64,000 bases of DNA from Chitinophaga vietnamensis. GTDB taxonomy: Bacteria; Bacteroidota; Bacteroidia; Chitinophagales; Chitinophagaceae. How positions within the stretch are numbered: position 1 is the first letter of the stretch; the number at the start of each line of letters is the position of its first letter. Where the stretch lies: contig NZ_CABHMS010000005.1 of NCBI RefSeq assembly GCF_902167635.1, positions 434,001 through 498,000 of the forward strand, written 5' to 3'. A program made the translations under genes and the position numbers. Positions 1-64,000 of the stretch are shown here, piece by piece. The notes beneath the pieces are model-generated. The model saw only the letters and a program-made list of their open reading frames with translations, did not search any database and was not told where the DNA came from.

Positions 1-1
1 G

Positions 2-142
2 GCCAATCGTATCATCGCGGAGCAGGATGTGCCTGCCGCCGCCATGTTCTACGGCCAGGCGCCCGCCAATATCAGGACCGTATTATTGTATAACCATCAC
101 CAGGGCACACACCATTCCCTGGTTCTCTTACGTGCATGCTGA
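2..142 (+). CDS. C-terminal fragment of a beta-ketoacyl synthase (probable)
   Basis: Only the last 46 codons lie in the window. They end at TGA 140-142, which overlaps the ATG of the next gene by a few bases, so the two genes are translationally coupled. The tail carries an NHHQGTHHSLVLLR-type ending that resembles the last strand of KAS-type ketosynthases, where an Asn-His pair precedes a hydrophobic strand. A ketosynthase here fits the downstream dehydratase, AcpS and AMP ligase of a flexirubin/aryl-polyene-type pathway. The assignment rests on a short tail plus context, so it is probable only. Confidence 0.5.
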   Translation, partial: ANRIIAEQDVPAAAMFYGQAPANIRTVLLYNHHQGTHHSLVLLRAC

Positions 143-912
143 ATTACAAGGTAACATATCTGACCGTGGCGCTTTACCTGGTGATCCTGATCACCCTGCG
201 TTTTGTTTTCGGATACCCGTTACCGTTATGGCTTTTCTTCCTCGTATTGCTGACGCTGCCGCTATATGTATGGGGCGCCATGAACATCCGTTCCGGCTTT
301 TATATTCCGGTGCGCTGCGAAGCCGCCACCACCGAGAAAGTAGTGGCCCTCTCTTTCGATGATGGCCCGCTGCCGGAATATACGCCGCTGGTACTGGATA
401 TCCTGCAACAGCAAAACGCGCCTGCCGCCTTTTTCTGCATCGGTAAGCATATCGCCGGCAACGAAAACTTACTGCAACGCATACACGAAGAAGGGCATGT
501 GATCGGTAACCATTCCTTCTCACATGATTTCTGGTTCGATATGTATAACAAACACCGCATGCTTGCCGACCTGGCCAGCATGGACCAGGTGATGGAAAAC
601 GCCACCGGCCTGCAACCGCGGCTGTTCCGCCCGCCCTACGGCGTTACCAATCCGAACCTCGCTAAAGCGATCAAAGAAGGTGGTTACACACCCATCGGCT
701 GGAACATCCGCTCGCTCGATACCGTAGCGAAAGACGAACAACAATTGCTGGGGAAGATCATCTCACAGCTTCAACCCGGCGCTGTGATACTCCTGCATGA
801 TACCTGCAGCATCACCGCCCGCATACTGCCGGCCCTGATCAGCGCCATCCGCGAGAAGGGGTACCGGCTGGAAAGAATCGATAAAATGTTAAACGTAACC
901 GCTTATGCGTAA
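136..912 (+). CDS. Membrane-anchored polysaccharide deacetylase (NodB/CE4 family)
   Basis: 258 residues. Two hydrophobic segments (about residues 8-27 and 29-47) anchor the protein, followed by a NodB homology domain. Visible CE4 motifs are SFDDGP (motif 1, catalytic and metal Asp), HSFSH (motif 2, metal His), RPPYG (motif 3) and LLHD near the end (motif 5). The family removes N- or O-acyl groups from glycans in a metal-dependent way. The natural substrate in this operon is unknown; deacetylase genes recur in flexirubin-type clusters, and cell-envelope glycan or pigment maturation is inference. Its start overlaps the ketosynthase stop and its end overlaps the next gene by 8 bp, which supports one operon. 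Confidence 0.85.
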   Translation: MLNYKVTYLTVALYLVILITLRFVFGYPLPLWLFFLVLLTLPLYVWGAMNIRSGFYIPVRCEAATTEKVVALSFDDGPLPEYTPLVLDILQQQNAPAAFFCIGKHIAGNENLLQRIHEEGHVIGNHSFSHDFWFDMYNKHRMLADLASMDQVMENATGLQPRLFRPPYGVTNPNLAKAIKEGGYTPIGWNIRSLDTVAKDEQQLLGKIISQLQPGAVILLHDTCSITARILPALISAIREKGYRLERIDKMLNVTAYA

Positions 913-1537
913 ATGGATCACGATCATATTGTGCAGCCTGGCCTCCCTGCAAATGCAGGCCCAAACCGGATTTAAACCGGTGAATGATCTGTCGCCACTT
1001 AAACAGCAGTTTGCTAAAGCCGCCCAAAATACACAGTCTATACAAAGCGATTTTGTACAGGAAAAAAACCTGAGCATGCTGTCGGACAAGATCGTTTCAA
1101 AAGGAAAATTCTGGTTCAAGAAAGATAATAAAGTGAGAATGGAGTACCAGCAACCTTCTTACTATCTGCTCGTCATCAATGGAAAAGATATCAAGATCAA
1201 AGATGCGCAGAAGGAGAACAAAGTATCCGCCAAAGCGAACAAGCTGTTTGACCAGATCAACAAGATCACGGTAGATTGCGTGCGCGGCACGGTGCTCGAC
1301 AATAACGATTTCAGCACCAAAGCCCTCGAAAATGCGCAGTACTACAAGCTGGAAATGACGCCGGTGAACAAGGCGCTGAAAGAATATTTCAAAACGATCG
1401 TACTGCTGGTAGACAAACAGGATTACTCTGTGTCGAAGATCACGATGGAAGAGCAATCCGGTGATGATACCACCATCAGCTTTTTACATAAACAATTGAA
1501 TGGAAATATTCCGGATGCGGTTTTTACGGCTAAATAG
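905..1537 (+). CDS. LolA-like outer-membrane lipoprotein carrier protein
   Basis: 210 residues with a short Sec signal peptide (charged MRK, hydrophobic core, likely cleavage after QMQA). The mature protein has the LolA/LppX layout: an N-terminal helix with SIQSDFVQEKNL, then strands KGKFWFKKDNKVRMEY and YYLLVINGKDIKI, which match the usual pattern of amphipathic strands that form an open half-barrel for acyl chains. LolA-like carriers recur in aryl-polyene and flexirubin clusters and are thought to carry the lipid product across the periplasm to the outer membrane. It overlaps the deacetylase by 8 bp and the next lipoprotein gene by 23 bp. Family assignment is good; cargo is inferred from context. 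Confidence 0.8.
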   Translation: MRKWITIILCSLASLQMQAQTGFKPVNDLSPLKQQFAKAAQNTQSIQSDFVQEKNLSMLSDKIVSKGKFWFKKDNKVRMEYQQPSYYLLVINGKDIKIKDAQKENKVSAKANKLFDQINKITVDCVRGTVLDNNDFSTKALENAQYYKLEMTPVNKALKEYFKTIVLLVDKQDYSVSKITMEEQSGDDTTISFLHKQLNGNIPDAVFTAK

Positions 1538-2144
1538 TATGTGGCTGCTCGCCTTGATGGGCGTGAGTTGTAAGTCGGTGTACAAAGGTTTGCAGCGCCG
1601 GGAGGGCGATGTAAATTGTATCCGGCAGTTCAGTCCGCAGTTCAGCTCCACGCTGTACAGCACGCAGGTGAATGTGTTGAAGCACCACCTCAGCGGCCTG
1701 CTGTTTTTCAAGCAGATGCCCGACAGCAGCCTCCGGGTGGTATTCGCCAATGAGATGGGCTTTAAATTCTTTGACTTCGAGTTTGATAAAAATGGCGCTT
1801 TTACCAAGCATTATATTATCAGCAAGATGGACAAGAAAGCGGTGGTGAAGACCTTGCAGCAAGACTTTGCGCTGGTATTGCTCCGCCCCGACCTGCAACA
1901 GGCGCACATTGCTACGGATAGCCGTTACCGTTATACGGTACTACCTACCGCAAAAGGTAACAACTATTATATCACAGATACCGCCTGTACGGAGCTGGTA
2001 CGTATAGAAAAATCATCTGTACGCAAGCCCGTGGTGAAAGTGTGGATGCAGCATTACACCAATGGCGTACCTGATACCATCAGCATCAAACATCAGAACT
2101 TTAATTTCAATATCTCCCTGCAAAGGGTCGAAAAAAAACAATAG
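1515..2144 (+). CDS. Outer-membrane lipoprotein of the pigment cluster
   Basis: About 209 residues from the ATG at 1515, which gives a proper type II signal: basic n-region MRFLR, hydrophobic core and lipobox LMGVSC. An alternative ATG at 1539 lacks the charged n-region, and an in-frame one at 1500 is longer than needed. The mature part is rich in beta-strand and has no motif I can name. It follows a LolA-like carrier, and a small lipoprotein in this place is common in aryl-polyene/flexirubin clusters (the DUF3261-type role). It may be a LolB-like acceptor at the outer membrane; that is inference from order alone. Confidence 0.65.
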   Translation: MRFLRLNSMWLLALMGVSCKSVYKGLQRREGDVNCIRQFSPQFSSTLYSTQVNVLKHHLSGLLFFKQMPDSSLRVVFANEMGFKFFDFEFDKNGAFTKHYIISKMDKKAVVKTLQQDFALVLLRPDLQQAHIATDSRYRYTVLPTAKGNNYYITDTACTELVRIEKSSVRKPVVKVWMQHYTNGVPDTISIKHQNFNFNISLQRVEKKQ

Positions 2145-2147
2145 TAT

Positions 2148-2507
2148 ATGTTAGCAGGCAACTTCTATAATATCACTGCATCAGCGCAGGAGCCCGGTCA
2201 GATCAACGTTACCATCGAACTGAATGCGGCGCATCCGATCTTTGGCGGCCACTTTCCGGATCAGCCGGTAGTGCCCGGCGTATGCATGATGCAGACCATT
2301 ACCGAAGTACTGGAAACAGCCGTACAGCGTAAAGTGCTGTTGCAAAAAGCCAGCAACATGAAATTCCTGAACATGATCGATCCCCGGCAACAGCCGCTGG
2401 TAGATGTACAGGTGACCTATAAAGAAGAAGATAGTCTGCTGAAAGTGAATGCGGTATTGAAGAAAGAAGAGAAGACATTTATGAAGTTTCAAGGGATATT
2501 TAAATAA
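2148..2507 (+). CDS. 3-hydroxyacyl-ACP dehydratase, FabZ-like hotdog protein
   Basis: 119 residues, the size of a single hotdog domain. The segment HPIFGGHFPDQPVVPGV carries the FabZ/FabA active-site signature (His followed by GHFP and PxxPG). It should dehydrate 3-hydroxyacyl-ACP to the trans-2-enoyl intermediate in each round of polyene chain extension. The family normally has a catalytic Glu/Asp on the following helix, and residues such as TEVLE are in the right region. It lies 3 bp after the lipoprotein gene, inside the pigment operon, so a dedicated role in pigment synthesis rather than housekeeping fatty-acid synthesis is likely. Confidence 0.85.
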   Translation: MLAGNFYNITASAQEPGQINVTIELNAAHPIFGGHFPDQPVVPGVCMMQTITEVLETAVQRKVLLQKASNMKFLNMIDPRQQPLVDVQVTYKEEDSLLKVNAVLKKEEKTFMKFQGIFK

Positions 2508-2510
2508 AAA

Positions 2511-2532
2511 GCGCTTGAAGCGCTTCAAGCGC
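2511..2532. repeat. REP-like palindrome copy 1 (family P)
   Basis: A perfect 22-bp palindrome built from GCGCTTGAAG and its complement, followed by TGGGAGGCTT. Two longer relatives lie at 12555-12585 and 12658-12688, and the copy at 12555 is followed by the near-identical TGGGAGCCTT. It sits inside the pigment operon between the dehydratase and the glycosyltransferase, so it will form a hairpin in the polycistronic mRNA. It lacks a U-tract and is unlikely to be a simple terminator. Confidence 0.8.
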
Positions 2533-2559
2533 TGGGAGGCTTCATACGTTTCAAATCAA

Positions 2560-3744
2560 ATGAAGAATAGCTATTCACATAACGAGCAATTTGAGCAACA
2601 CCGCGTAGCGGTGCTCATCCCCACGTACAACAACGCCGCTACCCTTGGCGCGGTGATCGCCGATGCGCTGGGATATACCCGTCATGTGATTGTGGTGAAC
2701 GATGGCGCTACGGATGGCACCAGCAAAATATTGGAACAATTCCCGGAACTGCAATTAATTTCGTATAGCCCTAACCGTGGTAAGGGCGTGGCGTTGCGCC
2801 GCGGCTTTTCCTATGCGATGGAACAGGGCTACGATTACGTGATCACGATGGATGCAGACGGGCAGCATTTTGCCACCGATCTGCCGGTGATGTTGCAAAA
2901 GATCGATGAAACACCCGGCGCACTGGTGATTGGCGCCCGCAACCTGCAACAGGAGAACATGCCCGGCAAAAATACCTTTGCCAACAAGTTTTCCAATTTC
3001 TGGTTTTATGTGGAAACAGGCCTCAAAGGACCGGATACGCAATCCGGCTACCGCCTGTACCCACTGCACCTCATGCGCAAGATGCGCTTCTGGTGCACCA
3101 AATACGAATTTGAGATAGAAGTGCTCGTACGCAGCGCCTGGCGCGGCATCAAGATAGACTGGGCCCCCGTGAAAGTATACTACCCGCCGGCAGATGAGCG
3201 GGTATCGCATTTCAGGCCCTTTCGCGATTTCTCCCGTATCAGCGTGCTCAATACCGTACTGGTGCTGATCACTTTCCTGTATATCAAGCCGCGCGACTTT
3301 GTACGCTATATGCTCAAAGGCGAGAGCTGGCGTAAACTATGGCACGACGAAATACTGAACCCGCGGGAATCCAATGCCCTGAAAGCCGCCTCCATCGGCT
3401 TCGGCGTATTCATGGGCATCGTGCCAATATGGGGATTTCAGCTACTGGTGGCCATACTGGTATCCATCAAACTGAAGCTGAATAAGGCATTGGTGGTGAT
3501 TGCGGCACATATCAGCATCCCGCCCATGATACCGGTAGTGGTCTTTCTCAGCTTTCTTACCGGGAAGATATGGATGGGACAATCTGCCACCGACCTGTTC
3601 TTCAGCGATGGCATCTCCATGCAAACGATTAAAGCCAATACCTTGCAATATGTGTATGGCGCCATCACACTGGCCATAGCAGCGGGTTTGGCAGCCTGGC
3701 TGCTGAGCTTTGTGTTGTTGACAATTTTTAGAGGAAAAAAATAA
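2560..3744 (+). CDS. Glycosyltransferase family 2 fused to a DUF2062 membrane domain
   Basis: 394 residues from the ATG at 2560; this start is preferred because the in-frame ATG at 2515 would begin inside the palindromic repeat. The N-terminal ~240 residues are GT-A type: VAVLIPTYNNAATLGAV, then VVNDGATDGT and the DXD-like DADGQH. The C-terminal part matches DUF2062: AASIGFGVFMGIVPIWGFQ, followed by hydrophobic segments and ISIPPMIP. The fusion is common in flexirubin/aryl-polyene clusters, where it probably transfers a sugar or lipid-linked group at the inner membrane. Donor and acceptor are unknown. It ends 2 bp before the MMPL fusion gene. Confidence 0.85.
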   Translation: MKNSYSHNEQFEQHRVAVLIPTYNNAATLGAVIADALGYTRHVIVVNDGATDGTSKILEQFPELQLISYSPNRGKGVALRRGFSYAMEQGYDYVITMDADGQHFATDLPVMLQKIDETPGALVIGARNLQQENMPGKNTFANKFSNFWFYVETGLKGPDTQSGYRLYPLHLMRKMRFWCTKYEFEIEVLVRSAWRGIKIDWAPVKVYYPPADERVSHFRPFRDFSRISVLNTVLVLITFLYIKPRDFVRYMLKGESWRKLWHDEILNPRESNALKAASIGFGVFMGIVPIWGFQLLVAILVSIKLKLNKALVVIAAHISIPPMIPVVVFLSFLTGKIWMGQSATDLFFSDGISMQTIKANTLQYVYGAITLAIAAGLAAWLLSFVLLTIFRGKK

Positions 3745-3746
3745 AG

Positions 3747-6700
3747 ATGAGTAAACTCTTCATAGCGATCTATAATTTCTTTGCGCGCCATAAAGCCTGG
3801 CTGTGGATATCCGTTGTGGCCAGTTTTCTGCTGGCAGGCTTTTTCGCCGCACAGATCAGGCTGGAAGAAGATATTACGAAGATATTGCCGCAAGACAAAA
3901 AGCTGGATAAACTGCAACAGGTATTCCAGGACTCCAAGTTCGCGGATAAACTGATCGTGACTATTTCACAGCGCGATAGCGCCGCGGAAGCGCAGCCCGA
4001 CAGTCTTACCGCCTATGCCGCGGAATACGTATCCAGGGCGGGCGCGCAGCTATCGCCTTATATCAAACATATCCAGGCGCAGGCCGACGACAATATGGTG
4101 ATGGGCCTGATGCAAACGATACAAACGCATTTGCCCGTTTTCCTGGAAGAAGGAGATTATAAAAAGATCGATAGTTTACTCATGCCGGATCAACTGCAAA
4201 AAACATTGCAGTATGATTATAATACCCTGATATCCCCTGCCGGCCTGGTGTTGAAGAAAATGATACAGGCCGATCCCGTGGGCATCTCCTGGATTGGTGT
4301 GAAGAAATTGCAGCACTTGCAATACGATGATCAGTTTGAATTGTATGACAGTTATGTGATGACGAAAGACCATCGTCATCTGATGATATTCATTACGCCG
4401 GCCAATCCTCCCGGCGCTACCAAACAAAATACCGTGTTCCTTGCGGGGCTGGATCGCCTGCAAGACAGCCTCCAGCAAGCCTTTCCGGGCGTGAGCGCCT
4501 CTTATTTCGGCGGTACGGCGGTATCGGCGGGCAATGCCACACAACTGCGGCAGGATACTTTGCTGACGCAGGGTATCACCATCGTATTGCTGGTAGTGCT
4601 GATCGCGTGGTTCTTCCGCAAGAAGCGCGCGCCGGTATTGGTAATGCTGCCTGTGCTTTTTGGCGGCATCTTCTCACTGGCATGGATATACGTTATTAAG
4701 GGGCATATCTCGGTAGTGGCGCTGGGAGCGGGTTCTGTGGTGCTGGGTATTGCGGTGAATTATTCCCTGCATGTGTTCAACCATTTCCGGCATACCAGCG
4801 ATGTGCGCGAAGTGATCGCCGACCTGGCCACTCCGATGACGCTCGGCAGCTTTACCACGGTAGGCGGCTTCCTGTGCTTGCAATTTGTGCAGTCGCCCAT
4901 GCTCCGTGATGTAGGGCTGTTTGCGGCTTTGAGCCTGGTGGGCGCTGCCTTGTTCTCCCTGGTCTTTTTACCGCACATGATCGTGATCGGCCACCAGCCG
5001 CCGGTGGACGCCCATCACCATGATAACTGGCTCGATAAAATATCCGACTACCACCCGGAAAAGAACAAATTCCTCGTGGCAGGCATCTTTGTATTAACGA
5101 TCGTATTCTTTTTCACAGCGCAGCGTGTTGGCTTTGAGAGCGACATGATGCGCATGAATTATATGTCGCCCCGACTGAAAGCAGCGGAAGCGCAGCTGAA
5201 TAAGATCAATGCCTATACCGCGCAATCCATTTATGTAGTTACTGATGGCAATAGCCTGGAAACCGCGCTGGAACGCAATGAACAGCTGATGCCCATGATC
5301 ACGCAATTACAGCAGCAAGGCATTGTGAAGAAGTACGCCGGCGTACAGTCGTTACTGTTATCCAATAAGGAACAGCAGGCCCGCATCGACCGCTGGAACC
5401 GTTACTGGACGCCGGAAAAGAAAACGCAATTGCTGGCTTACCTGCGCAGTCATGGTACTGTAACAGGTTTCAGCGCTACCGCCTTTAACCGTTTTGAGGA
5501 GCTGCTGCAAACCCGCTTCGCACCCCTTGGCGATGATGCCCTGCAAACCTTGCGCAGCGGCACATTGGGCGATTTTATCATGCAGAAGAATGGCAATACC
5601 TCGCTGGTAACGCTGCTGAAAGTAGATCCCGCCCACAAGCAGGCGGTGTACAAAGCCCTGGAAACACAGGCGCATACCACCGTGCTGGACAAGCAATACG
5701 CCGCCAACCGCCTCGTGGAAGTGATACGTGATGAATATAACAGCATTGCCTGGATGACTTCCCTGCTGGTGTTTTTTGCGCTGCTGATTTCCTACGGCCG
5801 CATCGAACTGGCGCTGATCACCTTCATCCCGATGGCCCTTAGCTGGGTGTGGATATTAGGTATCATGGGGCTTTTCGGCATCAAGTTCAATATCGTCAAT
5901 ATCATCCTGTCTACCTTTATTTTCGGTTTGGGAGACGATTACAGCATCTTCATGATGGACGGCCTTTTGCAGGAATACAAAACCGGCAAGAAAACGATCT
6001 CGTCTTTCAAATCATCTATCTTTCTCTCTGCCATCACTACGGTGCTCGGACTGGGCGTATTGATCTTCGCCAAACATCCGTCTTTACAATCTATCGCGCT
6101 GATATCTATCATTGGTATCGGTACGGTGGTATTGATATCGCAGGTGATGATACCGGTGCTGTTCAACTGGCTGATCACGAACCGGGTGCGCAAAGGCTTT
6201 GCACCCTGGACTTTGAAGGGATGGGCTTTGTCGGTTTTTTCCTTCACTTACTTTACGGTAGGGTGTATGTTGATGACCGTGCTTGGCACAATACTTATCC
6301 GCCTTAATCCATTTAAAAAGAAGGAAAGGGCGAAATTGCTTTATCATACCATCTTGTCTAAATACACCTGGTCCGTGTTGTATATCATGGGCAACGTGAA
6401 AAAGCAGGTGTTTAAACCGAAAGAGGAGCAATTGCAGAAGCCGGCGGTGATCATCAGCAATCACCAGTCGTTCCTGGATATACTGGTATCGACGATGATC
6501 CATCCGAAGGTTATTTTGCTGACGAACCAGTGGGTATGGCGTTCGCCGGTATTTGGCGCGGTAGTGCGGCTGGCAGATTATTACCCCGTGGCCGATGGCG
6601 CAGAAGGAGCGATCGACAAGCTGCGCGCCCGTGTAGCGGAAGGTTATTCTATTGTGGTGTACCCGGAAGGCACGCGCTCGCCTGATCCGCATATCAAACG

Positions 6701-7625
6701 TTTCCACAAAGGAGCGTTCTATATTGCAGAACAGCTGGGCCTTGACATATTACCAGTGATCATTCACGGTACCGCCTATACGATGCAGAAGAGCGATTTC
6801 CTGTTGAAAGATGGCACGGTTACCGTCAAGTACCTGCCGCGCATTGCGCCTGATGACGCGCGTTGGGGAGACAGCTACAGCGCCCGTACGAAATCGGTGA
6901 GCAAATATTTCAAGAAAGAATATGAGGCGTTGAGACGGGAGATAGAAGTGCCGGAATATTTCCGCGAACTGCTGAAGTACAACTACATTTATAAAGGCCC
7001 GGTGCTGGAATGGTACATGCGCATCAAAACGAGGATGGAGCACAATTACCAGGTGTTCCATGAACTGTTGCCACTGGAAGGCCGCATACTGGATATCGGC
7101 TGTGGCTACGGCTTTATGAGCTATATGCTTTCCTTCCTCTCCGAAGGCCGTGAGATCACCGGTATCGACCACGACGAAGAGAAGATACTGACCGCGAACC
7201 ATAACTATTCGAGAACTTCGAAACTGAACTTTATACAGGGAGATATTGCCCAATTGTCTCCCGAAAAATATCATGGCTATATCCTCAGCGATGTACTGCA
7301 CTACCTGCGCCCTGAAGAGCAGGAAGCATTGCTGCAACATTGTATTAACCACTTGGAGCCTGAAGGAGTGATCGTGGTGCGCGATGGCGACAGCGACCGC
7401 GCCAAACGTCATGAACGGACAAGGTTCACGGAAGTGCTGTCCACCAAAGTGTTCGGGTTTAATAAAACCGGGCGCACCGCTTTATCTTTCCTATCGGGCA
7501 CGCATATACGTAATCTCGTCAGCAAATACGGCGCTGTAGCAGAAGAGATCGACAACTCCCGATACACTTCCAACGTAATATTTGTGATTCGAAAATCCCC
7601 CCAAAAAAATTATGCAGCATTATGA
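3747..7625 (+). CDS. Trifunctional MMPL transporter / lysophospholipid acyltransferase / SAM methyltransferase
   Basis: 1292 residues in three blocks. Residues about 1-840 form an RND/MMPL exporter: TM1 near residue 18, a periplasmic loop, a first TM bundle near 270-415, a second periplasmic loop and a second bundle near 665-840. Residues about 885-1080 are a PlsC-type acyltransferase with NHQSFLD (HX4D, near 905) and EGTRS (near 973). Residues about 1110-1280 are a class I methyltransferase with LDIGCGYG (near 1115) and GIDHDEEKI. Such triple fusions occur in Bacteroidetes flexirubin-type clusters. The likely job is to acylate/methylate the pigment and move it out of the inner membrane, which is inference. 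The end overlaps the next gene by 14 bp. The reading frame is open throughout, so it is not an assembly fusion of separate ORFs. Confidence 0.9.
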   Translation: MSKLFIAIYNFFARHKAWLWISVVASFLLAGFFAAQIRLEEDITKILPQDKKLDKLQQVFQDSKFADKLIVTISQRDSAAEAQPDSLTAYAAEYVSRAGAQLSPYIKHIQAQADDNMVMGLMQTIQTHLPVFLEEGDYKKIDSLLMPDQLQKTLQYDYNTLISPAGLVLKKMIQADPVGISWIGVKKLQHLQYDDQFELYDSYVMTKDHRHLMIFITPANPPGATKQNTVFLAGLDRLQDSLQQAFPGVSASYFGGTAVSAGNATQLRQDTLLTQGITIVLLVVLIAWFFRKKRAPVLVMLPVLFGGIFSLAWIYVIKGHISVVALGAGSVVLGIAVNYSLHVFNHFRHTSDVREVIADLATPMTLGSFTTVGGFLCLQFVQSPMLRDVGLFAALSLVGAALFSLVFLPHMIVIGHQPPVDAHHHDNWLDKISDYHPEKNKFLVAGIFVLTIVFFFTAQRVGFESDMMRMNYMSPRLKAAEAQLNKINAYTAQSIYVVTDGNSLETALERNEQLMPMITQLQQQGIVKKYAGVQSLLLSNKEQQARIDRWNRYWTPEKKTQLLAYLRSHGTVTGFSATAFNRFEELLQTRFAPLGDDALQTLRSGTLGDFIMQKNGNTSLVTLLKVDPAHKQAVYKALETQAHTTVLDKQYAANRLVEVIRDEYNSIAWMTSLLVFFALLISYGRIELALITFIPMALSWVWILGIMGLFGIKFNIVNIILSTFIFGLGDDYSIFMMDGLLQEYKTGKKTISSFKSSIFLSAITTVLGLGVLIFAKHPSLQSIALISIIGIGTVVLISQVMIPVLFNWLITNRVRKGFAPWTLKGWALSVFSFTYFTVGCMLMTVLGTILIRLNPFKKKERAKLLYHTILSKYTWSVLYIMGNVKKQVFKPKEEQLQKPAVIISNHQSFLDILVSTMIHPKVILLTNQWVWRSPVFGAVVRLADYYPVADGAEGAIDKLRARVAEGYSIVVYPEGTRSPDPHIKRFHKGAFYIAEQLGLDILPVIIHGTAYTMQKSDFLLKDGTVTVKYLPRIAPDDARWGDSYSARTKSVSKYFKKEYEALRREIEVPEYFRELLKYNYIYKGPVLEWYMRIKTRMEHNYQVFHELLPLEGRILDIGCGYGFMSYMLSFLSEGREITGIDHDEEKILTANHNYSRTSKLNFIQGDIAQLSPEKYHGYILSDVLHYLRPEEQEALLQHCINHLEPEGVIVVRDGDSDRAKRHERTRFTEVLSTKVFGFNKTGRTALSFLSGTHIRNLVSKYGAVAEEIDNSRYTSNVIFVIRKSPQKNYAAL

Positions 7626-9132
7626 TGTCATTATCATCGGCAGTGGCCTCGGAGGCCTGGTCAGCGGCGCTATCCTGAGCCAGAACGGCTACCGGGTATG
7701 CGTATACGAAAAGAACCGCCAGCTGGGCGGTTGCCTCCAGACCTATTCCCGCGAGAAGGTCATCTTTGACTCCGGTGTGCATTACATCGGAGGGTTAGCC
7801 CCCGGAGAAAATCTCTACAAAGTATTCAACTACCTTGGTATCATGGACAAGCTGCGGCTGAAGCGCATGGATATCGACGGTTTTGATCACATCAACTTCA
7901 ATGGCGAAAGTAAGGAATACAAGCTGGCACAGGGTTACGAGCGCTTCGTGCATACATTGCTGGCCGACTTCCCGGATGAAAAAAAAGCATTACAGGATTA
8001 TTGTGAGATGATCCGGGAGGTATGCAGCAAATTCCCTTTGTATAACCTGCGCACGGGCGACTATGAAGAAAAACGCAGTGTGCTGCATATTAACACTGCC
8101 GAATACCTGCGCAGCATCACCCGCAACGAAAGGTTGCAAAATGTGCTGGCCGGCAATAATCTCTTATACGCCGGGATGCCCGACCGTACGCCCTTTTATG
8201 TACATGCCCTGGTGCTCAACAGTTATATGAACAGCTCCTGGAAATGTGTGGATGGCGGCTCGCAGATCGCTAAATGGCTCGGACGCCGCATCACGGAGAA
8301 TGGCGGCGCCATCATCCGCAATACCACCGTGAAAAACATTGTTGGTGAAGGCGACCGGGTAGATCATATCCTGCTCGATAATGGCGCCATTGCCCGGGCG
8401 ACGCATTACATCTCCAACCTGCATCCGGCGCAAACCATGGCTATCACACAAAGCGATATGCTGCGCGGCGCCTATCGCAACCGCATGCAGCAGCTGGAAA
8501 ACTCTATCGGCGCCTTTGTGCTCAATGTGGTGCTCAAGCCGGACAGTTTCCCCTATCTCAACTATAACTACTATTACCATGCTTCGGACGATGCCTGGGC
8601 CGGCATCAGCTACAATACCGACCAGTGGCCGGAAACCTACGCCATGTACGTATCCGCCACCTCGAAACACAGTACCTGGGCCGACAGCCTTTCCATCATG
8701 ACGTATATGCGTTACGAGGAGTTACAACCCTGGGAACATACCTTCAATACCGTGCTGCACAAAGGTTCCAGGGGAGAAGACTACGAAGCCTTCAAACAAC
8801 GGAAAGCAGAGCAGCTGCTGGACCGCGTGGAGCAAAAGTTTCCCGGCTTCCGCAACAGCGTGCAGTCGTATTATGTAGCTACGCCACTTTCATACCGCGA
8901 TTACATCGGCACAGCCGACGGCAGCATGTACGGTGTGATGAAAGACAGCCGCGACCCGCTGCGGTCCATGGTTTCGGCGCGTACAAGACTTTCCAATTTG
9001 TATCTTACCGGGCAAAACCTGAACTTGCACGGTATTCTCGGGGTAACGATCAGCAGCGTGATCACCTCCGCAGAGCTGCTGGGAATGGAATTCCTGGTAG
9101 ACCGTATTAATCAAGCATCATCCAATATATAA
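7612..9132 (+). CDS. FAD-dependent oxidoreductase, phytoene desaturase (CrtI)-like
   Basis: 506 residues. The N-terminus YDVIIIGSGLGGLVSGAIL is a Rossmann FAD-binding motif (GxGxxG), followed by VCVYEKNRQLGGCLQTY, the second dinucleotide-binding signature of the CrtI/amine-oxidase superfamily. The C-terminal segment LYLTGQNLNLHGILGV fits the usual FAD-contacting end. In flexirubin clusters a CrtI-like enzyme is proposed to act on the polyene chain or the aryl head. It overlaps the MMPL fusion by 14 bp and is followed 3 bp later by the C45-type gene. Family assignment is strong; the exact reaction is unknown. Confidence 0.85.
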   Translation: MQHYDVIIIGSGLGGLVSGAILSQNGYRVCVYEKNRQLGGCLQTYSREKVIFDSGVHYIGGLAPGENLYKVFNYLGIMDKLRLKRMDIDGFDHINFNGESKEYKLAQGYERFVHTLLADFPDEKKALQDYCEMIREVCSKFPLYNLRTGDYEEKRSVLHINTAEYLRSITRNERLQNVLAGNNLLYAGMPDRTPFYVHALVLNSYMNSSWKCVDGGSQIAKWLGRRITENGGAIIRNTTVKNIVGEGDRVDHILLDNGAIARATHYISNLHPAQTMAITQSDMLRGAYRNRMQQLENSIGAFVLNVVLKPDSFPYLNYNYYYHASDDAWAGISYNTDQWPETYAMYVSATSKHSTWADSLSIMTYMRYEELQPWEHTFNTVLHKGSRGEDYEAFKQRKAEQLLDRVEQKFPGFRNSVQSYYVATPLSYRDYIGTADGSMYGVMKDSRDPLRSMVSARTRLSNLYLTGQNLNLHGILGVTISSVITSAELLGMEFLVDRINQASSNI

Positions 9133-9135
9133 AAA

Positions 9136-10821
9136 GTGGAAAAGAAGAAACGAAGCGGCTGGCGGAAATTAGGACGCGCACTCTTATGGATCATTGGTGT
9201 TTTCCTGGTGTTGTTCATCGCACTGGCGATCTACCTGGTATCGGTGAGTCATATAACGCCGCCGAAGATCGCCGACCAGCGGGCATTGCAGCTGGAACGG
9301 ACATCGATCAGCGGCAGCGCTTACACGATCGGTAACAACTGGTTCCGTAAAAGCAACAGTGGCCTGTACGAAATGTATGTAGAAGGCGCTCCTTTTGAAA
9401 GAGGCGTTATCAACGGGAAATTGTCCGGTGAGCTGATCCGCCGCCAGGAAGATAATTTTGTGAACCAGATCAAAAAGATGATCCCTTCTACCTTCTACCT
9501 GCATTTCCTGAAATATTTTATCGGGTGGTTCAACCGCGACCTGAGCGCACATGTAAAAGAAGAGTTTAAGGAAGAGATCTATGGAGAATCATTTTCTGCC
9601 GCCAGCGGTTATGATTATATCGGTACCAATTACGAGCGTTTGATGAACTACCATGCCGCGCATGATATTGGTCACGCCCTGCAAGGCATGGCCCTCGTGG
9701 GTTGTACGTCGTTTGGCACCTGGGATGAGCAGTCGGCCGATAGTAACCTGATCCTTGGCCGTAACTTCGATTTCTATATGGGCGACAAGTTCGCGGAGGA
9801 TAAGATGGTCGTTTTCTATCATCCGGATAAAGGCTACAACTTTATGTTCGTTACCTGGGGAGGCTTTACCGGCGTGGTTTCCGGCATGAACGACCAGGGC
9901 CTTACCGTTACCATCAACGCCGCCCGCACCGATGTGCCTTCCGGCGCCGCCACTCCGGTATCGCTGGTAGCGCGCGAAATATTACAATATGCCAGCACGA
10001 TCCAGGAAGCCTGGAATATTGCAAAGCAGCGCAAGATGTTTGTATCAGAATCTTTTCTCGTAGGCTCCGCGAAAGATAACAAAGCCGCCGTGATCGAGAA
10101 AACGCCCACCGGTATGGATATGTACAGTCCTGCCGATCAGCATTTCATCACCTGCACCAACCACTTCCAGGGCGATACCCTTGGCAAGCTGGCCTCCAAC
10201 AAATTGCAGGTGGCGGAAAGCGCCTCTGCATACCGTTATCAGCGCCTCAACGAACTGCTGAAAGAAAAAGGACCTAACACACCGCAAAAGACGGTGGACA
10301 TCCTGCGCGACCGTTTCGGGCTGCACAACGCCAATATCGGTATGGGCAATGAAAAGGCCATCAACCAGTTCATTGCGCATCATGCCATCGTATTTGAACC
10401 GAAAAAGAAAATGGTATGGGTATCTACCGCTCCCTGGCAGCTGGGGCAATTTGTAGCTTATGATCTGAACAAGATATTCCACATGCACGGCCTCGATGCC
10501 GATCATGAAGTATATGACAGCGCACAAAACATCGCCGCTGATCCTTTCCTGCAAACGAAGGACTATGCCGACTTTCAGCGCTACCGCCGTTTCAAGGAGC
10601 AGATCGCGAACGGGGAAACGATCGATACCAAAGCGCTCATCGCCACCAACCCGGAATATTATCATACCTATGTATTGGCCGGCGATTACGACTTTAAACG
10701 CAAAGATTACGCTGCCGCGAAGCAATACTACGCCACCGCATTAACGAAAGTGATTGCTACCAAAGGCGAGGAAAACCATATCCGTAAACGGTTACAGCAG
10801 TGCGTTGAACATCTAAAATAA
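9136..10821 (+). CDS. C45-type autoproteolytic acyltransferase/hydrolase with C-terminal TPR-like tail
   Basis: 561 residues from a GTG start 3 bp after the preceding stop. Residues about 14-36 are a membrane anchor. The central part is an Ntn-hydrolase of the acyl-CoA:6-aminopenicillanate acyltransferase/C45 type: ALVGCTSFGTW holds the likely nucleophile Cys near residue 189, followed by LILGRNFDF, GGFTGVVSGMNDQGL and the conserved TCTNHF region. The last ~80 residues look like a TPR helical pair (YVLAGDYDFKRKDYAAAKQYY). In this operon it could form or cleave an amide or ester linking the pigment acyl chain. That is inference from context. Confidence 0.8.
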   Translation: MEKKKRSGWRKLGRALLWIIGVFLVLFIALAIYLVSVSHITPPKIADQRALQLERTSISGSAYTIGNNWFRKSNSGLYEMYVEGAPFERGVINGKLSGELIRRQEDNFVNQIKKMIPSTFYLHFLKYFIGWFNRDLSAHVKEEFKEEIYGESFSAASGYDYIGTNYERLMNYHAAHDIGHALQGMALVGCTSFGTWDEQSADSNLILGRNFDFYMGDKFAEDKMVVFYHPDKGYNFMFVTWGGFTGVVSGMNDQGLTVTINAARTDVPSGAATPVSLVAREILQYASTIQEAWNIAKQRKMFVSESFLVGSAKDNKAAVIEKTPTGMDMYSPADQHFITCTNHFQGDTLGKLASNKLQVAESASAYRYQRLNELLKEKGPNTPQKTVDILRDRFGLHNANIGMGNEKAINQFIAHHAIVFEPKKKMVWVSTAPWQLGQFVAYDLNKIFHMHGLDADHEVYDSAQNIAADPFLQTKDYADFQRYRRFKEQIANGETIDTKALIATNPEYYHTYVLAGDYDFKRKDYAAAKQYYATALTKVIATKGEENHIRKRLQQCVEHLK

Positions 10822-10827
10822 AATGTT

Positions 10828-11208
10828 ATGGTCATTGGCATCGGTACCGATATTGTGGAAGTGCCGCGCATAGCGGCCAAACTGGCCCGGGACAATGGTT
10901 TCCGGGACCTGGTATTCACACCGCTGGAAATTGCCTATTGTGAAAAACAGGCCAGTCCGGCAGAATCATTTGCCGCGCGCTTTGCCGCCAAAGAGGCCCT
11001 GCTGAAGGCTTTGGGCACCGGCTGGGGCAATAATGGCGGCATCAATTTCGATCATATCGAAATACGCAACGACAGCTACGGCAAGCCAGAACTATTCCTG
11101 CTGCACGAAGGCGAGGCCCGCTACCGTGAGCTGGGCATCAAAAAAATATGGGTATCATTATCCCATGAAAAGGGCGCTGCCATCGCCATGGTGGTGCTCG
11201 AAGGTTAG
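10828..11208 (+). CDS. acpS: Holo-ACP synthase (4'-phosphopantetheinyl transferase), AcpS type
   Basis: 126 residues, typical AcpS length. IGIGTDIVEVPRI at the N-terminus holds the metal-binding Asp, and FAARFAAKEALLKALG holds the second catalytic block with Glu and Lys. VSLSHEKGAAIAMV is the usual C-terminal strand. It attaches the phosphopantetheine arm from CoA to carrier proteins. Sitting between the C45-type gene and the AMP ligase, it probably activates the cluster's ACPs; whether the genome has another AcpS cannot be seen here. Confidence 0.9.
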   Translation: MVIGIGTDIVEVPRIAAKLARDNGFRDLVFTPLEIAYCEKQASPAESFAARFAAKEALLKALGTGWGNNGGINFDHIEIRNDSYGKPELFLLHEGEARYRELGIKKIWVSLSHEKGAAIAMVVLEG

Positions 11209-11235
11209 TATCTTTTTAATATCTTCACAGCTGCT

Positions 11236-12528
11236 ATGTATATACCCGATATTGAACTACAGTCCAAAGCCGCCATCAGGGCCTTCCAGGAGCGGGAAGT
11301 GATGCACCTGCTGGGTTATCTCCGGCAGTTCTCGCCCTTTTATAAAGCCTGGTTCAAACAGCATGATATACATCCTGATAAAATAAAATCGCTGGACGAT
11401 TTTTCACAGATACCACCGGTAACCAAAGAAGATCTGCAGGAACACAACTGGGAATTTTTGTGTGTAGATAAAAGCAAGATCGCTGAATATACCACTACTT
11501 CCGGCACTTTGGGCCGCCCGGTGATCATTGCGCTTACCGAAAAAGACTTGCAGCGCCTCAGCTACAATGAATATATTTCTTTCTGTTGCGCCGATGGCTC
11601 CGACAGCGACATCTTTCAGCTCATGCTCACGCTGGATCGCCAGTTCATGGCCGGTATGGCGTATTACAACGGCATCCGTAAACTGGGCGCCGGCGTACTG
11701 CGTGTAGGCCCGGGCGTGCCGAGCATGCAGTGGGAAAATATCCAGCGCATCAAACCTACCACCATTGTAGGCGTGCCCTCCTTTATCGTGAAGCTCATTG
11801 CGTATGCGAAAGAACATCATATCGATATCAACAGCACTTCCGTGAAGAAAGCAGTGTGTATCGGTGAGAATATACGCAACACTGATTTTTCTTTGAATGT
11901 GCTGGGCAAGAAGATCACCAGCCAGTGGGATATTCAGCTATATTCCACCTACGCCTCTACAGAAATGCAGACAGCATTCACCGAATGCAAGGCAGGTAAA
12001 GGCGGGCATCATCATCCCGAACTGCTGTACGTAGAGCTGCTCAATGAAAACAATGAACCCGTAGCGCCGGGCGAAGAAGGCGAAGTGACCATCACCACGC
12101 TTGGCGTGGAAGGCATGCCCCTGCTGCGTTACAAGACCGGCGATATCTGCCAGTACCAACAGGATCAATGTTCCTGCGGCCGGCAAACGCTGCGTCTTTC
12201 TCCCGTGATCGGCCGTAAAAAGCAGATGATCAAATACAAAGGCACCACCTTGTATCCGCCTGCCTTGTTCGACTTGCTCAATGACATGGAAGAAGTCAAA
12301 GAATTTGTAGTAGAAGTATATTCCAATGAACTCGGCACCGACGAGATATTGCTGCACCTCTGGCCCAGAGAGGAATCCGAGGAAACAGACCGTAAGATAC
12401 GTTCCTACCTGCAAGCCCGCCTGCGCGTGATCCCACAGGTACGCTATTGCGACCAGCAGGAAATTATGCGGATGCAGTTTCCGGAAAATAGCCGTAAGCC
12501 GGTGAAATTTATCGATAATAGAAGTTAG
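11236..12528 (+). CDS. AMP-forming acyl/aryl-CoA (or ACP) ligase, PaaK-like
   Basis: 430 residues, the length of the phenylacetate-CoA ligase (PaaK) class. YTTTSGTLGRPVII is the ATP/AMP-binding P-loop-like motif of the ANL superfamily; LYSTYASTEMQTAF is the A5-type motif; LLRYKTGDICQY holds the conserved Asp; GRKKQMIKYKGTTLYP is the hinge region. In flexirubin/aryl-polyene clusters such ligases are proposed to activate an aryl acid starter. It is the last gene of the operon, followed by a pair of REP-like palindromes in the convergent gap before a - strand gene. Confidence 0.85.
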   Translation: MYIPDIELQSKAAIRAFQEREVMHLLGYLRQFSPFYKAWFKQHDIHPDKIKSLDDFSQIPPVTKEDLQEHNWEFLCVDKSKIAEYTTTSGTLGRPVIIALTEKDLQRLSYNEYISFCCADGSDSDIFQLMLTLDRQFMAGMAYYNGIRKLGAGVLRVGPGVPSMQWENIQRIKPTTIVGVPSFIVKLIAYAKEHHIDINSTSVKKAVCIGENIRNTDFSLNVLGKKITSQWDIQLYSTYASTEMQTAFTECKAGKGGHHHPELLYVELLNENNEPVAPGEEGEVTITTLGVEGMPLLRYKTGDICQYQQDQCSCGRQTLRLSPVIGRKKQMIKYKGTTLYPPALFDLLNDMEEVKEFVVEVYSNELGTDEILLHLWPREESEETDRKIRSYLQARLRVIPQVRYCDQQEIMRMQFPENSRKPVKFIDNRS

Positions 12529-12554
12529 CGGAGGAAGCGGAGGAAGCGAATAAA

Positions 12555-12585
12555 GCCCTTGAAGCGCTTCGAGCGCTTCAAGGGC
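12555..12585. repeat. REP-like palindrome copy 2 (family P)
   Basis: A 14-bp perfect stem (GCCCTTGAAGCGCT and its complement) around the loop TCG. It is the exact reverse complement of the copy at 12658-12688, and its core GCTTGAAGCGCTT-like sequence matches the copy at 2511. The pair fills the gap between the convergent pigment operon and the DUF6702 gene. It has no U-tract on either strand, so it may block transcription or stabilise 3' ends rather than terminate alone. Confidence 0.85.
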
Positions 12586-12657
12586 TGGGAGCCTTAATAG
12601 GTAAAAGTTCGCGGTAGCATTCACTTTATGCTTTGATGTTAGCTAACGGCAGTTTCC

Positions 12658-12688
12658 GCCCTTGAAGCGCTCGAAGCGCTTCAAGGGC
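12658..12688. repeat. REP-like palindrome copy 3 (family P), inverted relative to copy 2
   Basis: A 14-bp stem with loop CGA. All 31 bases are the reverse complement of 12555-12585, giving a BIME-like head-to-head pair 72 bp apart. The sequence between them (12586-12657) has no open frame of note. It ends 8 bp before the stop of the - strand gene at 12697. Confidence 0.85.
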
Positions 12689-12696
12689 TTTCCCAT

Positions 12697-13185
12697 TTAA
12701 AAATTCATGACGGCATCAGCTTTGGGATTATCCAGCTTGATGCTCTGGCGCTTGCCGCCTACGATCACATGTATCATATTGATCTGTGAGGCGTGTTGCG
12801 CATACAGCACGTCGTTCCTGACTTCCACCTTCTTCGGGGCGGGGATATTATCCGCCTGTAAAAAACTCCATACTGCGTCTTCTTCTATCTTGTAACCAAT
12901 CAAATGCAGGGATACTGCTTTACCATCGGCTTTTATGATGAGGTGCTGCGACAGGTAGGTAGCGATGAAATCCTCTACCTGCCTGCGGTTGGCGGGATGT
13001 GCGATATCAAAGGATGTTTTGAACTGTGCTTTCAAAGTGTTTTCCAGGTCGTCGGTGAAGATGCGGCAGCTCACTTCCAGCTCATTTTTCGCTGCGTTAT
13101 GCGTGATTTCCGTTACACTGGCATAAAAGGGATGCATCGCTGTGAGCCATACTGTCAGCCACCACTTACATAATAATAACCCCAC
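12697..13185 (-). CDS. DUF6702 family protein, probably exported
   Basis: 162 residues. A short hydrophobic N-terminus (GLLLCKWWLTVWLTA) may be a signal peptide or anchor, followed by HPFYASVTEI, the start typical of this Bacteroidetes family. Further recognisable features are VSCRIFTDDLENTL and the strand-rich C-terminus ending in KADAVMNF. Function is unknown. It is divergent from the HupE/UreJ-like gene, and the pair followed by an M1 peptidase is, as I recall, a recurring neighbourhood in Bacteroidetes. A -7-like TAAATTTG lies on the - strand at 13231-13238, about 45 bp upstream of the start. Confidence 0.7.
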   Translation of the reverse strand: MGLLLCKWWLTVWLTAMHPFYASVTEITHNAAKNELEVSCRIFTDDLENTLKAQFKTSFDIAHPANRRQVEDFIATYLSQHLIIKADGKAVSLHLIGYKIEEDAVWSFLQADNIPAPKKVEVRNDVLYAQHASQINMIHVIVGGKRQSIKLDNPKADAVMNF

Positions 13186-13252
13186 TAGACAAATTTTTAT
13201 GAAAAATTAATATTTAGTTTATATAATTACCAAATTTAGTCAATGTAGTGTA

Positions 13253-13846
13253 ATGGACGACTTGTATTTTCAGCTGGGATGGCAGCATATCGTGAACTGG
13301 GATGCCTATGACCACATACTTTTTATCATAGCCTTGTGTGCCATTTATGTGCTGCGCGACTGGCGCAAAGTGCTGGTACTTGTCACCGCCTTTACTATCG
13401 GGCATTCCATTACCCTGGCCTTGAGTGTGCTGAATGTGATCCATATACCTGGTGAGCTGGTGGAGTTCCTGATACCGGTCACGATCTGCGTAACAGCTAT
13501 GTCCAACATCCTCCGGAAGGACGACGAGCCACAACATTTACAGCTGAATTATTTTTATGCCTTGTTCTTTGGATTGATTCACGGGCTGGGATTTTCCAAT
13601 TATCTGAAAAGTATGTTGGGCAGCCAAACCAACATCATCAAACCTTTGCTGGGTTTTAATATCGGGCTGGAAGCGGGGCAGATACTGATCGTGACGATCG
13701 TGTTGCTGATCTCCGGTATCACGGTGAACATATCGCATGCACGCCGCCGCGACTGGAACATGTTCCTGTCGTCAGCCGCTTTCGGAGCGGCTTTCATTAT
13801 GGTGTTGCAGGGCATCCGGCCTTTGTTATCGAATGGTAGAATTTAG
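13253..13846 (+). CDS. HupE/UreJ-like integral membrane protein
   Basis: 197 residues with about six hydrophobic segments. The N-terminal signature AYDHILFIIALCAIY with an Asp-His pair, followed by TAFTIGHSITLAL, and the later HGLGFS match HupE/UreJ family members, which carry conserved His/Asp residues in membrane helices and are linked to nickel or other metal handling. No hydrogenase or urease gene is visible here, so the substrate is open. It lies 15 bp before the M1 peptidase gene and is probably co-transcribed with it. Confidence 0.8.
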   Translation: MDDLYFQLGWQHIVNWDAYDHILFIIALCAIYVLRDWRKVLVLVTAFTIGHSITLALSVLNVIHIPGELVEFLIPVTICVTAMSNILRKDDEPQHLQLNYFYALFFGLIHGLGFSNYLKSMLGSQTNIIKPLLGFNIGLEAGQILIVTIVLLISGITVNISHARRRDWNMFLSSAAFGAAFIMVLQGIRPLLSNGRI

Positions 13847-13861
13847 TCTTTAATACTGTTT

Positions 13862-16186
13862 ATGAGAAAGCACTTGTATGTGCTGGGTATCTTGTGTGGC
13901 AGCGCGCTTTCGCTGTACGCGCAAAATAATCCCGGCTCCAACCATGGTAATCGCTTTGAGCAATTGGGCACCATGCTGCAAACGCCCAATATGTACCGCT
14001 CCGCGTCGGGCGCGCCAGGCCCTAAATACTGGCAGCAGCGCGCGGATTATGACATCAGCGCCGAGCTGGACGACAGCAAGCAGCGGCTCTCCGGCGCAGA
14101 AACCATCACTTATTTCAACAACTCTCCCGATCCGCTTACCTACCTCTGGTTACAGCTGGATGAGAACGAGCATGACGCCAAAAGCGACAACCAGCAGTTC
14201 AATGGCAGCCGCATGACGGACAAGATGACCATGGCTGCGCTCAACAGCATCATCAGGCCCAATAAAGACCTGGGTGTGAAGATCGTGAAGATCACCGATG
14301 CAGATGGTAAAGCCTTGCCTTATACCATCAATCAGACCATGATGCGCATCGACCTGCCGCAAACACTGATGCCAGGCGAAAAGTATCGCTTCAAGGTGGA
14401 ATGGTGGTATAATATCTCTGACCGTATGAGCACCGGCGGCCGTGGCGGTTATGAATATTTTCCGGAAGATGGCAACTATCTCTACACCATCACGCAATGG
14501 TATCCCCGGCTGGCGGTGTATTCTGATTTCCAGGGATGGCAGAACAAGCAATTCACCGGCGCCGGCGAATTTGCGCTCACCTTCGGTAATTTTCGTGTAC
14601 GCATGACCGTGCCCGCCGACCATGTAGTAGGCGGCACCGGCGAATGCCAGAATTATAAAGAGATGCTTTCCGCCGCACAATACCAGCGCTGGCAGCAGGC
14701 GCAGAGCAGCAAAGAGCCGGTGGAAGTGGTAACGCTCGATGAAGCAAAGAAAGCCATGCAGTCCAAAGCTACCGCCCGCAAAACATGGGTATACGAAGCG
14801 CAGAATGTGCGCGACTTTGCCTGGGTATCTTCCCGCCGCCTGGTATGGGACGCGATGGCCACCAATGTAGAAGGCAACAAAGTAATGACGATGTCGTACT
14901 ACGGTCCGGAAGCGTATCCGCTGTATCGCCGCTATTCTTCCAAAGTAGTAGCACATACGCTCAAATCCTATTCTCATCATACCATCCCGTATCCTTATCC
15001 CGTGGCCATTTCCGTAGAAGCGGCCAACGGCATGGAATATCCGATGATCTGCTTCAACTACGGCCGTGCAGATAAAGACGGCACTTATTCCGAAGCCACC
15101 AAAAACGGTATGATCGGCGTGATCACCCATGAAGTGGGTCACAACTTCTTCCCGATGATCGTCAACTCCGACGAACGCCAGTGGACCTGGATGGATGAAG
15201 GCCTCAACACCTTCTGTCAGTTCATGGCCGAACAGGAGTGGGACAGCAATTTCCCTTCCGGACGCGGGCCAGCCCACAAGATCGTAGACTATATGAAGAT
15301 GCCTAAAGACCAGCTGGAGCCCATTATGACCAACTCCGAAAACATCGTTCAGTTTGGTCCTAATGCCTACGCGAAACCCGCCACTGCGCTGAATATCCTG
15401 CGTGAAACGGTGATGGGCCGCGAGCTGTTCGATTTTGCCTTCAGGGAATATGCGCGCCGCTGGGCCTTCAAACATCCTACGCCGGCGGATTTCTTCCGTA
15501 CCATGGAAGACGCTTCCGCCGTGGATCTCGACTGGTTCTGGCGTGGCTGGTTCTTCGGCACAGAGCCGGTAGATATCGCCATCGACAGCGTAAAATGGTA
15601 TCGCATGGATAGCAAAAATCCAACAGAAGCCAGCGCCGCCGCCAAAGCCGCTTACGATAAAAACATGGATCATATTGCCCGCCGGCGTAACAAGGCCGAA
15701 GGCATCAAATACGCCGTGGATGAGGATCCCAGTCTGCAAGACTTCTACAGCAAATGGAACCGCTTCGATGTGAGCAACGAAGATAAAGCGGCTTTCGACA
15801 AGTTCTATAGCAATCTCTCACCGCAGGAAAAAGCGATGTACGACAGCAAAAAGAATTTCTACGAAGTATCGTTCTCCAACAAAGGAGGCCTCGTGATGCC
15901 GCTCATCATCGAATGGACCTTCACCGACGGCACTAAAGAAACAGATCGTATCTCCGCCTACATCTGGCGCAAGAACGAAAATGAAGTCACCAAGGTATTC
16001 GCCAAAGACAAGCAAGTAGCTTCCATCAAACTGGACCCGCTCCGCGAAACCGCCGATATCGACGAAAGCAACAACAGCTGGCCCCGTCAGGCTGCTCCAT
16101 CACAGTTTGAACTGTTCAAATCCAACGCCGCACCCAGAGGCGCTTCTAACGGGGATAACCCGATGAAGAAGGCGCGGAAGAGCTAA
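13862..16186 (+). CDS. Secreted M1-family metallopeptidase
   Basis: 774 residues with an N-terminal signal peptide ending near LYAQ. The zinc site HEVGHNFFP (HExxH, first His near residue 423) is followed by MDEGLNTFCQF, which supplies the downstream Glu ligand. NGMEYP stands where classical M1 enzymes have GAMEN. The C-terminal ~180 residues are charged and resemble the helical/accessory part of large Bacteroidetes M1 peptidases. It should cleave N-terminal residues from peptides in the periplasm or outside the cell. The stop codon TAA at 16184-16186 overlaps the first bases of the long hairpin element that follows. Confidence 0.9.
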   Translation: MRKHLYVLGILCGSALSLYAQNNPGSNHGNRFEQLGTMLQTPNMYRSASGAPGPKYWQQRADYDISAELDDSKQRLSGAETITYFNNSPDPLTYLWLQLDENEHDAKSDNQQFNGSRMTDKMTMAALNSIIRPNKDLGVKIVKITDADGKALPYTINQTMMRIDLPQTLMPGEKYRFKVEWWYNISDRMSTGGRGGYEYFPEDGNYLYTITQWYPRLAVYSDFQGWQNKQFTGAGEFALTFGNFRVRMTVPADHVVGGTGECQNYKEMLSAAQYQRWQQAQSSKEPVEVVTLDEAKKAMQSKATARKTWVYEAQNVRDFAWVSSRRLVWDAMATNVEGNKVMTMSYYGPEAYPLYRRYSSKVVAHTLKSYSHHTIPYPYPVAISVEAANGMEYPMICFNYGRADKDGTYSEATKNGMIGVITHEVGHNFFPMIVNSDERQWTWMDEGLNTFCQFMAEQEWDSNFPSGRGPAHKIVDYMKMPKDQLEPIMTNSENIVQFGPNAYAKPATALNILRETVMGRELFDFAFREYARRWAFKHPTPADFFRTMEDASAVDLDWFWRGWFFGTEPVDIAIDSVKWYRMDSKNPTEASAAAKAAYDKNMDHIARRRNKAEGIKYAVDEDPSLQDFYSKWNRFDVSNEDKAAFDKFYSNLSPQEKAMYDSKKNFYEVSFSNKGGLVMPLIIEWTFTDGTKETDRISAYIWRKNENEVTKVFAKDKQVASIKLDPLRETADIDESNNSWPRQAAPSQFELFKSNAAPRGASNGDNPMKKARKS

Positions 16187-16374
16187 GCGGAGGTTGTCTG
16201 GCTCAGGATTTAATGATTGAAAGGATTACCAGGATTTTTTTATCAGGATTAATAAGGATTAAGAAAGATTTTCGAATTGATTTTCGCGAATCTCTCTTAA
16301 TCCTTATTAATCCTGATAAAAAAATCCTGGTAATCCTTTCAATCATTAAATCCTGAGCCAGACAACCTCCGCTT
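16185..16374. repeat. Long perfect hairpin element R1
   Basis: A 190-bp palindrome: 80 bp at 16185-16264 pair without a mismatch to 16295-16374, and part of the 30-nt centre pairs further. The outer ~50 bp, from AGGTTGTCTGGCTCAGGATT to ACCAGGATTTTT, are shared with the elements at 17213 and 52351, while the inner part (TATCAGGATTAATAAGG and onward) is unique to this copy. It begins inside the stop codon of the M1 peptidase gene and ends 31 bp before the esterase start. No ORF or transposase lies within it. Confidence 0.92.
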
Positions 16375-16405
16375 CACTCTTCGAAGATTTTTTTATATTT
16401 ATCTC

Positions 16406-17212
16406 ATGAGATTTTTTGCTTTCATTATTGCGTTTTTATGTTTGCATACGGCATATGCCGCGGATGTGGATACTATCAGTGTGCCGAGTGCGGTTATGCA
16501 CCGCAGTTTCCGTTGTGTGGTGATTACGCCTGCTGAATATAAAAGCAGTACGCGGCGTTTTCCGGTGGTGTACCTGCTGCATGGTTATGATGGTAACTAC
16601 AGCAATTGGATCACGAAAGTGCCTGCCATCCGTGAGTTGGCGGACCGGTATCAGTGCATGATCGTATGCCCCGATGGTGTGAATAGTTGGTATGTGGACA
16701 GCCCTGCAGATAGTAGCCGCCGCTTTGAAACGTATGTTGGCAAAGAGTTACCGGCTTATATTGATCAGCACTATAGTACTATTCCTTCGCCGCAAAGCCG
16801 TGCTATTACGGGTTTGAGCATGGGCGGTCATGGCGCCTTGTACCTGGCTATCCGTCATCCTGAAACATTCGGCGCCGCTGGCAGTATAAGCGGCGGCGTA
16901 GATCTGAGACCTTTTCCTAAAAGCTGGAACCTTCCTAAAATATTTGGCGATCCGGGCCCTAATGGCGCCAACTGGACCAATTACATGGTCATCAAACAAA
17001 TAGAACAACTGAAACCCGGCACTCTTCCCCTCATCATCGATTGCGGCGTCAAAGACTTCTTCATCGACGTCAACAGAAACCTCCATCAACGCCTGTTACA
17101 GCTGGGCATCCCACATGACTACACCGAAAGACCCGGCGAACATAACTGGGATTATTGGAGTAATTCGGTGCAGTATCAACTGTTGTTTTTCCACCGCTTT
17201 TTCGCTCGATAG
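16406..17212 (+). CDS. Secreted alpha/beta-hydrolase esterase (esterase D / tributyrin esterase type)
   Basis: 268 residues with a signal peptide ending near TAYA. FPVVYLLHGYDGNYSNW is the oxyanion-hole region, GLSMGGHGALY holds the nucleophile Ser near residue 138, IDCGVKDFFID supplies the acid and GEHNWDYW the His. The family includes S-formylglutathione hydrolases and acyl or feruloyl esterases, so a carbohydrate or short-acyl ester is the likely substrate. The gene is bracketed tightly by two long hairpins with shared arms (16185-16374 and 17213-17416). The downstream hairpin starts at the base right after the stop codon. Confidence 0.85.
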   Translation: MRFFAFIIAFLCLHTAYAADVDTISVPSAVMHRSFRCVVITPAEYKSSTRRFPVVYLLHGYDGNYSNWITKVPAIRELADRYQCMIVCPDGVNSWYVDSPADSSRRFETYVGKELPAYIDQHYSTIPSPQSRAITGLSMGGHGALYLAIRHPETFGAAGSISGGVDLRPFPKSWNLPKIFGDPGPNGANWTNYMVIKQIEQLKPGTLPLIIDCGVKDFFIDVNRNLHQRLLQLGIPHDYTERPGEHNWDYWSNSVQYQLLFFHRFFAR

Positions 17213-17416
17213 CGCGAAGGTTGTCTGGCTCAGGATTTAATGATTGAAAGGATTACCAGGATTTTTATCTACAGGATTTATAAAGATTAAAAAAAGATTC
17301 GCGGAGATCAGGTCGAAATGGTCTCCGCGAATCTTTTTTTAATCTTTATAAATCCTGTAGATAAAAATCCTGGTAATCCTTTCAATCATTAAATCCTGAG
17401 CCAGACAACCTTCGCG
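17213..17416. repeat. Long perfect hairpin element R2
   Basis: A 204-bp palindrome with 95-bp perfect arms (17213-17307 and 17322-17416) and a 14-nt loop. The outer ~50 bp match elements R1 and R3; the interior (TATCTACAGGATTTATAAAG, an A7 run, then GATTCGCGGAGA) is its own and is mirrored exactly in the other arm. It starts directly after the esterase stop codon. The remaining gap to the SusD stop at 17525 holds only a short hairpin (17427-17448) and AT-rich sequence. Confidence 0.92.
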
Positions 17417-17426
17417 TAAAACAATA

Positions 17427-17448
17427 CCGCCTGCAAGATTACAGGCGG
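17427..17448 (-). terminator. Short GC stem-loop, candidate terminator of SusC/SusD pair 1
   Basis: The stem CCGCCTG/CAGGCGG encloses an 8-nt loop. On the - strand it is followed by TATTGTTTTA, a weak U-rich tract, 77 bp past the SusD stop. Distance and a poor U-tract make this tentative. Confidence 0.45.
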
Positions 17449-17524
17449 CTTTCTTAAACATGTTAAATGTGACCTATGTGAATGCTAAGCGATTGCTTAT
17501 GGAGAATGTATGCTTTATTCTTTA

Positions 17525-19090
17525 TCATTTATCCCACCATACGCGGGTGCTGAAATTGTTGGCGCCCTGTGCGGTGATGGCAGCGTTGTAGTTGTCGGCA
17601 TTGGCGCTGGCTTCGGAGGTGGGGTAGAGCATTCTTCTCGGGATCTGGCCGCCGTTGTTATCGCCTGGATATACAACGGGTGTCAGTTTCGGGAAGTCTG
17701 ATCTTCTCCAGTTGCTCCATGCTTCGTACCAGTCGAGGAAGGAGGCCATCCAGTATTGGGTGTTGATCTGTTGCAGGCCGCTGGCTGCTACATAAGGATG
17801 TGCAGTGAGGTAGGCCGCGATGTCGGCATCGGCGATGGTGGCGCCTTTGTCGTATTGCGCGAACTGTTTCATAGCGGCGGTAACGCCGTTGTTATAGTGA
17901 GTAGCTGCGTTGGCGCCTACGTTCCAGCCGCGTTGGGCCGCTTCAGCGAGCAACAGCTCTGTTTGCGCGTAGGTGATCACGAAGGTAGGACCATCAAGTT
18001 TCAGCAGGAAGTTTTTCTGTATGGTGGAGTAATTGTTGATATCTCCCGGAAAACCTGGCGCTGTTTTTACATCGTTGGCGCCATTGTTCTGATCATAGCC
18101 ATTGGGTAAGCCGATCTGTTTGGAAGGCGTTCTGTCGCCGCTGGACTTGATCTGCGCGAGATATTGCAAGCGGGGATCATTGTTGCCTTGCAGAAAATCT
18201 ACCAATGTTTTGCTGAGGTATACGTTACCTTTTCCTACTGCGTCCCATTCGCCGCTGAGGATGTTGCTGTTGCGGTTCACGGTATTTCTGCCGCCGGTGC
18301 TCTCATGTTGTACGTAGGCGTTGTCGTCGTTGGAAGTGAATACGCCGCCGGCGTAAGCCTTTTCCACCCAGATGCGTGCGCTGTCATTTTCTGTACGTTT
18401 GCTCATACGCATGCCGAGACGCAGCATGAGCGAGTAGGCCAGCCTTTTCCATTTGAGCACGGCGTCGTCTGCGCCGCGGTAGATGAGGTCGCCCGCACCG
18501 ATCTTGTCTTTGGAGGCATCGAGGCCTTTGGCGGCTTCGTCCAGTTCTTTCAACATATCGGAATAGATATCTTTCTGCGCATCGTATTTAGGCGTGGAGA
18601 TGCCGTTCAGATAGCCTTGCCCGGCCTGCGAATAAGGGATGTTGCCATAAAGGTCGGTCAGGCGGTGAAACAGCAGCACTTTGGCGATACGGCCTACCTG
18701 GTAAAGGTTGGCGTATTGTGGTTTGCCTTTGGTATTGGCCACGAGATCCACCACGTATTTGATCTGATCCTGGTAGGCGGTGGTGAAGGCGCTGCTGGCA
18801 AATCCGTCGTTACGAGAATATTTATCGCCCGAATACCAGCCGGTAGTGGACGACAGCTGCTGCGTCATCAGGCTGCAATAGATGATGTTCACACGCCAGG
18901 TGTCGAAGCTGAAATCGTGGTTGCCCGCAAATTCCAGCTCGGCGCGGGTGAGGTTGTAGATGGGAATATTATTTTCCGGCGCCACCTTATTGGTATCGGT
19001 GTTGATATCGGAAAAATTCTTGGTACAGGAGGCCAGCAACGCAGTGGCTGGAACCGCCAGTAACAGCATATATCTTGACAGTAGTTTCAT
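17525..19090 (-). CDS. SusD/RagB-family nutrient-binding outer-membrane lipoprotein (pair 1)
   Basis: 521 residues. The type II signal ends at LLASC (lipidated Cys near residue 22), followed by TKNFSDINTDTN, the start typical of the SusD-like_2 class. The rest is helical with TPR-like pairs, and the C-terminal EAWSNWRRSDFPKL block and final STRVWWDK are usual for this class. It should form the lid of the SusC transporter encoded 10 bp upstream. No glycan hydrolase or peptidase gene is adjacent, so the ligand cannot be inferred. Confidence 0.9.
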   Translation of the reverse strand: MKLLSRYMLLLAVPATALLASCTKNFSDINTDTNKVAPENNIPIYNLTRAELEFAGNHDFSFDTWRVNIIYCSLMTQQLSSTTGWYSGDKYSRNDGFASSAFTTAYQDQIKYVVDLVANTKGKPQYANLYQVGRIAKVLLFHRLTDLYGNIPYSQAGQGYLNGISTPKYDAQKDIYSDMLKELDEAAKGLDASKDKIGAGDLIYRGADDAVLKWKRLAYSLMLRLGMRMSKRTENDSARIWVEKAYAGGVFTSNDDNAYVQHESTGGRNTVNRNSNILSGEWDAVGKGNVYLSKTLVDFLQGNNDPRLQYLAQIKSSGDRTPSKQIGLPNGYDQNNGANDVKTAPGFPGDINNYSTIQKNFLLKLDGPTFVITYAQTELLLAEAAQRGWNVGANAATHYNNGVTAAMKQFAQYDKGATIADADIAAYLTAHPYVAASGLQQINTQYWMASFLDWYEAWSNWRRSDFPKLTPVVYPGDNNGGQIPRRMLYPTSEASANADNYNAAITAQGANNFSTRVWWDK

Positions 19091-19100
19091 GTTTCTCTTT

Positions 19101-22100
19101 TTAGAATTTTACATTCAGATTTACACCGATAGATTTGGTAGTAGGCACGCCGGCGTATTCCAGACCTTGTGAGTTGGAGTTGTTGTAGGAAGATTCAGGA
19201 TCGATGTTGGGCGTATGTTTGGAGATGTAGAACAGGTTCCTGGCTACCAGCGATACTCCCAAGCCGGCAATCTTGTGGTTGAAGGCGCTTCCCGGGATGT
19301 TATAGGTAAGACTTACAGAACGGAACTTGATAAAGTCCGAGCTGTATACCTGCAAAGCAGAGATGGTAGACAGGCGGCCGTAGTAAGTTTGTGCATCTAC
19401 CGTTTTAGATACTTCGTTGCCACTGGCATCCACACCTTTCACCGTTACGCCGCCTTCCCTGCCTGCGAGGGTTTCCTTCTGCAGGCCGAAAGTGTAGGCG
19501 TTAGCGTTAGTACCGGAATACAGTACACCGCCATTTTTATAATCGATGAGGAAAGAGAGACCGAAACGTTTGTATACAAATTCGTTGTTCCAACCGCCGG
19601 ATACGGGCGCCACGCCGGTACCTCTCGGGGTGAGCGCACCTTGCTGTGGAAGGCCGTTATCCAGTACCAGGTTGCCTTTGGCGTCTCTCAGGTAATCAAA
19701 TGCCATCACCTGCGCAATCGGCAAGCCTACTACATGTTTGATATAGGCGTTGGTGGTGCGTGATTGATCCATCTGCATGTCCGCCTGGCCGGCAGCGAGT
19801 TGCAGTACGGTATTTTTGTTGTTGGTATAGTTGAAGCTGGTGGTCCAGGTGAAGTCAGTAGTTTTCACAGGCACTACAGATACCATCAGTTCAATACCTT
19901 TGTTTTCTATTTTACCTACGTTCAGCAGCCTGGTCAGGTAGCCGGAAGTGATAGATACGGTACCGGATACGATATCGTTCAGTGTTTGTTTTTTATACAC
20001 AGCAACGTCAACGGATAAACGATTTTTGAAGAAACCCAGTTGAGCACCGATTTCCGCCTCTTTCACTTTCAGTGGTTCGAGGTTTGCATTCGGGATTTCA
20101 GAAGGCAGGTCGGCGATCGGGTTGCCGCCGATAGCGCCCATAGCGCCGTAGTACAGCTGTGTTTTGAAAGGCTGCGCGTCGCCACCCACCTGTGAGTAAC
20201 CCGCTCTGATCTTACCGAAGTTGAGCCATGGCAATTGCAGGGTTTCGGAGAAGAGATAAGAGGCATTGATAGATGGATAGTTGTAAGAGTTGTTCCTGGC
20301 AGGCAATGAACTGGACCAGTCGTTACGATCCGTCAGGGTCAGGAACAAGGTGCTTTTATAAGACAGCTCCAATGATCCGTACACAGAATGTACTTCTTTG
20401 GTAGGCGTGCTGATATTTACGTTTCTGGCGCTGGCAGTGCTCGGGTTGTAGAGGTTGGCATATGCGAGGCCGTCGGCATTCATATCAATTTCTTTGGCGT
20501 CCTGGCGCATGAAGTTGGCGCCGGCAGTAACACCGATATTGAAATCGCGGGCAACAGTTTTGTTGAGGCCTACGAGTACGTCGGTATTGAGCTCATTGAA
20601 ATTGCGGGTAAGGTCCTGGTACAGTTTACCGGTAGGTTTGAATGCGGTACCCGTGGGCCAGATGCTCTGCGCGTTGAAGGCGAAGAAGTCGTTGGTAACG
20701 CGGCCTTGCACATACAGCCAGTCGGTAGCCTGGTAGCGGAGACTAGCCATGCCCATCATCCTGTCTTTGTTTGTTTTGTTAGAGAATTTAGCGGCAGCGA
20801 AGTAGGGATTGGTATTATACTGGTTGTCGCTGTATTGTGTTTCTGCGCCGGTGAGCGGATCCCATCCTGGTGCGAGGAGATTGGCTCTTACGTTCGGCGG
20901 CAGGAACATGATGGCGAAGTTACCGTTACCAGGTGCATCGCTCACATTGGCGCGGTTAGCTCTTTCTTTCACATATGTGATGTTGGCTTGTCCGGACCAT
21001 TTCGGACTTAATTTAAATCCGAGGTCGATGTTGGCGTTGTTACGTTTATAGTAAGCGCCGGGATATACGCCCAGGTTGCGGAGATCGCCGAGCGATACGC
21101 GGAAGGTAGTAGCTTCATTACCGCCGGAGAAGGCCACCGTATTGGTAATGGTGGAACCGGTGCGATAGAAGTCTTTGAAGTTATGCTGACTTTCCTTGCT
21201 GTAAGGACGTTGTTGGCCATCGAAGTAATAGGCAGGCTGGCCATCGAGTTTCGCGCCCCATGACGACATGCCCGTTCTGATGCCGCTGGTAGCATCTGTA
21301 GGACGCGCGCCCAGCGTGCCCTGGCCGTATACGTCCTGGAAGTCGCGGTAGTCGTGCACTTTATCGATGGTCATGTTGCTGTTCACTTCAATGCCGATGC
21401 CTTTACGCGCCTTGCCTGATTTGGTGGTGATGAGGATTACGCCGTTGATACCGCGTTGGCCGTACAATGCGGCGGCGGCGCCACCTTTCAATACGGTCAT
21501 ATCTTCGATATCATCCGGGTTGATGCTGGAGATGCCATCGCCATAGTCGGCGCCGCCATACATACCGGGGTTGCCCTGGTTGTCGTTGTTGAGCGGGATG
21601 CCGTTCACTACATACAGTGGCTGGTTGTTGAAAGAGAGGGAGGAGTTACCACGGATGGTGACGCGGGAAGAGCCACCAGGGCCGGTTGCAGGGGCCGAGC
21701 TGTTTACGCCGGCTACTTTACCAACGAGGGCATTACCTACGTTGATCTCGCGGGCCTGGGTGAAGTCGCCGCCTTTCACTTTGGTGATGGCATAGCCAAC
21801 GCTTTTCTCTTCTTTCTTGATGCCCAGTGCGGTTACTACCAGTTCATTGAGGCCGGTGGAACCTTCTTCCAGGGTGATGTTCATTTCGTCGTCGCTGCCT
21901 ACTGTTACTTCTTTAACGGTAAATCCTACGAAGCGGAATACCAGTACATCGCCGGCTTTGGCGGCGATCTTGTATTGTCCGTTTGCATTTGCCTGGGTGC
22001 CTTTGCCCGTATTTTTCACGATTACAGTAACGCCGGGTAAAGGAGAGCCTTTACTGTCTTTGACAGTACCATGTACATCCTTTTGTTGGAAGTTCGCATG

Positions 22101-22220
22101 CCATGCGCTGGAATGTGCAGTGGTGGCGGCTACTGCAGCATACGCATTTTCCGTTATCACCGTGCTGAGCGCAAGCCCGGTAGCAACGCATGCTTTCATG
22201 AGGCGTAGGTTTCTTTTCAT
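19101..22220 (-). CDS. SusC/RagA-family TonB-linked outer-membrane transporter (pair 1)
   Basis: 1039 residues: signal peptide, a carboxypeptidase-regulatory-like beta-sandwich (about residues 52-125, VHGTVKDSKGSPLPGVTVIV), a TonB plug (GNALVGKVAGVNSS; PLYVVNGIPLNND; VLKGGAAAALYGQRGINGVI), then a 22-strand barrel ending in NLNVKF. There is no STN domain. The signal peptide and start region (AAGGCAAGTATG, MKRNLRLMK) are almost the same as in pair 2. It imports an unknown substrate using TonB energy together with the downstream SusD protein. Confidence 0.93.
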   Translation of the reverse strand: MKRNLRLMKACVATGLALSTVITENAYAAVAATTAHSSAWHANFQQKDVHGTVKDSKGSPLPGVTVIVKNTGKGTQANANGQYKIAAKAGDVLVFRFVGFTVKEVTVGSDDEMNITLEEGSTGLNELVVTALGIKKEEKSVGYAITKVKGGDFTQAREINVGNALVGKVAGVNSSAPATGPGGSSRVTIRGNSSLSFNNQPLYVVNGIPLNNDNQGNPGMYGGADYGDGISSINPDDIEDMTVLKGGAAAALYGQRGINGVILITTKSGKARKGIGIEVNSNMTIDKVHDYRDFQDVYGQGTLGARPTDATSGIRTGMSSWGAKLDGQPAYYFDGQQRPYSKESQHNFKDFYRTGSTITNTVAFSGGNEATTFRVSLGDLRNLGVYPGAYYKRNNANIDLGFKLSPKWSGQANITYVKERANRANVSDAPGNGNFAIMFLPPNVRANLLAPGWDPLTGAETQYSDNQYNTNPYFAAAKFSNKTNKDRMMGMASLRYQATDWLYVQGRVTNDFFAFNAQSIWPTGTAFKPTGKLYQDLTRNFNELNTDVLVGLNKTVARDFNIGVTAGANFMRQDAKEIDMNADGLAYANLYNPSTASARNVNISTPTKEVHSVYGSLELSYKSTLFLTLTDRNDWSSSLPARNNSYNYPSINASYLFSETLQLPWLNFGKIRAGYSQVGGDAQPFKTQLYYGAMGAIGGNPIADLPSEIPNANLEPLKVKEAEIGAQLGFFKNRLSVDVAVYKKQTLNDIVSGTVSITSGYLTRLLNVGKIENKGIELMVSVVPVKTTDFTWTTSFNYTNNKNTVLQLAAGQADMQMDQSRTTNAYIKHVVGLPIAQVMAFDYLRDAKGNLVLDNGLPQQGALTPRGTGVAPVSGGWNNEFVYKRFGLSFLIDYKNGGVLYSGTNANAYTFGLQKETLAGREGGVTVKGVDASGNEVSKTVDAQTYYGRLSTISALQVYSSDFIKFRSVSLTYNIPGSAFNHKIAGLGVSLVARNLFYISKHTPNIDPESSYNNSNSQGLEYAGVPTTKSIGVNLNVKF

Positions 22221-22344
22221 ACTTGCCTTGTTTTAAAATTTTGGTTTGATAAATGAATGGACATTTTCGTATAGTCGTGTCAGTTACATGCTGTATAGGC
22301 CGATGTAGAGGAGTCGTATGAAGAGAGTGATGGTACTATAGAAT
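22221..22344 (-). promoter_or_regulatory. Upstream region of SusC pair 1
   Basis: The last bases before the ATG, AAGGCAAGTATG on the - strand, are the same as before the pair 2 SusC gene at 27318, which points to duplication of the start region. I see no TAnnTTTG -7 element with a well-placed TTTG, so the promoter is unresolved. Confidence 0.35.
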
Positions 22345-22462
22345 ATTTAGGGATTTTTTGATTTAGGGATTTGAGAATTTAAATTCCATGTAAATCTTCA
22401 TGGGAATTTAAATTCTCAAATCCCTAAATCAAGAAATCCGTAAATCAAGAAATCCCTAAATG
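22345..22462. repeat. Octamer-built palindromic element R6
   Basis: The left arm is a run of octamers ATTTAGGG, ATTTTTTG, ATTTAGGG, ATTTGAGA, then ATTTAAATTCC. After a 14-nt loop the right arm mirrors these with a few changes and carries an extra unit. It lies between the SusD pair 2 terminator and the SusC pair 1 start, so it is in the 5' region of pair 1 and the 3' region of pair 2. Confidence 0.8.
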
Positions 22463-22467
22463 AAAAA

Positions 22468-22489
22468 GCCGGTCCTCAACAGGACCGGC
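22468..22489 (-). terminator. Rho-independent terminator of SusC/SusD pair 2
   Basis: GCCGGTCCT, a CAAC loop (plus-strand reading) and AGGACCGGC form a 9-bp GC-rich stem. On the - strand it is followed directly by TTTTTC. It lies 41 bp past the SusD stop at 22531. Confidence 0.8.
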
Positions 22490-22530
22490 ATCGATTTTTA
22501 TGCACGCGATTCAAAATAAGACATTGTTGA

Positions 22531-24138
22531 TTAGTGTACCGGATCCCACCAGAGGTGTGTGCCTCCTACGTCTTTCTGTACACTTAAAGTTTGGATGGCG
22601 CGGAGTACCGCTGCATTGTTGGTGGAGTACTCGTTGCTCGGGAACTGCGCCCTGCGAACGAAATCAGTGGTGCTGATTTTGCCGCCGCTGTTGTTGATCA
22701 CAACAGGGAACAGTTTGGGATAGCCGGTCCGGCGAAATTCGGACCAGGCTTCTTCCCCTTCGGGATACATGGCGATCCATTTCTGGGTGATGATACGTTC
22801 GAGGTTTGTTTCAAACGGAGCGGCAGCATCCCATTTGATGGTGATGGTGCTCAGGTAGGGCGAGCCGGTCAGCACATCGTTGGCGCCCGCCGTGATGGCC
22901 TTGGGATCTTTGTAGGGCGCGGGTGTGAGCGTACTGTTATTGATATAGGCAGCTGCCTGTGCGCTCAAACCATATTGATCAAACGAAGTGCTGATACCAC
23001 TTTCGTAATTGGATTTAGGATCGCCGGCGTTAGCCCATCCGCGGAGGGCGGCTTCTGCTTTGAGGAACCAGGCCTCTGCGGCAGTCATCAGCAAAATCTT
23101 GCTGGGGAAGGTGACGAGCTTGGAATAACCTACATACCGTTCTTTCGCATCGATATCGATACCATTGCGGATGCCTTTGAAAGTGCCGGCTACTTTAGGA
23201 TCGGTGGCAGGCAATACATACTTGGGCAGGCGCGGATCGTTGTAGCCGCCGAGGATAGACTCTAAAGGAGCGCCCATGCGGATATCATCCCAGGAATTGT
23301 TGATGGTGTTCAGTGGATGCGTGGTAGCGCCGATGTCAACAAGGAAATTATCGCTGGCGCTGGTGAGCAGGCCGCCGGCATTGGCGAGGGCAGCTTCGCC
23401 TTCTGTTTTTGCTTTCGCAGGATCGATCTTCACTACGCGCAGCGCCAGGCGCAAACGCAGGGTGTTGGCGAATTTCAGCCATTGTGCATAACTGCCGCCA
23501 TATACGAGGTCGGCTTTGCTGAACAATACGCTGGAAGGTTTGCCTGCCAGCGGCGTGAGGATATCGATGGCTTCTTTCAGATCAGCAAAAAATGCATAGT
23601 AGGCATCTTTCTGTGCATCAAAATCAACACCACCTTCTGCATTGGGCACATTATATTTTGTGTAGATGATAGGTCCAAAGATATCACTGACACGGTGCAT
23701 GGCTTCTACGCGCAGTATTTTGGACATGGCGTAGGCGTCGGGGAAGTTTTTGTCTTTGGAGAAATTACCCGCTTTGTAGCAAGGGTTCATCACATTCGCA
23801 TAAGCGATGGTGAAGGAGGCGCTGGTCCATCCATCGAGCAGGTTATAGTTCAGGTTATTGCTGTTGCCTGCAAAGGGTGTAGCCGACATCATATATCCGC
23901 CGAAAACATCGCCGAGGAGGTTCTGTTGCAGCTGGAAGGAAGGCACCGGCTGATACAGGTAGATGCTGCGTTGCGCCTGTTGCAGCTGTGCGGCCACAAT
24001 GGCGAAATCAGGTTCGAGGTCTTTGTCTGTAGAACCGTAAGGATTTTTGTTGATATCCTCGAAGTTCTTGGTACAACTGCCCATGCTGAGCAGCGCCGCG
24101 AGGGCCAGAGCAGCTATCTTGAATGATTTATAGTTCAT
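22531..24138 (-). CDS. SusD/RagB-family nutrient-binding lipoprotein (pair 2)
   Basis: 535 residues, lipobox LLSMGSC then TKNFEDINKNPYG, which marks the SusD-like_2 class. The block QKWIAMYPEGEEAWSEF and the following RRTGYPKLFPVVINNSGG are nearly identical to the pair 3 SusD, so the two arose by tandem duplication. It pairs with the SusC gene 30 bp upstream. It is a surface lipoprotein that captures the ligand above the SusC barrel; ligand unknown. Confidence 0.9.
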   Translation of the reverse strand: MNYKSFKIAALALAALLSMGSCTKNFEDINKNPYGSTDKDLEPDFAIVAAQLQQAQRSIYLYQPVPSFQLQQNLLGDVFGGYMMSATPFAGNSNNLNYNLLDGWTSASFTIAYANVMNPCYKAGNFSKDKNFPDAYAMSKILRVEAMHRVSDIFGPIIYTKYNVPNAEGGVDFDAQKDAYYAFFADLKEAIDILTPLAGKPSSVLFSKADLVYGGSYAQWLKFANTLRLRLALRVVKIDPAKAKTEGEAALANAGGLLTSASDNFLVDIGATTHPLNTINNSWDDIRMGAPLESILGGYNDPRLPKYVLPATDPKVAGTFKGIRNGIDIDAKERYVGYSKLVTFPSKILLMTAAEAWFLKAEAALRGWANAGDPKSNYESGISTSFDQYGLSAQAAAYINNSTLTPAPYKDPKAITAGANDVLTGSPYLSTITIKWDAAAPFETNLERIITQKWIAMYPEGEEAWSEFRRTGYPKLFPVVINNSGGKISTTDFVRRAQFPSNEYSTNNAAVLRAIQTLSVQKDVGGTHLWWDPVH

Positions 24139-24168
24139 GGCTTTTGTTATTAGTGGTTCTGAATCGGA

Positions 24169-27100
24169 TTAAAGGGACAGTTTCAGATTAAGGCCGAAGC
24201 TGCGGGTAGCAGGCAGGCCAAATACATCTACACCCTGTAAACCATTGTCTGTACTCATGCTCAGCTCAGGATCGTAAGGCGCTTTCTTCGTGAAGAAGAA
24301 GAGGTTACGGCCTACCAGTCCTACTTTCAGGCTTTTGATTGCTGAAGTGCGTAAAGGAATAGTGTAGCCGATAGCCAGCTCTCTCAAGCGGATATTGGTA
24401 GCATCGTACATATAATATTCAGTGATACCGGCGCGACCGCCAACAGTACCGTAGAACACATCTGCGGGTATCTTGCCGCTGAATTTGCCGCCGGAAACGG
24501 TGGTGGCATTGATGCTTACGCCGCCATTGTCGCGGGCATCGGCAGTGGCTTTGGATACGCCGTATTCATCCAGCATGGCTTGTGTAACGCTCATCACTTT
24601 ACCGCCGAAACGGCCGTCGATCAGGAAGTTGAGGCTGAACTGTTTCCAGCTGAAGCTGTTGTTCCATCCCAACAGGAATTTCGGTGTGGGATTGCCGAGG
24701 AAGGTGAGGGCGCCATCAGCAGGGATAGGCTTGCCATTGTCTTCAACAAGAATAGAGCCGTCTGCAGCGCGTTTGAAGGCCTTGCCATAGATGTCTCCGA
24801 AAGAACTGCCTTCATGCAGCATCAACGCATAGTTGTTTACGTTGTCGCCTTTGGGCGTGATGATGTAATCGCCTTTCAGCTGCGGCGCCAGTTCTATGAT
24901 GGTGTTCTTGTTACGGGTGAAGTTAAAGGTGGTGGTCCAGCTCAGGTCTTTTTGTTTGATGACCTGGTAGCCGAGCGTAGCTTCTATACCGGTGTTGCGC
25001 ACATTACCTGCATTCACGAAAGCATTCGGATACAGGAAGCCGCTGGAGATACGGAAATCAAAATATTGATCTTTGGTATGTGAATTATACCAGGTGAAAT
25101 CGAAGTTCAGCCTGTTATCCAGGAATCTCCACTCTGTACCGATTTCAACGGAGGTAGTCATTTCCGGCTTCAGTGGCTGATTGAGATAGGCGCCGGAAAC
25201 ATTGGAGGTCAGCGTTCCTGAAGCGATGATGTTGGTAGGCAGGGTAGCAAAGGGCGCTACGTCGTTACCCACTTTGGCGTAAGACAAACGCAGTTTGGAA
25301 TAATCGATGAATGCCGGCATTTTAAACACATCGCTGAGGATAGTGTTCAAACCTGCGGAATAATAGAGATATCCCTTTTTCATGTTGGGCGTATACGCCA
25401 GGGTAGATGACCAGTCGTTACGTGCGGTCAGATCGAGGAATACTTTTTCGCTGAAGTTGATGCCTGCGGTAGCGAAGACAGATTGCAGCTGCCTTCTCAA
25501 CCCGTCAGGTTTCACTTTGGTCGCGGGATTCAGGTTGAGGTTACCGATGTGGAACACATTCGCAAAGGCGAGGTCGCCATCTTTTGAATCCAGGAAAGTA
25601 CGATCCTGTTTCAGGTCGGTGATGCTGGTACCGGCAGTGAAGTTCAGGCCGAATTTGTCAGACAGCTTTGTGTTACCCAATAACAACAGATCGCCGTAGT
25701 ACTGGGTGCTGGTAATATAATCATAGGTATAGCGACCGTTTGCATCAGCAATGGTGGTTTGTGTGCCTGCATTGGCTTTCAGCTCATATTTGTCCCATGA
25801 CTTGTTGGCATTGCCTCTCGCCTGGATACTGAGCCAGTCGGTGAGTTTGTAACGCAGGGTCAATGAGGCGATGATATTGTCTTTCCTGTTCTCTGTTATA
25901 TTCCTGTTGAGTATCCAGTAAGGATTTTGTTGGGAATCCTGACCACCTTTACCCTGGTCGTAGTTGATGTTCCACCAGTTTTGCATGTACATGTTACGGG
26001 TGGGAGAGAAGTATTCGAAATTATTTTTGTAATCATCGAAATTCAGTCCGCGTGGAAACAGGTACAGGCCGGTGAGCGCGTTGTAATACAAGCCGGAAGA
26101 GGGCCTGTTGTGCGCATTCTGCGTGGTGGCCAGCACATTCGCATCGATGTTCAGTTTATCATTGAAGAAGTTGGCATTCTCCCTGAAATTGACGGTATGC
26201 TGATAGAACTTGCTGGTGGGCAGGATACCTTTGTTGGAAGTATTGGAATAGGAAAAATAGGTCTGTGATTTTTCTGTGCCACCGGAGAGGTTGATGGAGT
26301 TGATCCATGTAGTACCATTCTGGAAGAAGGGTTTCACGTGATCCGGGCTGCTGCCTTTTGGTCCCCAGCTATACAGGTTGTCTTTGTTGGTTTGCAGGTA
26401 GGAGAACTGCAAATCGGGGCGGTACGAGGGGCGGTCGAGTGTGAAATCGGAAGAGTAGTTCACTTTCATATTGCCGGCCTTTCCTTTTTTGGTGGTGATC
26501 ATGATCACGCCATTGGCGGCCTGGCTACCGTACAAGGCAGATGCAGAGGCGCCTTTGAGCACATTCACGCTTTCGATATCATCGGGGTTGATGGTGCTGA
26601 GAATATCGCCGCCGTCCCGGCCACCGGAAGAGGCGCCGGATGACTGGCCCCAGAGGTCAGTAGGCTGCGCGCTGGTGAAGTTAGCGATGGGTACGCCGTC
26701 TACTACATACAGCGGCTGGTTTTCGCGGATGGATTTCTGTCCGCGAAGGATCACCCTGGAAGACCCTGCCACACCGGATGCGCTGCGGTTGACCTGCAAG
26801 CCGGAGATCTTTCCGGAGAGGCTGTTCACGACGTTGCTTTCTTTTACGGTGGTGAGGTCTTCACTTTTTACGGACTGTGTGGAATAGGTCAGTTCTTTTG
26901 CTTTACGTTGGATGCCCAGAGCTGTTACCACAAGTTCGTTCAGCCCCTTCACGTTATCGTCCATGGTTACAGTGAGGGCGCTATTGGCGCCTACCGGTAC
27001 TTCTTTCTGTGCGAAGCCAACAGAGCTGAAAACCAGTATGTCGCTGCTTTTTACGTTGCTAAGGTGGAACTTGCCATCGCCAGTTGTTTGCGTTCCGCGT

Positions 27101-27318
27101 GCCGTGCCTTTTATCTGTACCGTTACACCAGGCAGCACATTTCCTTTACTATCGCGCACCGTACCAGCTATTTCTTTTTCCTGGAAAATGCTACGGAATG
27201 AAAGCGTGGGAGTGTAAGCATACCTCGCCGCCATCACCTGTGCATTGTCTGCAATTATGGAAGTGATGGCAATACCGGCAGCCATACACACTTTCATAAG
27301 GCGTAGGTTCTTTTTCAT
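24169..27318 (-). CDS. SusC/RagA-family TonB-linked transporter (pair 2)
   Basis: 1049 residues: signal peptide, carboxypeptidase-regulatory-like domain (AGTVRDSKGNVLPGVTVQIK), plug (NSLSGKISGLQVNRSASG; PLYVVDGVPI; VLKGASASALYGSQAANGVI) and barrel ending in LNLKLSL. It lacks an STN domain. The C-terminal half (NFLIDGRFGGKVMSVTQA, AGITEYYMYDATNIRLREL) closely matches the pair 3 SusC, showing that pairs 2 and 3 are tandem duplicates, one of which has lost or gained the signalling extension. Confidence 0.93.
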   Translation of the reverse strand: MKKNLRLMKVCMAAGIAITSIIADNAQVMAARYAYTPTLSFRSIFQEKEIAGTVRDSKGNVLPGVTVQIKGTARGTQTTGDGKFHLSNVKSSDILVFSSVGFAQKEVPVGANSALTVTMDDNVKGLNELVVTALGIQRKAKELTYSTQSVKSEDLTTVKESNVVNSLSGKISGLQVNRSASGVAGSSRVILRGQKSIRENQPLYVVDGVPIANFTSAQPTDLWGQSSGASSGGRDGGDILSTINPDDIESVNVLKGASASALYGSQAANGVIMITTKKGKAGNMKVNYSSDFTLDRPSYRPDLQFSYLQTNKDNLYSWGPKGSSPDHVKPFFQNGTTWINSINLSGGTEKSQTYFSYSNTSNKGILPTSKFYQHTVNFRENANFFNDKLNIDANVLATTQNAHNRPSSGLYYNALTGLYLFPRGLNFDDYKNNFEYFSPTRNMYMQNWWNINYDQGKGGQDSQQNPYWILNRNITENRKDNIIASLTLRYKLTDWLSIQARGNANKSWDKYELKANAGTQTTIADANGRYTYDYITSTQYYGDLLLLGNTKLSDKFGLNFTAGTSITDLKQDRTFLDSKDGDLAFANVFHIGNLNLNPATKVKPDGLRRQLQSVFATAGINFSEKVFLDLTARNDWSSTLAYTPNMKKGYLYYSAGLNTILSDVFKMPAFIDYSKLRLSYAKVGNDVAPFATLPTNIIASGTLTSNVSGAYLNQPLKPEMTTSVEIGTEWRFLDNRLNFDFTWYNSHTKDQYFDFRISSGFLYPNAFVNAGNVRNTGIEATLGYQVIKQKDLSWTTTFNFTRNKNTIIELAPQLKGDYIITPKGDNVNNYALMLHEGSSFGDIYGKAFKRAADGSILVEDNGKPIPADGALTFLGNPTPKFLLGWNNSFSWKQFSLNFLIDGRFGGKVMSVTQAMLDEYGVSKATADARDNGGVSINATTVSGGKFSGKIPADVFYGTVGGRAGITEYYMYDATNIRLRELAIGYTIPLRTSAIKSLKVGLVGRNLFFFTKKAPYDPELSMSTDNGLQGVDVFGLPATRSFGLNLKLSL

Positions 27319-27554
27319 ACTTGCCTTTTTAGTTTGGTTAATAAATGGGATTTGTATTGATCAGAAAATTATTCGTCACGTTAAATTGGTCAGCATAGGT
27401 CAAAGCCTGCCCCTGGGCCTTTTGAGGCCCTTATCGGGTTGCATGATGTTTGCGGCTGCTGTATTTGAATCCCGGCTTTATAGTTTTCTCATTACATGAA
27501 ATTGTTCCGGGTAAGTAGTCGGGTGAGGAGAGAAGAAGTACTATCGGGAGAAAA
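27319..27554. other. Upstream region of SusC pair 2
   Basis: 236 bp between the SusC start and the repeat block. The ATG is preceded on the - strand by AAGGCAAGT. I find no convincing -33/-7 promoter, terminator or open frame here; the promoter of pair 2 presumably lies within it. Confidence 0.3.
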
Positions 27555-27742
27555 AAAATTTTCGGATTTTTTGATTTTCGGATTTATGAATTTAGTTGAA
27601 AGGGAGAAGAGCTTATCTCCGCTTCAATCAAATCAAAAAATTCGTAAATCAAAAAATCCGCAAATCCTTGTTGAAAGGGAGAAGAGCTTATCTCCGCTCC
27701 AATCAAATCAAAAAATCCGTAAATCAAAAAATCCGCCAATCC
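27555..27742. repeat. Tandem octamer-repeat element R7 (two copies of a ~73-bp unit)
   Basis: It starts with octamers ATTTTCGG, ATTTTTTG, ATTTTCGG, ATTTATGA. Then come two tandem copies of a unit that begins GTTGAAAGGGAGAAGAGC, continues with TTATCTCCGCTYCAATC and ends in a complementary-strand octamer run. The copies differ at only a few positions. The core (GAAGCGGAGATAAG on the - strand) recurs at the tip of hairpin R3 at 52444-52460. The block ends at the stop codon of SusD pair 3. Confidence 0.85.
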
Positions 27743-29320
27743 TTAGCGTTGGTCCCACCACAGCGGTGTGCCGCCATTATCATCGCCTTTGAGCCATTGC
27801 CGGGCGCGCGCCACAGCTTTGGGGTTGGTGATTTGTTCGGCTTGCGGGAAGGGCAGCCGCCGGATAAATTTTTCGGTGGAAATGGTACCGCCACTGTTGT
27901 TGATCACCACCGGAAATAATTTGGGATAGCCGGTGCGCCGGAATTCGCTCCAGGCTTCCTGACCGTCGGGGAACATGGCAATCCATTTTTGTGTGATGAT
28001 CCTTTCCAGCTTGCGTGGCAGCGGGTCGGCATCATTCCACTGGATGGTGATGGTGCTCAGATGCGGATCGCCGGGCGGCACATTATTTTGCGGATTGGTA
28101 GGGTCTACGTAAGCATTGGGTTTGCTGGTATTGTCATTCGTATAGGCGTCTGCGTTAGTGAGGTTATATTGTTTGAAGGAAGTAGCGATACCTTGTTCGT
28201 AATTACTTCTGGCATCGCCGGCGCCTTTCCAGCCATTGAGCGCCGCTTCGGCCTTCAGAAACCAGGCTTCTGCGGCAGCCATAAATAATATCTTGCTGTC
28301 GAAACGGGTGAGCATGGAAAAACCGGAATATTGTTCTTTCGCCGGAATGTTGATACCATTGCGGATGCCATGATAGATGCCTGGCCCTTCATCGGTGGGC
28401 ACAAAATAACGTTGCAGGCGCGGATCTCTATAACCGGTGAGGATGGACTCCATCGGGGCGCTCATGCGTATATCTGCCCAGGTATAACACATGATGTTGA
28501 GCGGATGGGTAACGGGAGAAATGTTCACCGCGAAATTATCATCCGGCGTTTGCAACAATCCCAGCGGATGATTGAGCGCCGCCTCTCCTTCCATCTTTGC
28601 TTTCTGCGGATCTACGCCGGAAATACGGATCGCCAGCCGCAAACGCAGCGTGTTGGCGAACTTCACCCATTGGGTGTAATCGCCTTTGTATACGAGGTCG
28701 AAGGCGGCAAAACGTTGCGTGGCGCCGCTCTTAATGGAGTCTGTCAATACCTTGATAGCCTGGTCCAGGTCTTTGAAGAAGGCGTAATACGCTTCCTGCT
28801 GTGTATCATAATCGATGCTTTTATCTTCATTGACCTGTCCATAATGTGTGTAGATGATCGGACCGTAGATATCGCTGACGCGGTGCATGGCCTCTACACG
28901 GATGATCTGTGCCAGCGCATAGAAATCCGGATATTTGTCTTTAGCTTTCTGCATCGCGAAATCGCAGGACTTCATCGGGCCGGTATAGGCCATGGTCCAG
29001 GGTTTGTCGTTCCAGTAGTAGAGCAGGCCGTAGTTGGTATTGTTGATATTGCCTTCAAAAGGTGTGGGCGACATCATATATCCCGAAAAGATATCTGCAT
29101 TCAGGTTCTGTTGTAACTGCGCCGTAGGCGGATAATTATAGACGATGATGTTGAGCTGCGCCTGCGACAGCGGCTCTCCCATCAAGCGGTAATCTGCTCT
29201 CAGCTCTTCTTCGTCAAAATCATACGGATTTTTGTTGATCTCATCGAAACGCTTGGTACAACTGCTTCCCAGCAAAGCGGCCCCGACTAATAACAACGAT
29301 GCATGTTTCCACTTTTTCAT
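27743..29320 (-). CDS. SusD/RagB-family nutrient-binding lipoprotein (pair 3)
   Basis: 525 residues with lipobox ALLGSSC followed by TKRFDEINKNPY. The SusD-like_2 core and the C-terminal block QKWIAMFPDGQEAWSEF match pair 2 closely. It lies 11 bp after the STN-containing SusC gene and should form its lid. Expression is expected to be controlled by the ECF sigma/FecR genes at the head of this operon; ligand unknown. Confidence 0.9.
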   Translation of the reverse strand: MKKWKHASLLLVGAALLGSSCTKRFDEINKNPYDFDEEELRADYRLMGEPLSQAQLNIIVYNYPPTAQLQQNLNADIFSGYMMSPTPFEGNINNTNYGLLYYWNDKPWTMAYTGPMKSCDFAMQKAKDKYPDFYALAQIIRVEAMHRVSDIYGPIIYTHYGQVNEDKSIDYDTQQEAYYAFFKDLDQAIKVLTDSIKSGATQRFAAFDLVYKGDYTQWVKFANTLRLRLAIRISGVDPQKAKMEGEAALNHPLGLLQTPDDNFAVNISPVTHPLNIMCYTWADIRMSAPMESILTGYRDPRLQRYFVPTDEGPGIYHGIRNGINIPAKEQYSGFSMLTRFDSKILFMAAAEAWFLKAEAALNGWKGAGDARSNYEQGIATSFKQYNLTNADAYTNDNTSKPNAYVDPTNPQNNVPPGDPHLSTITIQWNDADPLPRKLERIITQKWIAMFPDGQEAWSEFRRTGYPKLFPVVINNSGGTISTEKFIRRLPFPQAEQITNPKAVARARQWLKGDDNGGTPLWWDQR

Positions 29321-29331
29321 GGGTGAATATT

Positions 29332-32300
29332 TTAAAATCCGAGTTTAAGGTTAAGGCCCATGCTGCGCACGGGTGGCAGCCCGAATACATCCACGCCTTG
29401 CAGGCCGTTGCCGGTGCCCATCGATACTTCCGGATCGAAAGGCGCCTGGAGGTGGAAGAAAAACAGGTTCCTGCCGATCACGCCTACACGCATGGTGCGC
29501 AGCCATTTCCATTTCAGCGGGATGCGGTAACTGAGGCTCAGCTCCCGCAGGCGGATATTGGTGGCGTCGTACATATACATCTCGCCAATACCGGCCCTGC
29601 CGCCAATGGTGGTGTAGTAGGTTTTGGCGTCCATCTTTTTATTGAAAGGCGTACCGTTGCTGTAAACTGCATTGATGTTCACGCCGCCTTCATCGCGGGC
29701 ACGGGCGGTATTTTCGCTCACGCCATACCAGTCGAGCACGGCCTGTGTTACGCTCATCACCTTGCCGCCGAAACGGCCATCGATGAGGAAGTTGAGCGAA
29801 AAATTATGATAGTCGATACCGTTGTTCCAGCCAAGGGTAAAGTCGGGATTGGGATTGCCCACTTTCTTGAAAGCGCTGCGGGTCATGGGTTTGCCGTTCT
29901 CGTCCACGATATATTGCCCCTTGGCATTCGTCACCAGTTCTTTGTTGGAATAAATATCTCCCCAGGAACCGCCCTCCTGTATGAAGGAGCCGAACATGTT
30001 CACGCCAAATTCGGTGAGCACAAAAGTGTTGGTATCATCAGCGCCGGGGATGTTGTTATTACTCAGCTTGATCACCTTGTTACGGTTGCTGGCATAATTG
30101 ATGGTACTGTTCCAGCTAAGCGTTTTATTACGTATAGGCGTTAGCGTTAATACTACTTCCCATCCGGCATTCTGTATATTTCCCATGTTGAGATAATAGG
30201 TGAGATAACCAGAGCCAGGCGGGGCGGGCACTTCCATGTATTGTTTGTAGTTGTTGTTTTTATAGAAAGTAATATCCGCGCTGATGCGGTTTTTCAACAA
30301 CCGGGCTTCGATGCCGGCTTCAAAGGAGCGGTTATCTTCCGGCGCCAGGAATACGCCGGGATATGGTGTGCGCAGGTTCAGCACTACGCGCGTTACGCCC
30401 GCAATGGTTTGCATGGTAAAGGCTGATGGCCGCGAAGAGTAGCTCGCGATATCATTGCCCACTTTGGCGTAAGAGATGCGGGTGCGCAACAGGTCTATCT
30501 GTTGCGGCATTTTAAAGATATCGCTCCATATTGCGGAAAGGCCCGCCGAATAATAGAAGTAGCCTTTATGTAGCGTGGGTGTGAATGCAAAAGTGCTGGA
30601 CCAGTCGTTACGACCGGTAAGATCGAGAAAGAGATAATTCCTGAAGCCCAGTTGCGCATTGGCGAAGAGGGCCTGTAATTGTTTCTGGTCTATCGAATGC
30701 TGGGCATCCATGGAAGTGCTCAGGATATTGGATACCGAGAACTTGTTGGGATAAGCCAAACCCGGACTGGCGTTGGGATTGGCGCCATTGAAAGTGCGGT
30801 CATGCGCTTTCACATCGGTGATGCTGGTGCCGATGTTGCCTGCAATGTGCAGCCAGTCGCCGATCTTGCGGGTAGCATTCACCATCAGGTCGCCATATAG
30901 CTGGGTATTAAATTCTTTCTCGAGGGTGTAGCGGCCGTTGGCAGCGGCGAGCACCACCTGTGTGCCGGCATAGGCTTCGAGCTCGTATTGATCGAGCGAC
31001 TTGTCAAAACTGCCGCGGCCCTGGAGCGACAGCCAGCTGTTGAGCTGCCAGTTCAGCGCGATGGTAGCCATACCACGATAGCGGGAATCCAGGCGGAGAT
31101 TGCGTTGCAGCGCCCACATGGGATTTTGCTGGTCATCCTGCCCGATCCAGTTTTTATCATTGCGGATGTTCCACCAGTTTTGCAGATAGAGGTTGCGGTC
31201 TTTGTCGAGATACTCGAAATTATCTTCGTAATCACGGAAATTCTGTCCCCGCGGAAATACATACAGCCCTGAAATGGGGCTGTAGTAAAGGCCGGAGGAG
31301 AGGCGGTTATGTGTTTGTTGCGCAAGGAAAGACACGTTGGCGTCCATCACCAGTTTATCGTTCAGCAGCTTGAGCGTTTCGCGGAAATTGATAGCATGCC
31401 TGTCGAAGCGGTTGGTAGGCAAAATTCCTTTATTTGTTGTATTGGCGTATGATAAATAACTCTGTGCGGTTTCGGTGCCGCCGCTGAAGGAGATGGTGTT
31501 GGTCCAGGTGGAGCCGGTATTGTAGAAGTCTTTTACGTGATCGGGTGCGTGGATAGGTCGGCCCCAGCTGCCGAGTGATCCGGGTTGCGGGGTGCCTACC
31601 CTGTCTACGCCCGGAGTATCGGTTTGTGCGTAGCGGTATTGAAGGGCGGGGAGGAGCGCTGGTTTTTCAATGGTAAAATCTGATGATACATCAATTTTAC
31701 TTCTGCCGGGTTTTCCTTTTTTGGTGGTGATGAGGATGACGCCATTGGCGGCCTGGCTGCCGTACAAAGCGGCGGCGGAAGCGCCTTTGAGGATGCTGAT
31801 GCTTTCGATATCATCGGGGTTGATATTGGCGATGCCATCGCCGCCATCGCGGCCGCCGGCGCCGATGATGTTGTTAGACTGTCCCCATACATCGGTCGGT
31901 TGTGCCGGTGTGAAGTTGGCATAGGGCACGCCATCCACAATATAGAGCGGTTGGTTTTCGCGGGTAGATTTGTTGCCGCGCAACACTACCCTCACGGAGC
32001 CGCCAATGCCGGAGGCGCTGCGGGTAATGGTGACGCCGGCTGTTTTGCCGCTAAGACTGTTGATCGCATTGGCATCTTTTACGAGCGACATATCATCGCC
32101 GCTAAGCTGTTGTGTGGCATAAGGCAGTTCCCTGGATTTTTTCTGGATGCCCAGTGCAGTCACCACCAGTTCGCTCAATGCGCGGATATTTTCCTGCAAT
32201 ACGATATTGAGATCGTTGCCGGAACCAACGGTCACCTCACGGGTCAGGAACCCTACTGAGCTGAATAGGAGAACATCGCTTGGACCTGCTTTTATTGTGA

Positions 32301-32817
32301 AATTCGCGTCAGCATCTGATTGCGTGCCTTTGTTGCTGTTCTTGATCTGTATGGTAACTCCCGGAAGCGGCGTGCCTTTGCTATCGCGTACCGTGCCTGT
32401 GATATCTCTTTCTAGTGAAACATGTTTTTCTAACGCGACGGAGATAGATGTACCGGTATCATCTTCCACTCCTACAATGATCTTGTTGTTCTTTCGGGTA
32501 AACTTTAATCCGGTCTGTTCTTCTAATAACGCTAATACATCATCAATGGGTGTCTTGTTACAATTCAGTGTTACTTTCTTCTTCAGGTTCAGGTCTGTTT
32601 TGTCGTAGTGAAAGTTCAGCCCTGTTTTCACTGAAATTTCCGTCATTACATCTTCCAGGTATTTGTCTTTGACCTGGATACTGACGACGATGTTCCCGGG
32701 TGGGTCCTGCCTTTGCGTAATCGCGCTGGTCATGGTATTCAGGCTCCCGGCCAACAACAGCGTCAGCATCAGTCCCATGGATACAAACCATTTCACGGGA
32801 CATGGCTTTACCCTCAT
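29332..32817 (-). CDS. SusC-family TonB-dependent transducer with N-terminal STN domain (pair 3)
   Basis: 1161 residues, about 110 longer than the neighbouring SusC proteins. The extra part (about residues 45-115, VSIQVKDKYLEDVMTEIS to FTRKNNKIIVGV) is an STN domain, the periplasmic module that contacts FecR-type anti-sigma factors. Then follow the carboxypeptidase-regulatory-like domain (ITGTVRDSKGTPLPGV), plug (NSLSGKTAGVTITRSASG; PLYIVDGVPY; ILKGASAAALYGSQAANGVI) and barrel ending in LNLKLGF. Ligand binding should signal through FecR to the sigma factor encoded just upstream. It starts 5 bp after the fecR stop. Confidence 0.93.
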   Translation of the reverse strand: MRVKPCPVKWFVSMGLMLTLLLAGSLNTMTSAITQRQDPPGNIVVSIQVKDKYLEDVMTEISVKTGLNFHYDKTDLNLKKKVTLNCNKTPIDDVLALLEEQTGLKFTRKNNKIIVGVEDDTGTSISVALEKHVSLERDITGTVRDSKGTPLPGVTIQIKNSNKGTQSDADANFTIKAGPSDVLLFSSVGFLTREVTVGSGNDLNIVLQENIRALSELVVTALGIQKKSRELPYATQQLSGDDMSLVKDANAINSLSGKTAGVTITRSASGIGGSVRVVLRGNKSTRENQPLYIVDGVPYANFTPAQPTDVWGQSNNIIGAGGRDGGDGIANINPDDIESISILKGASAAALYGSQAANGVILITTKKGKPGRSKIDVSSDFTIEKPALLPALQYRYAQTDTPGVDRVGTPQPGSLGSWGRPIHAPDHVKDFYNTGSTWTNTISFSGGTETAQSYLSYANTTNKGILPTNRFDRHAINFRETLKLLNDKLVMDANVSFLAQQTHNRLSSGLYYSPISGLYVFPRGQNFRDYEDNFEYLDKDRNLYLQNWWNIRNDKNWIGQDDQQNPMWALQRNLRLDSRYRGMATIALNWQLNSWLSLQGRGSFDKSLDQYELEAYAGTQVVLAAANGRYTLEKEFNTQLYGDLMVNATRKIGDWLHIAGNIGTSITDVKAHDRTFNGANPNASPGLAYPNKFSVSNILSTSMDAQHSIDQKQLQALFANAQLGFRNYLFLDLTGRNDWSSTFAFTPTLHKGYFYYSAGLSAIWSDIFKMPQQIDLLRTRISYAKVGNDIASYSSRPSAFTMQTIAGVTRVVLNLRTPYPGVFLAPEDNRSFEAGIEARLLKNRISADITFYKNNNYKQYMEVPAPPGSGYLTYYLNMGNIQNAGWEVVLTLTPIRNKTLSWNSTINYASNRNKVIKLSNNNIPGADDTNTFVLTEFGVNMFGSFIQEGGSWGDIYSNKELVTNAKGQYIVDENGKPMTRSAFKKVGNPNPDFTLGWNNGIDYHNFSLNFLIDGRFGGKVMSVTQAVLDWYGVSENTARARDEGGVNINAVYSNGTPFNKKMDAKTYYTTIGGRAGIGEMYMYDATNIRLRELSLSYRIPLKWKWLRTMRVGVIGRNLFFFHLQAPFDPEVSMGTGNGLQGVDVFGLPPVRSMGLNLKLGF

Positions 32818-32822
32818 ATGAC

Positions 32823-33830
32823 CTAATTTTTATTTTGCAGATAAATAGTATCGTTTTTAATGGTGTAGGATAGTGATTTTGCAATGCTGATGACGTCCAG
32901 GATGTCTTGCAGGTTTTCATCTTTGAAAGATCCGTTGTAGTGCCATTCCTTTTTATTGCTTTGGTTGATAACGGTAACGCCAAAACGATTTTCGAGTTCA
33001 GTTACAATTTCACTGTAGGGTGCGTCTTTGAATATAATATATCCTTTTCGCCAGCCGCTTACATCGTCGGCCTGGTGGAAGGTAGATTTGATCATGGCGA
33101 GCGAGGACAGGTCATAGCTGAGCTGTTCACTGGGCATGAGGATCATGGATTGTTCCTGGTGGCCGGCTTCATCGATCTTCACTTTACCGCTTACGAGCGC
33201 CACGGTGATTCTTTTTTCGTGGGCATAGGCGCGTACGTTGAATGCGGTGCCGAGCGCGGTGGTGGCGAGTGCGCCGCTATGTGCGGTGAATCGATTGGCC
33301 GGGTCGGGTGCGGCGTTGAAGAAGGCTTCGCCTTCATCCAGGTACACATCGCGGGAGCTGCCGCTGAATGTTTGCGGGACGCGCAGCTTGCTGGCGGAGT
33401 TGATCATGATGAAGCTGCCATCGGCCAGGGTGATGGTATCGGTAGCGCCTCTGGCGGTGGTGATCTCCAGGAATCCGTTGCGGATGATGCGGCTGCTTTG
33501 ATTGATCCTGGCTTGCGCTACCTGTTTGTTGGCAGCGGCATGATCAGATGATCTGTTAAACCAGAAGATGCCAGCTGCCAACAGTACGATAGCTGCTGCA
33601 GCGGCATAATACCAGGGGCGCAGGTTCCTGGCGGGCCTGGCTGGTGAAATATATTCGTTGAGTTGTTGTTTTACGTCGGCCAGCTGCCGGTCGATGGCAG
33701 CATTGTCTGCAATGACAGACTGGTGGCGGTTGATACGTTCAAACCATTGCTCGATGATCTCCGCCTCTTCCGCTGAGCAGGTTCCCTGGTTGTATTTCTC
33801 CAGTAATATTTTAATCTGTTCTGTGTCCAC
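32823..33830 (-). CDS. FecR-family anti-sigma factor
   Basis: 335 residues. An N-terminal cytoplasmic helical part (residues 1-80, LLEKYNQGTCSAEEAEIIEQW) should bind the sigma factor; one TM helix near 87-106 (WYYAAAAAIVLLAAGIFWF); a periplasmic FecR beta domain (TLADGSFIMINSASKLRVP; RDVYLDEGEAFFNA); and a C-terminal DUF4974/STN-like module (APYSEIVTELENRFGVTV). It lies 57 bp downstream of the ECF sigma gene and directly before its STN transducer, the standard Bacteroidetes cell-surface signalling order. Confidence 0.92.
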   Translation of the reverse strand: MDTEQIKILLEKYNQGTCSAEEAEIIEQWFERINRHQSVIADNAAIDRQLADVKQQLNEYISPARPARNLRPWYYAAAAAIVLLAAGIFWFNRSSDHAAANKQVAQARINQSSRIIRNGFLEITTARGATDTITLADGSFIMINSASKLRVPQTFSGSSRDVYLDEGEAFFNAAPDPANRFTAHSGALATTALGTAFNVRAYAHEKRITVALVSGKVKIDEAGHQEQSMILMPSEQLSYDLSSLAMIKSTFHQADDVSGWRKGYIIFKDAPYSEIVTELENRFGVTVINQSNKKEWHYNGSFKDENLQDILDVISIAKSLSYTIKNDTIYLQNKN

Positions 33831-33887
33831 CTGTTAGCGTTTTAGATGATATAAGTCGTGATAACGTGGAAAAAGTACTATTTACGC

Positions 33888-34481
33888 TTAAAATTTTCCG
33901 GCAGTGAGGATAAGGGATATTACGAGCAATATCATATCCGTTTGTGCATAGTTGGCTCTGAGTATCTTCAAGGCTTTGGTGATCTGGTTTTTGACGGTTT
34001 GTTGTGAGAGCCCCAGGTGGGTAGCGATCTGTTCTACGCTGAGGTTCTCGAATCTGCTGAGCACGAATATTTCTTTCATGCGTTCCGGCAGGTGGTTGAT
34101 CGCTGCAAACAGGTCCTGGGTGCGGGCTTTGTAGTCCACCGTTTCCGAAATGGAATGCGGCTGGGCATCAAAGTGTTCGATGAGCTGTTGCAGGTATTTG
34201 CGGTAGGTGGCATTTTTCCGGTAGATATCGATGATCTTGTGCCGGGCGGCCTGGTACAAGTATGATTTCAACGATTCTTTCAGTACAAGCGAATGACGCT
34301 TTTCCCAGAGGGAGATGAAAAGGTCTTGCAACACATCTTTGCTGATCTCTCCGGCATCCAGTTTACTGTAGATGAATAAATACAACATTTTGCTGTACCG
34401 GTCATAGATGGCATTGAAGGCAGCGTTGTTATCGCTTTTGAGCAGCGATACTAACTCGTTATCTGAATAACTGCTGTACAT
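33888..34481 (-). CDS. ECF-type RNA polymerase sigma factor (FecI-like)
   Basis: 197 residues. Region 2 is FNAIYDRYSKMLYLFIYSK with DVLQDLFISLWEKR; region 4 is FVLSRFENLSVEQIATHLG followed by SQQTVKNQITKALKILR, a clear helix-turn-helix. The C-terminal MILLVISLILTAGKF is an unusual hydrophobic tail. It should direct transcription of the following fecR-susC-susD genes, and possibly of pairs 1 and 2, once FecR releases it. Confidence 0.92.
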   Translation of the reverse strand: MYSSYSDNELVSLLKSDNNAAFNAIYDRYSKMLYLFIYSKLDAGEISKDVLQDLFISLWEKRHSLVLKESLKSYLYQAARHKIIDIYRKNATYRKYLQQLIEHFDAQPHSISETVDYKARTQDLFAAINHLPERMKEIFVLSRFENLSVEQIATHLGLSQQTVKNQITKALKILRANYAQTDMILLVISLILTAGKF

Positions 34482-34565
34482 CGAAAATTACAGGAGTATA
34501 AATGGGTTTGGTTGATAAAATTACCAATGATGAAAGTAGGAAATATTTTTGAATTAAGAATTATC

Positions 34566-35444
34566 TTAGTTTGCTTCTTTCAGGCGTAACTCGTTCTTAT
34601 ACTCTTTAGGCGTCTTTCCAACGATCTCTTTAAAAAAGCGGTTAAAATTGGAGAGGTTTTTAAAGCCGCATGAATAGGCGATTTCAGCGATCGACCAATC
34701 TTCTTCGGTGAGGCGCTTGCAGGCATGCCCGATGCGTACTTCGTTGAGGAACTGCACAAATGATTTTTTGGTGCGGTTCTTAAAGAAGCGGCAGAACGAC
34801 TGCGGCGACAGATTAGTGATGCTGGCTACATCCTGCAGGGAGATCTCTTTTGAGAAGTTGTTCATCACATATTTGAACACTTCATCGATCTTGTGGTTGT
34901 CTTTTACATTGTAGGCATGTGAATAGCCGGTGCTTGCCAGGTAGTAGCAGTCGCGCGTTTCAGATAATGTTTTGAGGATATTGAGCAGGGAGATGATGCG
35001 ATCCAGTCCTTCCTTGCGGGGGAGGGAGAGGATTTCCGGCTTGAGTTTGTCGTAGGTGGCGCCGGTGATCTTCATGCCGCGCTGTGCGCGATGGAAGAGG
35101 TCAATGAGCGCTTTGGTTTCCGGCAGCCCGTAAAATTTCTCCCCGAAAATATCTTTCGGAAAATAAATAACTACAGAGCGGGCTTTCAGTTGTTCATCGC
35201 CCTTGTAATAGTCTTCATCATTATACCACACATGCGGTATGTGCGGACCCAGAAACACCATGTCGCCTTCTTCAAAGCTCTCGATGCTATCTCCCACAAT
35301 CCTTTTCCCGTGGCTTTCCGTCACATAAACCAGCTCGCACTCCGGATGGAAGTGAAACGGCGTATTGAAATACGGATCACATCTTTCGATAATCGTGATC
35401 TGGTTATCGGCAAAAGCCCCAACTTTAATAAGAATGGGTTTCAT
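34566..35444 (-). CDS. AraC-family transcriptional regulator with cupin sensor domain
   Basis: 292 residues. The N-terminal ~110 residues form a cupin-like sensor (FHFHPECELVYVTESHGKRI; GDMVFLGPHIPHVWYN). The C-terminal ~100 residues are two HTHs of the AraC type (ISLQDVASITNLSPQSFCRFF; WSIAEIAYSCGFKNLSNFNR, then FKEIVGKTPKEYK). This layout is typical of sugar-responsive activators. It is divergent from the LacI gene across a perfect palindrome at 35475-35556. Targets are unknown; the SusC/SusD loci on either side are candidates. Confidence 0.9.
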   Translation of the reverse strand: MKPILIKVGAFADNQITIIERCDPYFNTPFHFHPECELVYVTESHGKRIVGDSIESFEEGDMVFLGPHIPHVWYNDEDYYKGDEQLKARSVVIYFPKDIFGEKFYGLPETKALIDLFHRAQRGMKITGATYDKLKPEILSLPRKEGLDRIISLLNILKTLSETRDCYYLASTGYSHAYNVKDNHKIDEVFKYVMNNFSKEISLQDVASITNLSPQSFCRFFKNRTKKSFVQFLNEVRIGHACKRLTEEDWSIAEIAYSCGFKNLSNFNRFFKEIVGKTPKEYKNELRLKEAN

Positions 35445-35474
35445 TCATGTATTAATTTAAAACTACTGTCTGAT

Positions 35475-35556
35475 TATTTGAGGATTTATGGATTTACGGA
35501 TTTACGGATTTGTGGCCACAAATCCGTAAATCCGTAAATCCATAAATCCTCAAATA
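35475..35556. repeat. Perfect 82-bp octamer palindrome R4
   Basis: Two 41-bp arms with no loop, centred on GTGG|CCAC. The left arm reads TATTTGAGG, ATTTATGG, ATTTACGG, ATTTACGG, ATTTGTGG: four octamers ATTTNNGG with different middle dinucleotides, each mirrored exactly. It lies in the 306-bp divergent gap between the AraC and LacI genes, so it cannot be a plain terminator. The rest of that gap is AT-rich, with no clear promoter that I can defend. Confidence 0.92.
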
Positions 35557-35750
35557 GCCCTATGAATGTTGCCAAATTATTAAAAATTGGTTAAAAAAAT
35601 ATCATTCCTGGGAAAATGACATTAAAAGGTCATAAGGATTAAAAACGATCCTCATGTGTAAGTCGGCAGGATGTTTTGGAATAATTGATGTAAATTTCAA
35701 TTTTCATTTTGTAAATTACGCTGGGCTAAATCGATATAGCAATAACTTCT

Positions 35751-36779
35751 ATGAAAGGGATCTCTATCAAAGATATCGCAAAACAGGCAGGAGTATCTCC
35801 TACAACCGTATCTTTTGTACTCAATGGTAAAGCGAAGGAAAAAAGGATCAGCGACCAGGTAAGCAAGAAAATTCAGAAGATAGCCGGCAAGCTGAAATAT
35901 AAACCTAACCAGCTCGCCCGCGGGCTGCGTACCGGAAAAACCAAGACCATCGGCCTTATCGTGGAAGATATCGCCAACAACTTCTTCGCCACCCTCGCCA
36001 AAGTAGTGGAAGACGAGGCCGATAAATACGGTTACAAAGTACTCTATGGCAGCACGGAAGACAATACCGAAAAGGCCCGTGGCCTGCTCGAAGTACTCAA
36101 ATACCGGCAGGTAGATGGCTACATCATCACGCCTACCAAAAATCTCGATAAAGAGATCGAGCTGCTCAAAAGCGCTGGTAAGCCCATCGTATTGATGGAC
36201 CGCTATTTTCCGCATGTGCCTTCCAACTATGTAGTGGTGGATAACTACAAAGGCGCCTACGATGCCACCGACCATCTCGCACGGCAAGGCTACAAGAAAA
36301 TTGTATACATCACTACCACCTCCGACCAGGTACAGATGAAAGATCGCCTCGAAGGCTATACCAAAGCCCTCAAAGATCATCACCTGCCCACCGGTAAAAC
36401 ATTGGTGAAACGCTTGCCCTTCGACCTCGACAGACAAGGCTTCAACGAAGAAATAAAAAAATTCCTCCGTACAGTGAAAGATGTAGACGCTGTACTGTTT
36501 GCCACCAACTACCTCGGCATCTATGGCATTGAAAGCATCCGTGCAATGGGTATGGAGATCGGGAAAACGATCGGCGTGGTGAGCTTCGACGACCACGATA
36601 TCTTCCGCCTGCACAGCCCCGCTATCACCTGCGTAGCGCAGCCTGTACAGGATATCGGCCAGCACATCGTTTCTGTATTGATGAAAGAACTGAACCATCC
36701 GCAAAACGCCCTGCAGCAGGTAGTATTGCCGCTGCAACTCATCCTGCGAGATTCTTCTTTTGCGAAAGAAAACAAGTGA
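35751..36779 (+). CDS. LacI-family transcriptional regulator
   Basis: 342 residues. The N-terminal HTH ISIKDIAKQAGVSPTTVSFV and hinge KYKPNQLARGLRTGKTKTIG are classic LacI. The C-terminal periplasmic-binding-protein-like domain (IGLIVEDIANNFFATLAKVV; DGYIITPT; VVSFDDHDIFRLHSPAITCV) binds an effector, usually a sugar. It may control the SusC/SusD pair that begins at 37927, or act with the divergent AraC gene; neither link is shown by the sequence. Confidence 0.93.
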   Translation: MKGISIKDIAKQAGVSPTTVSFVLNGKAKEKRISDQVSKKIQKIAGKLKYKPNQLARGLRTGKTKTIGLIVEDIANNFFATLAKVVEDEADKYGYKVLYGSTEDNTEKARGLLEVLKYRQVDGYIITPTKNLDKEIELLKSAGKPIVLMDRYFPHVPSNYVVVDNYKGAYDATDHLARQGYKKIVYITTTSDQVQMKDRLEGYTKALKDHHLPTGKTLVKRLPFDLDRQGFNEEIKKFLRTVKDVDAVLFATNYLGIYGIESIRAMGMEIGKTIGVVSFDDHDIFRLHSPAITCVAQPVQDIGQHIVSVLMKELNHPQNALQQVVLPLQLILRDSSFAKENK

Positions 36780-36792
36780 TTTGGTTATTTAC

Positions 36793-36860
36793 GGATTTAC
36801 GGATTTGTGGATTTACGGATTTGTGGCCACAAATCCGTAAATCCACAAATCCGTAAATCC
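36793..36860. repeat. Perfect 68-bp octamer palindrome R5
   Basis: Two 34-bp arms without a loop, again centred on GTGG|CCAC. The octamers are ATTTACGG, ATTTGTGG, ATTTACGG, ATTTGTGG. It begins 13 bp past the LacI stop and shares its centre and unit with R4 (35475-35556), about 1.3 kb away. The bases just outside the arms no longer pair. Confidence 0.92.
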
Positions 36861-36941
36861 CTCACCACTTTTCTTCCGAAAGAGAATACGGTGGGCAGCC
36901 CTTATCTGTATTCATCATGGGGATACATGTAGCTAGATTCT

Positions 36942-37457
36942 ATGGAGAACAAGCCAGTGAAACGTTCTGTAGTTTACAGGGCTAACCTCGACCAGGAGAA
37001 AAATATGCTGATCATAGAAGGAGGAGATGGCAAGGCATATACGCCGGAATCTAACAATATCCAGGCTTTCCACATGAAACAGGGTGAGGTGGAAAAAGCA
37101 TTTGTGAACATAACGATCAATGGACAAAAGAAATTTTATGAGCAGTTGGCAGGTGGTAAATACACCCTGGTAGAAGATGTGAAAGTAGTTTTTGAGCACG
37201 CCAATTTTGAGAACAGAGGAATGATACAGACCGGCAAAAATTACGATGAGTACAAGAAAGAGAGTACTTATTACTTGGTGGAGAATGGAACTGCTACTAA
37301 AATATCGTTGAAGAAAAAAGCCTTTATGTCCGCGCTGGACAAGGACGCCCGGGCAACTGCCGCTGTGCAGCAATACCTGCGGGATGTAGCAGGGTATGAA
37401 CATGGATTTGATGAAGTGGTGGCGGCAGGCGTTATACGTGCAGCAAACGGAAAATAG
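36942..37457 (+). CDS. Hypothetical protein, possibly a 5'-truncated member of a secreted family
   Basis: 171 residues, no recognised domain and no signal peptide. The C-terminal half (STYYLVENGTATKISLKKKA, then a helical DKDARATAAVQQYLRDV stretch) resembles, from memory, secreted Bacteroidetes hypothetical proteins that normally start with a signal peptide and one more beta-rich unit. An in-frame TAG lies four codons upstream (36930-36932), so the frame cannot extend. Repeat R5 lies upstream, so loss of the 5' part is conceivable. A strong symmetrical terminator follows at 37471. Confidence 0.6.
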   Translation: MENKPVKRSVVYRANLDQEKNMLIIEGGDGKAYTPESNNIQAFHMKQGEVEKAFVNITINGQKKFYEQLAGGKYTLVEDVKVVFEHANFENRGMIQTGKNYDEYKKESTYYLVENGTATKISLKKKAFMSALDKDARATAAVQQYLRDVAGYEHGFDEVVAAGVIRAANGK

Positions 37458-37470
37458 TTTTGCTATAACA

Positions 37471-37512
37471 TAAGAAAGGGGCTGTGTGTACGTACACACA
37501 GCCCCTTTCTTA
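37471..37512 (+). terminator. Perfect palindromic terminator
   Basis: TAAGAAAGGGGCTGTGTGTAC and its exact complement form a 21-bp inverted repeat with no unpaired centre; the 3' arm ends in CCCCTTTCTTA. It closes the hypothetical gene that ends at 37457 and insulates it from the SusC promoter 80 bp further on. Confidence 0.75.
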
Positions 37513-37592
37513 TACTATTTTATTCTTCCTTCGTATTATTTTAACGCGATTAACGAAGTGTTAACCAATTATAAAAAAAATGTTAATTCTTT

Positions 37593-37623
37593 TTTGTCCG
37601 TATAACAATTATGCCTAAGTTTG
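37593..37623 (+). promoter_or_regulatory. Canonical Bacteroidetes primary-sigma promoter for SusC/SusD pair 4
   Basis: TTTG at 37593-37596, exactly 19 bp, then TAAGTTTG (TAnnTTTG) at 37616-37623. This is a full match to the Bacteroidetes -33/-7 consensus. Transcription would begin near 37630, leaving a leader of about 300 nt before the ATG at 37927. Confidence 0.8.
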
Positions 37624-37629
37624 AGACCA

Positions 37630-37926
37630 TAATTTTTTACATCAAGAGCAAACTTGTACGTGAAGATGAAAAAAAGTGAAGTTTGGGATATACAGGTTTT
37701 TTTTATTAGTAGTCTGCTAAAACGTTTTACTACTGGTATTGTAGCGAAAGATGAAATGAGATATGCCAATTGGAGTAATTCCATGCACGCTTTTTAAGGA
37801 TACGGAAACCACGCAAACTTAACCTGTATTGCTGCCAACACTCAGTATACACCGGTAGGCGCTGACCGTGAGTTTATTTACTTATGTGACTGATTCACTC
37901 GTTATAATTTAAACCAAAAGGAAGCT
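37630..37926 (+). other. Long untranslated leader of SusC/SusD pair 4
   Basis: About 300 nt between the predicted start of transcription and the SusC ATG. No open frame of note, no known riboswitch core and no intrinsic terminator with a U-tract were recognised. It contains TTTTTTTTATT near 37700. Its length suggests post-transcriptional control or binding sites for the nearby regulators. Confidence 0.4.
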
Positions 37927-40900
37927 ATGCGAAGATCACTTCTTCTCACCACGTTGCTTTTCTTATGCTGCTGTATTACTGCATGGGCGCAGGATAAGAA
38001 AGCTGTTACGGGAACCGTAAAAGATGAAAAAGGAACGCTGTTACCAGGCGTAACAGTGAAAGAAAAAGGAACAACCAATGGAGCCATGACCGTAGCCGAT
38101 GGTTCCTTCAAAATCCAGGTAGCTCCCAATGCCACACTGGTACTGTCTTACATAGGATACGCCGTTCAGGAAGTACCCGTAAATGGACAGAGCACTTTAT
38201 CTATTGTTTTGAAAGAAGATAACCAGAAACTGAACGAAGTAGTGGTAACTGCACTCGGTATGAAACGCGAACAGCGTAAACTGGGATATGCCGTTACTGA
38301 ACTGAAAGGTGCTGAAGTAGCCAAAACCAACTCCATCAACCCGGTAGCTGCCTTGCAAGGTAAGGTGCCCGGCGTGGATATCTCCGGCGCAGCCGGTGGT
38401 CCGCAGGCCGCTCCACGTATCATTCTCCGCGGCGCCAAATCACTCACCGGTAAAGACCAGCCCATCTTCGTAATCGACGGGGTGATCTTCGAAAATGATG
38501 TGACAGCAAATGATGTTAACTTCGGTAACGTACTGAAGAACTTCAACCCGGATGACTACGAATCAGTATCTGTGCTGAAAGGCGCCGCCGCTACTGCATT
38601 GTACGGCTCCCGCGCTATCAACGGCGCCATCCTCATCACCACCAAAAAAGGTACTTCCAGAAAAGGTTTAGGCGTTACCGTTAGTCAGACCGCGCAAATC
38701 GAACAGGTATATCGCTCTCCGATAGCCATGCAGAACAGCTACGGACAAGGCGTTGACGGTACCTACGATAACACCGCCGGCGGTTACAGCTTCGGTCCCA
38801 AAATGGATGGCCGCGAAGTAACACTGGCAAATGGCTCCAAAGCCAAGTTCGTTCCACGTCCTAACAACGTGACCGACCTGTATCAAACCGGTAAATATTT
38901 CAATACCAACGTTGCTGTGGAAGGCGGTTCCGACAAAGGAACTTTCCGTTTGTCTTACTCCCACCTCGACAACAACAGCGTTTCTCCGAACAATAGCTTC
39001 GGCAGGAACACCTTCTCATTCCGCGGTTCCTCTGTGATCTCTAAAGTGCTGAGCGCAGATGCAGGTGTTACTTACTCCACCAGTAAAACACTGAACCCCG
39101 ACCGTCAGGGCGGCGACTACACCAGCTACAACATCGGCCGTAAATGGGTGTATGTATTCCCTCGTAACTACGATCCTTCTTACTGGAACCGTCCGGAAAA
39201 CTATACTGATCCTGTCAATGGTGGCCGTGCTAACCTCAGCACACACCCCGGTGCAGATTATTTCTTCCAGAATGCTTATAACAGCTGGACGCGCAGGGAG
39301 TCGCTCATCATGGGTAACTTCGCTATCAACGCCAGCGCTACCGACTGGCTGCGCCTGACCATGAAAGCTAACTTCAGCAATGAGCAGAGCGCAGACGAAC
39401 GCAAAGAAGCCGGCACAGACGCCAACTTCGGCGGCAGCAACGGTTTCTACTCACAGGCAGGTGTAAACAAAACACAATACACCTTCACTGGTTTGGCTAC
39501 CATCACTCCGAAGCTCGGTAAGAAATTCGATGGTAACCTCGTACTCGGCGCGGAAACATGGAACAGCGGAATCGGTAAACAATACAACAACTATACAGAT
39601 GGCGGCTTACGCATGCCTTTCCTGTATGATATCAGCAACAGTATTAACGCCGCAAGGGTGAGTAACGATCCGCTGCTGCGCAAACGTATCAACTCCCTGT
39701 TCTTCGCTGCCAGCCTGGCTTACAACAATGAACTGTTCCTGGATGTTACCGGCCGTAACGACTGGTCATCTGCACTTACCTATCCCAGTTCCGGCGTAGG
39801 ACATACTACCAACTCTTATTTTTATCCTTCTGTGAGTGCTGCCTGGGAATTCACCCAGACACTGAAAGAGTCAATACCTTCCTGGCTGAGTTACGGTAAA
39901 CTCCGCGCTTCCTGGGCAATTGTTGGTGGTGATACTGATCCTTACAGCATCAATACAGGTTATTATACCTCCGATTATTTCAGAGGTGCCTCTACCAATA
40001 ACAACCTGCCACTGATCAACTTCTATAATCCGACTATCTTACCCAATCTCCAGTTGGTACCTTCCCTTTCTGGTAGCTGGGAATTCGGGACTAACCTGCG
40101 ATTCTTCAATAACCGCCTTGGCCTTGACTTTGCCTGGTATCGCACTGTTATCAACGACCAGATCATTTCATTGAAAACCACTCCTGAAACAGGTGTATCT
40201 ATGCGCATGATCAACGCGGGTAAGATGATGAACAGAGGTATAGAGATCGCGATCAATGGTACACCAATCCAGAAGAAGAATTTCACCTGGGATGTAACGT
40301 TGAATGGCAGTCGCAACAGAAATAAAATCCTGGCGCTCGCTCCAGGTGTTAGCCAATACCAGCTGAGTGAAGATCAGGGCGTACGTGCAGTGGCTAACGT
40401 AGGCGGCGCTTATGGCGACCTCGTTACCGACTACGGCTATACCCGCGATGCACAAGGCCGTCCCATGATCACACTGAACGGTTCCGATCAACCTTATAAA
40501 TATGTACGTGGCTATTCAGTAGTAGGTAATATCCAACCCGACTTCAACCTCGGCCTGGCTAACAACTTCACGTACAAAAACTGGACACTGGGCGTACTGG
40601 TACAGGCACGTATCGGTGGCGACTTCTTCTCTGCTTCCCACCAATACGGTACCGGTCGTGGTACTACCGCCAACACCGAGTTTGGCCGCGATGCCGCTCA
40701 TGGTGGTATCACCTACACTGATGCTTCCGGCGCTAAACGCGACGATGGCATGCTGCCGGATGGCGTGTTCCAGAAAGGAACAACTATCAATAAAGATGGT
40801 AAAGACATCGTACTTGATGGCCTGACTTACAGAGAAGCATACGACAAAGGTTATGTATCTCCGCTCACTCCTTATCAATATTACAGCATGATCGGCGACT

Positions 40901-41181
40901 GGGGTATCGGTATCCGCGAAGCTTCTGTATTCGATGCATCTTATGTATCCCTGCGCGAAGTTTCACTGGGCTACTCACTGCCAACCGAACTGGTACAACG
41001 CTGGAAACTCAACAGCCTCCGTGTTTCGCTCGTAGGCCGCAACCTCTGCTACCTGTTCAACAACCTGCCGGATCATATCAATCCTGAAGCAGTACGTAAC
41101 AACGCTACCTCCGCATTCTCTGAATACGGCGCGGTACCGTTCATCCGTAACATGGGTATCACTGTGAACGTTGGATTCTAA
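37927..41181 (+). CDS. SusC/RagA-family TonB-linked outer-membrane transporter (pair 4)
   Basis: 1084 residues: signal peptide ending in AWAQ, carboxypeptidase-regulatory-like domain (VTGTVKDEKGTLLPGVTVKE), plug (NPVAALQGKVPGVDISGAAG; PIFVIDGVIF; VLKGAAATALYGSRAINGAI) and barrel ending in ITVNVGF. No STN domain, so control should be through the canonical promoter upstream and perhaps the nearby AraC or LacI regulators. It belongs to a different SusC subgroup from pairs 1-3, judging by its plug. It is followed 25 bp later by its SusD gene. Confidence 0.93.
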   Translation: MRRSLLLTTLLFLCCCITAWAQDKKAVTGTVKDEKGTLLPGVTVKEKGTTNGAMTVADGSFKIQVAPNATLVLSYIGYAVQEVPVNGQSTLSIVLKEDNQKLNEVVVTALGMKREQRKLGYAVTELKGAEVAKTNSINPVAALQGKVPGVDISGAAGGPQAAPRIILRGAKSLTGKDQPIFVIDGVIFENDVTANDVNFGNVLKNFNPDDYESVSVLKGAAATALYGSRAINGAILITTKKGTSRKGLGVTVSQTAQIEQVYRSPIAMQNSYGQGVDGTYDNTAGGYSFGPKMDGREVTLANGSKAKFVPRPNNVTDLYQTGKYFNTNVAVEGGSDKGTFRLSYSHLDNNSVSPNNSFGRNTFSFRGSSVISKVLSADAGVTYSTSKTLNPDRQGGDYTSYNIGRKWVYVFPRNYDPSYWNRPENYTDPVNGGRANLSTHPGADYFFQNAYNSWTRRESLIMGNFAINASATDWLRLTMKANFSNEQSADERKEAGTDANFGGSNGFYSQAGVNKTQYTFTGLATITPKLGKKFDGNLVLGAETWNSGIGKQYNNYTDGGLRMPFLYDISNSINAARVSNDPLLRKRINSLFFAASLAYNNELFLDVTGRNDWSSALTYPSSGVGHTTNSYFYPSVSAAWEFTQTLKESIPSWLSYGKLRASWAIVGGDTDPYSINTGYYTSDYFRGASTNNNLPLINFYNPTILPNLQLVPSLSGSWEFGTNLRFFNNRLGLDFAWYRTVINDQIISLKTTPETGVSMRMINAGKMMNRGIEIAINGTPIQKKNFTWDVTLNGSRNRNKILALAPGVSQYQLSEDQGVRAVANVGGAYGDLVTDYGYTRDAQGRPMITLNGSDQPYKYVRGYSVVGNIQPDFNLGLANNFTYKNWTLGVLVQARIGGDFFSASHQYGTGRGTTANTEFGRDAAHGGITYTDASGAKRDDGMLPDGVFQKGTTINKDGKDIVLDGLTYREAYDKGYVSPLTPYQYYSMIGDWGIGIREASVFDASYVSLREVSLGYSLPTELVQRWKLNSLRVSLVGRNLCYLFNNLPDHINPEAVRNNATSAFSEYGAVPFIRNMGITVNVGF

Positions 41182-41206
41182 TCATGCTGTTTAACAACAA
41201 AAAGAA

Positions 41207-42913
41207 ATGAAAATGAAAGCTATTAATAAATGGGGGATAGGAGCTGTACTCGCCGGTCTGGCACTTAGCTCATGTACCAAAGGTTTTGAGGATCTTAACA
41301 AGAGTCCTGTTATTAGCGATAAAACAAATCCGGAACTGCTGATCACCCAATCGGTGAAAAGCATCGTAGACCGTGATTTCGACTGGTTCTACGATTGCTA
41401 CCAGTATGAAATGCAGTGGATGCAGTTTGTAACAGCTGCGCCTACTTCTTCTGTGGGCGGCCTTTTCAGCCCTACCAACACCAACGATTTCTACAATGCC
41501 CTGTATAAAAACATCGGTCCTAACCTGGTAGAGATCGAGCAGATGGTAAAAAAAATGCCACAGGACCAGCAGGCAAAATATGCCGAAATCGTGGCGATCG
41601 CCAAGATCATCAAAGTATATGCTTCCTGGAGAGTATCCGACGCGAATGGCAGCATCGCTTACAAAGATGCCTGGGCTTCCCGCTATGGCGGCACCTTTAC
41701 GCCTGCTTACGACAACCAGGAAACATTGTTCGCTACCTGGGATGCTGAGCTGAAAGCCGCGCTGGATGTGCTGATCAAGAAACAGCAAGGCCAGGTGAGC
41801 TTCGGTGCAGGCGATATCTTCTATAACGGCGTTTCTGCCAACTGGGCCAAAGCCGGTAACGTGCTCCGTCTGAAACTGGCCATGCGCCTGCTGAAAAGAG
41901 CGCCTGAAAAAGTTGCGCCTATTGCTAAAGAAGTGATGACCAGCGCTGCAGGCCTCTTCACCAGCATCGACGATGAATGGAAATTTGTATCTGCTGAAAC
42001 CAACTTCGCCCGCGGTGGCAACTGGTCAATGGATAACAGCCCGATCGTAGCTGCCAAGAACATGGTAGATTACATGAATGCTAACAATGACCCACGTCTG
42101 CCCCTGTTCTTTGAAAAGAACAGCTTCACACAGGCTGCCTTCGACAGCCTGAAAGCCGGCGGTGCTTTGTCTGCCAGCGCTACGTATAATGGTGTACGTT
42201 ATGTGGGTCTGCCTGCAAGCCCTGACCAGCGCAAGAATCCGGCCTATGCCGAGCTGTTCAAGAAGAAGACTTACAACCTGAACTTCAACGGTACTACCGT
42301 AGTGAAAAACTATGATACCGTTTCCAATATCCAGAAACGCCTGTTCGACCTGAACCAGGAAGGTAATACGCCCGGACGTTATACACAGCCCATCCTCACG
42401 TATGCGGAAATGTGCTTCATGATCTCCGAGCTGTCTGTTCGTGGTATCCTCTCTGAAGATGCAAAATCATGGTACGAAAAAGGTATCACTGCTTCTGTGA
42501 GCGCTTACGACAGAATGGGTCAGCTGGCTGCCATCCAGGATTACAAACCGCTAGATGCCGCTGCTGTTCAGGCTTACATCGCTATGCCAAATGTAGCTTT
42601 CACCGGTAGCACTGATGTGCTGCTCGAAAAGATCAACATCCAGAACTTCCTGAACCATTACAAATCCCCTTGGGAAGCATGGGGCGCATGGAAAAGAGCG
42701 GATGTACCTAAAGTAGGTGGTATCCTTGCTTTCGAGCCATTCGTTTCACTGGGTCAGAACGTACAGGTGCCACGCCGTTGGGCCCTGCCTCAGCCTACTA
42801 CCAACGAAAACATCGCCAACTATCGCAGCGCTATCAGCGATATGCAGAAAACCGGCGAATACGGTAATGATCCTAATGATTATACCGGCCGTGTATGGTG
42901 GGATAAAAAATAG
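41207..42913 (+). CDS. SusD/RagB-family nutrient-binding lipoprotein (pair 4)
   Basis: 568 residues with lipobox LALSSC then TKGFEDLNKSP. It is longer than the other three SusD proteins in the window. The C-terminal YKSPWEAWGAWKRADVPKVG block and final GRVWWDKK fit the SusD-like_2 class. A second ATG lies two codons downstream. A strong bidirectional terminator follows the stop. Ligand unknown; no degradative enzyme is next to it. Confidence 0.9.
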   Translation: MKMKAINKWGIGAVLAGLALSSCTKGFEDLNKSPVISDKTNPELLITQSVKSIVDRDFDWFYDCYQYEMQWMQFVTAAPTSSVGGLFSPTNTNDFYNALYKNIGPNLVEIEQMVKKMPQDQQAKYAEIVAIAKIIKVYASWRVSDANGSIAYKDAWASRYGGTFTPAYDNQETLFATWDAELKAALDVLIKKQQGQVSFGAGDIFYNGVSANWAKAGNVLRLKLAMRLLKRAPEKVAPIAKEVMTSAAGLFTSIDDEWKFVSAETNFARGGNWSMDNSPIVAAKNMVDYMNANNDPRLPLFFEKNSFTQAAFDSLKAGGALSASATYNGVRYVGLPASPDQRKNPAYAELFKKKTYNLNFNGTTVVKNYDTVSNIQKRLFDLNQEGNTPGRYTQPILTYAEMCFMISELSVRGILSEDAKSWYEKGITASVSAYDRMGQLAAIQDYKPLDAAAVQAYIAMPNVAFTGSTDVLLEKINIQNFLNHYKSPWEAWGAWKRADVPKVGGILAFEPFVSLGQNVQVPRRWALPQPTTNENIANYRSAISDMQKTGEYGNDPNDYTGRVWWDKK

Positions 42914-42922
42914 TAATCAGAT

Positions 42923-42967
42923 AAAAAGAGATGGCCCGCGGTGTATACCGCGGGCCATCTCTTTTTT
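42923..42967. terminator. Bidirectional terminator between SusD pair 4 and mutS
   Basis: AAAAAGAGATGGCCCGCGGT pairs with its complement around GTAT, giving a 20-bp stem with an A-tract on one side and a T-tract on the other. It therefore serves both the + strand SusD gene (ends 42913) and the - strand mutS gene (ends 42977). Confidence 0.9.
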
Positions 42968-42976
42968 ATTCAATAA

Positions 42977-45586
42977 CTACCCCAACAACTGTTTTATTTC
43001 ATTCAGCTTCAGCAAAGCCTCTACCGGCGTAAGCCGGTTAATATCCACAATTTCCAGTTTTTCACGTATCTGTTTAAAGGTATCGCTGTGCGCATCAAAG
43101 ATATTCAGTTGCAGCTGTTGGGTAGGCGTAGCGATATTTTTGATGTTTTGCTGCAATGGTGCATCGATATGTTTTTCTTCGAGATGGGATAATACCTCAT
43201 TGGCCCTGTTGATCAGTTCCGGTGGCATGCCAGCCATGCGCGCTACGTGGATACCAAAGCTGTGGCGACTTCCGCCGCGTGCGAGCTTGCGCAGGAAGAT
43301 GATCTTGTTGCCGGATTCCATGTTGGTGATATGATAGTTTTTCACGCGGGCATGTTTGTTCTCCAGTTCATTCAACTCATGATAGTGCGTGGCGAACAGT
43401 GTTTTAGGGCGATGCGGCGTCATGTCGTGGAGATATTCCACGATGCTCCAGGCGATGGAGATGCCATCGTAGGTGCTGGTGCCACGGCCGATTTCGTCGA
43501 GTATCACCAGGCTGCGGGGCGTGATGCTGTTGATGATGCTGGCGGTTTCATTCATCTCCACCATAAAGGTAGATTCGCCGCCGCTGAGGTTATCGGAAGC
43601 GCCTACGCGGGTGAATATTTTGTCTGTAAGCCCGATCTCTGCGCTGGCGGCGGGCACAAAGCTGCCCATGTGCGCCATCAGGGTGATGAGGGCCGTTTGG
43701 CGCAGCAGCGCCGATTTACCGCTCATGTTAGGACCGGTAAGGATGATGATCTGTTGTTCGTCTTCACCCAGTGTGATATCATTGGCTACATAGGCTTCGC
43801 CGGGCGGCAGGCCTCTTTCGATCACGGGGTGGCGCCCTTCTTTGATATGCAGGGCATAGCCGTCGGTGATCACCGGGCGGCGGTACTTGTATTGCACGGC
43901 ATTGTGCGCAAAACAGAGGAGACAGTCGATCCGGGCAAACAGCTGTGCATCCTGCTGTATGGGTTGGATATACGGTTGCAGGGCCGCCAGCAGCTCGTCG
44001 AACAGGCGCGCTTCCAGCGCCAGTATTTTATCTTCCGCCCCTACGATCTTCTCTTCGTATTCTTTCAGTTCGGGCGTGATATACCGTTCTGCGTTAGCCA
44101 GTGTTTGTTTGCGTATCCAGGTATCGGGTACTTTGTTCTTGTGGGTGTTGGTCACTTCGAGATAGTAGCCGAAAACGTTGTTGAAAGCGATCTTCAGCGA
44201 GGGGATGCCGGTGGCTTCGGATTCTTTCTGCTGTATTTGCAGGAGATAATCTTTGCCTTTGGTGGCAATGCCGCGCAGTTCGTCGAGCTCGGCATTCACG
44301 CCATCGCGGATCACGCCGCCTTTGCTGATCAGCACGGCGGGGTTCTCCATCACTTCATGAAGGATGCGGTCGAGGATAGGAGTACAGGCATCCAGTTTTT
44401 CGTTTAGCCGTTTCAGGTAGTCGCTGCTGGTGTCTATAAGCAGTGCCTGCACAGCCTGTACCTGTTGCAGGGCGCGGGCCAGCTGCATCACCTCGCGCGG
44501 GTTGATCTTGCGCAGCGGTATCTTGGATACCAGTCTTTCAAGATCGCCGGTTTGTTTGAGGTGATGATGCAGGGAGCGGGAGAGGTCCGTTTCCTTGATG
44601 AAATATTCAACAGTGTCGAGGCGTTCGTTGATGGGCTTTTCATTGCGCAAAGGGAATACCAGCCAGCGTTTGAGCAGGCGGGCGCCCATGGGCGTAACGG
44701 TATTGTCCAGCACTTTCAGCAGGGTATGACCGTTCTCCACGCTGCTGTTGAGCAGCTCGAGGTTACGAACAGTGAAGCGGTCCATCCACAGGAAATCATC
44801 CTGGTCGATGCGCTGCATGCGCGTGATATGCTGTAAATTCGGATGTTCGGTATCCTTGAGGTAGTGCATGGTGGCGCCTGCCGCGATGATGGCTGCCGGC
44901 AAACCTTCCACGCCAAAGCCTTTGAGGGAGTGGGTCTGGAAATGTTTCAGCAGGATATCTTCTGCATAGGTGGTGGTGAAGATCCATTCATCGAGCGTAT
45001 AGGTGTAGAAGCGGGTACCGAAGGTAGCCTTGAAATTTTTCTGCTGTTGTTTGGCAAACACCACTTCTGCGGGACGGAAGCTTTGCAGCAGTTTATCTAC
45101 ATATTCTATGCTGCCTTCCGCCACGAAAAATTCGCCGGTGGAGATATCGAGGAAAGATACGCCGGTGGTATCTCCTGCGAAATGCACGGCGGCGAGGAAG
45201 TTATTGCTGGCGTTTTCCAGGAGCTTGTCGTTGATGGCAACACCGGGTGTCACCATTTCGGTGACGCCGCGTTTCACGATGCCTTTCACCATTTTGGGGT
45301 CTTCCAGCTGGTCGCATACGGCCACACGATGGCCGGCTTTCACCAGTTTGTGCAGGTAGGTATCCAGCGCATGGTGCGGGAATCCTGCAAGGTCAACATA
45401 AGAGGCCGATCCGTTAGCTCTTTTTGTCAACACGATGCCCAGCACCTGGGCGGCGATGACAGCGTCTTCATTGAACGTTTCATAAAAATCACCTACACGG
45501 AACAGCAGTACGGCATCCGGGTATCGCTCCTTGATGGCCTTATGCTGTTGCATAAGCGGGGTTTCTTCTGATTTGTTTTTTGCCAT
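42977..45586 (-). CDS. mutS: DNA mismatch repair protein MutS
   Basis: 869 residues, full MutS1 length. The N-terminal VGDFYETF carries the mismatch-contacting Phe-x-Glu. The connector, lever and clamp regions follow, and the ATPase has Walker A LTGPNMSGKSALLRQ, Walker B LVILDEIGRGTSTYDG and FATHYHEL. The C-terminal LNIFDAHSDTFKQI and the later helices fit the dimerisation end. It recognises mismatches and recruits MutL. A -7-like TATATTTG (- strand, 45591-45598) lies only a few bases before the ATG, so the message is probably nearly leaderless. Confidence 0.97.
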   Translation of the reverse strand: MAKNKSEETPLMQQHKAIKERYPDAVLLFRVGDFYETFNEDAVIAAQVLGIVLTKRANGSASYVDLAGFPHHALDTYLHKLVKAGHRVAVCDQLEDPKMVKGIVKRGVTEMVTPGVAINDKLLENASNNFLAAVHFAGDTTGVSFLDISTGEFFVAEGSIEYVDKLLQSFRPAEVVFAKQQQKNFKATFGTRFYTYTLDEWIFTTTYAEDILLKHFQTHSLKGFGVEGLPAAIIAAGATMHYLKDTEHPNLQHITRMQRIDQDDFLWMDRFTVRNLELLNSSVENGHTLLKVLDNTVTPMGARLLKRWLVFPLRNEKPINERLDTVEYFIKETDLSRSLHHHLKQTGDLERLVSKIPLRKINPREVMQLARALQQVQAVQALLIDTSSDYLKRLNEKLDACTPILDRILHEVMENPAVLISKGGVIRDGVNAELDELRGIATKGKDYLLQIQQKESEATGIPSLKIAFNNVFGYYLEVTNTHKNKVPDTWIRKQTLANAERYITPELKEYEEKIVGAEDKILALEARLFDELLAALQPYIQPIQQDAQLFARIDCLLCFAHNAVQYKYRRPVITDGYALHIKEGRHPVIERGLPPGEAYVANDITLGEDEQQIIILTGPNMSGKSALLRQTALITLMAHMGSFVPAASAEIGLTDKIFTRVGASDNLSGGESTFMVEMNETASIINSITPRSLVILDEIGRGTSTYDGISIAWSIVEYLHDMTPHRPKTLFATHYHELNELENKHARVKNYHITNMESGNKIIFLRKLARGGSRHSFGIHVARMAGMPPELINRANEVLSHLEEKHIDAPLQQNIKNIATPTQQLQLNIFDAHSDTFKQIREKLEIVDINRLTPVEALLKLNEIKQLLG

Positions 45587-45590
45587 GGCG

Positions 45591-45626
45591 CAAATATATA
45601 AAACTCATCCCATCCCGTTATCTTTG
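45591..45626. promoter_or_regulatory. Divergent -7 elements of mutS and the TrmH-family gene
   Basis: On the - strand TATATTTG (45591-45598) faces mutS; on the + strand TATCTTTG (45619-45626) ends 6 bases before the methyltransferase ATG at 45633. Both match TAnnTTTG, but neither has a well-placed TTTG at -33. Both predict very short or leaderless mRNAs. Confidence 0.55.
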
Positions 45627-45632
45627 CAGGTG

Positions 45633-46166
45633 ATGAGAAAATTAAGCATGGATGAACTGGGCCGCAAAACGGTAGCCGAGTTCAAGGCGGCGGATAAAAC
45701 GCCGCTGGTATTGGTGCTGGACAATATACGCAGCATGCACAACGTAGGTTCCGTGTTCCGCACGGCCGATGCTTTCCTGGTACAGGGTATTATCCTTTGT
45801 GGCTATACGCCGGTGCCGCCGCATCGTGATATCCACAAAACGGCGCTGGGAGCCACTGATACGGTGGAATGGCAGTACTTTCCCACTACCCTGGAGGCGG
45901 TGAAGGAATTGCAGGCGGCTGGTTACCGGGTGCTGGCGATTGAACAGGCGGTGAACAGCCAGCTGCTCGATCATTTCACGCCGCCGGCAGATCAGCCACT
46001 GGCGCTGGTTTTCGGCAATGAGGTCACGGGCGTGGATACCGAAGTGATGAAAGTGGTGGATGGCTGTATCGAAATTCCGCAACAAGGCATGAAACATTCC
46101 CTGAATATTTCTGTGAGCACGGGTATCGTGGTTTGGGATATCTTTGTAAAATTGAAAAAGGCATAA
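45633..46166 (+). CDS. TrmH/SpoU-family RNA 2'-O-methyltransferase
   Basis: 177 residues from ATG 45633; in-frame upstream codons run into the divergent mutS promoter and are unlikely to be used. The three SPOUT motifs are present: LDNIRSMHNVGSVFRTADAF (motif 1 Asn/Arg), LVFGNEVTGV (motif 2) and IPQQGMKHSLNISVSTGIV (motif 3). The protein is a catalytic knot domain with almost no extra substrate-binding domain, so tRNA (TrmL/TrmH-like) or rRNA could be the target. It is followed 15 bp later by the prenyltransferase gene. Confidence 0.88.
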   Translation: MRKLSMDELGRKTVAEFKAADKTPLVLVLDNIRSMHNVGSVFRTADAFLVQGIILCGYTPVPPHRDIHKTALGATDTVEWQYFPTTLEAVKELQAAGYRVLAIEQAVNSQLLDHFTPPADQPLALVFGNEVTGVDTEVMKVVDGCIEIPQQGMKHSLNISVSTGIVVWDIFVKLKKA

Positions 46167-46181
46167 AGCGCTTCTTATTCT

Positions 46182-47048
46182 ATGATTAGCACGATCAATA
46201 AATATCTTTCCCTGGTGAAGTTCGCACATACGATCTTCGCCATGCCCTTTGCCCTCATCGGTTTTTTTATGGCGATCACCCGTGGCGGCGGCGCCTTCAG
46301 CTGGCAGCTCTTTGGCCTGGTGATCCTCTGCATGGTGTTTGCCCGCAGTGCGGCCATGGCCTTCAATCGCTGGTTGGACGTGGATATCGACAAGCTCAAT
46401 CCGCGCACTGCAAAAAGGGAGATCCCCGCGGGTATTATCTCCCGCAGGAATGCGATGTATTTCATTATCGGTAATGTGGTGCTGTTCATGGCGGCCACTT
46501 ACTTCATCAACCGTATCTGTTTTTATCTCTCGCCCATCGCATTGTTCGTGGTGCTGGGATATAGCTATACCAAGCGTTTTACGGCGCTCTGCCACCTGGT
46601 GCTGGGGGTGGGCCTGTCGCTCGCGCCAATCGGGGCTTACCTGGCGGTGACGGGGCAATTTGCCACGCTGCCGGTGCTGGTGAGCATGCTGGTGCTCTGC
46701 TGGGTATCGGGCTTCGATATCATCTATTCCTTGCAGGATGAGGATTTTGATAAATCGCAACAGCTGAATTCCATTCCGGCCTGGCTGGGCCTGAGCGGCG
46801 CTTTGCGCTTCTCCGAGCTGCTGCATGTGATCACGGCGGCGCTGGTGATCACGATCGGTATCTCCGGGCATTTCCATTGGGTATATTGGATCGGGGCGGC
46901 CGTATTTGTGAGCATGCTGGTATCACAGCATTTACTGGTAAAACCGGCTGACCTCAGCAGGATCAATATTATGTTCATGACCACCAACGGCATTGCCAGC
47001 GTGGTATTTGCCGTATTTGCCATCGCCGATATGCTCATCTTCCAATAA
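46182..47048 (+). CDS. UbiA-family polyprenyltransferase (possible menaquinone-pathway MqnP)
   Basis: 288 residues with about eight hydrophobic helices. The first Asp-rich motif is NRWLDVDIDKLNPRT (NxxxDxxxD) and the second is DIIYSLQDEDFDKSQQL. The family attaches a polyprenyl chain to an aromatic acceptor inside the membrane. Bacteroidetes make menaquinone rather than ubiquinone, so the futalosine-pathway enzyme MqnP is a more likely role than UbiA; no other pathway gene is here to confirm it. The stop codon TAA is the first part of repeat R8. Confidence 0.82.
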   Translation: MISTINKYLSLVKFAHTIFAMPFALIGFFMAITRGGGAFSWQLFGLVILCMVFARSAAMAFNRWLDVDIDKLNPRTAKREIPAGIISRRNAMYFIIGNVVLFMAATYFINRICFYLSPIALFVVLGYSYTKRFTALCHLVLGVGLSLAPIGAYLAVTGQFATLPVLVSMLVLCWVSGFDIIYSLQDEDFDKSQQLNSIPAWLGLSGALRFSELLHVITAALVITIGISGHFHWVYWIGAAVFVSMLVSQHLLVKPADLSRINIMFMTTNGIASVVFAVFAIADMLIFQ

Positions 47049-47084
47049 ATCCATAAATCCGTAAATCCATAAATCCTCAAATAA
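47045..47084. repeat. Single-arm octamer repeat R8
   Basis: The complementary-strand units ATAAATCC, ATAAATCC, GTAAATCC, ATAAATCC, then TCAAATA fill nearly all of the gap between the prenyltransferase stop and the ruvX start. The end, GTAAATCCATAAATCCTC, is identical to the outer right arm of R4 at 35475-35556. No left arm is present. Confidence 0.8.
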
Positions 47085-47087
47085 ATC

Positions 47088-47498
47088 ATGGCGCGAATAA
47101 TGGCGATAGACTACGGGAAAAAGAGAACAGGCCTGGCGGTGACCGACCCCCTGCAGCTGATCGCAAGCGGCCTTACCACGGTACCTACGCATGAGCTGAT
47201 CCCTTTCCTGAAAAAATATTTTGCCGCCGAGCCGGTGGAAACCATCGTGATAGGAGAGCCTAAAAACCTTGATGGCAGCGCCACAGACGCTACTGCGCTG
47301 GTAACGGAATGTATCCGTATCATCGGCAAAAATTTCCCGGCTATCCGCATCGTCAAAATAGACGAACGCTTCACCTCCAGGATGGCCTTCCAGAGCATGA
47401 TCGACAGCGGCCTGAAAAAGAAGGACCGCCAGAACAAAGGCCTGGTAGACGAGATCAGCGCCACGATCATTTTACAGGAATACCTCCAATCCAGGTAA
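47088..47498 (+). CDS. ruvX: Putative Holliday junction resolvase / pre-16S rRNA nuclease RuvX (YqgF)
   Basis: 136 residues, standard YqgF length. The RNase H-like core begins IMAIDYGKKRTGLAVTD (catalytic Asp), then VIGEPKNLDGS and VKIDERFTSRMAF with acidic residues, and KGLVDEISATIILQEYL at the end. YqgF proteins take part in 16S rRNA 5' maturation and were also proposed as junction resolvases. It is followed by a strong terminator. Confidence 0.93.
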   Translation: MARIMAIDYGKKRTGLAVTDPLQLIASGLTTVPTHELIPFLKKYFAAEPVETIVIGEPKNLDGSATDATALVTECIRIIGKNFPAIRIVKIDERFTSRMAFQSMIDSGLKKKDRQNKGLVDEISATIILQEYLQSR

Positions 47499-47508
47499 AT
47501 AATGTAAC

Positions 47509-47569
47509 AGCATTGCGGCTCCACTGCCATAGGGCGGTGGAGCCGCAATGCTTATTTTGTTTATTTTTG
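47509..47569 (+). terminator. Terminator of ruvX overlapping the def promoter region
   Basis: AGCATTGCGGCTCCAC at 47509-47524 pairs fully with 47537-47552, followed by TATTTTGTTTATTTTTG. The same T-rich end contains TATTTTTG at 47562-47569, a TAnnTTTG -7 element for def, so terminator and promoter are packed together. Confidence 0.8.
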
Positions 47570-47594
47570 TTGTTTGAATAAAGAATTTAAGCAT

Positions 47595-48173
47595 ATGATA
47601 TTGCCAATAGTAGCATACGGGCATCCGGTACTTAGAAAGGTGGCCGAAGATATTACCCCCGATTATCCCGGCCTGAAAGAACTGATCGCCAACATGTGGG
47701 AAACGATGTATGGCTCCAGTGGCGTGGGTATTGCCGCACCGCAGGTGAACAAAGCGATCCGCCTTTTTGTTGTAGATAGTAAGCAGATCATCGATAACCT
47801 GGAAGATGATGAGAAAGATGCCTATCCCGGCGACGCGGGCGTGAAGGAAGTATTTATCAACGCGCATATTGTTAGCACAGGCGGTGAAGACTGGCCCTAT
47901 AACGAAGGCTGCCTGAGCATTCCCAAGATCAGGGAAGATGTGGAACGTCCTGAAACCGTAACACTCCGGTATGTAAATGAAAATTTCGAGCCGCAGGAGA
48001 AAACATTTACCGGCGTAACAGCCCGCGTGATCCTGCACGAATACGATCATATTGATGGTAAACTGTTCATCGATCATCTCAAGCCACTAAAGCGGAGAAT
48101 GTTGAAAAGCAAACTCGATGATATCAGCAAAGGCAAGGTAAGAGTGGATTACAAAATGTCTTTCCCGAAATAG
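47595..48173 (+). CDS. def: Peptide deformylase
   Basis: 192 residues from ATG 47595, which gives the usual start MILPIVAYGHPVLRK; an in-frame TTG at 47574 would add seven residues not expected in the family. The three deformylase motifs are present: GVGIAAPQV (motif 1), EGCLSIP (motif 2, metal Cys) and HEYDHIDG (motif 3, HExxH). It removes the formyl group from nascent proteins. A -7-like TATTTTTG lies 25 bp upstream. Confidence 0.96.
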   Translation: MILPIVAYGHPVLRKVAEDITPDYPGLKELIANMWETMYGSSGVGIAAPQVNKAIRLFVVDSKQIIDNLEDDEKDAYPGDAGVKEVFINAHIVSTGGEDWPYNEGCLSIPKIREDVERPETVTLRYVNENFEPQEKTFTGVTARVILHEYDHIDGKLFIDHLKPLKRRMLKSKLDDISKGKVRVDYKMSFPK

Positions 48174-48181
48174 GAAAAAAT

Positions 48182-48211
48182 TTTGTAATGTAAAGAAAAG
48201 CTGTTATTTTG
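48182..48211 (+). promoter_or_regulatory. Candidate promoter of the first ECF/anti-sigma module
   Basis: TTTG at 48182-48185, a 19-bp spacer, then TATTTTG at 48205-48211, one base shorter than TAnnTTTG. Transcription would begin about 20-25 nt before the TTG start at 48241. Confidence 0.45.
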
Positions 48212-48240
48212 GTCTAACAAAGATTAACATCCATATCCTC

Positions 48241-48792
48241 TTGGGAGCTACCTTAACATATACTGAAGCCGAACTTGTTCAGGGTCTTAAAGCCAGGGAT
48301 GAAAAAGTTTTTAGTTATTTGTACGACCATTATTCCCCCGCATTATATGGAGTGGCCCTGAAAGTACTTACAGACGAATCTTCCGCAGGCGACGTTTTGC
48401 AGGAGGTGTTTGTAAAGATCTGGCGCAGTATTGAACGCTATGATCCTTCGAAGGGCCGCCTCTTTACCTGGATGTTAAACATCGCCCGCAACACCGCCAT
48501 CGATAGTTTGCGGTCCAAAGCGTACAAGCTGGAACAACGCGTAACGGATGTTACCAGCGGCGCGCTGATGTACGAGCCCCAGCTGGCCGTACACCAGTCA
48601 GTAGATCACCTCGGCCTCACCAAGGTGATAGAAAGTCTCAACAAAGAACAACGAATTATTATCGATCTTGCCTATTTCAAAGGATGTACACAGGAAGAAA
48701 TAGCCAAAGTCTTGGATATACCGCTGGGCACCGTGAAAACCCGTATGCGCAATGCTATCATACAATTGAGGATATTGCTTAAACAGTTGTAA
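48241..48792 (+). CDS. ECF sigma factor, module 1 (SigK/RskA-type pairing)
   Basis: 183 residues from a TTG start. No ATG exists near the conserved N-terminus, and the paralogue at 49896 also starts with TTG at the aligned place (both continue to TYTEAELVQGL). Region 2: FSYLYDHYSPALYGVALKVL with DVLQEVFVKIWR and GRLFTWMLNIARNTAID; region 4: IDLAYFKGCTQEEIAKVLD followed by PLGTVKTRMRNAI. It is followed 3 bp later by its anti-sigma gene. The LAYF/GTVKTR features are typical of the SigK-like ECF group, whose partner is an RskA-type anti-sigma. Confidence 0.92.
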   Translation: MGATLTYTEAELVQGLKARDEKVFSYLYDHYSPALYGVALKVLTDESSAGDVLQEVFVKIWRSIERYDPSKGRLFTWMLNIARNTAIDSLRSKAYKLEQRVTDVTSGALMYEPQLAVHQSVDHLGLTKVIESLNKEQRIIIDLAYFKGCTQEEIAKVLDIPLGTVKTRMRNAIIQLRILLKQL

Positions 48793-48795
48793 AAC

Positions 48796-49671
48796 GTGGA
48801 TGTTAATCGTTACATATCATCCGGTATTTTAGAGAGCTATGTATTCGGTCTCCTTCCAGAAGAAGAAAATGGAGAAGTTGAAAGCATAGCATTACATTAC
48901 CCCGAAGTGCAGGCCGCAGTAAATGCTTTACAGCACGACAAAGAACGTTTTGTAAAACTCTATTCCACCACTCCTCCTACCGCCATCAAAGACCGTTTGA
49001 TGGATATTATCCGCTATGAGAGTACGGCAGAGGGGAATGGTAAACTGCCGGAAGAATTACGTATAGCCGACACCGTGCCTGCCGCGCCTGTGATGCTGAA
49101 AACAACGCCCGCCGCCACCAACGGCCATAGCAAGCCCATCAACCATATTAAAAAGAACGCCGGCACTGACCGCGTCTGGAAATACCTCGCTGCCGCTTTC
49201 ATCGCATTGCTCATCGGCAGCGTGATCATGAATTTCTTTTTCTTCCAGAAATCCACCGACTATAAAAGCCGTTATCAATCATTGATCGCCGCCAGGGAAA
49301 AACTGAGCGAAGAACAGAAAGAACAGGCCGACCATAGCCATAGTACCAGTCTTCATGAAGAAGAAGATATACTGACTTTGGAGAAAGATACTTCCTTCAT
49401 CCATGTGAATATGAAAGGCAGCGGGCCATTTGCCGGTCATGCCGTGAATGTATCCTGGAATCCACATACACATGTGGTATACCTCATTGCAAAGCTGCTG
49501 CCAGTACCGCCGCCAGGCAAGCAGTTCCAGCTCTGGGCCATCGTCAATAAGAAAATGATCGATGCCGGCATCTTCGAAAGCGGCGCCGCCGTATCCGGAA
49601 AAATACAATTGATGAAAGCAGTGGATGTTGCAGATGCTTTTGCCGTTACATTGGAAAAAAAAAGGCGGTAG
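48796..49671 (+). CDS. RskA-like membrane anti-sigma factor, module 1 (3' end altered by a frameshift)
   Basis: 291 residues from a GTG start. The N-terminal ~80 residues (ISSGILESYVFGLLPEEENG) form the sigma-binding domain, a TM helix lies near 133-153 (LAAAFIALLIGSVIMNFFFF), and the periplasmic RskA domain follows (VNVSWNPHTHVVYLIAKLLP; QFQLWAIVNKKMIDAGIF). The frame ends LEKKRR-stop just after a run of nine A at 49655-49663. With eight A the frame would continue GGSAKPSMDQLYMTEKTHG to TGA 49721-49723, which aligns with the end of the paralogue (GGAVAPTMDQMYVAGK). So the annotated end is probably a frameshift, sequencing error or programmed slippage. Confidence 0.88.
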   Translation: MDVNRYISSGILESYVFGLLPEEENGEVESIALHYPEVQAAVNALQHDKERFVKLYSTTPPTAIKDRLMDIIRYESTAEGNGKLPEELRIADTVPAAPVMLKTTPAATNGHSKPINHIKKNAGTDRVWKYLAAAFIALLIGSVIMNFFFFQKSTDYKSRYQSLIAAREKLSEEQKEQADHSHSTSLHEEEDILTLEKDTSFIHVNMKGSGPFAGHAVNVSWNPHTHVVYLIAKLLPVPPPGKQFQLWAIVNKKMIDAGIFESGAAVSGKIQLMKAVDVADAFAVTLEKKRR

Positions 49672-49895
49672 CGCCAAACCCAGCATGGATCAGCTGTATA
49701 TGACAGAGAAAACGCATGGCTGAAAACAACATTTCATCAGGAAAATAGTATCTTGCTATATATCACCCCGGTTTAACCATTTTTTTGAGCGCTAAATCAT
49801 TCGGACAACCAATTTGAAACACCCGTGCCGAGGCATTGATTGTTTCTCATGTTATGAATGTAAATTAAAGACACTAACGATCTTAATACTGTTTG

Positions 49896-50429
49896 TTGGA
49901 ATCTGCTATTACATATACAGAAGCTGAACTGGTACAGGGTTTACGTAACCGCGACCAGAAAGTATTTAGTTATGTTTATGACAAATACTCACCGGCATTG
50001 TACGGCGTAGTAGTGAAAGTGCTGAATGATCAGGGAGCGGCAGGAGATACCTTGCAAGAGATCTACCTGAAGATATGGCGCAACTTCGACCATTATGATG
50101 AAAGCAAAGGACGCCTCTTCACCTGGATGCTGAACATCGCCAGGAATACGGCTATCGACGTGCTGCGTTCCCGCGCGCACAAGCTGGAAGAAAGAGTGCA
50201 ACCCATTACAGAAGACACCGCGCTGACCGTAAACCCCGCCGTAGACCACGTCGGATTCGCCAAAGTGCTGGAAAAACTGAACAAAGAACAACGAACACTC
50301 ATCGACCTGGCGTACTACAAAGGCTGTACCCAGGAAGAGATAGCAAAAATATTGGAGATTCCCCTCGGCACCGTGAAAACCAGGATGAGAAATGCCATCA
50401 TCCAACTGAGGAATATCATCAGAAAATAG
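49896..50429 (+). CDS. ECF sigma factor, module 2 (paralogue of module 1)
   Basis: 177 residues from TTG 49896 (another TTG lies at 49893). The aligned start matches module 1 (ESAITYTEAELVQGL). Region 2 includes FSYVYDKYSPALYGVVVKVL and TLQEIYLKIWR; region 4 includes IDLAYYKGCTQEEIAKILE and PLGTVKTRMRNAI. Overall it is close to the module 1 sigma factor, so the pair arose by duplication of the whole sigma/anti-sigma unit. The 220-bp gap before it holds the alternative-frame tail of the module 1 anti-sigma gene and no other ORF; no clear promoter was found. Confidence 0.92.
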   Translation: MESAITYTEAELVQGLRNRDQKVFSYVYDKYSPALYGVVVKVLNDQGAAGDTLQEIYLKIWRNFDHYDESKGRLFTWMLNIARNTAIDVLRSRAHKLEERVQPITEDTALTVNPAVDHVGFAKVLEKLNKEQRTLIDLAYYKGCTQEEIAKILEIPLGTVKTRMRNAIIQLRNIIRK

Positions 50430-50444
50430 AACATCACTCATATC

Positions 50445-50720
50445 TTGGACGCACAACAAACCATATCATCCGGATTGATAGAACTATATGTGACCGGTAT
50501 GGCCACCGAGCATGATGTGAAAGAGCTGGAAGCCGCTATCCGCCAGTTCCCCGAGCTTGCCGCTGAAGTAGACAGGTGCCAGCGTGATATGGAAGAATAT
50601 GTGCTTTTGCATGGATTGATACCGGGAAACGACGTTAAAACACGTTTATTTAACCAAATCAATAATGAAATCGCTTCGCGGGGTCACACCGCTCCGGCTG
50701 ACCAGTCCCCGCAGCAATAA
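50445..50720 (+). CDS. Anti-sigma factor module 2, N-terminal sigma-binding part (separate or interrupted)
   Basis: 91 residues from a TTG start aligned with the GTG start of the module 1 anti-sigma (ISSGLIELYVTGMATEHD). It covers only the cytoplasmic sigma-binding domain and ends at TAA 50718-50720. The same frame then continues through CCAAATGCACTACCC to the ATG at 50736, which begins the membrane/periplasmic half. Module 1 has both halves in one protein of equal total length (291 against 283 codons here). Readings: a real split gene, a recent nonsense mutation, or stop readthrough. Confidence 0.8.
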   Translation: MDAQQTISSGLIELYVTGMATEHDVKELEAAIRQFPELAAEVDRCQRDMEEYVLLHGLIPGNDVKTRLFNQINNEIASRGHTAPADQSPQQ

Positions 50721-50735
50721 CCAAATGCACTACCC

Positions 50736-51296
50736 ATGGAAGAACAAAAACGCCTATCCTGGAAATTGATCGCCGTAGTCGCCGCCGTGCTGCTACTGGG
50801 CAGCCTGATCCTCAACTATGTATTCTTTAACCGGTACAAAGAGTTCCGGGAATACAAAGACAAATATCAGTCGCTGCTAGTATCTCAAAACTCCATACTG
50901 TCAAAGAGCAATCTGTATAAGACACGTATGGAACAGCTGGAATCCTCTATAGAAGTGATGGAAGATCCTGCTGTATTGAAAGTGAAAATGCCTGGTACCA
51001 AACCATTCCCTGAAGCGGTAGCCACCGTATTCTGGAACCAGAGCAGCCAACAGGTATACCTCAAGGTGAACAACCTGCCGGAACCTGCGGCCGACAAGCA
51101 ATATCAACTGTGGGCTATCGTAGATGGCAAACCAGTGGATATGGGCGTGTTCGAAATGGGCGATACCGCCAAAGTATTACAGAAGATGAAGACCACCGGC
51201 AAAGCACAAATGTTTGCGGTCACACTCGAGAAGAAAGGCGGTGCTGTTGCGCCAACAATGGATCAGATGTATGTTGCCGGAAAAATCCCCGGATAA
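50736..51296 (+). CDS. Anti-sigma factor module 2, membrane and RskA-like periplasmic part
   Basis: 186 residues from ATG 50736, in the same frame as the upstream fragment. TM helix near 9-30 (LIAVVAAVLLLGSLILNYVF), a coiled-coil-like stalk (YKEFREYKDKYQSLLVSQNS), then the RskA domain (ATVFWNQSSQQVYLKVNNLP; QYQLWAIVDGKPVDMGVFEM) and the ending LEKKGGAVAPTMDQMYV. It has no sigma-binding part of its own, so it would need the upstream fragment or readthrough to act as an anti-sigma factor. Confidence 0.8.
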   Translation: MEEQKRLSWKLIAVVAAVLLLGSLILNYVFFNRYKEFREYKDKYQSLLVSQNSILSKSNLYKTRMEQLESSIEVMEDPAVLKVKMPGTKPFPEAVATVFWNQSSQQVYLKVNNLPEPAADKQYQLWAIVDGKPVDMGVFEMGDTAKVLQKMKTTGKAQMFAVTLEKKGGAVAPTMDQMYVAGKIPG

Positions 51297-51329
51297 CAAA
51301 CGCCGGTAGCGTATAGCTGCCTGCCATAA

Positions 51330-51377
51330 CAGAAAGCTGACAAGAGCGGATAATTTTCCGCTTTTGCCAGCTTTCTG
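51330..51377 (+). terminator. Hairpin after the module 2 anti-sigma gene
   Basis: CAGAAAGCTG pairs with CAGCTTTCTG, and the inner CAAGAGCGGA pairs with TCCGCTTTTG (one G-U), giving a ~20-bp interrupted stem. It is followed by a C/T-rich stretch rather than a clean U-tract, so termination is plausible but not certain. Confidence 0.5.
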
Positions 51378-51411
51378 CTTTCTGCTTTCCCCTTTATCCT
51401 TAACTTGCAGT

Positions 51412-52353
51412 ATGTCACATGTTTGGAAAAGTATAGCCGCTACCGTTATCATACTGCTGTCCGTAAGGCCCGTACAGGCACAGGATACCGCCCGCTACAA
51501 AGGCATGACAGTGAACCTGGATGAATTTATCGTTGCCGCTAAACGTATAGGCTTCGACGTTAACAGCTTTATAAAAAGGGTGGAAGAAGATACCACCTTT
51601 TACCGCGCGTTTAAAAACCTGCACATCGTAGGATTCAATTCCGATAACGATATCCGCATATTCGACAAGGCAGGGCAGGTGCAGGCCTCCCTCAAAAGTC
51701 AGACCCATCAACAGATGCAGGGCCGCTGCCGCACCATGCAGGTACTTGATGAAAAAGTGACCGGCGACTTCTACGACCGCAAAGGCCGATATAACTACTA
51801 CACAGCCGAACTATATGGCAACCTCTTTTTTACCAAAGGCACCGCCTGCGTAGATGATAACGGTGAATCCACCGAACGCTCCAGCGGCAGCCTCGCGCGG
51901 CATAAATCACAACTCAAGCAACTCATCTTCAATCCCGGCAAACCCATCAGGGGCGTACCGATCGTAGGTACCAAAGTGGCCATCTTCAGCGATGAAGTGA
52001 TCCGCTTCTACGATTTCTCCATCTCCGCACAAAACTATATCGACGGCACCCCCTGCTACGTTTTTACCGCCAAAGCCAAGCCAGGCCTCAGCCGCATCGA
52101 TCGGGCCGACGTAGTGATCGACGAACTCGTGACCTGGTTCAACAAAGAAAATTTCGAGATCGTAGGCAGAAAATACGCGCTCTCCTACAAAACAATGCTC
52201 TTCGATTTCAACGTGAAAATGAACGTGCAAATGACCAAACAATTCGGCCTGCTCATCCCCGCCCTCGTTACCTATAGCGGCACCTGGAACGTGGCTTTCA
52301 AAAAGCGCGAAACCGCCTCGTTCATCGCGAAGTTTTATGATTTTAGCAAGTGA
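51412..52353 (+). CDS. Secreted hypothetical protein, strand-rich
   Basis: 313 residues from ATG 51412; an in-frame ATG at 51364 would add 16 residues that do not form a normal signal peptide. The n-region MSHVWK, hydrophobic core and VQAQ cleavage site give a good Sec signal. The mature protein alternates charged and hydrophobic strands (FYRAFKNLHIVGFNSDNDIR; YNYYTAELYGNLFFTKG; GRKYALSYKTMLFDFNVKMN) and may be an outer-membrane-associated or lipid-carrier-like protein. I do not recognise the family. Its TGA stop (52351-52353) is the first part of hairpin R3. Confidence 0.7.
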   Translation: MSHVWKSIAATVIILLSVRPVQAQDTARYKGMTVNLDEFIVAAKRIGFDVNSFIKRVEEDTTFYRAFKNLHIVGFNSDNDIRIFDKAGQVQASLKSQTHQQMQGRCRTMQVLDEKVTGDFYDRKGRYNYYTAELYGNLFFTKGTACVDDNGESTERSSGSLARHKSQLKQLIFNPGKPIRGVPIVGTKVAIFSDEVIRFYDFSISAQNYIDGTPCYVFTAKAKPGLSRIDRADVVIDELVTWFNKENFEIVGRKYALSYKTMLFDFNVKMNVQMTKQFGLLIPALVTYSGTWNVAFKKRETASFIAKFYDFSK

Positions 52354-52572
52354 TTATCGCGAAGGTTGTCTGGCTCAGGATTTAAGGATTGAAAGGATTA
52401 CCAGGATTTTCGAATTTATTGATTTTCGGATTTATTGATTTAATCGAAGCGGAGATAAGGTTGTTCATCTCCGCTTCGATTAAATCAATAAATCCGAAAA
52501 TCAATAAATTCGAAAATCCTGGTAATCCTTTCAATCCTTAAATCCTGAGCCAGACAACCTTCGCGATAATCA
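52351..52572. repeat. Long perfect hairpin element R3, stop codon to stop codon
   Basis: A 222-bp palindrome with 106-bp perfect arms (52351-52456 and 52467-52572) and a 10-nt loop. It starts with the TGA of the + strand gene and ends with the TGA of the - strand gene. The outer arms match R1 and R2, except for one base (TTAAG for TTAAT) that is compensated in the opposite arm. The interior is made of octamers ATTTTCGA, ATTTATTG, ATTTTCGG, ATTTATTG and a GAAGCGGAGAT tip shared with R7. Confidence 0.93.
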
Positions 52573-54210
52573 GTACAACACCGTCACCATGCCCGTTTTG
52601 TGTACCCGCTGGTTGGTGTTGCCATCTGTGTAATCAAGTATCCATACATACGTGCCGATATCGACGGGGCGGCCTTGGTAGGTGCCGGTCCAAGCGAATT
52701 GCGGATCGGTGGTGAAGAAGAGACGGTTGCCCCAACGGTTGTAGATGCTCAATGTGTATTGGTTCATCGGGCAGCGGAAGATGGGCCGGAAGATATCGTT
52801 GCGCCCGTCGCCATTGGGCGTGAAGGCGTTGGGGAAGTAAACGTTGCAGGCGCAGTCACGGAAGTTCACCATCACGGAGTCGGTAGTTTTACCGCAGGTG
52901 TTGTAGGCTACGATGGCATACAGGCCTGCTTTGGTGATGGGATAGAAAGGTACGGTGGTGCTGTCCTGCCATTTGTAGTTGCCGCCGGCGCCTGCGGGAT
53001 ACAGCGTATAGGGCTCACCGTTACACAGGATGGTATCGCGGCCCAGATTAACGTGCAGGGTGTCATCGTAGCTCACATGGATGGTATCGGTGGATTCGCA
53101 TCGCCCGATCTGTGCATGCACCCAGTAGTTGCCGGGCTTGGTCACGTAATAGGTGGCCTGGTCGGAGCCGTCCTGCCAAAGGTATTGCCCATTGCCGAAA
53201 TTGGCGTTGAGCACGAGGAAATTGCCTCTGCAGATGGTGGTATCATTGCCCAGGTGGATCTTGTGCAGGCGGTTATAGTTGATGAAGACGGTATCTATTA
53301 CATTGCAGATATGATTGATCTCTACCAGTGCCCAAACATTGCCTTCATTGCTCACCGTGATAGCTGGCGTAGTGGCGCCGGTGCTCCATTTCCAGGCGGT
53401 GGCCTGCGGTACGTTGGGCGCCAGTGTAATGCTTTCGCCCGGGCATAATAAAGTATCAGGGCCTAATGAAAACGGATAAGGCGGACCGTTGAAGGTGATG
53501 GTCGCCTGTGCATCAATTTCTGCGCATCCTTTCGGGAATACCCGTACGCGGTAGGTGCCGGAGCTGTTTACATCCTGCGTGGGCTGGGTGTTGCCGGTAT
53601 TCCATAGATAGGTGCAGTTCTGTGCGGTGGCGTCCAGCGCAATGTGCTGGCCGGTGCACAGCACGAGGTCGGGGCCAAGATCGATCTTTGGTATGGGTGT
53701 GAAGAATACATTGACAGAATCAGGAATGAGACATCCATTCACTTTCACTTTGTAGGTGATGGAAGTATCGGCCACGATAGAAGCATTGGTGGAGCTGTCT
53801 TGCCAGAGGTATTGCGCACCGGGTATCACGGGGGCCTGTAAGATGATTTTGTTACCCTGGCACAGCGTAGTGTCCTGTGGGCCTAGCTTCCAGGCGATCG
53901 GCGTTACAATGGTGATGGGCTGGACAGTGGTATCAGCCACGCCTTTGCGCCACGCGATGAGTGTATCATTGTAGGTACCTGTGGTATGATAAACATGCCA
54001 GGGATTTTTTTTCCGGGAGGAGTCCGCCACACCGGAGGCGGGATCGCCAAAGAACCATTTTACAGAGTCGATGCCTGCGCTGTTCCTGATGCCGAAATAA
54101 ACAGTATCATTTACACAGGTAGAGGAAGTGTTGAACGGCGTTTGCTGTGCGGCGGCATGCCTGGGCAATGCCAGCATAAGTAACAGTAAAAGTATGGATA
54201 GGCTTCGCAT
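52570..54210 (-). CDS. Secreted repeat protein with T9SS type B sorting domain
   Basis: 546 residues with a signal peptide ending in AAAQ. A PKD-like N-terminal unit (VKWFFGDPASGVADSS; YHTTGTYNDTLI) is followed by about five adhesin-like repeats, each with LGxDTxLCxG, then YxWqxG/S, then GxYxV...C. The C-terminal block NVYFPNAFTPNGDGRNDIF, YNRWGNRLF and GTYVWILDYTD is the gliding-motility/CHU_C-type T9SS sorting domain. It is therefore exported through the type IX system and probably attached to or released from the cell surface; binding target unknown. Confidence 0.92.
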   Translation of the reverse strand: MRSLSILLLLLMLALPRHAAAQQTPFNTSSTCVNDTVYFGIRNSAGIDSVKWFFGDPASGVADSSRKKNPWHVYHTTGTYNDTLIAWRKGVADTTVQPITIVTPIAWKLGPQDTTLCQGNKIILQAPVIPGAQYLWQDSSTNASIVADTSITYKVKVNGCLIPDSVNVFFTPIPKIDLGPDLVLCTGQHIALDATAQNCTYLWNTGNTQPTQDVNSSGTYRVRVFPKGCAEIDAQATITFNGPPYPFSLGPDTLLCPGESITLAPNVPQATAWKWSTGATTPAITVSNEGNVWALVEINHICNVIDTVFINYNRLHKIHLGNDTTICRGNFLVLNANFGNGQYLWQDGSDQATYYVTKPGNYWVHAQIGRCESTDTIHVSYDDTLHVNLGRDTILCNGEPYTLYPAGAGGNYKWQDSTTVPFYPITKAGLYAIVAYNTCGKTTDSVMVNFRDCACNVYFPNAFTPNGDGRNDIFRPIFRCPMNQYTLSIYNRWGNRLFFTTDPQFAWTGTYQGRPVDIGTYVWILDYTDGNTNQRVHKTGMVTVLY

Positions 54211-54308
54211 GTATCGACATGGTATAGAAGTACTAAATTATGGAAAAATATAATGTGATTATGTGAAATTTTTGTGTACGCGATACCAGGCCGGTATCGT
54301 GTACAAGG

Positions 54309-55373
54309 CTATTCTTCCAGTGGCCTGGCCGTAGTGTAGCGTTTCCACTTTTCCAATACTGTGGTGAAGTCGGTGGGCAGCTGGCTTTCAAAGCGCATCT
54401 CCTGGCGCGTGCGTGGATGTATGAACCCGAGCTGCTGTGCATGCAGGGCATGGCGCGGCATGATCTCGAAACAGTTTTCCACAAACTGTTTGTATTTCGC
54501 GAAGATGGTACCTTTTACAATGCGGTTGCCGCCATAGGTATCATCGTTGAAGAGAGAATGTCCGATATGTTGCATATGCACACGGATCTGGTGCGTGCGG
54601 CCGGTTTCGAGGCGGCATTCGATCAGCGATACATAGTTGTAGCGTTCCAGTACGCGGTAATGGGTGATGGCTTCTTTGCCATGTTCGCCATCGGGGTAGG
54701 CGTCCATGATCTTGCGCAGGCGCTGGTGGCGGCCTACGTGGGCGATCACCGTTCCTTCTTCTTCTTCAAAATCTCCCCATACCAGCGCAATATACCTGCG
54801 ATGAACGGTGTGGTCAAAGAATTGTTTGGCGAGATCACTCATCGCCTTTTCTGATTTGGCTACTACCAGCAAGCCGCTGGTGTTTTTATCGATACGGTGT
54901 ACGAGGCCGAAACGCGGTATCACCGGCTCTGTAGCTTGTGTTTTATCACCAAGGTACCAGGAGAGGCCATTGACCAGCGTGCCGGTATAGTTGCCGCATC
55001 CCGGGTGTACTACCATGCCGGCGGGTTTGTCGATGATCATCACATCCTCATCTTCATACACAATATTCAAAGGCAATTCTTCCGGCAGCACTTCGGTGCT
55101 CTCCGGGTTTTTGTTGGAGTACACGATGATCCTGTCCAGCGGTCTTATCTTGTAGTTAGACTTAACGGGTTTGTCGTTGACGAGCACCATTTCGCTATCG
55201 AGGGCTTGTTGTATTTTATTGCGGGTGGCGCCTTCGATACGGTTAGTGAGGAATTTGTCAATACGGACAGGCTCCTGGCCTTTGTCTACCACCATATTGA
55301 TCTTCTCATACAGTTCTTCACTGCCATCGCCGTTTTCCAGCTCGTCTTCCAGTTCCAGCAATTCTTCCGCCAT
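54309..55373 (-). CDS. RluD-family 23S rRNA pseudouridine synthase
   Basis: 354 residues from ATG 55373 (MAEELLELEDELEN); upstream in-frame codons overlap lipB on the other strand and are unlikely. An acidic N-terminal tail, then an S4 RNA-binding domain (RIDKFLTNRIEGATRNKIQQ), then the catalytic domain with FGLVHRIDKNTSGLLVVAK, where the Asp is the nucleophile, and ECRLETGRTHQIRVHMQHIG. It converts uridines in the 23S rRNA to pseudouridine. Its promoter is fused back to back with that of lipB. Confidence 0.92.
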   Translation of the reverse strand: MAEELLELEDELENGDGSEELYEKINMVVDKGQEPVRIDKFLTNRIEGATRNKIQQALDSEMVLVNDKPVKSNYKIRPLDRIIVYSNKNPESTEVLPEELPLNIVYEDEDVMIIDKPAGMVVHPGCGNYTGTLVNGLSWYLGDKTQATEPVIPRFGLVHRIDKNTSGLLVVAKSEKAMSDLAKQFFDHTVHRRYIALVWGDFEEEEGTVIAHVGRHQRLRKIMDAYPDGEHGKEAITHYRVLERYNYVSLIECRLETGRTHQIRVHMQHIGHSLFNDDTYGGNRIVKGTIFAKYKQFVENCFEIMPRHALHAQQLGFIHPRTRQEMRFESQLPTDFTTVLEKWKRYTTARPLEE

Positions 55374-55388
55374 TAATATAAATTTTTG

Positions 55389-55406
55389 CAAAGGTACGTA
55401 TCTTTG
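55389..55406. promoter_or_regulatory. Back-to-back -7 elements of rluD-like gene and lipB
   Basis: On the - strand TACCTTTG (55389-55396) and on the + strand TATCTTTG (55399-55406) both match TAnnTTTG and are only 2 bp apart. The lipB ATG starts 8 bases after its -7 element, so the lipB mRNA is likely leaderless. The - strand ATG is at 55373. RNA polymerase could hardly occupy both at once. Confidence 0.7.
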
Positions 55407-55413
55407 CGGGCTA

Positions 55414-56115
55414 ATGAGTAAACAACAGATTGTAGTAAGAGAACTCGGCATTATCGGTTACCAGGAAGCCTGGGATTACCAGGAGCAGTTGTTGAAAGAT
55501 AATGTACAACGCAAGATGCAGCCTGGAGGCGCTCCCACCTCTCATTACCTGCTCTTCTGCGAACATCCTCCCGTATATACGATAGGTAAAAGCGGTCATA
55601 TCGAACACTTGCTGCTCAACGAAGCGCAGCTGGCAGAAAAAGGTATCGGCTTTTTTAATACCAACCGTGGCGGCGATATTACGTTTCATGGGCCCGGACA
55701 AATCGTAGCTTATCCCATCCTCGACCTGGAGCTGTTTTACCGCGATCTAGGTAAATATTTGCGCAATTTGGAAGAGGTCGTGATCCGCACATTGGCAGAA
55801 TATGGCGTGAAGGGCGATCGCTCCGCGGGAGAAACCGGCGTGTGGCTGGACCCTCAGCATTTACCGCTCGCCCGTAAGATATGCGCCATGGGCGTACGTT
55901 GCAGCCGCTGGGTTACCATGCACGGCTTTGCATTGAATGCAAATACTCCGCTTACTTACTTCGATAATATCATTCCCTGTGGTATCAGCGGCAAACAGGT
56001 AGCTGCACTCAACCGCGAGCTAGGCCACGATGTGAACATAGCTGAGGTGAAAAGCAAGCTGGTAAAGCATTTCGGAGAAGTGTTCGAAGCGGAGATGATT
56101 ACATCCGGTAATTGA
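55414..56115 (+). CDS. lipB: Octanoyl-[ACP]:protein N-octanoyltransferase LipB
   Basis: 233 residues from ATG 55414. Conserved blocks are FCEHPPVYTIGKSGH, NRGGDITFHGPGQIVAYPIL, RKICAMGVRCSRWVTMHGFA (catalytic Lys) and FDNIIPCGI (catalytic Cys), then the LipB-like end. It transfers octanoate from ACP to lipoyl domains, the first step of lipoate synthesis. The 3' end overlaps the convergent gene by 17 bp. Confidence 0.95.
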   Translation: MSKQQIVVRELGIIGYQEAWDYQEQLLKDNVQRKMQPGGAPTSHYLLFCEHPPVYTIGKSGHIEHLLLNEAQLAEKGIGFFNTNRGGDITFHGPGQIVAYPILDLELFYRDLGKYLRNLEEVVIRTLAEYGVKGDRSAGETGVWLDPQHLPLARKICAMGVRCSRWVTMHGFALNANTPLTYFDNIIPCGISGKQVAALNRELGHDVNIAEVKSKLVKHFGEVFEAEMITSGN

Positions 56116-56824
56116 GCGGAATAAAGAAATTCCATTTCTCTTTCAGTTTACCATCTTCATACAGTTCGAAATTGAACCATCCGGCATGCAGGAAGATAGC
56201 TTTTTCCAGGATGAGGGAGGTGGCTTTCACATGCTCTATATCAAACAGGTAAGTGCCGTTGGATTCGAAGAACTTCACAGAGTACCTTTTCTGCAAAGCC
56301 TCTGGCAGCTTGATGTTTACGTTACCGTCGGCGGTAGTGTAGATGAAGTTCGACGGGTGCCATACAATCCTTTCAGCCTCTTTATTTTCTTGTTCTTTGC
56401 CGCGCATGCCTCTGGCGGCGTCTTTGATATCGGCGTATTGCAATTTCTGGTCGGCGCGGAAAAGGCTGTCGGTTACGGCCAGCATGGTTTTACTAAAGAG
56501 GAAACGGCCATTGTTGAACAGGATGAAGAGGCGGTAATAGTTGGTGCCTGGCAATGGTTTATTATCGAGGTAAGCGTTGCGCAGGTTGTTGGGCGCCACG
56601 GCATAGCCAATGGTATTGAAGTTCAGGACACTGTCGAGCGACCGCTGGATGCCGATCTCTTTAACGTCGCGAAAGCCGGATATCCAGTCCAGCTGGATCT
56701 TGCCCGTCTTGATAACGGCGGAAAACTGTGGCAGTACTGGCGCCGTTTGCTCCTGTGCCTTCGTGGCAAATGCTGTCAATAATAACAATCCGATAGCAAT
56801 AAAAAATCTCACTGCTTGCTTCAT
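56099..56824 (-). CDS. Secreted fibronectin-III-like hypothetical protein
   Basis: 241 residues from ATG 56824, which gives a good signal peptide (KQAVRFFIAIGLLLLTAFAT, cleavage near TKAQ); an in-frame TTG upstream would add ten odd residues. The segment GKIQLDWISGFRDVKEIGIQ and following NYYRLFILFNNGRFLFSK look like one fibronectin type III unit, common in Bacteroidetes exported proteins, and the C-terminal ~90 residues look like another strand-rich unit. No T9SS tail is present. TATTTTTG at 56852-56859 (- strand) is a plausible -7 element. Function unknown. Confidence 0.7.
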   Translation of the reverse strand: MKQAVRFFIAIGLLLLTAFATKAQEQTAPVLPQFSAVIKTGKIQLDWISGFRDVKEIGIQRSLDSVLNFNTIGYAVAPNNLRNAYLDNKPLPGTNYYRLFILFNNGRFLFSKTMLAVTDSLFRADQKLQYADIKDAARGMRGKEQENKEAERIVWHPSNFIYTTADGNVNIKLPEALQKRYSVKFFESNGTYLFDIEHVKATSLILEKAIFLHAGWFNFELYEDGKLKEKWNFFIPLNYRM

Positions 56825-56887
56825 ACAAAAATCCGTATCTCTTAAAGTTGGCAAAAATACAAACCGTTCAAATATAACGAACAGTTT

Positions 56888-57775
56888 TTAAAAGGATAAA
56901 ACGCCGGGAGTTTGTGAAAGATTGCCCTGAAGGCCTCCGGTATGGATCAGCAATACCTTGCTGCCGGCCGGAAACGCTTGCTGCTGGAGCATTTCCCGGA
57001 AAGCCATCACCAATTTACCGGTATAGATAATATCGGTAGGGATAGCGGTTTCAGCATAAAGATGGTTCATGAAATCGATGAGGCCGGGGCTGATTTTTGC
57101 ATAGCCGCCGCCGTGATAGTCGTGCAATAGCTCCCAAGTGGCGCTGGCAGTGGGTTTGAGCAGATCGGTGATTTCTTTTTCAAGGTATTGGGCGCCTTTG
57201 AGCACGGCTACGCCCATCACGTGTTGCTGTGGCAATGCGCTGTTAATCAGCCCTGCAAGGGTAGTGCCGGTGCCTGTTGCACAAAGGATATGCGTGAAAT
57301 CGCCGGTAGGGAAGAGGGAGAGGATTTCTTCGCAACCGAGCGCCCCAAGGGCATTGTGGCCGCCTTCAGGGATCACATAATAGTTATCGGTAAGGCCGGT
57401 GATGCGCGTGGTATCGGCTTTGGAGTGATAGTCAGTTCTGGGAACAAAGATCAGGTGCATGCCATTTTCCTGTGCCTGTATAAGGGTATGACTCAGCACC
57501 GGAGCGCGTTCCCCGCGTATGATCCCTACGCTTTTCAATCCTGCAATATTACAAGCTACAGCAGTAGCGGCAATATGATTGGAATAGGCACCGCCAAAAG
57601 TGACGATCGTATCTTTTCCTGCCGCCTTTGCCGCTTCCAGATTATGTTTCAGCTTGAACCATTTGTTACCGGATATCTCGGGGTGCAGCAGGTCCAGACG
57701 CAGCATGGCAGCGCTGATGGAGGCCGGCATCCAGCTGCGAAATGATTGCAGGGTGATGTTGCTGTAAGAAAACAT
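56888..57775 (-). CDS. PLP-dependent D-cysteine desulfhydrase / ACC deaminase family enzyme
   Basis: 295 residues. LHPEISGNKWFKLKHNL contains the PLP-binding Lys in the family's GNKxxKL setting; TFGGAYSNHIAATA binds PLP; PEGGHNALGALG and CATGTGTTLAGLI are the phosphate-binding glycine-rich parts. The family includes ACC deaminase and D-cysteine desulfhydrase, and the sequence alone does not separate the two. It lies after a GH29 fucosidase on the same strand, separated by a hairpin, so the two are probably not linked in function. Confidence 0.85.
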   Translation of the reverse strand: MFSYSNITLQSFRSWMPASISAAMLRLDLLHPEISGNKWFKLKHNLEAAKAAGKDTIVTFGGAYSNHIAATAVACNIAGLKSVGIIRGERAPVLSHTLIQAQENGMHLIFVPRTDYHSKADTTRITGLTDNYYVIPEGGHNALGALGCEEILSLFPTGDFTHILCATGTGTTLAGLINSALPQQHVMGVAVLKGAQYLEKEITDLLKPTASATWELLHDYHGGGYAKISPGLIDFMNHLYAETAIPTDIIYTGKLVMAFREMLQQQAFPAGSKVLLIHTGGLQGNLSQTPGVLSF

Positions 57776-57793
57776 AAGATGAAATACTAATAA

Positions 57794-57829
57794 GGAGATG
57801 GCCGCCCCGTTTCGCGGCCGGCCATCCTC
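57794..57829 (-). terminator. Candidate terminator of the fucosidase gene
   Basis: GATGGCCG pairs with CGGCCATC with a further partial GC stem inside. On the - strand it is followed by the weakly U-rich TCCTTATTAGTATTTC. It lies between the fucosidase and the PLP enzyme genes. Confidence 0.45.
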
Positions 57830-57836
57830 AATCTGT

Positions 57837-59177
57837 TTATTCGTTGGTCAGAAATCCGCCTTTACCACGGTATAACTTCACAGGTTTATCCAGTTGTACT
57901 TTTAAAACGGTAACGTATTTGTCCTGTACGTTTTCCGGTACATCGATGTAAACCAGCCCTGGTACAGGGCTCCAGGATATCTTGCCTACTACTTTGTGCG
58001 TTAGCTTGGTACCATTGCCTACTACACTGATATCTTTGATAGCGTTATTGAGCCCTTTGATCACTACCTGGCCACTGGTTTTGCCGGGGAGGAAGAGATA
58101 CAGGGTGCTGGAATCTTTCGACAGGGTAGTAGGGCCATAGAAGTGGCCTTGCGGGATGCCGCCGATAGTGTTGAAGATCGCTTCTCCATTCTTTTTATTC
58201 CAGGCGCCGAGTTCTTTCAGCACATGCACTTGCTCTGCCGGGATGCTGCCATCGGCCCTGGGGCCTATATCCAGCAGGAGGTTACCGCCATTGCTCACGG
58301 CATCAACGAAGATGGTGATGATCTCGTAAGGCGTTTTCCAGTTGGTATCCTGTGGCTGCCAGCCCCAGTTGTTGTTGATGGTCATGCACAGCTCCCACCA
58401 GTGATAATGCGGGCGCGTAACGGGGAAGTTCTGTTCTGGCGTATCGTAATCGCCATAGCCCTGTAAACGGCCATTGATAATGGTATTCGGGTTATGGGTG
58501 GTGAGCATGTTGCGCATTTTGGCGGCTTCCCATTCATCGGCGGAGTGTTCCCAATCGCCGTCAAACCACCACAGGTCGGGGTTGAAGCGGTTCATCACTT
58601 CTGCCATTTGTCCTTCATAGAATTTGAGGAAGCGCTGCCAGCGGGCCGGGTCGTTCTTGATTTCATACCGGTTGCTGTCTTTCAGGAACTGCGGATAATC
58701 CGGATAGCTCCAGTCGATCAGGGAAAAGTAGGCACCACATTTGATACTATCGCGGCGCAATGCGGCGTAGAGGGGCGTGAGCACATCTCTTTTGGCGGGC
58801 GTGCCGCTGGCTACATTGAGCTTACCGAATTTGCTGTCCCACAGGGCCACGCCATCATGGTGTTTGGTGGTCATGACTGCATAGCGGGCGCCTGATTCTT
58901 TGATAAGGTCGGCCCAGGCTTGCGGGTTGTAATTGGCCGCGGTAAAGCCTTTGAGCTGCTTCATGTAATCAGGGTAAGCGATTTTTTTGTTGTGGAAAGA
59001 CCAGGATTCATCGATTCCGTTAACGGAGTAGATGCCCCAGTGGATAAAGATGCCCAGCTTGGCATCGGCAAACCACTGCATTTTCGATTGAATGTCTTGC
59101 GGATTGGTTTTCTGTTGCGCCCTGGCGCTTGAGAAAAGCTGCATGGCACAGGCTCCCAGCACTAATAATCTTTTCAT
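57837..59177 (-). CDS. Secreted alpha-L-fucosidase, GH29
   Basis: 446 residues from ATG 59177, giving a signal peptide (KRLLVLGACAMQLFSSARA); an in-frame ATG 13 codons upstream would spoil it. GH29 features are GIFIHWGIYSV, TKHHDGVALWDS and NPDLWWFDGDWE, which carries the catalytic nucleophile Asp. The C-terminal ~110 residues form a beta-sandwich. It releases terminal alpha-L-fucose from glycans in the periplasm or outside. It is divergent from a sugar nucleotidyltransferase and kinase, which could use released sugars; that link is inference. Confidence 0.92.
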   Translation of the reverse strand: MKRLLVLGACAMQLFSSARAQQKTNPQDIQSKMQWFADAKLGIFIHWGIYSVNGIDESWSFHNKKIAYPDYMKQLKGFTAANYNPQAWADLIKESGARYAVMTTKHHDGVALWDSKFGKLNVASGTPAKRDVLTPLYAALRRDSIKCGAYFSLIDWSYPDYPQFLKDSNRYEIKNDPARWQRFLKFYEGQMAEVMNRFNPDLWWFDGDWEHSADEWEAAKMRNMLTTHNPNTIINGRLQGYGDYDTPEQNFPVTRPHYHWWELCMTINNNWGWQPQDTNWKTPYEIITIFVDAVSNGGNLLLDIGPRADGSIPAEQVHVLKELGAWNKKNGEAIFNTIGGIPQGHFYGPTTLSKDSSTLYLFLPGKTSGQVVIKGLNNAIKDISVVGNGTKLTHKVVGKISWSPVPGLVYIDVPENVQDKYVTVLKVQLDKPVKLYRGKGGFLTNE

Positions 59178-59308
59178 TGTCCCGATTAAAACGTATTTAA
59201 AATAAGTGTTCTTCACAAAAAGAAAGTGTGAAAATAGTTTTAATCGTTTAAATTTATCGCCAATATTTTAGGTAAATAGTTGAAAATTATAAAACTAATA
59301 TCAAAAAG

Positions 59309-60211
59309 ATGCAACCGACTTTATTGATTCTGGCGGCCGGAATGGCCAGTCGATACGGCAGTTTGAAGCAAATCCAGCAATTTGGCCCCAGTGGAGAAAC
59401 AATCATTGATTATTCTATCTACGATGCCATCCGCGCCGGTTTCGGGAAAATAGTATTTATTATCCGCGAAAATTTTGCAGCCGAGTTCAAAGAAATTTTT
59501 GAACCCAAGCTGAAAGGCCGTGTGGCAACGGATTATGTATACCAGGAAATGAATGCATTTGTGGGCGGACATGCCGTTCCGGCCGACAGGACCAAGCCCT
59601 GGGGGACTGCACATGCAGTGTTATGCGCCAAGAACGCCATCAACGAGCCATTTGCGGTGATTAACGCGGATGATTTCTACGGCGCAGATGCTTTTGTGAA
59701 GATGGCAGCCTTCCTCAATGGAGAGTGCAAATCCGATATCTACAGCGTGGTAGGTTATGAGCTGGGAAAAACGATCAGTGAACATGGTTCCGTTTCCCGC
59801 GGCGTATGCGCAGTAGATGCCAGCGGTAACCTCTCTGCGATCAACGAACGTACAAAGATCTATACAGATAATGGCCAGATCGTTTACGAAGAGGCCGATG
59901 GCAGCAAACACCCGCTGCCAGCCACTACTCCGGTATCCATGAACTTCTGGGGTTTTGACCCCAGCGTGTTCACGCTGAGCCAGGAACTGTTCAACGAGTT
60001 CCTCGATAAAAATATCGGCAATCCGAAATCAGAGTTCTTTATTCCGATCGTTGCCGACGAATTTATCCGTCGTGGCAAAGGTCAGGTAAAGGTATTGCCT
60101 ACCAGCTCTCAATGGTTTGGCGTTACTTACAAGGAAGATGCGCCAGGCGTGCAGGCTTCCCTGTCGGCCCTGGTTCAACAAGGTGCATATCCCGACAATT
60201 TATGGAAATAA
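59309..60211 (+). CDS. Sugar-1-phosphate nucleotidyltransferase-like protein
   Basis: 300 residues. The N-terminus LLILAAGMASRYGSLKQ is the nucleotide-binding signature of the family (AAGxxxR...K). FAVINADDFYGADAF holds the metal-binding Asp, and TPVSMNFWGFDP a later conserved block. It should join a sugar-1-phosphate to an NTP. The next gene, a sugar kinase, overlaps its stop codon (TAATG), so the two probably act in sequence, kinase then nucleotidyltransferase. Substrate unknown; N-acetylhexosamine or fucose salvage are the candidates. Confidence 0.85.
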   Translation: MQPTLLILAAGMASRYGSLKQIQQFGPSGETIIDYSIYDAIRAGFGKIVFIIRENFAAEFKEIFEPKLKGRVATDYVYQEMNAFVGGHAVPADRTKPWGTAHAVLCAKNAINEPFAVINADDFYGADAFVKMAAFLNGECKSDIYSVVGYELGKTISEHGSVSRGVCAVDASGNLSAINERTKIYTDNGQIVYEEADGSKHPLPATTPVSMNFWGFDPSVFTLSQELFNEFLDKNIGNPKSEFFIPIVADEFIRRGKGQVKVLPTSSQWFGVTYKEDAPGVQASLSALVQQGAYPDNLWK

Positions 60212-61293
60212 TGCCCAACACACTCATCCTTCAGGCTTTCGGACTGGAGCCTGAAGGATTGAATGTCCGACGATTCGGATCAGGACATATCAACAACACT
60301 TTTCTGCTCGAAAAGAAACAGGATGGCAGTAAATATGTATTACAAAAGATCAATGTGAACGTATTTAAGGAACCAGGTATCATTGCTGCGAATCAACGCA
60401 TGGCTGCAGACTATCTGGCTGCTCATCATCCCGGCTATCTGTTCATCACGCCCATCCCCACAATAGAAGGGGAAGAGCTCTATGTGCTGGACAACGAATA
60501 CTGGCGCATGATTCCTTTCATTGCTAATTCCGTTACGGTAGATCAGGCCGACAACCCAAAGCAGGCATATGAAGCGGCCAAACAATTCGGCCGCCTGGCC
60601 AGTTACCTTTCGGGTATTGATCTGAAGCCGTTCAAAGCTTCTATTCCGAACTTCCACAACCTCACCCTTCGCTATGCCGCTTTCCAGGAAGCGATCCGCC
60701 ACGCGAAAGATGACAGGAAGGAGGCAGCAGAAGAGATGATTGAAGAATTCCTCCGCTACTCAGACATCGCGGTGACGTATGAACAACTGAAAACAAATCC
60801 TGAATTCAGAGATCATCTCATGCATCACGATACCAAGATCAACAACGTGTTGCTCAACAAAGATTCGTTTGAAGGTATTTGTGTCTGCGATCTCGATACC
60901 CTGATGCCAGGAAAGATCATCTCCGATCTGGGCGATATGGTACGCACCTATGTTTGCCCTGTATCTGAAGAGGAGCGCGACTTCAGCCAGATCACCATCC
61001 GCGACGAATATTTCGAAGCCCTCATGCAGGGGTACCTCGAAGAGATCGGCGGCACTTTAACAAAAGTGGAAAAAGAACAACTGTTCTTCGCAGGAAAGTT
61101 CATGATCTACATGCAGGGAATACGGTTCCTCACCGATTATCTCAATGGTGATGTGTATTACCCGATCAAGTATCCAACACACAATTACGACCGCGCCATG
61201 AACCAGCTCGTGCTGTTACAGCGCCTCATCGAAAAACAAGACGCATTGCAGGAGATCATCAACAAATGCCTGCAGGTAAGCGAACAGGTTTAG
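60211..61293 (+). CDS. Aminoglycoside-phosphotransferase-fold sugar kinase (NahK-like)
   Basis: 360 residues from the ATG that overlaps the preceding stop as TAATG; an alternative in-frame ATG lies at 60202. RRFGSGHINNTFLL is the glycine-rich nucleotide loop, HHDTKINNVLLN the catalytic loop (Asp, then Asn) and ICVCDLDTLMPG the metal-binding Asp, together the APH-type kinase core. The closest role I know for this layout is N-acetylhexosamine 1-kinase. Coupling to the nucleotidyltransferase suggests a two-step route from free sugar to nucleotide sugar. A strong terminator follows. Confidence 0.82.
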   Translation: MPNTLILQAFGLEPEGLNVRRFGSGHINNTFLLEKKQDGSKYVLQKINVNVFKEPGIIAANQRMAADYLAAHHPGYLFITPIPTIEGEELYVLDNEYWRMIPFIANSVTVDQADNPKQAYEAAKQFGRLASYLSGIDLKPFKASIPNFHNLTLRYAAFQEAIRHAKDDRKEAAEEMIEEFLRYSDIAVTYEQLKTNPEFRDHLMHHDTKINNVLLNKDSFEGICVCDLDTLMPGKIISDLGDMVRTYVCPVSEEERDFSQITIRDEYFEALMQGYLEEIGGTLTKVEKEQLFFAGKFMIYMQGIRFLTDYLNGDVYYPIKYPTHNYDRAMNQLVLLQRLIEKQDALQEIINKCLQVSEQV

Positions 61294-61322
61294 AACGTGA
61301 ACAAACGAAATGAAAACATTTC

Positions 61323-61352
61323 AAAACCCGGCGCACAGGCGCCGGGTTTTTT
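61323..61352 (+). terminator. Rho-independent terminator of the kinase gene
   Basis: AAAACCCGGCGC, a 4-nt ACAG loop, then GCGCCGGGTTTTTT: a GC-rich stem with an A-tract before and T-tract after. It separates the sugar-salvage pair from the ilv operon. Confidence 0.93.
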
Positions 61353-61415
61353 ATTTGCGGATTTGCGGATTTAGGGATTTAGGAATTTGGGGATTTGAGG
61401 ATTTTTTGATTTGGG
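61353..61415. repeat. Single-arm octamer run R9 upstream of the ilv promoter
   Basis: Consecutive octamers ATTTGCGG, ATTTGCGG, ATTTAGGG, ATTTAGGA, ATTTGGGG, ATTTGAGG, ATTTTTTG, then ATTTGGG. The last part (GGATTTTTTGATTTGG) can pair with the first part of R10 (61585 onward) across ~170 bp that contain the ilv promoter, so R9 and R10 look like two decayed arms of one element. Confidence 0.8.
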
Positions 61416-61532
61416 AAAATGGCTAAATGTTTTGTATTTTATTTAGAAATAGGCTAACATTCAAAAGGTTTTTTTGAATATTTTCAAAATCTCTTAAAGA
61501 GATTAATTTTTCACGAAATATTCCACCCTGTA

Positions 61533-61563
61533 TTGTTTTTTATTTTTTTCACAGATACTTTTG
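61533..61563 (+). promoter_or_regulatory. Candidate promoter of the ilv operon
   Basis: TTG at 61533-61535, a 20-bp spacer, then TACTTTTG at 61556-61563, a full match to TAnnTTTG. Transcription would begin close to 61570, giving a ~305-nt leader before ilvE that contains repeat R10, the leader peptide and the attenuator. Confidence 0.65.
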
Positions 61564-61584
61564 TATCGATATGGAGCGCAACCT

Positions 61585-61657
61585 CCAAATCAATCAAAAA
61601 ATCCGGAAATCAAAAATTCAAAATTCAAAAATCGAAAATCCGGAAATTCGAAAATTC
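61585..61657. repeat. Complementary-arm octamer run R10 inside the ilv leader
   Basis: AT-rich units of the complementary type (CCGGAAAT, CAAAAATT, CAAAATT, CAAAAATC, GAAAATCC, GGAAATTC, GAAAATTC). It is transcribed as the first part of the ilv leader and ends 6 bp before the leader peptide ATG. It is more degenerate than the other elements. Confidence 0.65.
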
Positions 61658-61663
61658 TCCATT

Positions 61664-61780
61664 ATGTGGATCAATAAAGACAACATAAAACTTAATCACA
61701 TCGTACCCCAGCTCAACTGGGCTATCACGAAGGTCGTGATTATCGTCGTTGTCATTATTAGCCACCACCATGGAGGATAG
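61664..61780 (+). CDS. ilv operon leader peptide (38 residues, Val/Ile-rich)
   Basis: A short ORF with ATG 61664 and TAG 61778-61780. Residues 24-32 are VVIIVVVII: nine Val/Ile codons in a row at 61733-61759. Four more Ile, one Val and two Leu codons occur earlier. This is the pattern of attenuator peptides such as the E. coli ilv leader, in which shortage of charged tRNA-Val or tRNA-Ile stalls the ribosome. The peptide ends SHHHGG. The frame is open upstream to ATG 61571, but that codon would be at the mRNA 5' end and the extension is made of repeat R10, so 61664 is preferred. The next genes are ilvE and ilvD. Confidence 0.88.
   Translation: MWINKDNIKLNHIVPQLNWAITKVVIIVVVIISHHHGG
61707..61740 (+). 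promoter_or_regulatory. Two small hairpins within the leader ORF, possible pause signals
   Basis: CCCAG/CTGGG (61707-61711 with 61717-61721) and ATCACGA/TCGTGAT (61724-61730 with 61734-61740) are adjacent perfect stems. The second ends in the first Val codons. They could pause RNA polymerase so that a ribosome can catch up, as the 1:2 hairpin does in known attenuators. Confidence 0.5.
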
Positions 61781-61821
61781 GTACACGTGCATATTCACAA
61801 AATGATATAACGCCTTCCTCC
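61772..61821 (+). promoter_or_regulatory. Antiterminator of the ilv attenuator
   Basis: GGAGGATAGG (61772-61781) pairs with CCTTCCTCC (61813-61821): nine base pairs with the T of the TAG stop codon bulged. The 5' half contains the stop codon of the leader peptide and lies 12 nt beyond the Val/Ile run. The 3' half is the 5' arm of the terminator. A ribosome stalled on Val/Ile codons leaves GGAGGATAGG free; a ribosome at the stop codon covers it. Confidence 0.8.
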
Positions 61822-61844
61822 GCCAAGAGGAAGGCTTTTTTTTT
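61812..61844 (+). terminator. ilv attenuator terminator
   Basis: GCCTTCCTC (61812-61820), a 6-nt loop, GAGGAAGGC (61827-61835) and nine consecutive T (61836-61844). It is a strong intrinsic terminator located between the leader peptide and ilvE, 31 bp before the ilvE ATG, and it is mutually exclusive with the antiterminator. Confidence 0.92.
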
Positions 61845-61875
61845 GATCACTTTTTACTGCTAATAATTCAATTTT

Positions 61876-62778
61876 ATGTATAGCTATTACAACGACAACA
61901 CCATTCTTTACCTCAACGGAGAATTCCGTAAAGCCACCACTGCCAGCGCTGATCTGTTTGGGCAGTCATTACACTACGGCTATGCCGTATTTGAAGGTAT
62001 CCGCGCCTACAAAACTGCCAGCGGAGAAGTGAAGATCTTCAAGGCCAAAGAACACTTCGACCGTTTGCAGCGCTCCTGCGAGCTGATACACATCCCGTAC
62101 AAATTCAATAACGAGGAGCTCATCGCCGCCTGTTACAAGGTGCTGGAGCTGAACAATATGGAAGAAGCCTACATCAGGCCGCTGGTGTTCTGTCCGCCCA
62201 ATATGACCCTGAAAGCCGCATCCGAGGCCTATATCCTCATATGCGCATGGGAATGGGGCGCCTATCTCGGGGAGAAACTGCTGCGGGTAATGACCTCCTC
62301 CTTTGAACGACCGAATCCCAAGGCATTCAAGATAGAATCGAAATCGGCCGGCCTGTACGTAAACTCGATACTCGCCTCGCAGGAAGCAAAAGATAAGGGC
62401 TACGACGAAGCATTATTACTCGATATGAATGGTTACGTAGCAGAAGGCCCCGGCGCCAACGTATTCTTTGAAAAAGACGGTAAAATCTTCACCCCACCCC
62501 TCGGCAACATCCTCGCCGGCATCACCCGCGCCACCGTTATAGAACTTTGCCAGGAACTCGGCATCCCCCTCGAAGAAAAATTATTCACCATCGATGAACT
62601 GAAACAAGCGGATGCCGCCTTCTTCTGCGGTACCGCCGCAGAGGTGATCGGCCTCGAATCCCTCGACGGACAAGCATTTGCCAAACCATGGGCAGAATCC
62701 CTCGGTAAAGTGCTCCAGCAAGCCTACAAAGCAAGAGTGCTCGAAAAAACTTTCGAACGCCAGGCGCAATTAGCATAA
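61876..62778 (+). CDS. ilvE: Branched-chain-amino-acid aminotransferase
   Basis: 300 residues, fold type IV PLP enzyme. Conserved parts are LHYGYAVFEGIRAY, YIRPLVFCPP, ESKSAGLYVNSILA with the PLP Lys, and GYVAEGPGANVFFEKDGKIF then LAGITRATVIEL and GTAAEVIGLESLD. It makes the last step of Leu, Ile and Val synthesis and the first of their breakdown. Being first gene after the attenuator and followed by ilvD supports a biosynthetic role. Confidence 0.95.
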   Translation: MYSYYNDNTILYLNGEFRKATTASADLFGQSLHYGYAVFEGIRAYKTASGEVKIFKAKEHFDRLQRSCELIHIPYKFNNEELIAACYKVLELNNMEEAYIRPLVFCPPNMTLKAASEAYILICAWEWGAYLGEKLLRVMTSSFERPNPKAFKIESKSAGLYVNSILASQEAKDKGYDEALLLDMNGYVAEGPGANVFFEKDGKIFTPPLGNILAGITRATVIELCQELGIPLEEKLFTIDELKQADAAFFCGTAAEVIGLESLDGQAFAKPWAESLGKVLQQAYKARVLEKTFERQAQLA

Positions 62779-62786
62779 AACAGGAT

Positions 62787-62820
62787 GGATCGGTATATCA
62801 CACCGGCGATATACCGATCC
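62787..62820 (+). other. ilvE-ilvD intercistronic stem-loop
   Basis: A 13-bp perfect stem, GGATCGGTATATC with GATATACCGATCC, around an 8-nt loop, 8 bp after the ilvE stop. No U-tract follows, so it is more likely an mRNA-stabilising or processing element than a terminator. The rest of the 242-bp gap holds no defensible gene. Confidence 0.7.
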
Positions 62821-62927
62821 ACAAAATTCTTTGAACAATGTAAAACGAAAAAGTCAAAATCCACTACCACCAAGGGTTTTGAAGAGATCAAGCCGAATTT
62901 GAAGACCGGTAATCACGCAATTGTTGG

Positions 62928-62958
62928 TTTGAATTTAAACACACTACCGGGTAATTTG
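62928..62958 (+). promoter_or_regulatory. Weak candidate internal promoter before ilvD
   Basis: TTTG at 62928-62931, a 20-bp spacer and TAATTTG at 62952-62958, which is one base short of TAnnTTTG. It would start transcription about 55 nt before the ilvD ATG. Confidence 0.3.
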
Positions 62959-63020
62959 GTGAAACTTTTAGAAAAAGGACGATCACCCATTCCCTGCAAC
63001 ACGGGAGAAATCATCAAGCA

Positions 63021-64000
63021 ATGGAATTAAACAAATACAGCAAAACGATCACGCAGGATCCTACACAACCCGCTGCACAGGCTATGTTGCACGGGATCGG
63101 ATTAACAGACGAAGATCTGAAGAAAGCACAGGTAGGCGTTGTGAGCATGGGATATGATGGCAACACCTGTAATATGCACCTGAACGACCTCGCCAACGAC
63201 GTCAAAAAAGGCGTGTGGGCAAACGGACTGGTAGGCCTGAATTTCCATACTATCGGCGTCAGCGATGGTATCAGCAATGGTACCGAAGGTATGCGCTATT
63301 CGCTCGTGAGCCGCGATCTGATTGCAGATTCCATTGAAACCGTATGCGGTGCGCAATACTATGATGGCCTCATCACCGTGCCTGGCTGCGATAAGAACAT
63401 GCCCGGCTCCCTGATGGCCATGGGCCGCCTCAACCGCCCTGCTATCATGGTATACGGCGGTACGATCGCACCCGGTAAATACAAAGGTCAGGACCTCAAC
63501 ATCATCTCCGCATTTGAAGCGCTCGGTCAGAAAATGGCCGGCCAGCTGAATGAAGAAGATTTCAAAGGCATCGTGCACAATGCCTGCCCCGGCGCCGGCG
63601 CCTGTGGCGGGATGTACACCGCCAATACCATGTCTTCTGCCGCAGAAGCACTCGGTATGAGCCTGCCCTACAGCTCATCCAACCCCGCCCTGAGCAAGGA
63701 AAAACGCGATGAATGCGCCGCTGCCGGCAAATACATCCGCCTGCTCCTGGAAAAAGATATCAAACCCCGCGATATCATGACCAAAGAAGCATTCGAAAAT
63801 GCCATCACCGTCATCATCGCGCTGGGAGGCAGCACCAACGCCGTTCTCCACCTGATCGCCATCGCGAAATCCGTAGGCGTGAAAGTGACGCTGGAAGATT
63901 TTCAACGCATCAGCGACAACACGCCGCTCATCGCCGATCTGAAGCCCAGCGGCAAATACCTGATGGAAGACCTCCACAACATCGGCGGTGTGCCGCTGGT
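63021..64000 (+). CDS. ilvD: Dihydroxy-acid dehydratase (5' part, runs off the window)
   Basis: 326 codons from ATG 63021 to the window end with no stop. Family features are [20 protein letters not shown] (first Cys ligand), [40 protein letters not shown] (second Cys) and [20 protein letters not shown] (third Cys), the cluster ligands of the IlvD/Edd class. It forms the 2-oxo acids for Ile and Val. Position after ilvE and the attenuator shows an ilv operon that continues outside the window. Confidence 0.96.

Follow-up and report, generated by a model that had tools for sequence, protein, structure and literature searches.

A putative ribosome-mediated attenuator in front of the ilv genes of Chitinophaga, with a predicted clasp between start and stop codon

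Results

The ilv locus and its leader

The window analysed here, a 64,000-nucleotide stretch of Chitinophaga vietnamensis DNA, runs at its far end into a set of ilv genes on the + strand. The first of them, ilvE (61876–62778), encodes a branched-chain aminotransferase (TIGR01122, 277 bits against a cut-off of 246) and is followed by ilvD (63021–64000), which is assigned by gene order and NCBIfam cut-off and is cut by the window end. The gene order is ilvE-ilvD-ilvB-ilvN-ilvC-ilvA on one strand, with ilvB and all later genes lying beyond the window; every product passes its curated NCBIfam cut-off, which confirms the calls of ilvE and then ilvD behind the terminator made in the original prediction. 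The six genes probably form one transcript, with a gap of 242 nt between ilvE and ilvD, and their products include valine and isoleucine, the residues that make up the leader run described below. An 81-codon ORF (62785–63030), a candidate gene, spans the ilvE-ilvD gap and overlaps the start of ilvD.

The leader ORF (61664–61780, + strand) starts at ATG 61664, stops at TAG 61778–61780 and encodes a peptide of 38 aa, MWINKDNIKLNHIVPQLNWAITKVVIIVVVIISHHHGG, that ends in Gly-Gly-stop and has a counterpart in 79/79 genomes of the genus. Its codons 24–32 (61733–61759) are nine consecutive Val/Ile codons, hereafter the run, and the positions predicted for ORF and run were right to the base. The last two codons, the stop codon and one further base form segment 2, the pivot (AUGGAGGAUAGG, 61770–61781), which has two alternative partners, segment 1 and segment 3. 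Segment 3 (61812–61821) is both the 5' arm of the terminator and the 3' arm of the antiterminator, and segment 4 (61827–61835) with the U9 tract (61836–61844) completes an intrinsic terminator between the leader ORF and ilvE. In the antiterminator, 61772–61781 pairs with 61813–61821 through nine pairs with one bulged U (duplex energy −16.1 kcal/mol); in the terminator, 61812–61820 pairs with 61827–61835 ahead of the T9 tract (−15.5 kcal/mol). The antiterminator shares the terminator 5' arm and so excludes the terminator. These coordinates agree with those of the original prediction, including the overlap of the antiterminator 5' arm with the peptide's own stop codon, and the terminator (61812–61844) is also picked up by a terminator scan (3 sites found, 0.6 expected). 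Two possible pause hairpins had been proposed as well, one of which, within the ORF, is kept in an RNAalifold consensus of 34 congeners (columns 77–104, with double changes at two pairs, in 1 and 2 sequences); the other found no independent support.

No other stretch of at least seven consecutive Val/Ile codons exists in any of the window's six frames, and in none of 100 dinucleotide shuffles did nine occur in a row. The fold of the 280-nt leader (61571–61850) has a z-score of −6.2, and 0/200 shuffles were equally stable.

Promoter and 5' leader

The promoter region (61533–61563, + strand), read on the sequence, consists of TTG at 61533–61535 and, 20 nt further on, the −7 element TACTTTTG at 61556–61563. 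The latter fits TAnnTTTG, which we take to be the Bacteroidetes-type promoter element, and was found where it had been predicted; a sigma-70 promoter scan returned no + strand site. In 79/79 genus genomes, the 160 nt preceding the leader ATG contain TAnnTTTG; of the 83 matches 78 lie 20–46 nt from the ATG, four lie at 147–148 nt, and one, that of C. vietnamensis, lies at 100 nt because an AT-rich stretch has been inserted there. The 5' leader (61564–61653, + strand) contains an AT-rich stretch that exceeds its counterpart in other members of the genus by about 70 nt. The repeat-like, AT-rich insertion at 61571–61660 is seen in the C. vietnamensis leader only, and the ORF frame stays open through it to an upstream ATG at 61571; in the genus-wide alignment, however, the shared start codon is that at 61664.

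In several other genera of the family (loci L095, L103, L113, L114, L115 and others), an inverted repeat was seen by eye around the −7 element, about 45–10 nt before the leader ATG, for example GGGTGTAT...ATACATCC and GAAATGTA...TACATTTC. This repeat, which is not evident in the window, is a candidate DNA operator or 5' RNA hairpin.

A predicted clasp between start and stop codon

Segment 1 (AUUCUCCAU, 61654–61662), located just 5' of the leader ATG, pairs with 61770–61778 (AUGGAGGAU) through nine pairs, and this clasp is contained in the minimum free energy (MFE) fold of 61571–61850. The original prediction had called the arrangement simpler than the four-segment E. coli type; that description fails, in that an additional segment at the start codon can pair with the pivot in 79/79 genus genomes. 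The pyrimidine block within 9 nt of the ATG reads CCTCC in 73, CTCC in 4 and CCTC in 2 of the 79, and in every one a 12-nt window that opens 9 nt ahead of the ATG reaches a pairing energy with the pivot of −7 kcal/mol or better; for windows starting from the ATG to +57, at most 5% reach it. CCTCC is absent from the 12 nt before ilvE in all 79. With L021 left out, the clasp is part of the MFE fold of the leader up to the pivot in 78/78 genomes and of the full leader in 73/78. Against shuffled sequences it scores p < 0.05 in 68/79 genus loci and in 9/30 loci of other genera.

The clasp is absent from the RNAalifold consensus of the 34 congeners, in which a nearby CCACC is instead the weak partner of the pivot, and an ACGUG after the stop codon that of the start codon. 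We attribute this to the pyrimidine block, which stands at slightly varying distance from the ATG and so puts the alignment columns out of register. In its own genus, the leader has a predicted protector segment that could hold the pivot when the leader is untranslated.

Distribution in the genus and family

IlvE is present in 79/79 Chitinophaga genomes searched, and the upstream DNA was read in all of them. A short ORF with a run of 9–10 Val/Ile/Leu codons and a Gly-Gly-stop end precedes ilvE in each, including L079, where ilvE is split in the assembly and the leader is intact. The family sample comprised 107 genomes. An IlvE at E ≤ 1e-60 is present in 40, including three Chitinophaga genomes; of the 37 loci outside Chitinophaga, one at a contig end was dropped and 36 were examined. 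Run, stop codon and T tract were found by script in 31/36 of these, while by eye L090 has an interrupted and L111 a weak run, and the remaining three (L096, L098 and L109) have no leader, ilvE there following closely after another reading frame.

A second list comprised 80 named ilvE loci, of which those closest to the window's ilvE are from Chitinophaga. All 42 at its Chitinophaga end (L124–L165) have the leader, and they probably for the most part repeat species already among the 79. Among the remaining 38, there are 27 with a run of at least six codons and a scored terminator, 3 with a run and no scored terminator, and 8 without such a run. Pedobacter, which is among the 27, has very different arms (GGCGCT with AGCGCC) laid out on the same plan.

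Compensated pairings and conserved spacing

Aligned with the upstream regions of relatives, the leader keeps its Val/Ile run, pairings and spacing, and both pairings are compensated; the original prediction had named a conserved run and compensatory changes in both pairings as support. Across 54 sequences of genus and family, 96.9% of antiterminator cells are paired, with a covariation of 0.194 (shuffled, 0.079; slid, at most 0.100), and 99.7% of terminator cells, with a covariation of 0.321 (shuffled, 0.131; slid, at most 0.081). Much of this covariation is a single split, Chitinophaga versus the rest. Extra support for the pairings comes from L122, where CAGAGGAGC pairs with GCUUCUCUG, from L121, with C-G in place of U-G, and from the Pedobacter arms. 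The strong terminator hairpin and its tract of 7–9 U are conserved and compensated.

The antiterminator is more stable than shuffled sequence (p < 0.05) in 69/79 genus loci, the other 10 failing at this threshold, in 30/30 scored family loci (two of 32 were set aside by the filter as lacking a terminator) and in 27/27 scored named loci. Its mean energy with each locus's own arms is −15.8 kcal/mol in the genus and −16.7 kcal/mol in the family; when arms are swapped between the clades, these become −11.8 and −13.3 kcal/mol, a loss of about 3–4 kcal/mol.

Two natural variants bear on the pivot itself. In L102 and L177, a different reading frame runs through GGAGGTGG (Arg-Glu-Val-Val), and in L107 and L185 a TGA stop falls at the pivot and leaves GAGGTGG; within each pair the leader sequences are the same, and the two loci may come from a single species. 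The antiterminator pairing is intact in all four loci, and the pivot appears to be kept as RNA despite the changed frame or stop position.

The distance from the last codon of the run to GGAGG is 12 nt in 61/79 and 15 nt in 17/79 genus loci, the one remaining locus, L021, having GGGGG in place of GGAGG at 12 nt. Among the family loci, 31 in number, it is 12 nt in 24, 9 nt in 2 and 11 nt in 1, and GGAGG is absent in 4. The front edge of a stalled ribosome lies about 12 nt ahead. Judged by this spacing, a ribosome stalled in the run would leave the pivot free, and one at the stop codon would cover it.

Related leaders elsewhere in the genome and class

A covariance model of the leader finds a second site in the same genome, 17.6 kb past the window, in front of genes for prephenate dehydratase, prephenate dehydrogenase, DAHP synthase and 3-dehydroquinate synthase (the prephenate dehydratase and DAHP synthase calls score under the cut-offs of the named models). 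Tandem Phe/Tyr(/Trp)-rich leaders, MIPQATFGFFGFYYFWYQE and MYHMTSIHNNYFFYYYAYFFYAEKPGTHLQ, lie there (L235:3580–3870, approximately 515580–515870 of contig 5), each followed, by eye, by a terminator-like hairpin, the second with a weak U tract. The gene was found in 60 genomes; 30 genus loci were examined, and both leaders are present in 30/30. In the first leader, a segment 1 just before the Phe run pairs behind the stop codon at p < 0.05 in 29/30; for L280–L283, the script took the wrong T tract for segment 3 in this test. Five-His-codon runs occur at 20 places in the genome, and no plausible leader was found among the 10 that were read; the short ORF at one of them (L291) was rejected, as it has no terminator.

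Run against the order (198 genomes), the model matched 41 at E ≤ 0.01, some of which belong to the training set; when 18 others of the 44 model-match places were read by eye, ilvD or ilvE was the next long ORF in 15. In 247 genomes of the class, 14 were matched at E ≤ 0.001, own genome and family included. Two of the class-level matches, L297 and L298, have Thr/Ile-rich short ORFs (MTINNTTIITIITTGKYFGGK and MYNSTIIITIIITTGRNLAEE) followed by terminator-like hairpins and are candidate threonine/isoleucine attenuators. At G742:C5:207352–207578 and G761:C14:15663–15899, two model matches with Val/Ile leaders stand in tandem about 25 nt apart, possibly as double attenuators.

Discussion

Proposed mechanism

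With high confidence, the leader is a ribosome-mediated transcription attenuator that would adjust the ilv genes to the supply of charged Val- and Ile-tRNA. This reading, put forward in the original prediction, is supported by the conserved run, the compensated pairings, the spacing and the cognate genes downstream, and by a like design with Phe/Tyr codons ahead of the aromatic genes of this genome. We infer the following course of events, including the effect of starvation and the part played by the clasp. With Val- and Ile-tRNA plentiful, the ribosome would reach the stop codon and cover the pivot (61770–61781), the terminator hairpin (61812–61835) would form, RNA polymerase would be released on the U tract, and ilv expression would be kept low. 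With either tRNA in short supply, the ribosome would stall in the nine-codon run; GGAGG begins 12 nt past the run, close to the ribosome's front edge, so that the pivot would be left free to pair with 61813–61821, preventing the terminator and allowing the ilv genes to be transcribed. Without a ribosome on the leader, segment 1 would clasp the pivot, making termination the default.

A single ribosome at codons 24–32 leaves segment 1 uncovered, and the clasp could therefore compete with antitermination. Antitermination would prevail either by kinetics or by a following ribosome that holds segment 1. A stronger version, which we put forward as tentative and rather unlikely, is that the attenuator is gated by a ribosome queue: because segment 1 at the start codon clasps the pivot at the stop codon, antitermination would need two ribosomes, one stalled in the run and one at the start site. 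If this were true, the long, conserved N-terminus of the peptide would be a spacer for the queue, and the switch would read initiation rate as well as tRNA supply. The number of codons before the run is 21–23 in the genus; in other genera, where the clasp is mostly absent, it is 11–20.

The leader peptide and alternative explanations

On sequence grounds the leader ORF looks translated. Codons 2–22 have pS 0.507 and pN 0.075, and the resulting pN/pS of 0.148 compares with 0.144 for IlvE (75 of the 79 sequences; L079 was left out because its ilvE is split, and three others because codon 2 is not Trp). The run has a pS of 0.259, lower than in any of the 21-codon ilvE windows tried (0.57–0.85), and N-terminal pS is also slightly below the ilvE windows. 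The N-terminus of the peptide thus appears to be kept as protein in Chitinophaga, and the run to be constrained at the base level too. In 294 family genomes, a profile of the leader peptide matched six genomes of the own genus and, weakly, one sequence with an internal stop, and this confinement suggests that the N-terminus is genus-specific. Three leader peptides searched against Pfam and NCBIfam gave no match above cut-off, small membrane protein families included.

This protein-like evolution of codons 2–22 and the genus-wide retention of the N-terminus are what would be expected if the ORF encoded a small membrane protein, polar at its N-terminus and hydrophobic in its Val/Ile stretch, that stands before ilvE on account of its function and is followed by an ordinary terminator. 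We consider this explanation very improbable. The N-terminal sequence is not found beyond the genus, yet run, pivot and terminator are; the run is almost purely Val and Ile, the products of the downstream genes; GGAGGTGG is preserved as RNA when frame or stop shifts, as in L102 and L107; a Phe/Tyr version stands before aromatic genes; and the antiterminator would be left without a role. The peptide may have a role besides attenuation.

Even less probable, in our view, is a T-box, riboswitch or protein-binding terminator, in which the folded RNA would be the sensor and the ORF incidental. The pair of terminator and antiterminator taken by itself fits such devices, but nothing in the window attains the gathering score of any Rfam family, no T-box appears among leader matches up to E 5, and conservation falls on the ORF, the run and the switching arms. 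The best leader match is Thr_leader (RF00506; 20.4 bits, E 0.15, gathering cut-off 55), itself an attenuator.

Translational coupling or attenuation, in which leader translation would control translation of ilvE rather than termination, would suit the closeness of the leader to ilvE (stop codon 95 nt before the ATG) and is similarly remote, given a strong hairpin with a tract of 7–9 U that is conserved and compensated, and a start neighbourhood of ilvE that was not seen to pair with the switching arms and lacks the CCTCC motif in 79/79.

Relation to known attenuators

Attenuation of ilv operons is classic. The trp, his, thr and ilvGMEDA attenuators of E. coli and Salmonella, as commonly described, likewise place a leader peptide rich in the product amino acid and a terminator before the first structural gene, and they also share a pivot that pairs with the terminator 5' arm and a protector pairing. 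The anatomy differs, in that segment 1 of Chitinophaga lies 5' of the start codon, whereas in E. coli and Salmonella it lies within the ORF near the control codons, and in that the Chitinophaga pivot consists of the last two codons and the stop, so that the 1:2 pairing would enclose the whole ORF, unlike in those systems. A 2004 survey by Vitreschak and others reportedly named Bacteroidetes/Chlorobi candidates.

Reports on Corynebacterium glutamicum ilvBNC (ilvB-II motif; PMC11857589, PMC10272879) describe a Val/Ile/Leu leader before ilv genes, as here, with an H1 hairpin that shields the translation initiation site and acts as antiantiterminator. The leader of that system is 15 aa, its translation begins a single base after the transcription start, and the consensus given there is from Corynebacterium; the Chitinophaga leader has 37–38 aa and a predicted clasp that runs from start to stop.

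The original prediction regarded such attenuators as mainly proteobacterial and actinobacterial and was undecided on a precedent in Bacteroidetes. A 2010 survey states that before its Firmicutes case no leader-peptide system was known beyond Proteobacteria and Actinobacteria (PMC2965389). A precedent had already been suggested in the same phylum, where the Flavobacterium psychrophilum transcriptome gave "strong clues" of leader-peptide attenuation upstream of amino-acid operons (PMC9723704), the position that the leader has in Chitinophaga. In Bacteroides thetaiotaomicron, some long 5' UTRs carry short ORFs "reminiscent of leader peptides" (PMC7366714), and the Bacteroid-trp motif (RF01692) is tabulated as a likely cis-regulatory RNA of Bacteroidetes (PMC2864571). 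That motif is a separate Rfam family, linked to trp by name, with no match in the window at gathering score.

No description of an ilv attenuator from Chitinophaga or Bacteroidetes was found in the titles or abstract beginnings of open-licence literature. The core mechanism is known, and seems to operate here in a phylum with scarcely any documented case of it; as far as the literature searched goes, the C. vietnamensis member, the reach of the design and the start-to-stop clasp are new.

Implications for coupling in Bacteroidota

Ribosome-mediated attenuation works only if a ribosome follows close behind RNA polymerase. In Bacteroidota, translation mostly starts without Shine-Dalgarno pairing, and the coupling of transcription and translation has been little studied. 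Anatomically, the start-to-stop clasp is a well-defined variant, open to testing by a few base changes. Conserved attenuators of the ilv and aromatic genes in Chitinophaga, together with the Val/Ile leaders ahead of ilvD or ilvE elsewhere in the order, would imply that coupling is under selection in Bacteroidota, and such attenuators would be ready reporters of it.
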